A stretch of 43,095 nucleotides of DNA, taken from assembly GCA_025055595.1 (NCBI GenBank), contig JANWWU010000045.1, positions 1 to 43,095 on the forward strand, read 5' to 3'. The position numbers and the translations under genes are program-made. The stretch comes from Planctomycetota bacterium. Its GTDB lineage: Bacteria; Planctomycetota; UBA11346. This document shows, one piece after another, positions 1 through 43,095 of the stretch (positions are counted from its first letter, which is position 1; each line of letters begins with the position of its first letter). The notes beneath the pieces are model-generated. The model was not told where the DNA came from and did not search any database. It saw nothing but the letters and a program-made list of their open reading frames with translations.

Positions 1-1467
1 CCGGTGCCAGCCGAGGGTGCCGTCGCCGTAGGCGGCGACGACGCTCTGCCCGTCGCCGCTGATCGCCACCGCCCACACCGCACCTGGGACTGGCTGTCGC
101 CAGCGCTCCTTGCCAGCGCGGTCATAGGCGCGCAGCGACCACTCGCAGCCGAGCACCGCGCGCGCTCCATCCGGGCTGAGCGCCAGGCAGCGCGCGCGTT
201 CATAAGGGTCGAGCTCGACTCTCCGACCGTTGAGGGTCAAGTGGCCAACATCAGAGACCTGCCAGTCCCAGCCGGGAGCTTCGATGAGCGCCGGGCGCAG
301 CGCTGCCGGCGGCCTCGGCGAGCGCTGCAGGCTGCCGGCGACGAGATCAAGCAGCACCGGCTCGGCGCCGAACACACGCAGCCCCACCCGCACCTGTCGG
401 GCGTCGCTGCTGACCGCGAATGTCTCCCTCTGGTTCCGATAGTCTGGAATCACAGCGCCGCGTCGCGCGACGAGCTGGCCACGCTCATCGAGCCAGAGCA
501 GCTCGGGGTCACCAGCCCCGACCAGCAGCCCGCCCCCGGGCGCCGGCAGCAAGTCCATCACTGTGTTCTTCGGGCCGGGACAGGCCCGGCGGCCGGCGTC
601 TGTCCAGGTCAGGATGGGGGATTCTCCATCGACGTCATACCTTCCCGCGGCCCACCACTGGCCGGAGGCCCAAGCGACACGACCGAGATTGCCATTGTCG
701 ATGCCGGCGGTGTCAAGCGGCGGCAGCTCGGCGAGGTCCTGCGCGCGGTAGCGCGCCACCGCCGTGCTGTCTGCGAACCCGACCGCGAGGGTGCCCGCAC
801 CGTCGTGGGCGACAGCGTATGGCTGCTGCCCCGCACGGGTGCGCACCTTCGCCAGTAACCGGCCATCGCGCGCATAGCGCCGCACGAAACCATCCCAGCA
901 CGTCGTCACCAGCCCGCCGTCGGGCAGCCAGCAGGCGCCCAAGGACGAATCTTCATACTCAGCATCCTGCCACAGCAGCTCGCCACCCGGCCAGCGGAAG
1001 ACGCGCAGGCCGCCCGAACCCAGGCACACTGCCAGCGCGCCGTCGGCGCGCCAGCGTAAGTGGAGAATCAGATTTGGCAGCGGTCCGAGCCGCGCGCAGA
1101 GGCGCCCGGTCGCGCGTTCGAAGACGTACACGAAGCACTGCCCAAACCAATCCCCGCCCGTCCAGCCGCCGACCGCCACCCACTGGCCGTCGCCGCTCAG
1201 CGCCCCGGCATACAGCTTGCCCTCGTTGCCCGGCCCGCGCGGCACGCGCAGCACGCGCTCGAGGCGGAAGCCCTTCCCCTCGCGCTGCCACAGCCGCGCG
1301 GTCTTGTCCTCGGAGACCGTCAACACCGTGTCGCCGGCGGCGACATCGATGCGTCTGATCGGCGCCGTGTGGAAGCCGGTCTCGAGCACGAGCTGCGGCT
1401 CGCGCGGCGGCTCGCCGCCGCTCAGCAGCGCGCAGAGGCAGGCGAGCAGGAAGCACGCATAGCGCAT
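1..1467 (-). CDS. Exported WD40-type beta-propeller protein, C-terminus cut by window edge
   Basis: Reading the minus strand from the ATG at 1467 gives an uninterrupted frame of 489 codons to the window edge, so the C-terminus is missing. The first 20 residues (MRYACFLLACLCALLSGGEP) look like a short signal peptide, placing the protein outside the cytoplasm. The rest is repeated beta-propeller sequence: blades carry phrases such as SEDKTARLWQREG near residue 50, ALSGDGQWVAVGGW, and near the edge ALSPDGARAVLGC and AISGDGQSVVAAYGDG, the typical WD40 pattern of a turn followed by a DxxxxVW-like strand. No enzyme motif is seen. Such proteins usually act as binding scaffolds; the partner is unknown. 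The next gene upstream on this strand is the PhyH-family gene, 115 bases away. The fold is fairly certain; the function is not known. Confidence 0.75.
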   Translation of the reverse strand, partial: MRYACFLLACLCALLSGGEPPREPQLVLETGFHTAPIRRIDVAAGDTVLTVSEDKTARLWQREGKGFRLERVLRVPRGPGNEGKLYAGALSGDGQWVAVGGWTGGDWFGQCFVYVFERATGRLCARLGPLPNLILHLRWRADGALAVCLGSGGLRVFRWPGGELLWQDAEYEDSSLGACWLPDGGLVTTCWDGFVRRYARDGRLLAKVRTRAGQQPYAVAHDGAGTLAVGFADSTAVARYRAQDLAELPPLDTAGIDNGNLGRVAWASGQWWAAGRYDVDGESPILTWTDAGRRACPGPKNTVMDLLPAPGGGLLVGAGDPELLWLDERGQLVARRGAVIPDYRNQRETFAVSSDARQVRVGLRVFGAEPVLLDLVAGSLQRSPRPPAALRPALIEAPGWDWQVSDVGHLTLNGRRVELDPYERARCLALSPDGARAVLGCEWSLRAYDRAGKERWRQPVPGAVWAVAISGDGQSVVAAYGDGTLGWHR

Positions 1468-1527
1468 GCGACAACTCTAGCGCACAGAGCACGGCGGACA
1501 AGCGGCCAGCGCGCGGGGCGCCCAGCG

Positions 1528-1570
1528 GGGCCGCGGGGCGGGCGGCGGCAGTCGCCCCGGCCCGCGGCCC
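1528..1570 (-). terminator. GC-rich hairpin downstream of the PhyH gene, possible terminator
   Basis: Positions 1528-1537 (GGGCCGCGGG) and 1561-1570 (CCCGCGGCCC) are a perfect 10-base inverted repeat with a 23-base loop. It lies 13 bases past the stop of the minus-strand PhyH gene and before the WD40 gene. No T-run follows on the minus strand, so a classical intrinsic terminator is not shown. In DNA this GC-rich, such a repeat could also arise by chance. Confidence 0.3.
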
Positions 1571-1582
1571 GACGGCTCCGGC

Positions 1583-2410
1583 TCAGCGCTCGTACATCGG
1601 CGGGTTGATCGGGCTGGCGATCAGCTCGCCGGGCTTGATCCCCGGGCACCAGCGCTCGGCGTCGCGCGCCTGATTGCTGTTCTTCGGCACGCTCATCCGC
1701 ATGTCGATGTCGATGTAGATCACGGTCATCACCGCGCGCATGCGGTCGGTGTTGTTCGGGCCGGCACGGTGCATCGTCCATCCCGCATGGAAGCTGACCT
1801 CGCCGAGCTCGAAGGGCGTCTCGTCCTTCGGGAAGTCCTTCATCGTGCGCCCGATCAGCTGCTCGCTCTCGTCGCTGATCTCGAGGTCGCGCCCGACATG
1901 GATACGGTGGCTGCCGATCGCGAACTGCAGCGGTCCCATCTCGACCGGGGTCGCCTGCAGCGGGATCCAGGCCGTGATCGAATGCTCGCTGCTCAGCGGC
2001 CAGTACTGCTGATCGGCGTGCCAGGGCGTGAAGCCCCCGCCCGGCTCTTTGAACAGGGCCTGGTCGTGGTACATGCGGACGCCGCGCGTGCCCATCAGCT
2101 CGGTGGCGATGCGCGCCAGGCGCTTGCTGAAGACGAAGCGGCGGATCTCGGCGTCCTCCAGCCAGAGGTTGAAGATCTGCTGGAAGGCCTTGCCGTAGGT
2201 GTCGCGCTCATGAAGCGGCGGCAGGTTCTTCGCCTTCTCGGCGACGACGGCGCGGATCCGCGATCCGTAGCGCTCGAGGGTGCCGGCATCGAAGACCCCG
2301 CGCAGCTTGATGTAGCCGTCGCGGCGATAGGCGGCGATCTGGTCCTGGGTGAGGGGATAGGGCTCGTCGAGGAGGTCGACGAGGGCGGCTGTGGCTGTGC
2401 TCGTGTTCAT
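1583..2410 (-). CDS. Phytanoyl-CoA dioxygenase (PhyH) family oxygenase
   Basis: The 275-residue product matches the PhyH family of non-haem iron, 2-oxoglutarate-dependent oxygenases. Key features are visible: DGYIKLRGVF near residue 31 (the usual N-terminal dGyv.l.gvf), the iron-binding HxD at H131-A-D133 in TPWHADQQYW, and the distal histidine in GWTMHRAGPN (H214), followed by an arginine (R223 or R225) that would hold 2-oxoglutarate. The set is complete, so the enzyme is probably active. Members hydroxylate very different small molecules (fatty acyl-CoA, ectoine, secondary metabolites), so the substrate cannot be named. There is no signal peptide. The start at 2410 is chosen because MNTSTATAAL directly precedes the conserved domain. 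The gene lies 56 bases downstream of ackA on the same strand and may be co-transcribed with it. Confidence 0.88.
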   Translation of the reverse strand: MNTSTATAALVDLLDEPYPLTQDQIAAYRRDGYIKLRGVFDAGTLERYGSRIRAVVAEKAKNLPPLHERDTYGKAFQQIFNLWLEDAEIRRFVFSKRLARIATELMGTRGVRMYHDQALFKEPGGGFTPWHADQQYWPLSSEHSITAWIPLQATPVEMGPLQFAIGSHRIHVGRDLEISDESEQLIGRTMKDFPKDETPFELGEVSFHAGWTMHRAGPNNTDRMRAVMTVIYIDIDMRMSVPKNSNQARDAERWCPGIKPGELIASPINPPMYER

Positions 2411-2466
2411 GCAGGCATTATCGCCCGCGCGCCGCGGCGGGCGACACGCGCCTTCACAACCGATTC

Positions 2467-3654
<1,188 letters not shown>

Positions 3655-3734
3655 GCCTCCAGCCTAGCGGCCGCCGGCTTGCGGGAAGGGGTCGGGGGGC
3701 GCCAGCTGCCGAGGCGTCGCAGCCGCGGGCGAAC

Positions 3735-3776
3735 GCCAGGCTGCGGGTTTTCGCTGGAGCGAGCGCGCTCCCTGGC
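3735..3776 (+). promoter_or_regulatory. Nested inverted repeats in the leader of the debranching enzyme gene
   Basis: Between ackA and the debranching enzyme gene, GGAGCG (3756-3761) and CGCTCC (3766-3771) form a 6-base stem with a 4-base loop. An outer pair, GCCAGG (3735-3740) and CCTGGC (3771-3776), brackets it. The structure ends 13 bases before the ATG at 3789, where no clear Shine-Dalgarno sequence is seen. It could be an operator or a leader hairpin affecting translation; this is only a structural observation. Confidence 0.3.
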
Positions 3777-3788
3777 AGGCTGGACCCT

Positions 3789-6700
3789 ATGAGCGAGCTG
3801 TCCATGGATCCGCCTGCCGGCGAGCGGCTGCGCCGCTTCGTCGGCGACCGCGTGCGCGTCAGCCTGCGCCTCGCCGGCGGGCGGCCCGCGGGCTGGCAGG
3901 CGCGGCTGCGGACCAACCTCGGACGCGGCGCCCTGCACCGCCACGAGATCATCGCCACCCACGCCGGGGCGCACACCTTCGCCGGCGCCAGCTGGCGCGA
4001 TGTCGCGATGCGTCCCGACGGCGACGGCTGGTCGATCGAGCTGCCGCTGACCGAGGTCGGGTGGTACCGGGCCAAGCCGTACGCGATCGACGCCGAGGGC
4101 CGCCAGCGCTGGCCGGGCGGGGAGGATATCGGCATCGCCGTCCATCCCGATTGGACGCGCTGCGCCAACACGATCTACTGCGCGTTCCCGCGGATGTTCG
4201 GGCCGAACAAGGCCAAGCCCTCGACGCGCGACAGCCTGCTCGAGGAGCAGATCGCGGCCTTCGACCGCCACGGCTGGACGGTGATCCCGCCCTCCGGCAC
4301 CCTGCGCGGCCTGACCCGCGAGATCCCGCACATCGTCGAGCGCCTCGGCTGCCGCATCCTGCACCTGCTGCCAGTGACGCCGACGCCGACGACCCACGCG
4401 CGGATGGGCCGCTACGGCAGCCCCTATGCGGCCCAGGACCTGGTGCTGATCGATCCGGCGCTCATCGAGTTCGACAAGCGCACGACCGGCGTCGACCAGT
4501 TCCGCGAGCTGACCGCCGCCGCGCATCGCGCCGGCGCCCGCGTCTTCCTCGATGTCGCGATCAACCACACGGGCTGGGCCTCGCGGCTGCTCGAACTGCA
4601 TCCCGAGTGGTTCCGTCGCGCCGCCGACGGCAGCTTCGTCAGCCCGGGGGCCTGGGGCGTGATCTGGGGCGACCTCGTCGAGCTCAAGCACGAGGACATC
4701 GCGCTGTGGGACGCCCTGGCCGAGGCCCTGCTGACCTGGTGCGAGCGCGGGGTCGACGGCTTCCGCTGCGATGCCGGCTACATGGTGCCGACGCCGGTGT
4801 GGCGCTACATCACCGCGCGCGTGCACAGCGAGTTCCCGGAGTGCGTCTTCCTCCTCGAGGGCCTCGGCGGGCCCTGGGAGGCGACCGCCGAGCTGCTGAC
4901 CGAGGGCGGCATGCAGTGGGCCTACTCCGAACTGTTCCAGAACTATGACGGGCAGCAGGTCTCGGCCTACCTCGACCACGCGCTGCGCCACGGCGGGCGC
5001 ATCGGCACCCTGGTGCACTACAGCGAGACCCACGACAACGACCGCCTGGCCAAGCGCGGCCGCGCCTGGTCGCTGCTGCGCAACCGCCTGTGCGCGCTGG
5101 CCAGCGACGCCGGGGCCTTCGGCTTCAGCGCCGGCGTCGAGTGGCTGGCGGCGGAGAAGCTCGATGTCCACGAGGCGCGCGGGCTGAACTGGGGTGCCGA
5201 GCCGAACATCGTCTCCGAGCTGGCGCGGCTCAACCGCGTGATCAGCGACCATCCCTGCTTCTACGCCGGGGCGAGCATCCGCCGCCTCTCGCCCGACGGC
5301 TCGCCGGTGCTCGCGCTGCGCCGCGACGCGCCCGAAGACTGCGGCAGCCGCGAGAGCGTGTTGGTGCTCGTCAACCTCGATCTCGAGCGCAAGCAGTCGC
5401 TGCGCTTCACGCAGGCGCAGCTGCGCGAGCTCGGCTCGCCGGCGATCGATCTCCTCGGCCAGGAGACCCCGGCCTTCATCCCCCAGCCCGAGGGCGACCT
5501 GGTGGTGACGCTGCCGCCGGGCGCCGCCTACTGCCTGGCCGAGCATGCGACCCCGCAGGGCCTCAGCGGCGAGGCCTACCGCACGGCGCGCGCCCAGGCC
5601 GCGCTCGCTCTGCAGGCCGTGGTCCAGGCGATCCCCGACGAGGACTGCGGGCCGGCGCCCTGGCAGGAGCTGGCGAGCCGCTTCGCGATCGACCCCGTGC
5701 GCTTCCTCGCCGCCCTCTCGCGCCTCGACCGCAAGCAGGCGCGCGCCAACCTGCTGGCGGCGATCGATGCCGCCTCCGGCATCGCCGATCTGCCGCCGGT
5801 GACGGTGATCGCCGCCCACGACGCCAGCCGCCGCGTACCGATTCCACCCGGGCACTGGCTCCTGGTCTGCGACGAGGCGCCCTTCGCGCTGACCCATCGC
5901 CGCGGCAGCCGCGTGACGCGCCGCACCCGCGCCGTCGCCGTGCAGCGCGGCTTCGTCGCCGTGCTGCCGCCGAGCGACCAGCCGGGCGACGCCGAGCTGA
6001 TCGTCGATCGCTCCGCCGCCGAGGGCGCCGCGCAGCGCATCCAGGTCCGCCACCTCGCCCTGCCGCCGCTGCTGGCCGGCCCGCACCTGCCCGATGGCCT
6101 GGTGCTGCTGACCAACGGCCGCGGGGCGATGACCCGCCTGCACGCCGACCTCGGCCGCATCGCCAGCAAGTACGACTGCCTGCTCGGCGCCAACCTGCAC
6201 CCCGAGGCGCCCTGCGACCGCTGGGTCTGCGTCAAGCGGCTGCGCGCCTGGATCAACGCCGACGGCTTCCTGACGCCGCTCCACGCCGGCAACCTCGCCG
6301 AGCTGCAGCCCGGGCCGCCGGCGCAGTGGGAGTTCGTCGCCAACGCTGGCGACGGCCGGACGGTGACGGTGCGCCTGCTCGTCGAGCTGCTGCCCGAGCG
6401 CAACGCCGTCGTCCTGCGCTGGCAGCGCCCGAGCGGCGTCCTGCGCTGGGGCCGGCCCCTGCCGCCGGAGGCGGCGGTGTCGATCACCGTGCGCCTCGAT
6501 GTCGAGGACCGCTCCTTCCACGCCGAGACGCGGCGCAACGCGGAGGCCGAGGCCTGGTTCGAGGGCACGGTGCAGCACGACGAGCGCGGCTTCCACTGCC
6601 GCTTCGCCCGCGACCGGCAGCTGCGCGCCTTCCTCGACCGCGGGCGCTTCCACCGCGAGAGCGAGTGGAGCCACTGCCCGCACCCGATCGAGGGCGAGCG

Positions 6701-8099
6701 CGGGATGTACGACCGCGGCGACGCCTGGAGTCCGGGCTGGTTCGAGATCCCGCTCAAGCCCGGGGCCGAGGCGACGCTGGTCGTCCACGCCGACGACGAG
6801 GACCCGCCGGCCGAGCTGGTCGACGGCTGCTTCAGCGCGCGCCGCGAACGCCTCGCCGACCAGGTGGCGCGCGCCAACCTGCCCGGGCACGACGAGCTCG
6901 GCCGCGCGCTGGCGGCCGCGCTGCAGGCCTTCGTCGTCCGCCGCGGCCATGGCAAGACGGTGATCGCCGGCTATCCGTGGTTCCTCGACTGGGGGCGCGA
7001 CACCTGCATCGTCGGCCGCGGCCTGCTCGCCGCCGGCCTCGACGACGAAGTGCGCGGCATCCTCTGCGCCTTCGGCCGCTTCATCCGGCGCGGGACGATG
7101 CCGAACCTGCTGCACGGCGAGGACGCGAGCAACCGCGACACCAGCGATGCCCCGCTGTGGTACGCCCTGCTCGCCAGCGAGTGGGTGGCGCGCCGCCCGC
7201 AGCCGGGCTGGGACCTCTCGGTGGCGCCGCAGCGCTCGCTCGCCGACTGCCTGGTCGAGATCGCCGTCGGCTGGCTCGACGGCACGGACAACGGGATCCG
7301 CGTCGATCACGGCTCGGGCCTGGCCTGGAGCCCGCCGCACTTCACCTGGATGGACACCGACCACCCGGCCTGCACCCCGCGCGCCGGCTACCCGATCGAG
7401 ATCCAGGCCCTGTGGATCCGCCTGCTCGAACAGCTCGCCGCGATCGGCGCGCCGGCCCCGCGCGGGCCCTGGCGCGAGTGGGCCGCGCGCGCGCGCGACG
7501 CCTTCGCGCGGCTGTTCTGGCTCGAGCGCGAGGGCTGGTTCGCCGACTGCCTGCTCGCCCCGGCCGGCGAGACCGCGGACCACGCGGTGCCCGACCGCAG
7601 CCTACGACCCAACCAGTACTTCGCGATCGCGCTCGGCTGCGCCGACGGCGAGCGCGCGCGCCGCGCCTGCGCCGCCGGCGAGCGCTGGCTGCTGATTCCG
7701 GGAGCCCTGCGCACGCTCGCCCCCCTGCCGGTCGAGCCGCCGCTGGTCATCCGCGGCGCCGATGGCCGGCTGCTCGGCGATCCCCTGCGGCCCTATCGCG
7801 GGCGCTATCTCGGCGACGAGGACAGCAGCCGCAAGCCGGCTTACCACAACGGCACGGCCTGGCCCTGGCTGCTGCCGAGCTACTGCGAGGCGGTCGCGCT
7901 GGCCTGGAATCGCGCGCCGGCCGCGCTGCACGCCGCGCGCTCCTGGCTGGCCAGCATCTCCTCCCTGCTGACCCACGGCTGCTACGGGCAGGTCCCGGAG
8001 CTCCTCGACGGCGACGCCCCGCACCAGCCGCGCGGCTGCGACGCCCAGGCGTGGAGCGTCAGCGAGGCCCTGCGGGTGTGGCGCTGGCTGTGGCGCTGA
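3789..8099 (+). CDS. Two-activity glycogen debranching enzyme: GH13 glucanotransferase-type domain fused to GH133 amylo-1,6-glucosidase
   Basis: The product has 1436 residues. A beta-rich N-terminal part (about 1-120) is followed by a GH13 barrel with all four conserved regions: DVAINHTG at 255, GFRCDAGY with the nucleophile at D328, LLEGLGG with the acid/base at E357, and ETHDND with H415-D416. After a beta-rich central section (about 560-1030) comes a GH133-like (alpha/alpha)6 domain, with FLDWGRDTCIV at 1065-1075, LLHGEDASNRDTSD near 1110 and NGTAWPWLLPSY at 1354. By analogy with eukaryotic debranching enzyme, the first half would move short maltosaccharides off a branch and the second would hydrolyse the remaining alpha-1,6 glucose, so both steps of glycogen debranching sit on one chain. 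There is no signal peptide, so cytoplasmic glycogen is the likely substrate. No other glycogen genes are adjacent. The assignment of which domain does what is by family analogy. Confidence 0.88.
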   Translation: MSELSMDPPAGERLRRFVGDRVRVSLRLAGGRPAGWQARLRTNLGRGALHRHEIIATHAGAHTFAGASWRDVAMRPDGDGWSIELPLTEVGWYRAKPYAIDAEGRQRWPGGEDIGIAVHPDWTRCANTIYCAFPRMFGPNKAKPSTRDSLLEEQIAAFDRHGWTVIPPSGTLRGLTREIPHIVERLGCRILHLLPVTPTPTTHARMGRYGSPYAAQDLVLIDPALIEFDKRTTGVDQFRELTAAAHRAGARVFLDVAINHTGWASRLLELHPEWFRRAADGSFVSPGAWGVIWGDLVELKHEDIALWDALAEALLTWCERGVDGFRCDAGYMVPTPVWRYITARVHSEFPECVFLLEGLGGPWEATAELLTEGGMQWAYSELFQNYDGQQVSAYLDHALRHGGRIGTLVHYSETHDNDRLAKRGRAWSLLRNRLCALASDAGAFGFSAGVEWLAAEKLDVHEARGLNWGAEPNIVSELARLNRVISDHPCFYAGASIRRLSPDGSPVLALRRDAPEDCGSRESVLVLVNLDLERKQSLRFTQAQLRELGSPAIDLLGQETPAFIPQPEGDLVVTLPPGAAYCLAEHATPQGLSGEAYRTARAQAALALQAVVQAIPDEDCGPAPWQELASRFAIDPVRFLAALSRLDRKQARANLLAAIDAASGIADLPPVTVIAAHDASRRVPIPPGHWLLVCDEAPFALTHRRGSRVTRRTRAVAVQRGFVAVLPPSDQPGDAELIVDRSAAEGAAQRIQVRHLALPPLLAGPHLPDGLVLLTNGRGAMTRLHADLGRIASKYDCLLGANLHPEAPCDRWVCVKRLRAWINADGFLTPLHAGNLAELQPGPPAQWEFVANAGDGRTVTVRLLVELLPERNAVVLRWQRPSGVLRWGRPLPPEAAVSITVRLDVEDRSFHAETRRNAEAEAWFEGTVQHDERGFHCRFARDRQLRAFLDRGRFHRESEWSHCPHPIEGERGMYDRGDAWSPGWFEIPLKPGAEATLVVHADDEDPPAELVDGCFSARRERLADQVARANLPGHDELGRALAAALQAFVVRRGHGKTVIAGYPWFLDWGRDTCIVGRGLLAAGLDDEVRGILCAFGRFIRRGTMPNLLHGEDASNRDTSDAPLWYALLASEWVARRPQPGWDLSVAPQRSLADCLVEIAVGWLDGTDNGIRVDHGSGLAWSPPHFTWMDTDHPACTPRAGYPIEIQALWIRLLEQLAAIGAPAPRGPWREWAARARDAFARLFWLEREGWFADCLLAPAGETADHAVPDRSLRPNQYFAIALGCADGERARRACAAGERWLLIPGALRTLAPLPVEPPLVIRGADGRLLGDPLRPYRGRYLGDEDSSRKPAYHNGTAWPWLLPSYCEAVALAWNRAPAALHAARSWLASISSLLTHGCYGQVPELLDGDAPHQPRGCDAQAWSVSEALRVWRWLWR

Positions 8100-8751
8100 G
8101 CGGCAGCAGCGCCTCGGCGAGCCGCCAGTCGGCCGGCTCGGTGATCTTGAGGTTCAGGGGATCTCCCGGCACGACCGCGACGGGGTAGCCGGCGCGCTCG
8201 AGGACCTCGGCGTCGTCGGTGCAGTCCCAGCCCTCGGCGGCGGCGCGCGCGAAGGCTTCCAGGCCGGCAGCGCGGCGGAAGCCCTGCGGGGTCTGGGCGA
8301 GCCAGAGCTCGCGGCGCGGCACCGTCGCCTGCACCAGGCCGGCGGCGACGCGCTTGACCGTCGCTGCGCAGGGCACGGCGACGAGCGCCGCCGGATGCTC
8401 GGCGAGGGCGGCGAGGCAGTCGGCGATGCAGCGGCGCGGCACGAGGGGCCGCACCGCGTCATGGACCAGGCACGGATCGCCGGCGCTGGCGAGCAGGGCG
8501 GCATGCACCGAGGCCAGGCGGGTCGCGCCGCCCTCGACGATGCGCAGCGGCAGCGGCAGGCCCGCGCAGGCGGCGGCGATCGCCGCGCGGTGTGCGGGGT
8601 GGGCGGCGATCACCACCTCGTCGACGAGGCCGAGGAAGGCGTCGAGGCTGCGGCGCAGCACGGGGACCCCAGCCAGCGGCAGCAGCTGCTTCGGAACGGA
8701 GCCGCCGAAGCGCGTGCCGCTGCCGCCGGCGGCGAGCAGCAGGACGGCCAT
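8059..8751 (-). CDS. ispD: 2-C-methyl-D-erythritol 4-phosphate cytidylyltransferase
   Basis: IspD transfers CMP from CTP to methylerythritol 4-phosphate, the third step of the non-mevalonate isoprenoid pathway. The 230-residue product begins with the nucleotide-binding LLAAGGSGTRFGGSVPKQLLPLAG and carries VHDAVRPLVP, the conserved Asp-containing metal/substrate loop, then LAQTPQGF, DDAEVLERAG and the C-terminal NLKITEPAD. All are characteristic of IspD. The start at 8751 lies two bases after the stop of the upstream TPR gene, so the two are probably translated from one message. Its last 41 bases overlap the end of the debranching enzyme gene on the other strand. No ispF is adjacent, although ispD and ispF are often neighbours or fused. 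Confidence 0.95.
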   Translation of the reverse strand: MAVLLLAAGGSGTRFGGSVPKQLLPLAGVPVLRRSLDAFLGLVDEVVIAAHPAHRAAIAAACAGLPLPLRIVEGGATRLASVHAALLASAGDPCLVHDAVRPLVPRRCIADCLAALAEHPAALVAVPCAATVKRVAAGLVQATVPRRELWLAQTPQGFRRAAGLEAFARAAAEGWDCTDDAEVLERAGYPVAVVPGDPLNLKITEPADWRLAEALLPLSATASATPAGPR

Positions 8752-8753
8752 CG

Positions 8754-10583
8754 CTAGCCGCTGAAGGGCGTCTTCGGGCCTCCGGGCGGGGGCGCGCTGC
8801 GGCCCGGCGGCTTGCCTCCGGGCGGGGGCTGGCGGCGGGTCGTCGCCTGCGAGGCGGGGCGCGGCGCCGGAGGAGGAGCTGGCCGGCGCGCCGTCGGCGC
8901 ACTGCCCGGACGCGCGGGAGCCTTGCCCGAGGTCCGGGCCGCCGGCGCCGCGCTGCCGCCGCCGCTCGGCAGCAGCCAGCTCTTGATGAACAGGATCACC
9001 GGCACGAAGGCGAGCAGCGACCACAGCAGCAGGTGCCCGATGCCGTGCTTCAGCACGCCGTCGAAGCCCCGGCCGCGGCTGACCTTCCAGCCGTAGTTGC
9101 CGACGACCAGGCCCCAGGCGGGGGGCGTGAAGAAGCCGTCCCACTTCATCCACTGCTTGCCGGCTTCGAAGGCCGGCAGCGGGCCGCGCCCGGCCTGCAG
9201 GTGGAGGTACCAGTGCCGCGCGGGGAAGTCCTCGTTGTCGCCGGCCTGCTTGTACATCTCGATCGCTTCGGCCAGCAGCTCGGCGGCGCGCTCGCCCTCG
9301 GCCTGGGCCGAGAGCTCGCGCGTGCAGTGCGCGAGGTAGCGGACGACATTGTTCCACTGCGTGCGGTCCTTGAGCGGCGAATCTTCGGCCTGGCTGCGCT
9401 GCAGCAGCTGCTCGAACATCGCCCGCGCCGCCGCCCAGTTGCCCTGGTTGAACGCGGTCAGCGCGATCGTCAGCCGCTCCTGGTCGCTCTCGGCCTTGAC
9501 CTGGGCGAGGACCCGCGCCGCGGCATCGGGCTGGCCGCTGCGCGACAGGGCGAGCGCGAGGTTGAAGGGCAGCGCGCGGTCCGTCGCCCCGGCCTGCAGG
9601 GCCTGCTCGAGCAGCGGCGCGGCTTCCTGCCAGCGCTCGAGGCGCAGCAGGGCATCGCCCTTCCACAGGATGCCGTCGCGGTGATTGGGCGCGAGCGCCA
9701 GGCCCTCGTCGAGCGCCGCGATCGCATCGCGCAGCGCCGTGCCGGCCCGCTCGCTCTCGCCGGCCGCAAGCAGGCGCTTGCCGCGCTCGAGCCGGGCGCG
9801 GCCGAGGGCGAGGCGGCTGTCGGCGTCGTGGCGATCGAGGCGCTGCGCGGCGAGGAAAGCCTCCTCGGCCTGGGCGAGCAAGCGCTCGCTCTCCGCGGCA
9901 TCGCCCGCCTGCAGCGCGAGCATCGTGCGCACGCGCCCCAGTTCATAGAGCGCATCGCGATACTGCGGATCGGCGGCGACGGCGCGCTCGAGCGCCTGGC
10001 GCGCCGCCGCCAGATCGCGCTTGAGCAGGGCCTGCTTGGCGGCGATGAAGTCGAGCATCGGCATCGGCGCCTGGCCGGCGCGCCGCCGAGCCGCCGCCAG
10101 GTAGTTCTGCAGGCGCTGCTCCTGCTGCGCGGCGAGCGCGAGGACGGCGGCCTGGGCGGCGACCGCGCCGCCGGGATCGGCCTGATCGCCGAACTGGTCG
10201 GCGAGCTGGAAGGCGTGCTCGAAGCGCTGGCGATCGCCCTGCGCAGCGAGGTTGCCGAGCGCCTGCATACCGATGACCGCGGCGGCGGCGTCCTGGCGAT
10301 CGAGCGCCAAGGCCGTCCGCGCCGCCTTCCAGGCCCCGCCGGCGTCGCCGGCGCGCAGCCGCGCCAGGGCCAGTGCGCGGTGCCCGTCGGGCCAGCGCGG
10401 GTACTGCTGCGTGATCCGGTCGAGCAGCGGCACGGCGTCCCGGCCCCCGCCCTCCAGAGCCTGGGCGACGGGCTCCCACTCGGCAGCGGTCGGCGCCTCG
10501 CCGCCCCGGCACAGGGCGAGCGCAGCGAGCAGGCAGCACAGCGCGGCGCACGCGCGCCGCAGCGGATCAATCGGCGTAGCCAT
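8754..10583 (-). CDS. TPR-repeat protein with signal peptide and C-terminal membrane helix
   Basis: From the ATG at 10583 the product has 609 residues. It opens with a signal sequence (ACAALCCLLAALALCRGGEAP) and is followed by about 450 residues of alpha-helical TPR-like repeats, with units such as ALYELGRVRTMLALQAGD and LPFNLALALSRSGQPDAAARVLAQ. Near residue 510 comes one strong membrane helix (HLLLWSLLAFVPVILFIKSWLL), then a 70-residue Pro/Arg/Ala/Gly-rich basic tail. The TPR part should therefore sit in the periplasm, with the basic tail in the cytoplasm. The motif SRGRGFDGVLKHG before the helix is not one I recognise. The gene overlaps the upstream lipoprotein gene by 17 bases and is followed closely by ispD. 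An alternative ATG at 10613 would add ten residues without improving the signal peptide. The function is unknown; a protein-protein scaffold in the envelope is likely. Confidence 0.8.
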   Translation of the reverse strand: MATPIDPLRRACAALCCLLAALALCRGGEAPTAAEWEPVAQALEGGGRDAVPLLDRITQQYPRWPDGHRALALARLRAGDAGGAWKAARTALALDRQDAAAAVIGMQALGNLAAQGDRQRFEHAFQLADQFGDQADPGGAVAAQAAVLALAAQQEQRLQNYLAAARRRAGQAPMPMLDFIAAKQALLKRDLAAARQALERAVAADPQYRDALYELGRVRTMLALQAGDAAESERLLAQAEEAFLAAQRLDRHDADSRLALGRARLERGKRLLAAGESERAGTALRDAIAALDEGLALAPNHRDGILWKGDALLRLERWQEAAPLLEQALQAGATDRALPFNLALALSRSGQPDAAARVLAQVKAESDQERLTIALTAFNQGNWAAARAMFEQLLQRSQAEDSPLKDRTQWNNVVRYLAHCTRELSAQAEGERAAELLAEAIEMYKQAGDNEDFPARHWYLHLQAGRGPLPAFEAGKQWMKWDGFFTPPAWGLVVGNYGWKVSRGRGFDGVLKHGIGHLLLWSLLAFVPVILFIKSWLLPSGGGSAAPAARTSGKAPARPGSAPTARRPAPPPAPRPASQATTRRQPPPGGKPPGRSAPPPGGPKTPFSG

Positions 10584-10971
10584 GGGCACGAGCTTCCGCG
10601 GTGATCTCGGCATGGGAACGGGGAACCAGCGGCTGCGGCGAGAGGCGATGGACGCACTCGACCTCGACCTCGCCGGGCCACAGATCGACGAAGAAATCGG
10701 CCGGGAAGCGCTGCCACCACGGCAGGGGGCTGCGGACGATGGCCTGGGCGAAGCCCAGGCGCCCGGCCTCGTCGCGCACCGCCCAGCTGACGGGCACCTC
10801 GTGCGGCAAGGGGCTGCGGCGCGTCAGCTGCGGCGCCCCGGCCTGCACCTGCGTCCCGACCGCCGCCTGTCCGCCGCGCGGGGCCTCGTCCGCCGGCTCC
10901 ACCCGCACCGTGTGGGTCAGGCAGCCGCCGTTGCACAGCAGTGCCGACAGCAGGGCGAGGCGCACGCGCAT
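10567..10971 (-). CDS. Small exported protein, probable lipoprotein, unknown function
   Basis: The product has 134 residues. MRVRLALLSALLCNGGC is a short basic-hydrophobic leader ending in a cysteine, suggesting a lipoprotein, although NGGC is a weak lipobox. The mature part is compact and beta-like, with EVPVSWAVRDEAGRLGFAQAIV, PLPWWQRFPADFFVDLWPGEVEVECVHRLSPQPLV. I recognise no family. The start at 10971 is used because the leader begins there; the longer frame adds only an arginine-rich stretch. The gene overlaps the start of the TPR membrane protein gene by 17 bases, which suggests a shared operon and possibly a shared envelope complex. Confidence 0.7.
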   Translation of the reverse strand: MRVRLALLSALLCNGGCLTHTVRVEPADEAPRGGQAAVGTQVQAGAPQLTRRSPLPHEVPVSWAVRDEAGRLGFAQAIVRSPLPWWQRFPADFFVDLWPGEVEVECVHRLSPQPLVPRSHAEITAEARAHGYAD

Positions 10972-11002
10972 CCCGCGCTTATAGGCGCTCGGCCCGCTGC
11001 GG

Positions 11003-11023
11003 AAGACGCCGTCGCGGCGTCTT
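11003..11023. promoter_or_regulatory. Perfect 8-base dyad between divergent genes, candidate operator or hairpin
   Basis: AAGACGCC (11003-11010) and GGCGTCTT (11016-11023) are perfect inverted copies separated by GTCGC. The dyad lies in the 86-base gap between the lipoprotein operon (leftward) and mutY (rightward). The position and symmetry fit an operator for one or both promoters, but the same sequence can also form an RNA hairpin. No matching copy was noticed elsewhere in the window. Confidence 0.35.
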
Positions 11024-11057
11024 GGCCCGCGCGTGGCAAGCACAGGCTCGGCGCGGC

Positions 11058-12146
11058 ATGGACGAGGCGCAAGCGCTGCTGCTGGCCTGGTATGCGGAGC
11101 ACGCCCGCCCCCTGCCGTGGCGCGGCACTCGCGACCCCTACCGCATCCTGGTCAGCGAGGTGATGCTGCAGCAGACCCAGGCGGCGCGCGTCGCCGACCG
11201 TTACCTGCGCTTCCTCGCCGTCTTCCCCGATGCCGCGGCGCTGGCCGAGGCCGACGACGAGCGCCTGCATCGCGCCTGGAAGGGACTCGGCTATCCGAGC
11301 CGCGCCGAGCGGCTGCGCGCCGCCTGCCGCGCGGTGCTGGCGGCCGGCGGCTGGCCGACGAGCGTCGAGGGCCTGCAGGCCCTGCCCGGGGTCGGGCCCT
11401 ACACGGCGCGCGCGCTCGCCGCCTTCGCCTTCGCGCAGCCCGTCGCCGTGCTCGACACCAACGCCGCGCGCGTGCTGTGCCGCCGCGACGGGCTCGATCC
11501 TCGCCTGCCGCGCGCGCAGCTGCAGGAGCGCGCCGAGCGCGCGCTCTACCGCGCCGATCCGATCGCCTGGAACAACGCGGTGATGGAGCTCGGCGCGCTG
11601 GTCTGCACGGCGCAGGCGGCGCGCTGCGCGCTCTGTCCCTGGCGACTGCACTGCCGCAGCCGCGGCGATGACCGGCGCCTGGCGATCACCCGCAGCCCGC
11701 TGCGCGCCGCCAGCCCGCGCCACGAGTACGGTGCGCCGCGCGCGCCGCGCGGCGCGGGCCGCCTCGTTTGGGCGCTGGTGCACGACGGCGGCCGCTACCT
11801 GGCCTGGAGCGCGGCGGACGGCTGGGTCCTGCCCGGCATCGGGGTGCGCCGGGCCAGCGACGAGCGGCCCGCGCTCGCCGCGCTGCTTGCTGCCCTCGGC
11901 GGCGAGGTCCTGGCGGCGCGCTTCCTCCACGGCTGGTACGAGCCCGCCGCGGGGCCGCCGCTGCGCCACAGCTGCTACCGCGTGCGGCTCTTCGCCCCGC
12001 CAGCCGGCAGCGCGCTGCGCTGGTGGCGACCGGCCGAACTGCTGGCCCTGCCCTGGCCGCCAGCGCTGCTGCCGCTCGCCGAACGCCTGCGCCGTTACCA
12101 TCGCCGGGAAGCCCGCCTTCCGCCCCCTGCGGCCGCGCTATCGTGA
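11058..12146 (+). CDS. mutY: A/G-specific adenine DNA glycosylase
   Basis: MutY removes adenine mispaired with 8-oxoguanine, the last guard against G-to-T change from oxidised guanine. The 362-residue product has the catalytic glutamate in SEVMLQQTQ (E34), the helix-hairpin-helix LQALPGVGPYTARAL, the catalytic aspartate in VLDTNAARVL (D133) and the four iron-sulfur cysteines C183, C190, C193 and C199 in the C-x6-C-x2-C-x5-C pattern. The C-terminal part from about residue 235 (WALVHDGGRYLAW, GWVLPGIGV, HSCYRVRLF) resembles the NUDIX-like 8-oxoG recognition domain. The ATG at 11058 begins immediately before the conserved N-terminal helix (LAWYAEHARPLPWR). The gene is followed after five bases by the hemerythrin gene, so the two are probably co-transcribed. 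Confidence 0.95.
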   Translation: MDEAQALLLAWYAEHARPLPWRGTRDPYRILVSEVMLQQTQAARVADRYLRFLAVFPDAAALAEADDERLHRAWKGLGYPSRAERLRAACRAVLAAGGWPTSVEGLQALPGVGPYTARALAAFAFAQPVAVLDTNAARVLCRRDGLDPRLPRAQLQERAERALYRADPIAWNNAVMELGALVCTAQAARCALCPWRLHCRSRGDDRRLAITRSPLRAASPRHEYGAPRAPRGAGRLVWALVHDGGRYLAWSAADGWVLPGIGVRRASDERPALAALLAALGGEVLAARFLHGWYEPAAGPPLRHSCYRVRLFAPPAGSALRWWRPAELLALPWPPALLPLAERLRRYHRREARLPPPAAALS

Positions 12147-12151
12147 GACCG

Positions 12152-12601
12152 ATGCGCCGGCACCTGCCCCGCCTCGGACACCCGCTGTTCGATCGCCAGC
12201 ACGCGCGCCTCGCCGACGACACGCGCGCGCTGATCGCCGCCCTGCGCCGCGGGGCCGCCGGGCGCTGCCTGCTGTCGCGGCTGATCCGCGACAGCCGCCG
12301 GCACTTCGCCAGCGAGGAGCGCCTGATGCGCCAGCTCGCCGAGCGTTACCCGGAGGCCGAGGGACACCGCGCCCTGCATCGCGGTCTGCTCGAGGACATG
12401 CTGCGTCTGCGCGCGACGCTCGCCGGCGGCGGCTGCCTGCATCATCGCCACGGGCAGCTGCTCCTCGAGGCCCTGGCCCATCACGCCGACGCCGCCGACC
12501 GCAACCTGGTCGCGGCCTGGCGCCGCACGCAGCTGCCCGCCCCACGGCGAGCGACCCATGGCCTGGCCGAGCGGCATCGCCGTCCTCGTCCCGGTCTTTG
12601 A
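12152..12601 (+). CDS. Bacteriohemerythrin, single-domain di-iron oxygen-binding protein
   Basis: The 149-residue product carries the full set of seven di-iron ligands: H17 in FDRQH, H51 and E55 in HFASEE, H72 and H76 in HRALH, and H110 with D115 in the last helix. The spacing matches known bacteriohemerythrins, which bind O2 reversibly and serve in oxygen sensing, delivery or protection. There is no signal peptide or additional domain, so it is likely a free cytoplasmic protein. It sits between mutY and a small glycosyltransferase, and its last 44 bases overlap the latter's start. Placement after mutY suggests a shared response to oxygen or oxidative stress, but this is inferred from proximity only. 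The last 20 residues, coded within the overlap, are poorly conserved in character. Confidence 0.88.
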   Translation: MRRHLPRLGHPLFDRQHARLADDTRALIAALRRGAAGRCLLSRLIRDSRRHFASEERLMRQLAERYPEAEGHRALHRGLLEDMLRLRATLAGGGCLHHRHGQLLLEALAHHADAADRNLVAAWRRTQLPAPRRATHGLAERHRRPRPGL

Positions 12602-13241
12602 CCATGCGCAGACGGTCGGCGCGGTCGTCGCCGGCTGCCGGGCCGGTGGCGCGCCGCTGATCGTCGTCGTCGACGACGGCTCGCGCGACGGCAGCGGGGC
12701 CGCGGCTGGCGGCGATGTCCTGCTGCGCCTGCCGCGCAACCGCGGCAAGGGCGCGGCCCTGCGCCTCGGCCTGCGCTACCTGGCGGCACGCGGCTGGCGC
12801 CAGGCGCTGAGCATCGATGCCGATCTCCAGCATCCGCCGGCCGAGGCCCTGCGCCTCGCCGAGGCGGCAGCCGCCGACCCGGCGGCGTTGTGGATCGGGG
12901 TCCGCGACCTGCGCCGCGCGCCGCTGGCCAGCCGCTGCGGGCGCTGGGCGAGCGGCGCCGCCTGCTTCCTGCTCAGCGGCCGCTGGCCGGCCGACGCGCA
13001 GAGCGGGCTGCGCGTGTGGCCGCTGCCGGCGGCGCTGCAGTGGGGAGCGCGCGCCGCGCGCTACGCCTTCGAGCCGGAGGCCGTGGCGCGCGCCTGCCGC
13101 TGCCGGGTCGCACTGCGCGAGCTGGCGGTGCGCGTCTGCTATCCCCCGCGGCGGATCTCGCACTTCGCGCCGATCGCCGACAGCTGGCGCACCGCGCTGG
13201 CGCTGCTGCGCCTGCTCGCCGAGCCGCCGCTCAGCCGGTGA
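12558..13241 (+). CDS. Family 2 glycosyltransferase, small soluble type
   Basis: The product of 227 residues is a GT-A fold family 2 glycosyltransferase. IAVLVPVFDHAQTVGAVV and LIVVVDDGSRDGSG form the nucleotide-binding start, RNRGKGAALRLGLRYL is the typical NxGKGxA loop seen in dolichyl-phosphate mannose synthase-like enzymes, and SIDADLQHPP gives the DxD metal motif. No membrane helix is evident, so it is a cytoplasmic or peripheral enzyme. The donor and acceptor cannot be named; polyprenyl-phosphate or lipid-linked sugar transfer is typical of this subgroup. The ATG at 12558 lies inside the hemerythrin gene, indicating translational coupling. Its 3' end overlaps trpC on the opposite strand by 11 bases. 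Confidence 0.85.
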   Translation: MAWPSGIAVLVPVFDHAQTVGAVVAGCRAGGAPLIVVVDDGSRDGSGAAAGGDVLLRLPRNRGKGAALRLGLRYLAARGWRQALSIDADLQHPPAEALRLAEAAAADPAALWIGVRDLRRAPLASRCGRWASGAACFLLSGRWPADAQSGLRVWPLPAALQWGARAARYAFEPEAVARACRCRVALRELAVRVCYPPRRISHFAPIADSWRTALALLRLLAEPPLSR

Positions 13242-14031
13242 GCCCGCTCGCGACGGTGCCGCGCAGGCGATGGATGGCGGCCGCGGGGTCGCGCTCGCGC
13301 ATCAGCGCCTCGCCGACCAGGACGGCATCGATGCCCGCCTCCTCGAGGCGGCGGCAGGTCGCGCGGTCGTGGATCCCGCTCTCGCTGACGACGACGCGCC
13401 GGCCGTCGACCAGGCCCGGCGCGAGCTCGAGCGTGCGCTGGACATCGACCGAGAAGTCGCGCAGGTCGCGGTTGTTGACGCCGACCGGGTCGGCGCCGAC
13501 GGCAAGCGCGGTCGCCGCCTCGTCGGCGTCGTGGACCTCGACGAGGACGGCCAGGCCGAGGTCGCGGGCGAAGCCCTGGAGGTCCGCCAGCTGCTGGCGC
13601 TCGAGGCAGGCGGCGATCAGCAGCACGGCGTCGGCGCCGGCGACGCGCGCCTCGGCGATCTGCCGCTCGTCGATCAGGAAGTCCTTGCGCAGCAGCGGCA
13701 GTTGGACGACGGCGCGCACCGCTTGAAGGTGCGCGAGCGAACCGCGGAAGAAGCGCTGATCGGTCAGCACCGAGATCGCGCTGGCGCCGCCGTGGACATA
13801 GAACAGCGCCGTGCGCGCGGGGTCGTAGTCGGCGACCAGCAGCCCGGCGCTGGGGCTGGCCTGCTTGCACTCGGCGACGACGCGGATCGGCCCCTGGCGC
13901 GAGCGGGCGAGCGCGGCGCGGAAGTCGCGGCAGGGCGGCAGGTCGGCAAGCAGGCGACGATCGACCGGCGGCAGGCGCGGCAGCTCCTCGCGCCGCTTCC
14001 AGGCGAGGATCTCGTCGAGGATGGTGGCCAC
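13231..14031 (-). CDS. trpC: Indole-3-glycerol phosphate synthase
   Basis: TrpC closes the indole ring of tryptophan from carboxyphenylaminodeoxyribulose phosphate. The 266-residue TIM barrel keeps the active-site residues in their usual motifs: VVAECKQASPSAG (Glu and Lys; most homologues read AEIKRASPS), LRKDFLID (Lys), VLVEVHD (Glu), GVNNRDL (Asn), VSESGI (Glu, Ser) and the phosphate loop VLVGEALM. It is not fused to trpF and no other trp genes are adjacent, so the tryptophan pathway genes appear to be dispersed. It is transcribed alone, away from the TonB-dependent receptor gene. Confidence 0.96.
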   Translation of the reverse strand: MATILDEILAWKRREELPRLPPVDRRLLADLPPCRDFRAALARSRQGPIRVVAECKQASPSAGLLVADYDPARTALFYVHGGASAISVLTDQRFFRGSLAHLQAVRAVVQLPLLRKDFLIDERQIAEARVAGADAVLLIAACLERQQLADLQGFARDLGLAVLVEVHDADEAATALAVGADPVGVNNRDLRDFSVDVQRTLELAPGLVDGRRVVVSESGIHDRATCRRLEEAGIDAVLVGEALMRERDPAAAIHRLRGTVASGLTG

Positions 14032-14052
14032 GAGCGCATCTTCCCGTGCTGC

Positions 14053-14062
14053 GCGTTAACGC
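14053..14062. promoter_or_regulatory. 10-base palindrome between trpC and the receptor gene
   Basis: GCGTTAACGC is a perfect palindrome in the 76-base gap between the divergent trpC and TonB-dependent receptor genes. It is one of the few AT-containing symmetric sites in this GC-rich DNA. It could be an operator, but its length alone is not strong evidence. Confidence 0.25.
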
Positions 14063-14107
14063 AATCTACGCCGTTGAGCGGGCACGCGCACGCCCCATCA
14101 TCAGCGC

Positions 14108-16279
14108 ATGCCACGGGAGGCGCTCCCTGTCCTGCTGGCGAGCGGCCTGCTCGCTTCCCTGGCGGCCGGCGAGCCGCTGGTCGTCTCCGCGCTCGGCGCG
14201 GGCGATGTCGAGCTGCTCGACGCTCGCGCCTGGGTCGAGAGCGTGACCCGCCGTCGCCAGGATGTCGCCACCGCCCCGGCCCCGGTCGATGTCATCCTGA
14301 TCGAGGACCTGCTGCTGTCGCCCGCGAGCACGGTCGCCGACTTCCTGCGCTATGTGCCGGGGGTCGATGTCTACCAGCTGCGCCACGGGCAGCACGAGGT
14401 CGGGCTGCGCGGCTACAATGGCCCCTTCAACTCGCGTCTGCTCGTTCTGATCGACGACCAGCAGTTCTGGCTGCCGGAATTCGCCGGGCCGATCTGGTCG
14501 GGGACCCTGTTCCTCAGCGACCTCGCGCGCATCGAGGTCGCCAAGGGCCCGGGCTCCGTGACCTACGGCGCCAACGCCTTCGGCGGCGTGATCGCGCTCT
14601 CCAGCCGCCCGGTGCCCGATGCGCCGCGCTTCATCGCGGTCGGCCGCGCCGGGAACCCCGAGGCTTACGAGGCCGATGCGACGCTCTCCGGCCCGCTCGT
14701 CGGCCGCTGGTATGGCAAGCTGAGCGCCGGCTACCTGCGGCTGGCCGACCTGCCCGGCGTCGAGTCCGGACTGCCCTATCAGCCGAGTCCGCGCAACGAC
14801 GAGAACACCCACTGGGACACGATCGCCTGGCGCGCGCGCGCCTTGCTCGGCTACAACCTCGGCGGCGGCTGGACGACGGAGCTGATGGCGCGCAGCGTCC
14901 ACCGCGACCCCTGGGAGGTCGTCGACGGCGCCGCGCAGGGCGCCACCAACGTCGTCAACGACGACGACCTGATGGCCTGGGAGCTGCGCGGTCCCTGGGT
15001 GCACGCCGTCCTCACCCAGCGCCGTTCGCTCGCCGACTATCGCAACCTGCGCGCGGCCTACGACCCGGCCAGCGACTACGCCTACCTGCAGTTCGGCTTC
15101 CGCGACTACGAGCGCGGCGCGCGCGTGCAGTTCGACATCGAAGCCGGGGCGCATCGCCTCGGCATCGGTGTCGAGGTCCTGCACTGGCGCTCGACCTCCA
15201 ACCTCTGGCGCTACGGCGCGCCCTACCACGACCGCAGCCAGTGGCGCACGGTCAGCCGCACCTACGGCGGGGTCTTCGCCGAGGACCAGTGGAGCCTGGC
15301 CGATGACCTGATGCTGACGATCGGAGCGCGCGCCGACCGCGACACCCGCACCGGCAACCAGGCCAGCCCGCGCCTGGCGATCAACTGGATGCCGCGCCAC
15401 GATCAGTACGCGCTGCTCTCCTACGCGCGCGGCTACCGCCTGCCGAGCCCGCTCGAGAGCTACGAGGAGGACTTCTTCCTCAAGCCGAGCGACGACCTCG
15501 ATGCCGAGACGATCCACGCCGTCGAGGCGCAGTGGCGGCTGCGCCAGGGCCGGGACCTCGAGGCCAGCGTCGGCGCCTTCTGGAACCGCGCCAACATGAC
15601 GATCTGGCGCGTGCCTCTGCCGGGCAACGAGCAGCTCGCCAACTTCCTGGCCTGGGTCAACCGCGGGATGCCGGCGAATGTCGGACCGGGGCCCTTTTAC
15701 CAGTTCACCAACCTCGACAACCCCTACACGGTCTACGGCGCGGAGGCCGGCGCGCGCGTCCGCGTGCTCGACGAGCTCGCGCTCTGGGCGAACGCGACCT
15801 GGCAGCGCGGGCGCTGGCGCGAGGCGCTGCGCTTCGCGAGCCCCGGCTTCGACGCCGGGCCGCCGCTCGGCGTCATCTGCCGCTACGACTACACCGTGCC
15901 GCGCGATGCCAACGCCCCGCCGGAGTGGAAGGCCAATGCCGGCGCGGAGTGGCAACATGAAGACGGCTGGTTCGCGGTGCTCGCCGGCCGCTTCGTCTCC
16001 GGCCGCTTCGTCTACGATTACGGCCACACCCGCCTGGTCCGCGACCCGATGATCGGGCTGCAAGAGCTCGAGCCGTATATCGCCGCCGACCTCGCGCTCG
16101 GCTACCGCTTCGGCCGCAACCAGGCGCGCTTCGTCCGTCTCTCGGTGCTCGATCTCTTCGACAGCTCGCACCAGGAGTACCACCGCCCGCAACCCGAGAG
16201 CCTGCGGATCTCCGGCGAAACGCAGTATGTCTCCGACATCGGCCGGCAGATCACCCTCGCCGCCGGCTGGGAGTGGTGA
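14108..16279 (+). CDS. TonB-dependent outer-membrane receptor
   Basis: The 723-residue product starts with a signal peptide (PVLLASGLLASLAAGEP). A plug domain follows at about residues 55-165, with DVILIEDLL, ADFLRYVPGVDVYQLRHGQHEVGLRG, RLLVLIDDQQFW and the plug-ending IEVAKGPGSVTYGANAFGGVIAL. The rest is a beta-barrel rich in aromatic and charged strands, ending in aromatic GWEW, as expected for BAM-inserted outer-membrane proteins. It would carry a scarce ligand (metal chelate, cobalamin or glycan) across the outer membrane using TonB energy; the ligand cannot be read from the sequence. No clear Ton box was picked out after the signal peptide. It stands alone, and the flagellar operon with its own promoter follows. 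Confidence 0.92.
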   Translation: MPREALPVLLASGLLASLAAGEPLVVSALGAGDVELLDARAWVESVTRRRQDVATAPAPVDVILIEDLLLSPASTVADFLRYVPGVDVYQLRHGQHEVGLRGYNGPFNSRLLVLIDDQQFWLPEFAGPIWSGTLFLSDLARIEVAKGPGSVTYGANAFGGVIALSSRPVPDAPRFIAVGRAGNPEAYEADATLSGPLVGRWYGKLSAGYLRLADLPGVESGLPYQPSPRNDENTHWDTIAWRARALLGYNLGGGWTTELMARSVHRDPWEVVDGAAQGATNVVNDDDLMAWELRGPWVHAVLTQRRSLADYRNLRAAYDPASDYAYLQFGFRDYERGARVQFDIEAGAHRLGIGVEVLHWRSTSNLWRYGAPYHDRSQWRTVSRTYGGVFAEDQWSLADDLMLTIGARADRDTRTGNQASPRLAINWMPRHDQYALLSYARGYRLPSPLESYEEDFFLKPSDDLDAETIHAVEAQWRLRQGRDLEASVGAFWNRANMTIWRVPLPGNEQLANFLAWVNRGMPANVGPGPFYQFTNLDNPYTVYGAEAGARVRVLDELALWANATWQRGRWREALRFASPGFDAGPPLGVICRYDYTVPRDANAPPEWKANAGAEWQHEDGWFAVLAGRFVSGRFVYDYGHTRLVRDPMIGLQELEPYIAADLALGYRFGRNQARFVRLSVLDLFDSSHQEYHRPQPESLRISGETQYVSDIGRQITLAAGWEW

Positions 16280-16293
16280 GCGCGCGGCCGCTT

Positions 16294-16308
16294 TGGCACG
16301 GCTGATGC
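16294..16308 (+). promoter_or_regulatory. Sigma-54 type promoter upstream of flhA
   Basis: TGGCACGGCTGATGC contains the -24 element TGGCAC and a -12 element ATGC, with the invariant GG (16295-16296) and GC (16307-16308) exactly ten bases apart, as sigma-54 requires. Transcription would start near 16320, leaving a leader of about 75 bases before the flhA ATG at 16394. Sigma-54 control of flagellar export genes is common in polar flagellates. It predicts that rpoN and an enhancer-binding activator are encoded elsewhere in the genome. Confidence 0.6.
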
Positions 16309-16393
16309 CGAGTTCGCAGTGCTCGCGGATCCGCGCCGCGCGCCTGTTGCAGAAGCCGACAGCGCCGCTGCGCGACGCGACGACGGAGGAGCG

Positions 16394-18463
16394 ATGGCCG
16401 ACGCCGCGCCAGCCAGCATGCTCGGCACCACCCTGGAGCGGGTGGCGCAACGGACCGAGGCGATCTTCGCTCTCGCCCTGGTCGGCATCGTCGCCATCCT
16501 GCTGCTGCCGCTGCCGGCGGCCCTGCTCAGCACGCTGATCGCGCTGAACATCGCATTGGCGCTGCTCGTCTTCCTCGTCTGCGTCTATGTCAAGGAGCCG
16601 CTCGACTTCAATGCCTTCCCGAGCCTGCTGCTGGTCACGACGATGCTGCGCCTCGGGCTCAATGTCGCTTCGACCAAGCTGATCCTGCTGACCGGCACCG
16701 GCGGCGCGGTGATCGAGGCGATGGGCCAGGTGGTCGTCGGCGGCAACTTCGTCGTCGGCGTCGTCGTCTTCGTCATCCTGCTGATCGTGCAGCTGGTCGT
16801 CGTCACCAAGGGCGCCGGGCGCATCTCCGAGGTCGCCGCGCGCTTCGTGCTCGACGCGATGCCCGGCAAGCAGATGGCGATCGACGCCGACCTCAACGCC
16901 GGCCTGATCAGCGAGAAGGAGGCGCGCGCGCGGCGCGACAAGATCGCCCAGGAGGCCGAATTCTACGGCGCGATGGACGGCGCCAGCAAGTTCGTCAAGG
17001 GCGACGCGATCGCCGGCCTGATCATCACGATCGTCAACATCGCCGCCGGCTTCGTCATCGGCATGGCGATGATGGGCATGAGCGCCGAGACCGCGCTGAA
17101 AACCTTCGCCATCCTCGCCATCGGCGACGGTTTGGTCAGTCAGATCCCGAGCATCCTGATCACGATCGGCGCCGGCCTGCTGATCACCAAGACGCGCAGC
17201 GACGAGACCGCCGGCGCGGCGCTGGCGCGCGAGGTCTTCCTCAAGGCCAAGCCGCTGGCGATCGCTGGCGGCGTCGTCTGCCTGGTCGGGCTGGTGCCCG
17301 GGATGCCGCTGCTCGTCTTCTGGACGATCGGCGGCGGGATGCTCGCCCTCGCCTGGCTGCTGCGCGACGCCGAGCGCGAGGCGCTGGCGGCGCGCGCGCG
17401 CGCCGAGGCCCAGGCGGCGCCGCCGCCCGAGCCGGAGAAGCCGGAGGAGCTGCTGCCGAGCGACCGTCTCGGCGTCGAGATCGGCTACCGGCTGATCCCG
17501 CTCGTCGACAAGGAGCGCGGCGGCCAGCTGCTCGACCGCATCACGACGCTGCGGCGGCAGCTGGCGCGCGATGGCGGGCTGCTGGTGCCGCCGATCCGCA
17601 TCAAGGACAACATCCAGCTGCCGCCCAACACCTACCGCATCCTGGTGCACGGCCAGGAGGTCGCGCGCTACGAGCTGCACCTCGATCGCCTGCTGGCGAT
17701 CGACGGCGGCGGGGTCAGCGGTCCCCTGCCCGGGATCAAGACCAAGGAGCCGGCCTTCGGACTCGATGCGGTGTGGATCGAGCCGCAGCGGCGCAATGAG
17801 GCCGAGGGCCTGGGCTGGACGGTGACCGATCCGGCGAGCGTCTTCATTACCCATCTGACGCAGGTGCTGCGCGCCCACGCGCACAGCGTGCTCAACCGCG
17901 AGGACGTGCAGGGCCTGCTGACGGCGCTGAAGAAGGAGGCGCCCAACCTCGTCAAGGAGATCGAGACCAACGCCAAGCTCGGCACCGTGCAGAAGGTGCT
18001 CGCGCACCTGCTCGAGGAGCGCGTACCGATCAACAACCTCGAGAAGATCCTCGAGGCCGTCGCCGACACCCCCAACGCCGATCCGGCGCAGATCGCCGAG
18101 CAGGCGCGGGCGCGGCTCGGCCGCGCGATCGTCGCGCCCTACCTCGATGCCCAGGGCCGGCTCAACGCGATCATCTTCGATCCGGCGACCGAGACCCGCC
18201 TGTCGGCGGCGCTCAGCGGCAGCGGCGGCCAGCTCGCGATCAGCCCCGCCGAAGCGAGCGCGCTGATCGACCAGATCGCGCGCGCCACCCAGGAGGCGAG
18301 CGTGCTCGGCCGCGATGTCGTGCTGCTGACCACCGCCGGGCTGCGCCGCCAAGTGCGGCAGGTCGTCAGCCGCTTCCAGCCCGACCTCGCCGTGCTGTCG
18401 TACTCGGAGATCGGCTCGACACCGGTCGAGGTCGTCGGCACGGTGAGCCTGCCCAAGCCCTGA
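16394..18463 (+). CDS. flhA: Flagellar export apparatus protein FlhA
   Basis: FlhA is the large membrane subunit of the flagellar type III export gate. The product has 689 residues, the usual size. The N-terminal half has about eight membrane helices, beginning with IFALALVGIVAILLLPLP, and contains the conserved cytoplasmic loop with FNAFPSLLLVTTMLRLGLNVASTKLIL, RFVLDAMPGKQMAIDADLNAGLI and EAEFYGAMDGASKFVKGDAIA, the last two being the FHIPEP-type signature. The C-terminal half from about residue 355 (DRLGVEIGYRLIPLVD to the end) is the soluble ring that docks export chaperones. The start at 16394 has a strong GGAGGAG ribosome site a few bases upstream. It heads an operon with flhF, flhG and two further genes. 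Confidence 0.97.
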   Translation: MADAAPASMLGTTLERVAQRTEAIFALALVGIVAILLLPLPAALLSTLIALNIALALLVFLVCVYVKEPLDFNAFPSLLLVTTMLRLGLNVASTKLILLTGTGGAVIEAMGQVVVGGNFVVGVVVFVILLIVQLVVVTKGAGRISEVAARFVLDAMPGKQMAIDADLNAGLISEKEARARRDKIAQEAEFYGAMDGASKFVKGDAIAGLIITIVNIAAGFVIGMAMMGMSAETALKTFAILAIGDGLVSQIPSILITIGAGLLITKTRSDETAGAALAREVFLKAKPLAIAGGVVCLVGLVPGMPLLVFWTIGGGMLALAWLLRDAEREALAARARAEAQAAPPPEPEKPEELLPSDRLGVEIGYRLIPLVDKERGGQLLDRITTLRRQLARDGGLLVPPIRIKDNIQLPPNTYRILVHGQEVARYELHLDRLLAIDGGGVSGPLPGIKTKEPAFGLDAVWIEPQRRNEAEGLGWTVTDPASVFITHLTQVLRAHAHSVLNREDVQGLLTALKKEAPNLVKEIETNAKLGTVQKVLAHLLEERVPINNLEKILEAVADTPNADPAQIAEQARARLGRAIVAPYLDAQGRLNAIIFDPATETRLSAALSGSGGQLAISPAEASALIDQIARATQEASVLGRDVVLLTTAGLRRQVRQVVSRFQPDLAVLSYSEIGSTPVEVVGTVSLPKP

Positions 18464-18482
18464 TGCCCGCTGAGACCGCTCC

Positions 18483-19571
18483 ATGATCGTCAAGCGCTAC
18501 ACGGGACGGACGGTGAACGAGGCCCTGGCCAAGGTGCGCGCCGAGCTCGGGCCGCAGGCGCTGATCATCGACACCCGGCCATGGAAGGAGCCGGGCCTGA
18601 TCTCGCCGCGGATGGGCTACGAAGTGGTCGCCGCCGTCGATGACGCGCCGCCGGCCGCGGCGGCCGCGTCAAAGAGCGGCGCTGCCGCCGCTCCCGAGCT
18701 GCAGGCCGAGCTGCAGGCGATCCGCCGCGAGCTCGCGCGGCTGGCGTCCGGCCTGCCGAGCCGCGGCGCGCTGCTGGGCGAGCTCGCCGATGAGCTGCGC
18801 GCCAGCGGCTGCCCCGAGGAGGTGATCGGCGAAGTCGAGTCGCTGTGCGTCGCCGCCGGCGAGCGGCTGGCCGAGGAGCAGCGCCGCGCCTTCGTCCGCC
18901 GCTGGCTCGAGCGCGCCCTCGGACCCTGGCAGCCCTTCGACTGGTCGCGGCCGCAGCGCCTGCTCGTCGTCGGCCCGACCGGCGTCGGCAAGACGACGAC
19001 CATCGCCAAGCTCGCCGGCGACCTCGTGCTCAAGCGCCATGCGCGGATCGCGCTCGTCACCATCGACACCTATCGCGTCGGGGCCCAGGACCAGCTGCGG
19101 GCCTACGCCGACCTGCTCGATGCGCCGATGGCCGTCGCCAGCACGCCGGCCGAGCTGGGGCGCGTGCTGCAGCAGTTTGCGGACCGCGACCACGTGCTGA
19201 TCGACAGCAGCGGTCGCAGCCCGAACGACGAGGCGCGATTGACCGAGCTCAAGGGGTTCTGCCGCGCCTGCCCCGGCCTGACGGTGGCGCTGACCGTCGC
19301 CGCCAACGCCGGACGCGCTGAGTTCGCGGCCGCCGTCGAGCGCTTCAGCGTTCTGCCGATCGAGCACGCGCTGGTCACCAAGCTCGACGAGTGCGCCGAG
19401 CCGGGCCGGCTCTACGGCTGCCTGCGCCGCCACCAGCTGCCGGTGCGCTGCTTCGGCACGGGGCAGGAGGTGCCGGACGACCTCGCACCCGCCGATCCCG
19501 GCTTGCTGATGGACCGAGTGCTGCCTGGAGCACCATCGCTGGCCTCGGGCGTGCTGACGCATGGTCGATGA
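18483..19571 (+). CDS. flhF: Flagellar SRP-type GTPase FlhF
   Basis: FlhF is the SRP-family GTPase that sets the cell-pole site of flagella. The 362-residue product has the N-terminal B region (MIVKRYTGRTVNEALAKVRAELGPQALI), an alanine-rich linker, the helical N domain, and a G domain with P-loop GPTGVGKTTTIAKLA starting at residue 164, TIDTYRVGAQDQLRAYADLL, TKLDE and GQEVPDDL. The G3 motif reads DSSGRS in place of the usual DTAGRS, a small but visible deviation at the switch. It starts 19 bases after flhA and its end overlaps the flhG start by 11 bases, so the three are translated together. With FlhG, it suggests polar placement of few flagella. Confidence 0.96.
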   Translation: MIVKRYTGRTVNEALAKVRAELGPQALIIDTRPWKEPGLISPRMGYEVVAAVDDAPPAAAAASKSGAAAAPELQAELQAIRRELARLASGLPSRGALLGELADELRASGCPEEVIGEVESLCVAAGERLAEEQRRAFVRRWLERALGPWQPFDWSRPQRLLVVGPTGVGKTTTIAKLAGDLVLKRHARIALVTIDTYRVGAQDQLRAYADLLDAPMAVASTPAELGRVLQQFADRDHVLIDSSGRSPNDEARLTELKGFCRACPGLTVALTVAANAGRAEFAAAVERFSVLPIEHALVTKLDECAEPGRLYGCLRRHQLPVRCFGTGQEVPDDLAPADPGLLMDRVLPGAPSLASGVLTHGR

Positions 19572-20352
19572 TCAGGCCGCGGCCCTGCGCCGCACCGTGC
19601 CTCCGCTGCCGAGCCTGCCGGGCTACGCCGTCACCGGCGGAAAGGGCGGGATCGGCAAGACCTGCATCGCGGTCAACCTCGCGCTGTGCCTGGCGCAGCT
19701 CGGGCAGCGGCCGCTGCTGGTCGACCTCGACCTCGGCCTCGCCAACGCCGATCTCGTGCTCGGCGTCGATCCCGCCCTCAATCTCGCCGATGCCGTCCTC
19801 GCCGGCCGCGAGGTCGCGAGCGTCGTCTGCGAGAGCGCCCACGGCGTCGGCCTGGTGCCGGCGGCCAGCGGCGTGCAGGCGATGGCGCAGCTCTCCCCGG
19901 CGCAGCTGCAGCGGCTGTTCGCCGGCCTGGCGCTGCTGGCGCGCCAGCGCCAGCCGCTGATCCTCGACACGGCGGCCGGCATCGGCACAGCGGTGCTCGC
20001 CGCCTGCCGCGCCGCGCGCACGGTGCTCGTCGTCCTCACCCCCGAGCCGACGGCGCTGGCCGATGCCTACGCGCTGATCAAGGTGCTGGAACAGAGCGAG
20101 CCGGGGCGCGATCTGCGCGTCATCGTCAACCTGGCGCGCGACCTGCAGGACGGGCTGGGGGCCTATGCCCGCCTGAAGGCGGTCGCCGAGCGGCACCTCG
20201 GACGCTCCCTCGAGCTGCTCGGGGTGGTGCCGCGCGACGAGCTGGTGCCGGCGGCGGTGCGCCGTCGCCGGCCGCTCGCGCCCGGCCCGGCGCTGGAGGC
20301 CCTGCGCGGCATCGCGGCGAAGCTGGCGACCCTCCCCCGCCCCGCGCCCTGA
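19561..20352 (+). CDS. flhG: MinD-like ATPase FlhG (FleN/YlxH type)
   Basis: FlhG is a ParA/MinD-family ATPase that counters FlhF and limits flagellar number. The 263-residue product has the deviant Walker A GGKGGIGKT near residue 26, LLVDLDLGLANADLVLGV with the second catalytic aspartate, LILDTAAGIG as switch II and VVLTPEPTALADAYALIK, all typical of FlhG. The N-terminal DQAAALRR resembles the DQAxxLR motif through which FlhG stimulates FlhF GTP hydrolysis. The C-terminal amphipathic helix that binds the membrane in MinD-like proteins is not obvious; the end is Arg/Pro-rich. The gene overlaps flhF by 11 bases. Confidence 0.94.
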   Translation: MVDDQAAALRRTVPPLPSLPGYAVTGGKGGIGKTCIAVNLALCLAQLGQRPLLVDLDLGLANADLVLGVDPALNLADAVLAGREVASVVCESAHGVGLVPAASGVQAMAQLSPAQLQRLFAGLALLARQRQPLILDTAAGIGTAVLAACRAARTVLVVLTPEPTALADAYALIKVLEQSEPGRDLRVIVNLARDLQDGLGAYARLKAVAERHLGRSLELLGVVPRDELVPAAVRRRRPLAPGPALEALRGIAAKLATLPRPAP

Positions 20353-20385
20353 GCTGCGCCGGGCCTTGTGTTCGCGTCCACAGCG

Positions 20386-21207
20386 ATGCAATCCCCGCCC
20401 ATGCCCGACGACGGCCCGCTGACCAGCTACTCCGATCCCTTCTACGATCGCCTCGATGCGATGGCACAGGCGGTGCGGCGCCAGTGGTGGCTGTTCGCCC
20501 TGGTCATCGTCTGCATCGTTCTCGCCGCGATCGCCTTGCGGCTGTGGTGGCACCGCGAGCCGACCGCGCTCGGCGGGGTGGTCGCGGCCCGCGCCGCCGA
20601 GGAGCAGGACGAAGCGAAGAGCGAGGCGCTGTGGACCGAGCTGGCCGACGGCGAACGCTATGATCCGGGCTTCCGCGCCGCCGCCGCCATCGAGCTGTGC
20701 CAGCGGCACCTGCTGCGCGGCGAGACGACGGCAGCGCGCCGGCGGGCCGAGGACGCCGAGCGCTGGGCGCGCGCGGCCGAGGACGACGATCTGATTCTCG
20801 CCGCCGGGCTGTCGCGGGCCGCGGCCCTGCTCGATGGCGGCGATGCGACCGCGGCCTTCGACCTCTACGACGCGGCGGCGCGCGGCGCCGGCGCGCGCTT
20901 CCCGGCGCGGCGCCTCGTCGCCGACATCGGCGCGGCGCTGGCGCTCGACAGGCTCGGCCGCCGCGAGGAGGCGCTCGCCCGTCTCGAGCCGCTGACCGGA
21001 CGCAGCGAGCGCGGCGCCGAGAACCTGCTGCAGCTCGCAGCCAGCATGTATTGGCACTACAAGCGCGGCGACGCCCCGCTCAAGCCGAGCGGCCTGATCG
21101 AGGCGACGGCGGTCACCGTCCCTGCCGACGCGGTCAAGCCGAAGGCGCCGGCGGCGCCAGCGGAGGGCGCGCCGGCGCCACCGGCCGCGCCCGCTCCCAC
21201 GCAGTGA
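20386..21207 (+). CDS. Single-span membrane protein with helical repeats, YfgM/TPR-like
   Basis: The 273-residue product has a short N-terminal cytoplasmic part, one membrane helix (WWLFALVIVCIVLAAIALRLWW at about residues 30-50) and a soluble alpha-helical region with TPR-like character (AAAIELCQRHLLRGETTAARRRAEDAERW, AALALDRLGRREEALARLEPL). It ends in an Ala/Pro-rich tail. The architecture resembles YfgM-type ancillary proteins of the Sec translocon, but I cannot confirm that family. ATG codons at 20386 and 20401 and a GTG at 20368 are all possible starts; none has a clear ribosome site. It follows flhG by 33 bases and overlaps the next gene (TGATG), so it belongs to the flagellar operon and may serve flagellar assembly. 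Confidence 0.75.
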   Translation: MQSPPMPDDGPLTSYSDPFYDRLDAMAQAVRRQWWLFALVIVCIVLAAIALRLWWHREPTALGGVVAARAAEEQDEAKSEALWTELADGERYDPGFRAAAAIELCQRHLLRGETTAARRRAEDAERWARAAEDDDLILAAGLSRAAALLDGGDATAAFDLYDAAARGAGARFPARRLVADIGAALALDRLGRREEALARLEPLTGRSERGAENLLQLAASMYWHYKRGDAPLKPSGLIEATAVTVPADAVKPKAPAAPAEGAPAPPAAPAPTQ

Positions 21208-21722
21208 TGGCAGCGAACTCCCTGCCTCGCCTCGCCCCCGGCTTCGTCCGCCTGCGGGTGCAGTTCGCGCCGCCGCGGCATCCGACGCCGGGCGACATCG
21301 TGCGCTGGAGCGAGGCGCCGCCGGAAGCCCTGGGGCCGATCGCCGTCGCCGCCGGCGAGGCGGTGCTCGATGTGCGCCACGCCCAGCTCGCGGCGACGCG
21401 GGCAGCGCTCGCGCGCCACGGCCAGGTGCGGGTCATCGACTGGAACTACCGCTGGCTGCGCCTCGACCTCGGCCGCATCCACGGCCTGACGGTCGGCCGC
21501 CTGCGCAGCGCGCTGCAGCAGGCCGGCGCCTCGCCGCTCGGACGCTACAGCATCGGCAACCACTACACGCTGGTCGGGGTGCGCGACGCCCAGATCGAGG
21601 CCGTCTGCCAGTGCCTCGCGCAGCAGCGCATCAACGGTCGCGCGGTGCACCCGACGGTGCTGCCGCCGGGCAGCGGGCCGGGACCGGCAGCCTACGAACC
21701 GCGCGGTGCGCCGCCCTCGTGA
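21207..21722 (+). CDS. Stand-alone DbpA-type RNA-binding domain protein
   Basis: The 171-residue product begins at an ATG overlapping the previous stop (TGATG). The C-terminal part from about residue 80 (LDLGRIHGLTVGRLRSALQQAGASPLGRYSIGNHYTLVGV, then QRINGRAVHPTVL) follows the pattern of the DbpA RNA-binding domain (an RRM-like fold normally at the end of DEAD-box helicases): iGr..Gl....l...l......iG...I...ysfv.v......v...l....i.Gr.v.v. No helicase core is present here or nearby. The N-terminal 75 residues have no recognised family. It is the last gene of the flagellar operon, suggesting an RNA-binding or regulatory role there, or a repurposed fold. Its final 31 bases overlap the DUF2062 gene on the opposite strand. 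Confidence 0.65.
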   Translation: MAANSLPRLAPGFVRLRVQFAPPRHPTPGDIVRWSEAPPEALGPIAVAAGEAVLDVRHAQLAATRAALARHGQVRVIDWNYRWLRLDLGRIHGLTVGRLRSALQQAGASPLGRYSIGNHYTLVGVRDAQIEAVCQCLAQQRINGRAVHPTVLPPGSGPGPAAYEPRGAPPS

Positions 21723-22276
21723 TCGCGGCGCGCCGCCAGCCGACGCTGGCGCCGTTCCTGCAGCCGCGCGACCTGCCAGTAGATCCAGCGGTACACCAGC
21801 CACGCGACGGGGATGCCGATGACGGCCGTGCCGACCGTGGTCGGCAGGAAGACCTCGCCCAGCAGCACGAAGCCGTCGACCAGACGATACCACAGCCCGC
21901 CCAGCCAGCTGACGCCCTCGCGCGCCGGCGGCCCGCTGAGGACCGCGACGAAGCGCTCCCAGCTCACCGGCTCGACCCCCGGCATCAGCCACAGGCCGAG
22001 CCGGTAGTGCGCCCAGTAGAATGGCACGATGGTGAGGGGATTGGTGATGAAGACCCAGGGCAGGCTGGCGAGGACATTGGCGCGGCACAGCCGGGCGACG
22101 ATCATCGTCAGCACCAGTTGGATGCCGAAGAGCGGCAACCAGGCGATCAGGGTGCCGATCGCCGAACCGAGGGCGATGCGGTGCGGGGTGTCTTCGAGGC
22201 GTACGATGCGGCGCACCGCGATGACGCAGCGCTTCCACAGCGCGCTGAACCAGAAGCGTCGCTGTCGTTGCGGCAT
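21692..22276 (-). CDS. DUF2062 family membrane protein
   Basis: The 194-residue product matches the DUF2062 family: PHRIALGSAIGTLIAWLPLFGIQLVLTMIVARLCRANVLASLPWVFITNPLTIVPFYWAHYRLG, followed by a C-terminal helix (TTVGTAVIGIPVAWLVYRWIYW). It has about three or four membrane helices, with the family's hallmark G-x-F-P/L and N-P-x-T motifs. The function of the family is not established. The start at 22276 is preferred to the one at 22324, since the added residues have no family character. It is the last gene of a minus-strand run with menB, queF and the lipid kinase gene, so it may act at the membrane. Confidence 0.88.
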   Translation of the reverse strand: MPQRQRRFWFSALWKRCVIAVRRIVRLEDTPHRIALGSAIGTLIAWLPLFGIQLVLTMIVARLCRANVLASLPWVFITNPLTIVPFYWAHYRLGLWLMPGVEPVSWERFVAVLSGPPAREGVSWLGGLWYRLVDGFVLLGEVFLPTTVGTAVIGIPVAWLVYRWIYWQVARLQERRQRRLAARRDHEGGAPRGS

Positions 22277-22325
22277 GCAGTCGATCTCACGTCGCGGACG
22301 CTGAACGCAAGCCGCCGCCGCCAAC

Positions 22326-23165
22326 TCAGGGGAGTCGGGGAAAGCGCCGGAACTCGGGCTTGCGCTTCTCGAGAAAGGCGCGATGCCCCTCTTGCGCCTC
22401 CTCGCTCATGTAGAACAAGAGCGTCGCGTTGCCAGCGAGCTCCTGCAGCCCGGCCTGGCCATCGCAGTCGGCGTTGAAGGCGCTCTTCAGGCAGCGCAGG
22501 GCGAGCGGGCTGTGCTGCAGCATCTCGTCGCACAGCGCGAGGGTCTCCTCCTCGAGGCGCGCCAGCGGCACGACGCGGTTGACCAACCCCATCGCCAGCG
22601 CCTCCTCAGCGGTGTAGCGGCGGCAGGTGAACCAGAACTCGCGCGCCCGCTTCTGGCCGATGCAGCGCGCGAGGTAGCTGGCGCCGAAACCGCCGTCGAA
22701 GCTGCCGACCTTGGGGCCGGTCTGGCCGAAGACCGCGTTGTCCGCCGCCACCGTCAGGTCGCAGACGAGATGCAGCACCTGCCCGCCGCCGATCGCCCAA
22801 CCCGCGACCATCGCGACGACCGGTTTCGGGCAGCTGCGGATCTCGCGCTGGAGGTCGAGGACATTGAGCCGCGGCACCCTGTCGCCGGCGCGCCCGCCGA
22901 CGTAGCCGGCCTCGCCGCGCACCCGCTGATCGCCGCCGGAGCAGAAGGCCTTGTCGCCGGCGCCGGTCAGGATGATGACGCCGACCTCGAGGTGATCGCG
23001 GGCATGCGCCAGCGCGTCGCGCAGCTCCTGGATGGTCTGCGGGGTGAAGGCGTTGTGCACCTCGGGACGGTTGATCGTCAGCTTGGCGACGATGCCGTCC
23101 GTCCGCGGCATGTGGTGATAGAGGATCTGCTCGTAGCCGCGATCGATGGCGGTCCATGTGCTCAT
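22326..23165 (-). CDS. menB: 1,4-dihydroxy-2-naphthoyl-CoA synthase
   Basis: MenB is a crotonase-fold enzyme that closes the naphthoquinone ring of menaquinone from succinylbenzoyl-CoA. The 279-residue product is strikingly close to the well-studied enterobacterial type: [11 protein letters not shown] forms the oxyanion region, [21 protein letters not shown] the hinge, and [22 protein letters not shown] is the MenB-specific active-site segment of the bicarbonate-dependent type. [28 protein letters not shown] is also MenB-specific, which separates it from ordinary enoyl-CoA hydratases. The start has AGGAG eight bases upstream, and that site overlaps the queF stop codon, indicating coupling. 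Its presence says the cell makes menaquinone, the expected electron acceptor for the nuo complex in this window. Confidence 0.96.
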
Positions 23166-23174
23166 GGGGCGCTC

Positions 23175-23705
23175 CTAGGGCGTGGCGTCGGAAGCTGGGA
23201 AGCAGTCGTAGCGGCCGGGGGCATAGGCGGTGGCGCGCGCCTGCCGCAGCGCCTGCATCTCGGCATCGTCCGGCGCGGCGTACTGGACGAAGGGCCAGAT
23301 CGCGATCGAGCCGCGGGCATCGAAGCGGCCGACGACCTCGAGGTAGCGCGGCCGCAGCAGGCGCACCAGGTCATCGCAGATGATGCGGCAGACATCCTCG
23401 TGGAAGTCGCCGTGATTGCGGAAGCTCTGCAGGTACTCCTTGAGGCTCTTGCTCTCGACCAGCAGCCCGGCGGGGATGTAGCTGATCGTCAGCGTCGCCC
23501 AGTCCGGCTGTCCGGTGACGGGGCAGAGGCTGGTGAAGCGCAGACAGCGCAGGCTGACCCAGAGCCCGGGCGCAGCGAAGGCGCGACCGATCGACAGCGG
23601 CACCGCTTCGAGCAGCTGCGGGCTGTAGGTGAACGGCGTGGGGCGGCGCTTGCCGAGCGTCGCCCGCGGCAGGGCCCGTCCGCGGCGCAGTCGATCCTTG
23701 GCCAT
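23175..23705 (-). CDS. queF: NADPH-dependent 7-cyano-7-deazaguanine reductase
   Basis: QueF reduces preQ0 to preQ1 in queuosine synthesis for tRNA. The 176-residue product is the short (YkvM-type) form. It carries the catalytic cysteine in SLCPVTGQPDW, the NADPH-binding QueF motif ESKSLKEYLQSFRNHGDFHED and the substrate-binding glutamate in HED. The start at 23705 (MAKDRLRR) is used because a GGGA lies eight bases before it; 23714 would add three residues. The gene is followed by menB with only nine bases between, sharing its ribosome site region. No other queuosine gene is adjacent. Confidence 0.94.
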   Translation of the reverse strand: MAKDRLRRGRALPRATLGKRRPTPFTYSPQLLEAVPLSIGRAFAAPGLWVSLRCLRFTSLCPVTGQPDWATLTISYIPAGLLVESKSLKEYLQSFRNHGDFHEDVCRIICDDLVRLLRPRYLEVVGRFDARGSIAIWPFVQYAAPDDAEMQALRQARATAYAPGRYDCFPASDATP

Positions 23706-23744
23706 GTCGCGCATCCCAATGCCCGGAGCGCGACTGGCAACCCA

Positions 23745-24650
23745 TCAGCCGGCGGCACGGAGCGCCGCCGGCCCAAGCAGCACCCGCAGCCGACCGGCGT
23801 GGCGCACGCGCCATTCCCCCGGCGCCGCGATGGTGGGCTCGCCATCGACCTGCATCGGCAGCGGCTGCTCGAGGCGCAGGCGCCAGCAGCGGAACTGGCC
23901 GAGCGCGAGCGCAGGGCGCCAGCCGAGCATCACCCACGCCAGCGGCAGCCCCGCCGGAAGCAGGAACAGATCGCAGAGGCCATCATCGGCCCGCACCCCC
24001 GCTCCCAGGCGTCGACCGCCGGCGTAGCTCGGGATGCTCAGGCAGACCAGCGAACCGGCGCGCCGTGGCAGGGTCGTGAAGCGCAGGGCCACAGCGCGGG
24101 TCAGCAGGCCGTTGACAGCGTAGGCCGCCCTGCCGAGCCGAGATCCGCGCACCAGCCAGGGACGCTCGCGCCGCAGCGCATGGAAGCGGCGGGCCACCGC
24201 GGCGTCGAAGCCCCAGGAACAGTAGTTGAACCACTGACGGGTGCCGCCGGGACCGCTGAGCAGCCAGCGATCGATGACGCCTTCGGGCGCAGCGATCGCA
24301 TGCGCAAGCCAGGCCTCGAGGTCGGACGCGGCGCGGACCGGCGGCAGCCAGCCGAGGCAGCGCGCCAGATCGTTGCCGGTGCCCAGCGGCAGCACCGCCA
24401 CCGGCAGCGCGCGCCCGCTCTCCGCCACCGCGGCGAGCACGGCGGAGACCGTACCGTCCCCGCCACAAGCGACGATCATGCCCTCCCACTGCGCAAGCAG
24501 CGCCGGCAGCCGGATCGCGCGCACATCGTATGCCGGTTGCTGACGCGCGCGCAGGGCCTGCAGCACCTGCGCGCCGCGGCGCCCACCGCTGGCCGGGTTG
24601 ACGAGAAAACACGCGCGCACGTCGGCACTGTGAGAAATCGTCGACGGCAT
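23745..24650 (-). CDS. Diacylglycerol/lipid kinase family protein
   Basis: The 301-residue product belongs to the DagK/YegS/sphingosine kinase fold. Seen are the nucleotide-binding VNPASGG near residue 18, the catalytic-loop ACGGDGTVSAVL and VLPLGTGNDLARCLGW, then a beta-sandwich second half with FNYCSWGFDAAVARRF and DDGLCDLFLLPAG, ending near MQVDGEP. All motifs that bind ATP and metal are present. Members phosphorylate diacylglycerol or other lipids at the inner membrane; the substrate here is not known. It is the first gene of the minus-strand run followed by queF (39 bases), menB and DUF2062, and is divergent from the roadblock/GTPase cassette. Confidence 0.9.
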   Translation of the reverse strand: MPSTISHSADVRACFLVNPASGGRRGAQVLQALRARQQPAYDVRAIRLPALLAQWEGMIVACGGDGTVSAVLAAVAESGRALPVAVLPLGTGNDLARCLGWLPPVRAASDLEAWLAHAIAAPEGVIDRWLLSGPGGTRQWFNYCSWGFDAAVARRFHALRRERPWLVRGSRLGRAAYAVNGLLTRAVALRFTTLPRRAGSLVCLSIPSYAGGRRLGAGVRADDGLCDLFLLPAGLPLAWVMLGWRPALALGQFRCWRLRLEQPLPMQVDGEPTIAAPGEWRVRHAGRLRVLLGPAALRAAG

Positions 24651-24681
24651 CCAGAACGCGCGGCCAGGGCGTCATCTCGCC

Positions 24682-24710
24682 TTGACCGGCCTCCATGGTG
24701 CCGATACATG
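24682..24710 (+). promoter_or_regulatory. Possible housekeeping promoter of the GTPase cassette
   Basis: TTGACC (24682-24687) matches five of six bases of a -35 box, and TACATG (24705-24710) is a weak -10 box at the ideal 17-base spacing. Transcription would start near 24717, just before the ATG at 24725, giving a nearly leaderless message and arguing against the alternative start at 24695. The -10 match is poor, so this is tentative. Confidence 0.3.
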
Positions 24711-24724
24711 CTGCATCGGCGTGG

Positions 24725-25639
24725 ATGGCGTCGGCGATCGCTGACGCCGACGCCGGGGAGCCGCGCGCAGTGGAATCCGAGATCGAGCGCCTGCGCAAGA
24801 AAGTCGAGAACTTCCCCTCGCCGTCGTCCTATGCGCGGCTCGCCGAGCTGTTGCATCTGGCGAAGCAGGACTTCGAGGCCGAAGCGGTGTGCCGCAAGTG
24901 CATCAAGGAGTTCCCGCGGCAGGCCCAGCCGTTCGTGATCCTTGCCGAGATCCAGATGGCGACCGGTCGCCACGACGCGGTCGGTGAGAGCCTGCGCGCC
25001 GCCCTCGAGCGCGACCCGCGGCACTATGCGGCGGCACGGATGTACGCCGACTGGCTGGAGCAGCGCCAAGACCTTTCCGGAGCGCTGACGCAGCTCAAGC
25101 AGATCCTCAGCTACCGGCCCGACGACGCGCAAGTCAAGCAGCGGATCGCCGAACTGCAGGCCCGACAGCGCGCGGCGACAGGCACCGCGCCCCCCAAAAG
25201 CGCGCCAGCGATGGCGGCAGCTCCTCCTCGCGCTGCGGCGGCAGCGGCAGCCGTCAGCGACAGCAGCGGCAGCCGCGCGGTGCCGGGCGTGCGCCGCAGC
25301 GCCTTCGAGCTGCTGGCCGGCGAGAGCGGCATCCACGTCTGTGCGGTGATCGACGAGCGGGGCGAAGTGCTGTTAGCACGCAACCACCTCGCGCGCGCCG
25401 GCGCCGAGGAGATTCTCGCCGCCCATGCCGCCGCCGTCGATCGAGCGCTCGGCGTCGCCCTGCGCTGCCTCGGCCAGCCGCGACCGAGCTCCTGGGTCCT
25501 CAGCGCCGAGTGCGGGCAAGTGCTGGCCTTCCGTCGCCAGCGCGGTCCGCTGCTGGCTGCTTTCGCCGATGCCTCGGTGCGCCCGGCTCTGATCGAGCTG
25601 CGCGCCCTGCAGGCGCTGGTCGACCTGGGAACGGCGTGA
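24725..25639 (+). CDS. TPR protein with C-terminal roadblock-like domain
   Basis: The 304-residue product starts with about 145 residues of TPR-type helical pairs (PSSYARLAELLHLAKQDFEAEAVCRKCIKEF, QPFVILAEIQMATGRHDAVGESLRAALERDPRHYAAARMYADWLEQRQDLSGALTQLKQIL). An alanine/proline-rich linker follows, then a C-terminal domain from about residue 205 (FELLAGESGIHVCAVIDERGEVLLARNHLARAGAEEILAAHAAAVDRAL) with the beta-alpha layout of roadblock/LC7 proteins. It would link the GTPase switch of this cassette to partner proteins through the TPR part. Its stop overlaps the start of the next gene (TGATG). An in-frame ATG at 24695 is possible. The roadblock assignment is by pattern and less certain than for the next gene. 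Confidence 0.75.
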   Translation: MASAIADADAGEPRAVESEIERLRKKVENFPSPSSYARLAELLHLAKQDFEAEAVCRKCIKEFPRQAQPFVILAEIQMATGRHDAVGESLRAALERDPRHYAAARMYADWLEQRQDLSGALTQLKQILSYRPDDAQVKQRIAELQARQRAATGTAPPKSAPAMAAAPPRAAAAAAAVSDSSGSRAVPGVRRSAFELLAGESGIHVCAVIDERGEVLLARNHLARAGAEEILAAHAAAVDRALGVALRCLGQPRPSSWVLSAECGQVLAFRRQRGPLLAAFADASVRPALIELRALQALVDLGTA

Positions 25640-25986
25640 TGCAGGACATCCTCGGCGAACTGGTGCGGACGCGCGGCGTCGGCGGCTGCTTGTTGCTCAA
25701 CCACGAGGGGCTGGTCATCGAGTCGATGCTGCGCAGCGATGTCGATGCCCAGGCGCTCGCGGCAGCGGTCGGCGAGCTGCTGGCCGCGATCGCCGAACTA
25801 TCGCGCGGCATGCACCTCGGGCGCCTCGCCTCGTTCTCCAGCTTCTCGGAACAGGGCGGCATCGTCCTGTCCGCTGCCGGCCCTGCGCATCTGCTCGTTT
25901 TATGCGATGCCAGCGCCAACCCGGCGCTGCTGCGTCTCGAACTCAGGCCCTTCATCGATCGCATCGCTGAACGGCTTTCGCTCTGA
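25639..25986 (+). CDS. Roadblock/LC7 (MglB-like) domain protein
   Basis: The 115-residue product is one roadblock/LC7 domain: MQDILGELVRTRGVGGCLLLNHEGLVIESML opens with the family's helix, hydrophobic strand and 'd.eG.vi' turn, and a long helix (ALAAAVGELLAAIAELSRGM) and further strands follow (GGIVLSAAGPAHLLVLCDASANPALLRLELR). In characterised systems such proteins are homodimers acting as GTPase-activating and exchange partners of MglA. The gene begins on the stop of the TPR-roadblock gene and is followed after 14 bases by the MglA-like GTPase, so it is the most likely direct regulator of that GTPase. Confidence 0.85.
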   Translation: MQDILGELVRTRGVGGCLLLNHEGLVIESMLRSDVDAQALAAAVGELLAAIAELSRGMHLGRLASFSSFSEQGGIVLSAAGPAHLLVLCDASANPALLRLELRPFIDRIAERLSL

Positions 25987-26000
25987 CCCGGAGGATCGCC

Positions 26001-27296
26001 ATGGTCCAGATCAACTTCGGCCAACGAGAAGTCAGCTGCAAGCTGGTCTTCTACGGTCCGGGGATGTCGGGCAAGACGACGAACCTCGAGATCATCCACA
26101 AGAAGGCGCCGCGCGAGGCGGTCGGCGAAATGGTGTCGATCGCCACCGAGACCGACCGCACGCTGTACTTCGACTTCCTGCCGCTCGACCTCGGTCAGGT
26201 CGCGGGCATGCGGACGAAGTTCCAGCTCTACACCGTACCCGGCCAGATCTACTACAACGCGACGCGCAAGCTGGTGCTGCAAGGCTGTGATGGCGTGATC
26301 TTCGTCGCCGACTCGGCGCCAGACAAGATGGCCGAGAACCTCGAGTCGCTGCAGAACCTCCGCGACAACCTCGCCGAGATGGGGCTGACGATCGACGATC
26401 CAAGCAGCCCGGGCTACATCCCGATCGTCCTGCAGTACAACAAGCGCGATCTGCCGAACGCGATGAGCGTCGCTGAAATGAACGCCCAGCTCAATCCGAA
26501 GGGCTTCCCGGTCTTCGAGGCCTGCGCCAAGGAAGGCAAGGGGGTGTTCGCGACGCTCAAGGAAGCGAGCCGCTTGGTCATCGAGAAACTCAACCGCGAG
26601 CACGGCCCCAGCGCGCGGATGCGGCGCAGCGGTACGCAAGGCGGAGCTCCCACCCCACCAGGTCCGGCACCAGCAGTGCAAGCAGCACCGCCGCCGGCGC
26701 CACCGCCTGCACCGCCAGTCGTAGCCGCGCCCACGACCCGCCCAGCGGCTGCTCCCGCTCCTCCTCCACCACCTCCTCCTCCGCCAGCGCCGCCGCTGCG
26801 CCCCCCCCCTCCGCCAGTGCCGCCACCAGTGCCGCCAGTGGCAGCGGTGCCGCCGCGTCCGGCAGCACCCGCCCCCGCTACCCCAGTTGTACCAGTAGCG
26901 CCGCCGGCCTCGCCAGCCGCGGCTGCCGAGCCTGCCGATCCGCGCGAGCGCCACCTGCAGAAACCAAAGCCGCCGGCGCTCGGCGCGCAGCCCCCCGGCC
27001 ACCTCGATCCCGGGGCCACCGACCCCAACCTCAAGCGCTACCAGGCCCAGGCCGGCGGCACGCCGTGGATCAAGATCCTGCTGATCATCTTCATCTTCCT
27101 GCTGATCGCCCTGGTCCTGATGATCGGTCTGGCGTTGTTCGTCCCGGCCGTGCGCGCGCTGCTGCCGCTCGGCTTGCAGCAGCGGATCGAGGCGCTGACC
27201 GGCGGCCCCCCCGCGAGCCCCGTGCTCCAGCAGCAGATAGTCCCAGCTCCCCCAGCACCGCTGCCAGCGGCGTCGCCGCGCGAGGCGACGCCGTGA
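26001..27296 (+). CDS. MglA-like small GTPase with proline-rich linker and C-terminal membrane helix
   Basis: Residues 1-200 are an MglA-family GTPase: P-loop FYGPGMSGKTTNLE at 17-30, the switch region ATETDRTLYFDFLPLDLG, the family's TVPGQIYYNATRKLVLQGCDG in place of the Ras DxxG motif, VFVADSAPDKMAENLESLQNL, and the guanine-specificity motif NKRDLP. Bacterial MglA usually ends here at about 195 residues. This protein has 431: a linker of about 130 residues made mostly of Pro and Ala, then one membrane helix (WIKILLIIFIFLLIALVLMIGLALFVPAV, about 356-384) and a short tail beyond the membrane. The GTPase is therefore probably tethered to the inner membrane on a flexible arm. GGAGG lies seven bases before the ATG. 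It sits among three roadblock genes. The role may be polarity, motility or trafficking; it is not determined. Confidence 0.9.
   Translation: MVQINFGQREVSCKLVFYGPGMSGKTTNLEIIHKKAPREAVGEMVSIATETDRTLYFDFLPLDLGQVAGMRTKFQLYTVPGQIYYNATRKLVLQGCDGVIFVADSAPDKMAENLESLQNLRDNLAEMGLTIDDPSSPGYIPIVLQYNKRDLPNAMSVAEMNAQLNPKGFPVFEACAKEGKGVFATLKEASRLVIEKLNREHGPSARMRRSGTQGGAPTPPGPAPAVQAAPPPAPPPAPPVVAAPTTRPAAAPAPPPPPPPPPAPPLRPPPPPVPPPVPPVAAVPPRPAAPAPATPVVPVAPPASPAAAAEPADPRERHLQKPKPPALGAQPPGHLDPGATDPNLKRYQAQAGGTPWIKILLIIFIFLLIALVLMIGLALFVPAVRALLPLGLQQRIEALTGGPPASPVLQQQIVPAPPAPLPAASPREATP
26637..26940 (+). repeat. Low-complexity proline/alanine coding tract in the MglA-like gene
   Basis: About 300 bases composed almost only of CCG, CCA, CCT, GCG, GCA and GTG-type codons encode runs of up to ten prolines and many Pro-Ala pairs. 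It forms the linker between the GTPase domain and the membrane helix. Repeats of this sort change length easily by slippage. The frame is intact here, and a run of eight C near 26803 is tolerated. Confidence 0.7.
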
Positions 27297-27823
27297 GTTC
27301 CAGTGCCAGCTCGGTCTCGAGCAACGAGGCCCTGCGCCTGCGCCGGCTCGTTTTTTACGCCGCCGAGGTCGAGGCGCTGAACGCCGTGCTCGCCAGCTTC
27401 GTCAAGAAGTCGGGAGCGCTCAGCGCCCTCCTCGTCGATCTCGAAGGGCACATGGTGGCGCGGCAGGGGTTCGCGATCGCCGGGGCGGATCCGACGGCGC
27501 TCGCGGCGCTGGTCGCGGCGAGCTTCGCCTCCACCCGTCAGGTCGCGAAGCTGCTCGGCGAGCAGGAGTTCACGACCATGCATCAGGCCGGCAGCCAGCA
27601 TGTCCTGCAGGTGCAGCTGATCGCCGGCCGCACCCTGGCGCTGGCGGTTTTCCCGACCTCCGTCAAGCCGGGCATGATCCAGGTCCTCTGCCAAGAGCTC
27701 GCCAAGCACCTCGAGGAGATCCTCTCCCGCGCCGCGGCGCGCGGGAATGGCAGCGAGCAGCTCGCTGAGAACTTCTCGAGCGACATGAAGCACAACCTCG
27801 AGCGCCTGTTCGGCGATCTCTAG
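27293..27823 (+). CDS. Roadblock/LC7-type protein, third of the cassette
   Basis: Translation probably starts at the GTG at 27293, which overlaps the stop of the MglA-like gene (GTGA); no nearby ATG fits. The 176-residue product reads ALRLRRLVFYAAEVEALNAVLASFVKKSGALSALLVDLEGHMVARQGF, a clear roadblock opening with the 'DleG.mvar.G' turn. It continues AALVAASFASTRQVAKLLGEQEFTTMHQAGSQHVLQVQLIAGRTLALAVF and two final helices. The strand-helix layout matches roadblock/LC7 with a C-terminal helical extension of about 45 residues. As an overlapping partner of the GTPase it is probably its regulator or effector. It converges with the TPR lipoprotein gene, with two bases between the stops. Confidence 0.82.
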   Translation: MSSSASSVSSNEALRLRRLVFYAAEVEALNAVLASFVKKSGALSALLVDLEGHMVARQGFAIAGADPTALAALVAASFASTRQVAKLLGEQEFTTMHQAGSQHVLQVQLIAGRTLALAVFPTSVKPGMIQVLCQELAKHLEEILSRAAARGNGSEQLAENFSSDMKHNLERLFGDL

Positions 27824-27825
27824 CC

Positions 27826-28641
27826 TCAGCGCGCGCGCTCCCGCCAGCGCGCGGCCTGCGCCTCGTCGCCTTCGAGGTGCGCGAGCTCCGCGAGGCGGCG
27901 GGCGATGTCGCGCGCGGGGCGCAGCTCCCAGGCCCGCTCATAGGCGCGCCGCGCTTCGGCGCGCCGCCCGGCTCCTTCGGCGAGCTCGGCGAGGCGCACG
28001 AAGATCGCGGGATCGGGCTCGGCGAGCAGCGTGAGCAGGCGCTGCCAGCACTGCTCCTCGCGCGCGGTCTCGCCGCGCAGCTTGGCGACCTGGGCGCGCA
28101 GCTGCCAGCTCGGCGCATGCCCGGGGTCGCGGCGCAGCGCTTCGTCCGCAAGCTCGCCGGCGCGCGCCAGCTCCAGGCGCTGCGCCGCCACCCAGGCCCG
28201 GCCATAGGGACCCCAGGGACTGTCGGGCAGCAAGCGCTCGACATCGGCGAAGGCCGCATCGGCGTCGCCGATCCGGCCAGCGGCCAGGCAGGCTCGCGCC
28301 AGCAGCACGCGCGGCTCGCCCCAGGCGGGATTGGCGGCCACCGCGCGCCGCGCCCAGTGCATGCAGCCGTCCCAGTCCTGCGCCCGCTCAGCAAGCTGCG
28401 CGCGCAGGTACGGCAGCAGGGGATGCGGGTGGCCGGCGGCCAGCAGCTCTTCGACGATCGGCTGGGCCTGATCGACGAGGCCGGCGTCGAGCAGGCGCCG
28501 CGCCTCGTCGACGCGCGCCACCGCTGGATCCTCGGCCACTGCCGGCTTCGCCGTCCAGGGCCTGGCCAAGCGCTGCTCGCCAGCGCAGCTCGCGAGGCAA
28601 AGGCCAGCGATCACCAGCAGCGCCCAGCCCCCGCTGCGCAT
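27826..28641 (-). CDS. TPR-repeat lipoprotein
   Basis: The 271-residue product begins MRSGGWALLVIAGLCLASCAGE, a lipoprotein signal with lipobox LASC, so the mature protein is lipid-anchored at Cys19 or thereabouts, outside the cytoplasm. The rest is TPR-like helical repeat sequence (DEARRLLDAGLVDQAQPIVEELLAAG, EPRVLLARACLAAGRIGDADAAFADVERLLPDS, APSWQLRAQVAKLRGETAREEQCWQRLL, RRAEARRAYERAWELRP). No catalytic motif is seen. It converges with the GTPase cassette and is divergent from nuoA. The function is unknown; an envelope assembly scaffold (as for BamD- or PilF-type proteins) is one possibility, but it is long for those families. Confidence 0.82.
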   Translation of the reverse strand: MRSGGWALLVIAGLCLASCAGEQRLARPWTAKPAVAEDPAVARVDEARRLLDAGLVDQAQPIVEELLAAGHPHPLLPYLRAQLAERAQDWDGCMHWARRAVAANPAWGEPRVLLARACLAAGRIGDADAAFADVERLLPDSPWGPYGRAWVAAQRLELARAGELADEALRRDPGHAPSWQLRAQVAKLRGETAREEQCWQRLLTLLAEPDPAIFVRLAELAEGAGRRAEARRAYERAWELRPARDIARRLAELAHLEGDEAQAARWRERAR

Positions 28642-28729
28642 GTCCGCTTCGTATGCGCACCCGTCGGGGCGCCAGCGCCGCGCCTGCCAGACCGGCATGT
28701 CGCCAGCGCATGATCGCCATGCCATCCCT

Positions 28730-28746
28730 GCACTGGCGGGCAGTGC
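28730..28746. promoter_or_regulatory. Small perfect hairpin upstream of nuoA
   Basis: GCACTG (28730-28735) and CAGTGC (28741-28746) flank GCGGG in the 126-base gap between the TPR lipoprotein gene and nuoA. It lies 21 bases before the nuoA ATG. It could be an operator or leader stem for the 11 kb nuo operon. No confident -35/-10 pair was found nearby. Confidence 0.3.
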
Positions 28747-28767
28747 GCCGGAGATAGACTGCGCCAC

Positions 28768-29190
28768 ATGGGCATGGAGGCAGCCAGTGGGCTCGGCGCC
28801 TGGGGCAGCGTGGCGGCGATCGCAGCGCTCGCCGTGCTCGTCGTCGGCGGGGCGCTCGCCGTCGTTCGCCTGGTCACCCGCATCCTCGACCGCATCCGCG
28901 ATCCGCGCGAGCGGCTGACGACCTACGAATGCGGCGAGCAGCCGGTCGGTTCGGCGTGGTTCCGCTTCAACAACCGCTTCACGACGATCGCGCTGACCTT
29001 CCTCGTCTGCGACATCGAGCTCGCCCTGCTGTGGCCGATCCTGCCGCGGGCGCTCGACTGGCTGGCGGCGGGCGAGGGCGCACGCGTCTTCCTCGAAGTC
29101 AGCGCCTTCGTCGGCATCCTCGCCATCGCCCTGATCTGGGTGGCGGCGCGCGGCGGCTTCCGCTGGGATCGCGAGGTCAGCGACGGATGA
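28768..29190 (+). CDS. nuoA: NADH-quinone oxidoreductase subunit A
   Basis: NuoA is a small membrane subunit at the joint of the two arms of complex I. The 140-residue product has three membrane helices and the family signature LTTYECGEQPVGSAWFRFNNRF in the loop, then TFLVCDIELALLWPILP, whose Asp/Glu lie in the proton-path region. An alternative ATG two codons later is possible. It is the first gene of the 11-gene nuo operon. Confidence 0.95.
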   Translation: MGMEAASGLGAWGSVAAIAALAVLVVGGALAVVRLVTRILDRIRDPRERLTTYECGEQPVGSAWFRFNNRFTTIALTFLVCDIELALLWPILPRALDWLAAGEGARVFLEVSAFVGILAIALIWVAARGGFRWDREVSDG

Positions 29191-29266
29191 CGGACGGCGC
29201 TCCCCGCTGGCGATGGTGCACGCGACGCCGGTCCGGCAGCTCGCCGGCCGGAACTGGAGGTGCGGG

Positions 29267-29818
29267 ATGAAGGCCGCCGAGGACAGCATCGTCACGACCG
29301 CGGTCGACGAATTCCTCGCCTGGGGCAAGGAACATTCGCTGTTCTACCTGCTGTTCGCCACCGCCTGCTGCGGCATCGAGCTGATGCAGACCGGGGGGCC
29401 GCGCTACGATGTCGACCGCCTCGGGATGATCCCGCGCGCCACGCCGCGCCAGAGCGATCTGATGATCGTTGCCGGCACGATCACGCACAAGATGGCGAGC
29501 CGCGTGCGCACGCTGTGGGAGCAGATGACCGAGCCGCGCTGGGTGGTGTCGATGGGCTCCTGCGCCAACAGCGGCGGCCCCTTCAGCAAGTGGAGCTACT
29601 CGGTGCTCAACGGCGTCGACAAGTACATCCCGGTCGATGTCTACATCCCGGGCTGCCCGCCGCGGCCGGAGGCCTTGATCGACGGCGTGATGGCGCTGCG
29701 CGAGCGCGTCCGCCGCTATCGCACGCTCGGCATCCGCGACCGCGATCCGTACGTCGTCGCCGGGCACGAGGCGCCCTTCGGCAGCCATCCCGGCAAAGAA
29801 CGCGAGGCGACGCGATGA
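29267..29818 (+). CDS. nuoB: NADH-quinone oxidoreductase subunit B
   Basis: NuoB carries iron-sulfur cluster N2, which hands electrons to quinone. The 183-residue product has the four cluster cysteines in their motifs: the pair in FATACCGIELMQ, one in GSCANSGGPF and one in PGCPPRPEALI. The start at 29267 has GGAGG six bases upstream; a longer frame begins at 29213 but adds only non-conserved residues. Its last four bases overlap nuoC (ATGA). Confidence 0.97.
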   Translation: MKAAEDSIVTTAVDEFLAWGKEHSLFYLLFATACCGIELMQTGGPRYDVDRLGMIPRATPRQSDLMIVAGTITHKMASRVRTLWEQMTEPRWVVSMGSCANSGGPFSKWSYSVLNGVDKYIPVDVYIPGCPPRPEALIDGVMALRERVRRYRTLGIRDRDPYVVAGHEAPFGSHPGKEREATR

Positions 29819-30390
29819 GCGCGCTGCCGTTCTCCGAGCTGGCGGCGCGCATCCGCGCGCGCTTCCCGGCAGTCGCAGAGCGGATGAGCGAGAACCGCCA
29901 GCCCTGGCTGCTGGTGCCGGCCGCGGACCTGCTCGCCGTCTGCCAGCTGTGCCGCGACGATCCGGAGCTCGACTTCGCCAGCCTCTGCGACCTCACGGGC
30001 TGGGATCTGCTGCGTTACCCGGCGCAGCCGCCGAGCGATGCGATCGTCGTCGCCTACTACCTGCACAGCCTGCGCCATCGCCATCACCTGACGCTCAAGG
30101 CCCTGGCGCCGCGCGCGTGCTGCACGCTGCCGAGCGTCTCCGCGATCTGGCCGGCGGCGATCGCCTTCGAGCGCGAGGTCTACGATCTGCTCGGCGTGCA
30201 GTTCTCCGGCCACCCGCGGCTGACGCGGATCCTGCTGCCCGAGGACTGGGAGGGGCACCCGCTGCGCAAGGACTACGCCTATCCCGCGGCCTACCACGGC
30301 GTGCCGCATGCGCGCGCCGGCCAATGGTTCGAAGACGGGCCGGCGCGCGCGCCGGCCGGGGCGGCGCCGCCGGCGGGAGGCGCGGCGTGA
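29815..30390 (+). CDS. nuoC: NADH-quinone oxidoreductase subunit C
   Basis: NuoC is the 30-kDa-type subunit of the peripheral arm. The 191-residue product contains FASLCDLTGWDLLRYP, VVAYYLHSLRHRHHLTLKA and the signature FEREVYDLLGVQFSGHPRLTRILLPEDWEGHPLRKDY. It ends in an Ala/Pro/Gly-rich tail of about 25 residues. It is separate from nuoD, whereas some lineages have fused nuoCD. Overlaps of four bases with nuoB and nuoD show translational coupling. Confidence 0.95.
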   Translation: MSALPFSELAARIRARFPAVAERMSENRQPWLLVPAADLLAVCQLCRDDPELDFASLCDLTGWDLLRYPAQPPSDAIVVAYYLHSLRHRHHLTLKALAPRACCTLPSVSAIWPAAIAFEREVYDLLGVQFSGHPRLTRILLPEDWEGHPLRKDYAYPAAYHGVPHARAGQWFEDGPARAPAGAAPPAGGAA

Positions 30391-31580
30391 GCAGCGACCT
30401 GCTGATCGAGAATCAGCACGGCGAACGGATGCGCCTGAGCATGGGGCCGCAGCACCCGGCGACGCACGGCGTGTTGCGCCTGCTCATCGACAGCGACGGC
30501 GAGGTGGTCAGCCGCGCGGTGCCGGACCAGGGCTATCTGCACCGCGCGATCGAGAAGATCGGCGAATGCGTCGAATGGGCGCAGTTCGTGCCCTACACCG
30601 ACCGCATCGACTATGTGTGCGCGATGAACGCCAACCTCGCGTACTGCGTCGCCGTCGAGGCCCTGCTCAACAGCGATCCGGCGACTGCGGTGCGCGTCCC
30701 GCGCCGCGCCGAGTGCCTGCGCGTCATCGTCGCCGAGCTCAATCGCATCAGCAGCCACCTGATCGCGGTCGGGGCGATGGCGATGGACCTCGGCGCCTAC
30801 ACGCCCTTCCTCCACGGCCTGGCGCAGCGCGAAGCGGTCAACGACATCTTCGAGAAGCTGTGCGGACAGCGGCTGACCTACAACTATGTGACGATCGGCG
30901 GCGTCGCCTTCGATCTCTATCCCGGCGCCGAGCAGGAGATCGCGTCGTTCCTCGACCGCTTCGAAGAGGAGTTCCGCCGCTTCAACCAGCTGATCACGAA
31001 CAACCGCATCTTCCGCGAGCGCTGCGCCGGCGTCGCTCCGGTCAGCGCGGAGGAAGCGATCGCCTGGGGCCTGGTCGGTCCCAACCTGCGCGCCAGCGGC
31101 GTCGACTGGGACATCCGCCGCGACGAGCCCTATGGGATCTACGGCGAACTCGGCGTGCGCGTGCCGGTCGGCCGCGGCTACGCCGGCGCGCGCGGGCGCG
31201 TCGGCGACTGCTACGACCGCTATGTCGTCCGCCTGCTGGAGATCGAGGAATCCGTGCGCCTGATCCGCGAAGCGCTGCGCTTGCTGCCGCCCAAGGCCGA
31301 CAAGCCGAGCGATCCGCTCGGCGGCCATCAGGCCGATGTCGGCAAGCAGCTGCGCAAGCCGCCGCGCGGCGAGGTGCGGGTGCGCACCGAAGCGCCGCGC
31401 GGCGAGATGGGCTATGTCATCGTCAGCGACGGCGGCAAGCAGCCGTACCGCGTGCGCTGCCGCACCGGCTCCTTCAGCGCCGTCGGCATCTTCGAGCATC
31501 TGATGCGCGGCATCTTCCTCGCCGACATCGTCACGATCATCGGCAGCTTCGACATCGTCGTCCCGGAGATCGACCGATGA
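30387..31580 (+). CDS. nuoD: NADH-quinone oxidoreductase subunit D
   Basis: NuoD (49-kDa type) forms the quinone-binding pocket with NuoB. The start is the GTG at 30387 overlapping the nuoC stop (GTGA), which gives 397 residues beginning just before the conserved MRLSMGPQHPATHGVLRLLI. Also seen are YLHRAIEKIGE, PYTDRIDYVCAMNANLAY, LNRISSHLIAVGAMAMDLGAYTPFLHG, and the C-terminal GEMGYVIVSDGGKQPYRVRCRTGSF, IIGSFDIVVPEIDR. The set is complete. NuoH follows directly, where most operons have nuoE, nuoF and nuoG. Confidence 0.97.
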   Translation: MSSDLLIENQHGERMRLSMGPQHPATHGVLRLLIDSDGEVVSRAVPDQGYLHRAIEKIGECVEWAQFVPYTDRIDYVCAMNANLAYCVAVEALLNSDPATAVRVPRRAECLRVIVAELNRISSHLIAVGAMAMDLGAYTPFLHGLAQREAVNDIFEKLCGQRLTYNYVTIGGVAFDLYPGAEQEIASFLDRFEEEFRRFNQLITNNRIFRERCAGVAPVSAEEAIAWGLVGPNLRASGVDWDIRRDEPYGIYGELGVRVPVGRGYAGARGRVGDCYDRYVVRLLEIEESVRLIREALRLLPPKADKPSDPLGGHQADVGKQLRKPPRGEVRVRTEAPRGEMGYVIVSDGGKQPYRVRCRTGSFSAVGIFEHLMRGIFLADIVTIIGSFDIVVPEIDR

Positions 31581-31593
31581 GGGGAGGACAGCG

Positions 31594-32982
31594 ATGAACC
31601 TCGGTCCCGGCGTCGATGCCCTAGCCCGGTTCCTCGCCGGACCGGAGCCGGCGTGGTGGGCGAGCGCGCTGGCGGCGTGCATCGTCTGGCTCGGCCCGCT
31701 GCTGCTCATCGTGCTGCCGATCGCCGCCCTCGGCCAGATCATCGAGCGCAAGGTGGCGGCCGCGATGCAGCGCCGCCACGGGCCCAACACCGCCGGCCTC
31801 GATGGCCTGGTGCGCTTCCTCGTCCGCTGCCTGTGCTGGTTCCTGCCGCGCGCGACCCAGGAGCGCCTGACGGCGCGGCTGTGCCGCCTGCCCGGAATGC
31901 AGCTGGCGCGCCGCCTCGGCCTCGGCCAGCTGGTCGCCGACGGCATCAAGATGCTCGGCAAGGAGGACCTGATCCCGGGCAATGCCGATGGCTGGGTGTT
32001 CCGCCTCGCGCCCTACCTCGCGATGTGCGGAGCCCTGCTGCCCTTCGCGGCGATCCCCTTCGGCCAGCACCTCGTCGCCCTCGAGGTCCCGGTCGCAGCG
32101 CTCTATGTCGCTGCCGCCGGCGGCCTCACCGTCATCGCCCTGTTCATGGCCGGCTGGGGCTCGGGCAACAAGTTCTCGCTGCTGGGCGGCATGCGCGCGG
32201 TCGCGCAGGTCGTCAGCTACGAGATCCCGGTCGGCCTGGCGATCGCCGGCGTCGTCCTGTGGTGCGGCAGCATGGACCTGCAGCGCATCGTCGCCAGCCA
32301 ATATAATGCGCATTGGGCGAGCTTCCTCGGCTGGAACTTCTTCCAAAGCCCGTTCCTCGCCCTGCTCGCCGTCATCCTCTTCGTCGCTGGCCTCGCGGAG
32401 TGCCAGCGCACGCCCTTCGACATGGCCGAGGCCGAGAGCGAACTGGTCAGCGGCTTCAACACCGAGTACTCGGGACTGCGCTGGGGCCTCTTCGCGATGG
32501 CGGAATACGCCGAGATGTTCCTGGTCGGAGCGATCATCGCCACGCTGTTCCTCGGCGGCTACCAGTCGCCGTTCGGCGAGCCGGCGATCATCGCCTTGCC
32601 GGCCTGGCTGGCGGCGCTGATCCACGCGCTGATGCTCACCCTCAAGGCGAGTGCGCTGCTCTTCGTCATGGTGTGGCTGCGCTGGACCCTGCCGCGCCTG
32701 CGCGTCGACCAGGTGATGCGGCTGTGCTGGATCACGCTGGTCCCGCTCGCCCTGCTCGCGCTGTTCGGCGTCGCACTGACGATGCTCGCGGCCGGCAGCG
32801 TCGCCCCGGGCAGCGCCTATGGCCGCATCCCGGCGCTGCCGGAGCTCCATCTGACCCCGCTCGCGCACGCCCTCGCCTGGGTCCTGCCGGTCGCGATCGC
32901 CGCCCTGCTCATCGTTCTGGCGCGCCGCCAGCACGGACGGCTGCATCCGGATCTCGCGCGCCTCAGTGGAGCCGGCCGATGA
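31594..32982 (+). CDS. nuoH: NADH-quinone oxidoreductase subunit H
   Basis: NuoH connects the quinone site to the membrane proton pumps. The 462-residue product, longer than the usual 320-420, has about eight to nine membrane helices with ALGQIIERKVAAAMQRRHGPN, LVADGIKMLGKEDLIP, LLGGMRAVAQVVSYEIPVGLAI and the quinone-side loop AECQRTPFDMAEAESELVSGFNTEYSGLRWGLFAMAEYAEMF. The additional length lies in a loop after the first helix (about residues 70-110) and in the C-terminal helices. GGGAGGA lies eight bases before the ATG. Overlap ATGA with nuoI. Confidence 0.96.
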   Translation: MNLGPGVDALARFLAGPEPAWWASALAACIVWLGPLLLIVLPIAALGQIIERKVAAAMQRRHGPNTAGLDGLVRFLVRCLCWFLPRATQERLTARLCRLPGMQLARRLGLGQLVADGIKMLGKEDLIPGNADGWVFRLAPYLAMCGALLPFAAIPFGQHLVALEVPVAALYVAAAGGLTVIALFMAGWGSGNKFSLLGGMRAVAQVVSYEIPVGLAIAGVVLWCGSMDLQRIVASQYNAHWASFLGWNFFQSPFLALLAVILFVAGLAECQRTPFDMAEAESELVSGFNTEYSGLRWGLFAMAEYAEMFLVGAIIATLFLGGYQSPFGEPAIIALPAWLAALIHALMLTLKASALLFVMVWLRWTLPRLRVDQVMRLCWITLVPLALLALFGVALTMLAAGSVAPGSAYGRIPALPELHLTPLAHALAWVLPVAIAALLIVLARRQHGRLHPDLARLSGAGR

Positions 32983-33767
32983 TCCTCGCCTGGATCAACG
33001 ACATCTACGAGGGAGTCGCGAGCACGCTCGCCGGCATGCGCCTGACCTGGCGCTTCTTCTGGGAGAATGTCCGTCGCCGCGGAGGTGCGACAGCGGTCAC
33101 CCGCCTCTACCCCGAGCAGCCAGCCGAGGTCGTCGGCGAGCGCGTGCGCGGTCACCTCGTCAACGACGCCGCACGCTGCATCGTCTGCCACGCCTGCGAC
33201 AAGGCCTGCCCGGTCGACTGCTTCGTCATGGACCTGGAGCGGACCGCGGACAACAAGCCTCGCGCCTCGCGCTTCGATATCGATCTCGCGAAGTGCATCT
33301 ACTGCGGGCTGTGCGTGCGCGCCTGTCCTACCGGCTCGTTGTCAATGACGCCGGCCTTCGAGGTCGAACCCCGCCATCAGGGCCAGCCCTTCCTCTTCCG
33401 GCGCAACAGCGCGCAGCTGCAGCTGCGCTTGGCCGAGCCCGACATGCAGCGCCTGCGCCAGCTGTCGCAGCTGCCGCGCGCCGAGCTCAGCGCCGAAGAC
33501 CGCGCCTGGCTCGACAGCGTCACCGACCCCGCCGGCGAGCACCTGATCGGCATCTTCGGCCTCGGCTACTATACGCCAGAACAGAAGGCCGCCGTCGAGG
33601 CCGAGCGCGCGCGCAAGAAAGCCGAGGCCGCGGCCAAGGCGGCCGCCGCCAAAGCCGCGAAAGAGGCGGCTGCATCCCCGCCGGCGGCAGCGTCAGCGGC
33701 CGCACCCGCCGCTCAGGCCTCCTCTCCCCAGCCCGCTGCTCCTGCACCCCCACCACCGGCTTCCTGA
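32979..33767 (+). CDS. nuoI: NADH-quinone oxidoreductase subunit I with long low-complexity tail
   Basis: NuoI carries two [4Fe-4S] clusters (N6a and N6b). The cysteine motifs are CIVCHACDKACP (from residue 67) and CIYCGLCVRACP (from residue 106), both complete. Most bacterial NuoI proteins end at about 160-220 residues; this one has 262, with the last 60 made of a Lys/Ala helix (ERARKKAEAAAKAAAAKAAKEAA) followed by an Ala/Pro/Ser tail. The tail may be an unusual docking arm or a disordered extension. Four-base overlap with nuoH, three-base gap to nuoJ. Confidence 0.95.
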   Translation: MILAWINDIYEGVASTLAGMRLTWRFFWENVRRRGGATAVTRLYPEQPAEVVGERVRGHLVNDAARCIVCHACDKACPVDCFVMDLERTADNKPRASRFDIDLAKCIYCGLCVRACPTGSLSMTPAFEVEPRHQGQPFLFRRNSAQLQLRLAEPDMQRLRQLSQLPRAELSAEDRAWLDSVTDPAGEHLIGIFGLGYYTPEQKAAVEAERARKKAEAAAKAAAAKAAKEAAASPPAAASAAAPAAQASSPQPAAPAPPPPAS

Positions 33768-33770
33768 TCA

Positions 33771-34316
33771 ATGCTCGCCGACCTCCTCTTCTGGATCTGC
33801 GCCTTGGCCACCGTCGGCGGCGCGCTGGCCTCCGCCCTCCTGCCCAACCTCGTGCATGCCGCCCTCTGCCTGGGCCTGGCGCTGAGCGGCGTCGCCGGCC
33901 TCTATCTTTTCCTCGAAGCCTACTACCTCGCCTGCGTGCAGGTCATCGTCTATGTCGGCGGCATCCTCATCCTGATCCTGTTCGCCACTTTGTTCAGCAG
34001 CGACATCCTCGGTCGCTTCCAGCGCTCCCCACCCTGGCAGCGCGTCGGCGGTTTGTGCGTTGCCGCGATCGCCGGCGCCCTCGCTGTGCGCCTCGGCCAG
34101 GTCGTATATCAGCATGCCGCGACGCTCGAGCATCAGCGCCCCGCTCAGCTGCGCGAGGCGATCGCGGCTCCCGGGGGCATCGGCGACCTGCTCACCGGCC
34201 CCTGGCTGATCCCCTTTCTCCTCGCCTCCCTCCTGCTGACGGCGGCGCTGCTCGCCGCGGTCGCCCTCGTTCAGCGCTACCGCCACCGCACGCCCAAGGA
34301 TGTCGATGGGTCCTGA
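33771..34316 (+). CDS. nuoJ: NADH-quinone oxidoreductase subunit J
   Basis: NuoJ is a membrane subunit of the joint region of complex I. The 181-residue product has about five membrane helices, with NLVHAALCLGLALSGVAGLYLFLEAYYLACVQVIVYVGGILILILFATLF, the conserved third helix that forms the pi-bulge. It overlaps the start of nuoK by 11 bases. Confidence 0.94.
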   Translation: MLADLLFWICALATVGGALASALLPNLVHAALCLGLALSGVAGLYLFLEAYYLACVQVIVYVGGILILILFATLFSSDILGRFQRSPPWQRVGGLCVAAIAGALAVRLGQVVYQHAATLEHQRPAQLREAIAAPGGIGDLLTGPWLIPFLLASLLLTAALLAAVALVQRYRHRTPKDVDGS

Positions 34317-34623
34317 TCATCTCGGTTCCTACTTGGCGATCGCCGCCGCGCTCTTCACCACCGGCGTGCTGGCGGTGTGCACCCGGCGCAATGCGATCGG
34401 GGTCCTGATCGGCATCGAGCTGATGCTCAACGCGGCGGCGCTGCAGTTCGTCGCTTACGGACGCTTCCGCGCCCCGCTCGGCGACAGCATCGGCCAGGCG
34501 GCGGCGGTATTCGTCATCGTCGTCGCCGCCGCCGAAGCCGCGGTCGCCCTCGCCCTGCTCTTCGCGGTCTATCGCACGCTGCGCGACATCGATCTCGAAC
34601 GGACCCGGGAGCTTGCAGCATGA
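34306..34623 (+). CDS. nuoK: NADH-quinone oxidoreductase subunit K
   Basis: NuoK is a three-helix subunit homologous to MnhC of antiporters. The 105-residue product shows LAIAAALFTTGVLAVCTRRNAIGVLIGIELMLNAAALQFVAY, with the conserved membrane glutamate in GIELMLNA and a second in AAAEAAVALAL. ATG codons at 34300 and 34306 both fit; AAGGA five bases before 34306 favours the latter. Four-base overlap with nuoL (ATGA). Confidence 0.95.
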   Translation: MGPDHLGSYLAIAAALFTTGVLAVCTRRNAIGVLIGIELMLNAAALQFVAYGRFRAPLGDSIGQAAAVFVIVVAAAEAAVALALLFAVYRTLRDIDLERTRELAA

Positions 34624-36953
34624 TTCCGGAGTGGCTGAGCTCGGCCATCGTCCTCATCCCCCTGGCCGCGGCACTGCTCGCCGCCCCCCTGCGCAGCGCT
34701 GGCCTCGCGCACGCCCTCGCCGCAACGGCGATGGCGGCTGCCACCGCGCTCGCCGTCTGGCTGGCCTGGCTGATCGTACCGACAGGCCTCAGCTGGCAGG
34801 GGCCGCGCCTGGTCTGGCTCGACCTCGGTTCCTGGGCGCTATCGCTCGGCACGATGGTCGACAGCCAGGCGGCGATCATGGGCGTCATCGTCTGCCTGCT
34901 CGCCACCCTGGTGCTGATCTTCAATGCCTGGTACATGCACGACGAACCGCTGGCAGCGCGCTTCCCCTGGCAGTTTTCGTTTTTCGCCTTCGCCATGCTG
35001 CTCGTCGTCTTCGCCGACAACCTCTTCCTCGCCTTCGTCGGCTGGGAGCTCGTCGGCCTCGGCAGCTACCTGCTGATCGGCTTCTGGTACATGAAGCCGG
35101 CGGTCGCCGATGATCCCTTCTACCAGCGCTTCAAGGGCGTGCGCGCGCGGGGGGTGCTCGAGCACTGCTTGAGCCCCGCCCATGCGCAGCTCAAGGCCTT
35201 CATCATGAACCGCATCGGCGATGCCGGCTTCCTGCTCGGCATCGGCGCCTTCCTCGCTGCCGGCCTGGCCGCCGGGGTGCGCGATCCGCTGCAGTGGAGC
35301 GAGCTGCAGCGCCTGGCGGCTCAAGGGATGCCCGGAAGCTTCCTCGGCCTCAGCGGGGAGGACCTGCTGCTGCTTGGCTGCCTCGGGGTGTTCTGCGGGG
35401 CCATCGGCAAGAGCGCGCAGTTCCCCCTTCATCCCTGGCTGCCGGATGCGATGCAGGGTCCGACGACGGCGTCCTCGATCATCCACGCAGCAACGATGGT
35501 CGCTGCCGGCGTCTACCTCGTCGCCCGCTGCTACCCGCTGTTCCCGCCGGAGGCCCTGCTCGTCGTCGGCATCATCGGCGGCTTCACCTGCCTGCTGGCG
35601 GCCACCATCGCCAGCGTGCAGTGGGACCTCAAGGCGACGCTGGCCTACTCGACCGTCTCGCAGCTGGGGCTGATGTTCGTCGGCCTGTCGGCAGGCAGCG
35701 AAGCCTATGGCCGCGAAGCCGGACTCGGGCATCTCTACGCGCATGCGATGAGCAAGTGCCTGCTCTTCCTCGCCGCCGGGGCAGTGATCCATGCCGCCGG
35801 CGGGGTGCAGGACATGGGGCGCCTCGGCGGCCTGGCGCGGCGCATGCCGCTGACCGCGATCGTCAGCCTGCTGGCAGTGGCAGCCCTCATCGGCACACCC
35901 TTCACGACCGGCTTCTTCTCGAAGGACGCGGTGCTCAGCGCGGCCCTGCTGCACGCCGAGCAGCGCGGCGGCTGGACCTGGCTGCCCTTCGCCCTGGCCT
36001 GCGCCGGCAGCCTGTTGACAGCCTTTTATATGGTACGCTGGTGGGTGCGCATCTTCCTCGGCCCCGAACGACAGCCGGAGATCACGGAGCATGCCCACGA
36101 CCCCCCTGGCTGGGCGGCAGCTCCCCTGGTGGTGCTGGCGCTCTTCACGCTGTGGGCGCCGTGGACCGTGCGCGAGCACGGGGAGGCCGTGGCCACCGGC
36201 CACAGCCATGCGCAAATCGCGGCTTTCAGCCTGATCGGCGGCCTCATCGTCTTCGCGGTCCTCACCTATGCCCCGGTGGTACGGCTCGTCTCCTGCGCTG
36301 GCAAGCCGCGCTGGTGGCAACGGATCTTCAGCGAGCACGCCGAGCAGTGCGGCTTCGCCCACGGCCAGCCCTCGTGCACCGTGCCCTGCGGGGTCAAGAC
36401 CGCCGCCGCCTTCGCCCCCGGCCTGCTGCTGATTCCGTGGCTGCTCGGCTATGTCTTCGACAGCTGGTTCGCACCGCATGGACCGGATCCCGCAGCGGCG
36501 GCGCAGTACCACGCGATGGCGATCGCGATCGGCTTGATGTTCACCGGCGCCGCGACCGGACTGATCATCTATTGGTGGCTGCCGCGGCTCGGGGTCGACA
36601 CGACGGGCTTCCTCGCCCGTCACATCTATCCGCTCTACAACGCCTGCGCCAATCTGTGGTGGATCGATCGCGCCTGGCACGCACTGTTCGCCCGCGGACT
36701 CGGGGAGGGCCTGGGGCGCCTCAGCGCCCGCCTCGACCTCGGCGACCGCACCCGTCTCGCCGCCCTCGAGGGCGCTGCCCCGTGGCGCCCGCGCGATCTC
36801 GCCTCGCTCGATGGCGCGATCGATGGTCTCGGACGCATCTGCGCCCGTCTCGGGGCCGGCCTGGCGGCGTGGCATGATGGGCGCATCGGGGCCTATGCGG
36901 CGCTAGCCGTCGGCATCGCGAGCCTGCTCGTCATCATGGGGGTGCTCTGGTGA
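34620..36953 (+). CDS. nuoL: NADH-quinone oxidoreductase subunit L
   Basis: NuoL is the distal proton-pumping subunit, with a long lateral helix that spans the membrane arm. The 777-residue product is at the upper end of the family. Conserved stretches include FVGWELVGLGSYLLIGFWY (key Glu), LKAFIMNRIGDAGFLLGI, GAIGKSAQFPLHPWLPDAMQGPTTASSIIHAATMVAAGVYLVAR, WDLKATLAYSTVSQLGLM and GTPFTTGFFSKDAVL. The region after residue 480 contains a hydrophilic part with cysteines (GFAHGQPSCTVPCGVKT) of unknown meaning. Overlap GTGA with nuoM. Confidence 0.96.
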   Translation: MIPEWLSSAIVLIPLAAALLAAPLRSAGLAHALAATAMAAATALAVWLAWLIVPTGLSWQGPRLVWLDLGSWALSLGTMVDSQAAIMGVIVCLLATLVLIFNAWYMHDEPLAARFPWQFSFFAFAMLLVVFADNLFLAFVGWELVGLGSYLLIGFWYMKPAVADDPFYQRFKGVRARGVLEHCLSPAHAQLKAFIMNRIGDAGFLLGIGAFLAAGLAAGVRDPLQWSELQRLAAQGMPGSFLGLSGEDLLLLGCLGVFCGAIGKSAQFPLHPWLPDAMQGPTTASSIIHAATMVAAGVYLVARCYPLFPPEALLVVGIIGGFTCLLAATIASVQWDLKATLAYSTVSQLGLMFVGLSAGSEAYGREAGLGHLYAHAMSKCLLFLAAGAVIHAAGGVQDMGRLGGLARRMPLTAIVSLLAVAALIGTPFTTGFFSKDAVLSAALLHAEQRGGWTWLPFALACAGSLLTAFYMVRWWVRIFLGPERQPEITEHAHDPPGWAAAPLVVLALFTLWAPWTVREHGEAVATGHSHAQIAAFSLIGGLIVFAVLTYAPVVRLVSCAGKPRWWQRIFSEHAEQCGFAHGQPSCTVPCGVKTAAAFAPGLLLIPWLLGYVFDSWFAPHGPDPAAAAQYHAMAIAIGLMFTGAATGLIIYWWLPRLGVDTTGFLARHIYPLYNACANLWWIDRAWHALFARGLGEGLGRLSARLDLGDRTRLAALEGAAPWRPRDLASLDGAIDGLGRICARLGAGLAAWHDGRIGAYAALAVGIASLLVIMGVLW

Positions 36954-38443
36954 TCGGTGCCCTGACCTGGTCGGTGCTGGCTCCCCTCCTGGCCAGCGTG
37001 CTGTGCCTGCTCGCGGGTCGGGCCGCGCGTTGGGTAGCGCTCGGCGCAATGTTGGTGCCTTTGGCTGTCGGCAGCGCGGCGCTCGTCTCGTTCGTCCGGC
37101 AGCCGGGAGCCGACTTCCGCCTGCTCGAATCGTACCCCTGGGCCTTGGGCGCGGCGTGGACCGTTGGCGTCGATGGCATCGGCGCCGCCCTGCTCGCCCT
37201 CACCGGCCTGGTGATGAGCATCGCGACGATCAGCGCGTGGAACGAAGCGCGTCGTCCGGCCGCCTACCATGCCCTCGTCTGCTTGCTCACCGCCGCGGTC
37301 GTCACGGTCTTCACCACCCTCGATCTGCTAGTGTTCTATATCGCATGGGAAGCGCTGCTGCTGCCGATGCTCGCGCTGATCGGCCTGTGGGGCGGAGAAC
37401 AGCGGCGCTATGCAGCGATCAAGTTCTTTCTGTTCACGCTGGCGGGCAGCATCTTGATGCTGGCGTTGGTCATCGCCCTGTGGGTGGTGCAGCCCGAGGC
37501 GACGCGTTCCTTCGACATCCGCCAGCTCGCCGGCCAATGGCGCCTGTGGGAGAGCACCAGCGTGCTCGGCGTGTCGCTGGCGCGGTTCGGGTTCGTCGCG
37601 GTGCTGCTTGCAGCCCTGGTCAAGGTGCCAGCGGTGCCGCTGCATACCTGGCTGCCGCATGCTCATGTGCAAGCCCCGACAGCGATCTCCGTGATCCTCG
37701 CCGGCATCCTGTTGAAACTCGGCGTCTACGCCCTCTACCGGCTGGCCTGGCCGCTGTTCCCCCTGCAGGCCCTGGTTTTCGACCACTGGATCGCCGTCCT
37801 CGGCGTCATCGGCATCCTGTGGGCTGCGTGGGTCGCGCTCGGGCAGCAGGACCTCAAGCGGCTCGTCGCCTACGCCTCCGTCAGCCACATGGGGTTCTGT
37901 CTGCTCGGTCTGGCCGGACTGACGAGCAGCGGGGTCACGGGCGGCATGGTGCAAGCGATCACCCACGGCCTCGGCTCCCCGCTCCTGTTCCTGCTCGTCG
38001 GCGTCGTCTACGACCGCGCCCATCATCGGCGCATCGATGGTTTCGGCGGCCTTGCGACACCGATGCCACGCTTTGCCTGGGCCCTGCTGCTCGCGAGTCT
38101 CTCCGGCGCCGGGCTTCCTGGGCTGGCGGGCTTCCCGGGGGAGGCCCTCGTCCTCTTCGGCAGCTACACGGCGGGGGGCTGGTGGTCCTGGCTCGGTGCC
38201 CTGGCCACGCTCTCCGTCGTGCTCTCCGCTGCCTACTTGTTGTGGATGCTCAAGCGCGTCATCTATGGACCGCTGCGTCACCCCGAACAGGCGGCGTTCC
38301 CCGACCTCGATGCGCGCGAGCAGGCCGCCATCCTGCCTCTCCTGCTCTTGCTCCTGCTCTGCGGCGTCTGGCCGACGCCACTGGTCGCCGCCCTGCGTCC
38401 AGCCTGCGAAGCGCTGATCACGCATGTCACGGGGGCTCCATGA
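36950..38443 (+). CDS. nuoM: NADH-quinone oxidoreductase subunit M
   Basis: NuoM is a proton-pumping antiporter-type subunit. The start is the GTG at 36950, overlapping the nuoL stop. The 497-residue product has LDLLVFYIAWEALLLPMLALIGLWG with the essential membrane Glu, LVKVPAVPLHTWLPHAHVQAPTAISVILAGILLKLGVYALYR with the key Lys and His, DLKRLVAYASVSHMGFCLLGL, and a late segment GLPGLAGFPGEALVLFGSY equivalent to the usual LPGtagFvgE. Overlap of four bases with nuoN. Confidence 0.95.
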   Translation: MIGALTWSVLAPLLASVLCLLAGRAARWVALGAMLVPLAVGSAALVSFVRQPGADFRLLESYPWALGAAWTVGVDGIGAALLALTGLVMSIATISAWNEARRPAAYHALVCLLTAAVVTVFTTLDLLVFYIAWEALLLPMLALIGLWGGEQRRYAAIKFFLFTLAGSILMLALVIALWVVQPEATRSFDIRQLAGQWRLWESTSVLGVSLARFGFVAVLLAALVKVPAVPLHTWLPHAHVQAPTAISVILAGILLKLGVYALYRLAWPLFPLQALVFDHWIAVLGVIGILWAAWVALGQQDLKRLVAYASVSHMGFCLLGLAGLTSSGVTGGMVQAITHGLGSPLLFLLVGVVYDRAHHRRIDGFGGLATPMPRFAWALLLASLSGAGLPGLAGFPGEALVLFGSYTAGGWWSWLGALATLSVVLSAAYLLWMLKRVIYGPLRHPEQAAFPDLDAREQAAILPLLLLLLLCGVWPTPLVAALRPACEALITHVTGAP

Positions 38444-39876
38444 GCGAGACCCTGATGATCCTGGCCCCGGAGCTGATTCTCACCGCTACCCTGCTGGCCG
38501 TCCTGCTGAGCGACGCCGCGCGCTGGCGCTCCTTCGCCTACCTGCTCGCTCTCTCCGGCACGCTGTGCGCCCTGCTCGCCTCGGCCCTGGCTCCCCGCGG
38601 CACGGTTGGCGATCAGCTGGCGATCGACGCCTGGGCCGCGCTCGCCCGACCGGCCATCCTCCTCTCCGCCGTCCTGCTGCTGATGGCGGCCCGCTCCCTG
38701 CATGACGACGATGACGGCCCGGCGTGGGCCGCGCTGCTGCTCGCCCTGGCCCTCGGCGCGCTGGTCACTGCCGCCAGCGCCCACCTGCTGCCGCTGTGGC
38801 TTGGCCTGGAGCTGATGTCGCTGTCCGGCTACGCGCTGGCCGGCTGGCGCGCAGGAAGCCGCAGGAGCGCCGAAGCCGGCATGAAGTACGTGCTCTTCGG
38901 CGGCGCCGCTTCGGCGCTCAGCCTCTACGGGATGAGCCATCTCTATGGGCTGGCTGGCCGTCTCGATTTCGCCGGCATCGGCGCCATGCTCGCCGTCGAT
39001 CAACCGCTGCCAGTGACCGCCGCCCTGCTGATCGCGAGCGTCGGCCTCGCATACAAGCTGACACTCGTTCCCTTCCACTACTACGCTCCCGATGTCTATC
39101 AGGGAGCTCCGCCGCTGGCGGTCGCCAGCGTCGGCACCCTGCCGAAGATCGCTGCGATCGCGGTGCTGGTGCGCGCCCTCAGCAGCGCCGTGCCGGAGAG
39201 CCTTGTTTCCCCCGCCAGCGTCAGCGGGCTGCTTGCCCTGCTGGCGACCGCCAGCCTGCTCGTCGCCGCGCTCACTGCGGTGGTCGCGCGCGATGCCCAG
39301 CGCATCATCGCCTATAGCGCGATCGCCCATGCCGGATCGATGGTGTTGGCGCTCGCTGCCCGTCCTCACAGCAGCGCCACTGCCGCCGCAGCCTTCTACC
39401 TCGCGGCCTATGTGCCGGCCACCATCGGCGCCCTGCTGGCGCTCGCCCTGCTGGCACCAACCGCCGGCCGCACTGCCCTCGTCGAGCTGGCTGGCAGCGG
39501 CCAGCGACGGCCCTGGACAGGAGTGGCCCTCGTCGTCTGCCTCGCCAGCCTCGCCGGCCTCCCGCCGCTCGCCGGCTTCCTCGCCAAGTGGGGCGTCCTG
39601 CGCGCCGCGCTCGAAGTCGGCCTCGGGGCTCCCGAACGCAGCGTCCTGCTGTGGGCTGCCGGCGCCCTGCTGCTGAGCACCGCGATCTCCGCCTGGGCCT
39701 ACCTGCTGATCATCCGCGCCGTCTTCTTCCAGCCGGCTCCCGCTCAGCAGACCACCGCCACACCTCCCCTTCCCCCCGGGGTCGCCGCCGTCCTCGCGCT
39801 GTGCGTCGCCGCCACCCTCGCCCTCGGGCTCTGGCTCTCCGGATTCGCGGTTCTGCTCCACTCTCTGCATCCATAA
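38440..39876 (+). CDS. nuoN: NADH-quinone oxidoreductase subunit N
   Basis: NuoN is the third antiporter-type subunit. The 478-residue product has LPLWLGLELMSLSGYALAGW (key Glu), GMKYVLFGGAASALSLYGMSHLYGL, VGLAYKLTLVPFHYYAPDVYQGAPPLAVASVGTLPKIAAI, DAQRIIAYSAIAHAGSMVLAL and GLPPLAGFLAKWGVLRAAL. It is complete and ends the nuo operon with TAA. Only eight bases later comes the ATG upstream of the polysaccharide exporter region, where composition changes sharply. Confidence 0.96.
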   Translation: MSETLMILAPELILTATLLAVLLSDAARWRSFAYLLALSGTLCALLASALAPRGTVGDQLAIDAWAALARPAILLSAVLLLMAARSLHDDDDGPAWAALLLALALGALVTAASAHLLPLWLGLELMSLSGYALAGWRAGSRRSAEAGMKYVLFGGAASALSLYGMSHLYGLAGRLDFAGIGAMLAVDQPLPVTAALLIASVGLAYKLTLVPFHYYAPDVYQGAPPLAVASVGTLPKIAAIAVLVRALSSAVPESLVSPASVSGLLALLATASLLVAALTAVVARDAQRIIAYSAIAHAGSMVLALAARPHSSATAAAAFYLAAYVPATIGALLALALLAPTAGRTALVELAGSGQRRPWTGVALVVCLASLAGLPPLAGFLAKWGVLRAALEVGLGAPERSVLLWAAGALLLSTAISAWAYLLIIRAVFFQPAPAQQTTATPPLPPGVAAVLALCVAATLALGLWLSGFAVLLHSLHP

Positions 39877-39884
39877 TCGCCATC

Positions 39885-40685
39885 ATGCTGCAGCAGGCTG
39901 CTGGATCTTCGTACGCAAAACTACGCAGATATATTGACGTCCTCGATAGTCTTGCTCAGCAAAGATTTCAGAGTCAAATATCGCCGCACCGTCCTCGGTT
40001 ATCTGTGGTCTCTCGGCACGCCACTGCTGATGACCGGGATTTTCTACCTGGTCTTTCATCGATTAATCACCAATGCTTTCTCGTCGCTTGATTATATCGC
40101 CCACTTGCTCAGCGGCGTCTTCGCCTGGCAGTGGTTCAGCAACTCGATTACCGGTTCTGTGTGGAGCTACCTGCACAATGCTGCGTTAGTCAAAAAAATC
40201 GTGTTCCCTCGCTGGCTCGTGCCTTGCAGCCTGTGCATCATCGATGGCCTTCACTTTCTGCTCGCTGTGCCAGTCATCATCGCGGTGCTGATATGGCGCG
40301 GTCACAGCATCGATTTCTTGCTCTGCCTGTATGCTTTTCCGATCGTCTTCCTCCTGCAGCTGGTGTTCGCCTGCTCGCTGGCGATCATCTGCGCCAGCTG
40401 CAACGCGTTCTTTCGTGACATCGAACGCCTTGTCAACCTTGGCATGATGTTGATGTTCTACTTGACGCCCGTCATGTATCCCCCGAGCTGATCCCGCCGG
40501 AATGGCAGCAGTGGTTGTACCTCAATCCATTCGCCTTATATATGCAATGTTGGCGGGACATTCTCTTGGCGAGCGCATTCCCGACGCTGCCATTGGCAGC
40601 TGCAGGCATCGCCACTGGTCTTGCAGTGATCATCAGCATCTGCGTCTACCGCTGGTTATCGCCGAGATTCGCCGAAGTGCTGTGA
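39885..40685 (+). pseudogene. wzm: ABC-2 type polysaccharide/O-antigen exporter permease, frameshifted
   Basis: The protein matches Wzm/KpsM-type permeases that export lipid-linked polysaccharide across the inner membrane. The central frame (TTG at 39934 to 40491) reads VLLSKDFRVKYRRTVLGYLWSLGTPLLM, GVFAWQWFSNSITGSVWSYLHNAALVKKIVFPRWLVP and FRDIERLVNLGMMLMFYLTPVMYPP, six membrane helices in the usual order. It then hits TGA. One base later in frame the protein continues ELIPPEWQQWLYLNPFALYMQCWRDILL to RFAEVL and stops at 40685. Adding one C to the C5 run at 40480-40484 restores it. At the front, the ATG at 39885 is one base out of frame with the body, so a second indel or a TTG start is implied. 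Restored, it has about 265 residues, a normal size. It is either a damaged gene or a sequencing error. Confidence 0.8.
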
Positions 40686-40688
40686 CAT

Positions 40689-41421
40689 ATGGCGCCTATC
40701 ATAGAACTGCATCAAGTTACGAAACACTACTATCTGTATCATCATCTAACGGGGGGATTGCGAGAGTTCCTTCTACGCCTGCCTCGACATTTGCTCGGCT
40801 TGCAGCGGCGCTTTATCGCTCTGCAGAACATCGAGCTGACAATTCACAAAGGGGAATCCGTCGGTGTCATCGGTCGCAATGGCTCAGGCAAAAGCACCCT
40901 TCTCGGGCTCGTCGCCGGAGTCTTGAAACCGAGCCAAGGACAGGTGATTGTGCGAGCTCCCGTCACGCCGATGCTGGAGCTCGGATGCGGCTTTCATCCT
41001 GATTTGAGCGGGAAGGAGAATGCCGTCCTGAACGCGGTGCTGCTCGGTCAGTCGTATGCTCGGGCTCGCCAAAAAGTCGACGCGATCATCGACTTCGCCG
41101 AACTAGGAGAATATGCCGAAGAGCCGGTCAGAACCTATTCTGCCGGCATGCTGGCAAGACTCGGGTTCAGCATCATCGCTCATACCGAGCCGGAGATCCT
41201 CTTGATCGACGAGGTTCTCGCTGTCGGCGACCAGCGGCTTCCGCGAGAAGTGCTATCAGCGCATCGAGGATTTCCGTCGACAGGGAACGACGATCCTCTT
41301 CGTCACCCACTTCGCAGAAGAACTGCGCAAAATCTGCGCACGGGCCATCTGGATCGATCAGCACAAGATCGTGATGGATGGTCCACTGGAGCATGTGCTG
41401 CAAGCATATACTCATTCGTGA
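40689..41421 (+). pseudogene. wzt: ABC exporter ATPase for polysaccharide (Wzt/KpsT type), frameshifted
   Basis: The ATPase partner of the preceding permease begins three bases after it. Walker A is GRNGSGKSTLL, followed by LELGCGFHPDLSGKENAVLNAVLLG (typical of O-antigen exporters), the ABC signature YSAGMLARLGFSI and Walker B EILLIDEVLAVGD. Just after, at 41235-41238 (CGGC), one extra base shifts the frame. In the next frame the expected end appears: FREKCYQRIEDFRRQGTTILFVTHFAEELRKICARAIWIDQHKIVMDGPLEHVLQAYTHS, with the H-loop histidine in THF and a stop at 41421. Removing one base gives about 244 residues. It lacks the C-terminal carbohydrate-binding domain of some Wzt proteins, so it resembles exporters for polymers without capped ends. 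As written, the gene would lose its H-loop. Confidence 0.82.
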
Positions 41422-41433
41422 AGGCTATCGACT

Positions 41434-43095
41434 GTGTTCACTCTCCAAACCATCATCATGCCGTCACTCGACGATGTGCCGTATGAACTGTATGTTCGGC
41501 AGTGGCCACCGTGCGGATGGCGCCTTCGAAAAACCACCGATGACCCCCTGGCGTACACGTGCGGAACGACCGACAGCAAGTTGAGCTTCGACACCTTCTT
41601 CGGCGCCTTGTCGCTGCGCGGCTGGCGTTCAGCGTAGTCCGGCTTGCCGATCGCCTTGGTGATCGACTATGCCGGCGCACTGCATCTGCAAGTGTGGCAT
41701 CGCTCTCAGCGTCAGGCCGCTGAGTTGATATGCGAATACAAGCAGTATGCCACAAGGCGTAGCTCCATCTTCATCCAGGTGCCGGAGGAACTACAGAAAG
41801 GCATCGTATATCCCGTCGTCGCGAGTGCTGAAGGCGGTGACCTCGTCTTATTTTCAATGCGCTATGTAACTGTTACGCCGCCATCCTTCTCTCCTCAAAT
41901 CGGCATCATCATGCCGACCTATCGGCGCGAGCCATATGTTGTGGCCAACATCGAAAAGTTTCTCGCCTGGCGCCAAGAAAATCCGCAACCAGACATCACG
42001 CTCTTTGTCATCGATAATGGCCGCACGCTCCAGCAATCTGCGACAAATGGCAACGTCCGTATCATTCCCAATCGCAATGTCGGCGGTGCTGGCGGCTTCG
42101 CCCGAGGTCTGCTCGAAGCTGAAGCCGCGGGCTGTACGCATGTGATCTTCTGCGATGATGATGTCATCATCGAACCGGAGGCTTTCGCAAGCACAAACGC
42201 TTTTTTTCGATTACAGATCAACGCAGCATCATCGGTGGCGGCATGCTGAGAATGGACGCCAAACATATCTTGCATGAATTAGGAGCCTTGCGGAAGGGGC
42301 TCTCATGCTATCCGCAGAAATACCAATGGAATCTCTGTGATTTTGAAAGGGTTGCGGAATATGACGATCTCAGCATCGCCACATCGCAAGATAGACTCTT
42401 TTATTTCGGTTGGTGGTATTTTGCTGCCCCGATGCAGGTATTTCGAACGCGCAAATGGCCATTGCCGTTCTTTTTAGGTATGATGACCAGGAATATTCAG
42501 CCAGATGTTACGACTTGCACTTTGTCGCGCTTCTTGGAGTCGCTGTATGGCATGAAGATTTCGAAGAAAAAGATGCGCCCATCACGGATTACTACATTGC
42601 ACGCAATGGGTTGATCACTTCTTGGCTATACAATCAGCAGTGCTTGATTGCCCTGGCCTGTGTTTATCGGATGTGCGTCGCATTGCTGACTTATCGATAT
42701 GACCGAGCGCAATTCATTTTATGGGGCATCCGCGACGCGCTGCGTGGACCCTCCTGGCTTGAACGGCTCGATGAAGAACAATATCATCAGCAGCTCTTGC
42801 GCACGCAGTGTCAACGGATGCAGCCCATCGAAGAACCAACGAAACTGCCGATAGCTGTCAATCCTCCCAAGAGCCTGCTGCGGAAGATCCTGATCATATT
42901 GACCGTCAACGGTCACCTCTTGCCGGCCTGTTTCATCAGAGCGCTCTGGAGACAAGACGATCCCGATCGTCGTGTCTACCGGCATCTCCATGACATCCAT
43001 CTTGGCGCCATTTTCTTGCGCCCAGAAGTCTGCTACTATGAGCCGTCAACGAAACAAGGCATCCTGTGCGTGGTATCGCCCCAGCGATTCTGGCA
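41434..43095 (+). pseudogene. GlfT2-like galactofuranosyltransferase, interrupted and cut by window edge
   Basis: A GTG start at 41434 lies 12 bases after the ATPase stop, with GAAGG before it. The N-terminal beta-sandwich shows KLSFDTFFGALSLRGWRS, a GlfT2-type signature. The GT-A domain shows IGIIMPTYRREPYVVANIEKFL, NRNVGGAGGFARGLLEAEAAG, FCDDDVIIEPEAF, FYFGWWYFAAP, then YDDQEYS and VWHEDFEEKDAPITDYYIARNGLI. These match polymerising galactofuranosyltransferases of family 2. The reading is broken three times: TAG at 41635-41637 (same frame continues beyond), a one-base shift near 42201-42215 and another near 42472-42478. Adding one T to the T7 and T5 runs restores continuous protein. From 42479 the frame is open to the window edge. 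It probably builds the polymer exported by the two preceding genes. Sugar identity is inferred from the family. Confidence 0.75.

Follow-up and report, generated by a model that had tools for sequence, protein, structure and literature searches.

A polysaccharide export locus of foreign composition, broken in two versions within one Planctomycetota bin, with a pattern that suggests gene decay

When several neighbouring genes at the end of a contig are all broken, the question is whether the sequence or the genes are at fault. The window analysed here, 43,095 nucleotides long, is the entire contig C23 of one metagenome bin (G000; 107 contigs, 2.26 Mb, 90% estimated completeness). Directly downstream of nuoN it appears to enter a four-gene polysaccharide locus of foreign composition, with Wzm-like, Wzt-like, GlfT2-like and GlfT1-like genes, the last of which lies on a second contig, C55. 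A sequence-only reading had reported the permease, the ATPase and the galactofuranosyltransferase as broken, with all preceding genes intact, and had left a choice between low-coverage errors at a contig end and slippage-driven inactivation of an acquired surface locus.

Setting of the locus and lesions in its genes

The GC content, about 71% as far as the end of nuoN (stop codon at 39874-39876), is about 54% in the remainder of the contig, with a fall from 0.72 to 0.48 inside about 200 bases spanning this stop. The left boundary of the locus is a host gene, given that the order of the nuo genes, like their reading frames, agrees with that in same-genus genomes. Beyond the GlfT1-like gene on C55 lie genes of 71% GC, including those for a DUF58 protein and PEP carboxylase among others, which places host-like DNA on both flanks of the locus. 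Comparison of the two boundaries found neither a target-site duplication nor a long shared sequence, and synteny with same-genus genomes, where gene order is not conserved, gave no support for joining C23 to C55.

The bin, at 2.26 Mb (90% complete), is small next to same-genus genomes of 4.0-5.7 Mb (72-87% complete), which reflects either a strong difference in genome size or the loss of accessory contigs in binning. Elsewhere in the bin, an apparent CRISPR-type repeat, GCTTCAATGGGGCCGCGAGTT, occurs twice in the final 120 bases of contig C70 (locus L121; final 200 bases viewed).

Table 1. Features of the locus and its left neighbours; positions are those of the window
Feature	Position	Strand	Evidence or remark
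Intact host genes nuoM and nuoN, flanking the locus on the left	36950..39876	+	NCBIfam TIGR01770 match; conservation in same-genus genomes
Wzm-like ABC-2 permease, broken, start uncertain (TTG 39934)	39934..40686	+	PF01061; NF050109 (galactan export permease) below cut-off; frame switch; homologue
Wzt-like ABC ATPase, broken by a frameshift near 41229-41238	40689..41421	+	PF00005; NF050108 below cut-off; frame switch; homologues
GlfT2-like galactofuranosyltransferase, broken, runs off contig	41434..43095	+	phmmer matches to solved GlfT2 and to bacterial galactofuranosyltransferases; intact plasmid homologues
Stretch with second version at C55:1-1364 (locus L003)	41730..43095	+	Base-by-base comparison
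Mosaic segment of the GlfT2-like gene (vs C55:547-960)	42275..42690	+	Versions ~50-75% identical; flanks 92-100%

The permease and the ATPase lie side by side, with PF01061 and PF00005 above the gathering score, as expected of a Wzm/Wzt-type exporter. The permease loses its frame at the C run 40480-40484 and meets a stop at 40489, the rest of the gene continuing in another frame to 40686. A Viterbi track of codon usage, for which intact host genes were the training set and the lesion positions were withheld, switches frame at 40480/40481 in the permease and at 41229/41230 in the ATPase. The two permease fragments, in different frames, match a single continuous intact homologue in the locus L077 of a relative (7499-8077, then 8075-8272), and the ATPase fragments likewise match one continuous intact ATPase in the relatives' loci L077 (8281-8805 and 8809-8982), L075, L078 and L076. 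In the relatives, the intact permease and ATPase homologues are adjacent. With both subunits frameshifted, the pair is a remnant of this exporter family and not a working member of it.

The start of the permease is less clear. Homology begins upstream of any ATG in frame and also slightly upstream of the TTG at 39934, the sole start codon in frame, so that a start at this TTG leaves the N-terminus slightly short; a weak start codon and a lesion are both possible.

The GlfT2-like gene carries an in-frame TAG at 41635-41637 and frameshifts at the T runs 42201-42207 and 42471-42475. This gene is AT-richer and receives no coding call in the Viterbi track; its four pieces can be aligned, in consecutive order, with intact plasmid-borne GlfT2-like proteins of Leisingera, Paracoccus and Rhizobium. 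The motifs of the GT-2 fold (N-GGAGGF-RG, DDD, WW and RGDD) are present by alignment, and phmmer comparison with solved GlfT2 gave E=9e-13 to 4fix and E=3e-16 to 9dtp for the piece on C55, the window piece giving E=0.001. Against 294 genomes of the phylum the protein found only weak generic GT-2 matches, and PF19320 (GlfT2_domain3) had zero matches in this genome or in 245 others of the phylum, with Corynebacterium glutamicum positive as the control.

Codon statistics and/or intact homologues thus bear out that all three genes are broken, and establish five of the six lesions originally listed, the exception being the frame problem proposed at the permease start, where the TTG is in frame. Were these five lesions placed at random in the window, the chance of all falling in its last 3.2 kb would be ~2e-6. 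As for the preceding genes, the main ones among 28 scanned open reading frames have full-length or near-full-length domain matches and the nuo frames are consistent, in a check that was not exhaustive.

A second version of the transferase gene

Searching the bin with the DNA of the region found contig C55, which is 86% identical across 41730-43095. The two contigs match exactly over 114 bases at the left end and 99 bases at the right end of the shared stretch, with no internal exact run longer than 96. C55 begins inside the GlfT2-like gene, which ends at C55:1506 and is followed at C55:1523-2470 by an intact 315-aa GT-2 protein whose best named model is GlfT1, below cut-off.

The version on C55 is in frame at both T-run lesions of the window, and the T7 tract of the window is T8 there. 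It has private lesions of its own: the codon at C55:245-247 is TAG, and the frame shifts at about C55:836-842. No visible inactivating lesion is common to both versions, and an ancestral inactivation is therefore unseen. Both versions have also lost residues at family-conserved positions, at different sites (RGDD to RYDD in the window, FARG to FARC in C55). The fact that the second version is broken at different places makes the damage look like real gene decay as opposed to sequencing error.

The rate and kind of change between the versions were compared with those of neutral drift. In the alignable flanks of the mosaic segment there are 18 nonsynonymous and 8 synonymous changes, a pN/pS of 0.69 that is indistinguishable from neutral (p=0.36) and rejects a constrained value of 0.2 (p=0.002); being based on 26 changes, it weakly excludes or is compatible with values of 0.3-0.5. 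The divergence between versions is ~2.8%. Neutral drift would be expected to give 1.7 nonsense changes in the window (3.2 kb) and 0.7 in C55 (1.36 kb), and 1 and 1 were observed, while indels number about 1 per 11-19 substitutions. The lesion numbers fit neutral decay across ~2.8% divergence, and several independent disabling changes together with lost purifying selection are what a decaying pseudogene cluster presents. The gene for UDP-galactopyranose mutase (glf), beside or near which the intact transferase homologues lie, was not found in the bin, although at ~90% completeness its absence may be due to chance.

The mosaic segment is either a chimera or the trace of an old exchange of alleles, in one lineage or the other, with a distant homologue. 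It is no explanation for the lesions, which fall on either side of it and within. There is a slim chance that a recombining population keeps the broken versions as partner alleles, and that exchange between them could rebuild working alleles; if so, the "dead" locus would be a reservoir of diversity, beyond simple decay.

Error, duplication, switching or decay

The assembly itself bears on the possibility of error. When contig ends were compared (20 contigs, then 20 more), six end pairs overlapped by exactly 141 bases, and C23 ends in an overlap of exactly 99 with C55 at their fork. From these exact overlaps the assembly is of the short-read de Bruijn type, with word sizes that include 99 and 141, both of which are in the default list of MEGAHIT. 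Errors in short reads are overwhelmingly substitutions, yet four of the five confirmed lesions in the window are indels, and clusters of single-base indel errors in such an assembly are very unlikely. The contig end at 43095 is the point where both versions turn identical and the assembly graph forks. A second polysaccharide locus of low GC (55%) lies at the end of contig C27 (G000:C27:42527-50332; locus L125:4528-12333), after a methionyl-tRNA synthetase gene, and all its scanned genes are open: two encode Capsule_synth proteins, one an ABC permease, one an ATPase and one a protein of 392 aa that matches no Pfam family. Low GC and a contig end alone therefore do not break genes in this bin. 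Taken by itself, a scan for frame jumps in nine control contigs carries little weight, since a stop also follows a true frameshift before long, and homology was relied on instead.

If the true genes were intact, errors of sequencing or consensus at a contig end with thin coverage would account for the position of the lesions and for the short homopolymers in which most of the indels sit. An end joined at word size 99 in an assembly that reached 141 also hints at low depth, given that a stretch joined only at the smaller word size usually means just that, and error therefore keeps some probability. Nonetheless, this explanation is unlikely, and the claim of low-coverage errors finds poor support, in view of the de Bruijn signature, the different lesions of the second version, the intact locus on C27 and the clean reading of the remainder of C55. 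Slightly less probable again is a duplication, with two diverged copies decaying in one genome, after nuoN and beside the DUF58 gene. In an assembly graph a repeat resembles a strain fork, and the nuo genes and the core genes of C55 are not neighbours in same-genus genomes. Against this, the sequence occurs in just two contigs of the whole bin, C23 and C55, which favours strains over copies, a second upstream half with permease and ATPase was not found in the bin, and C55 is unbroken for ~16 kb past the fork.

The description of the inactivation as slippage-driven holds only in part. Most indels are in short runs, where neutral bacterial indels usually sit, and one tract differs as T7 and T8 between the versions, but slippage leaves aside the nonsense codon, the indel outside any long run and the substitutions at conserved positions. 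The differing tract and the surface polymer encoded by the locus would also suit phase variation, in which slippage at short homopolymer tracts would turn the locus on and off. A phase-variable locus would have long tracts and variants differing solely in their on and off states; here the tracts of the two versions are of 5-8 bases, those of 5-7 being short for such a role, several genes are broken together, nonsense codons are present, and the many substitutions between versions look unconstrained, with conserved residues lost. Reversible switching is accordingly highly improbable, and the lesion pattern points to general decay.

It is likely that the locus is a horizontally acquired galactan-type export operon that is in decay in two or more strains occurring together, which agrees with the suggested inactivation of an acquired surface locus. 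The intact GlfT1-like gene on C55 speaks against this reading. That the two versions belong to strains and are not duplicates, what the operon originally did and in which order events took place are parts of this reading that we infer. In an intact state, the two transferases would extend, in the cytoplasm, a chain that contains galactofuranose and is borne by a lipid carrier, and the permease and ATPase would carry the chain across the inner membrane. Given that the two versions are broken at different places, selection was probably relaxed no later than their split, after which each would have gathered stops, indels and amino-acid changes separately.

Decay of this kind is biologically ordinary, being a known kind of event. 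The locus would illustrate how an acquired operon for a surface polymer decays in step with strain divergence, and it offers a read-free test for frame lesions at contig ends, namely exact word-length overlaps with contigs of the bin together with a differently broken second version. It also calls for caution, as automatic annotation of such bins will list the fragments as genes.

Comparison with known systems

The galactan genes of mycobacteria (Wzm/RfbD, Wzt/RfbE, GlfT1 and GlfT2) comprise the same set of functions in one cluster as is found here. The best named models for the locus include those of the permease and the ATPase of galactan export and that of GlfT1, and the GlfT2-like gene matches solved GlfT2. 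In contrast to the mycobacterial system, no model score comes near its curated cut-off, PF19320 is unmatched in this genome, three of the four genes are broken and glf is missing from the bin as assembled. For this reason we would call the locus galactan-type export by analogy, and not a member of the mycobacterial system.

With regard to decay, the cryptic O-antigen cluster of Yersinia pestis is alike in having several inactivated genes within one retained surface-polysaccharide cluster, with differences between strains, as discussed in PMC5589760. The genes and the organism are unrelated, and the present case consists of two broken versions in a metagenome bin, without cultured strains.

The plasmid clusters of roseobacters and Paracoccus, which combine an ABC exporter, a GlfT2-like transferase and glf, differ in being intact, in their plasmid location, in gene order and in their extra genes. 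Nonetheless, their transferase is 36-38% identical to the one described here and lies near glf, and in the plasmid cluster of Leisingera caerulea the ABC permease and ATPase are close to the transferase.
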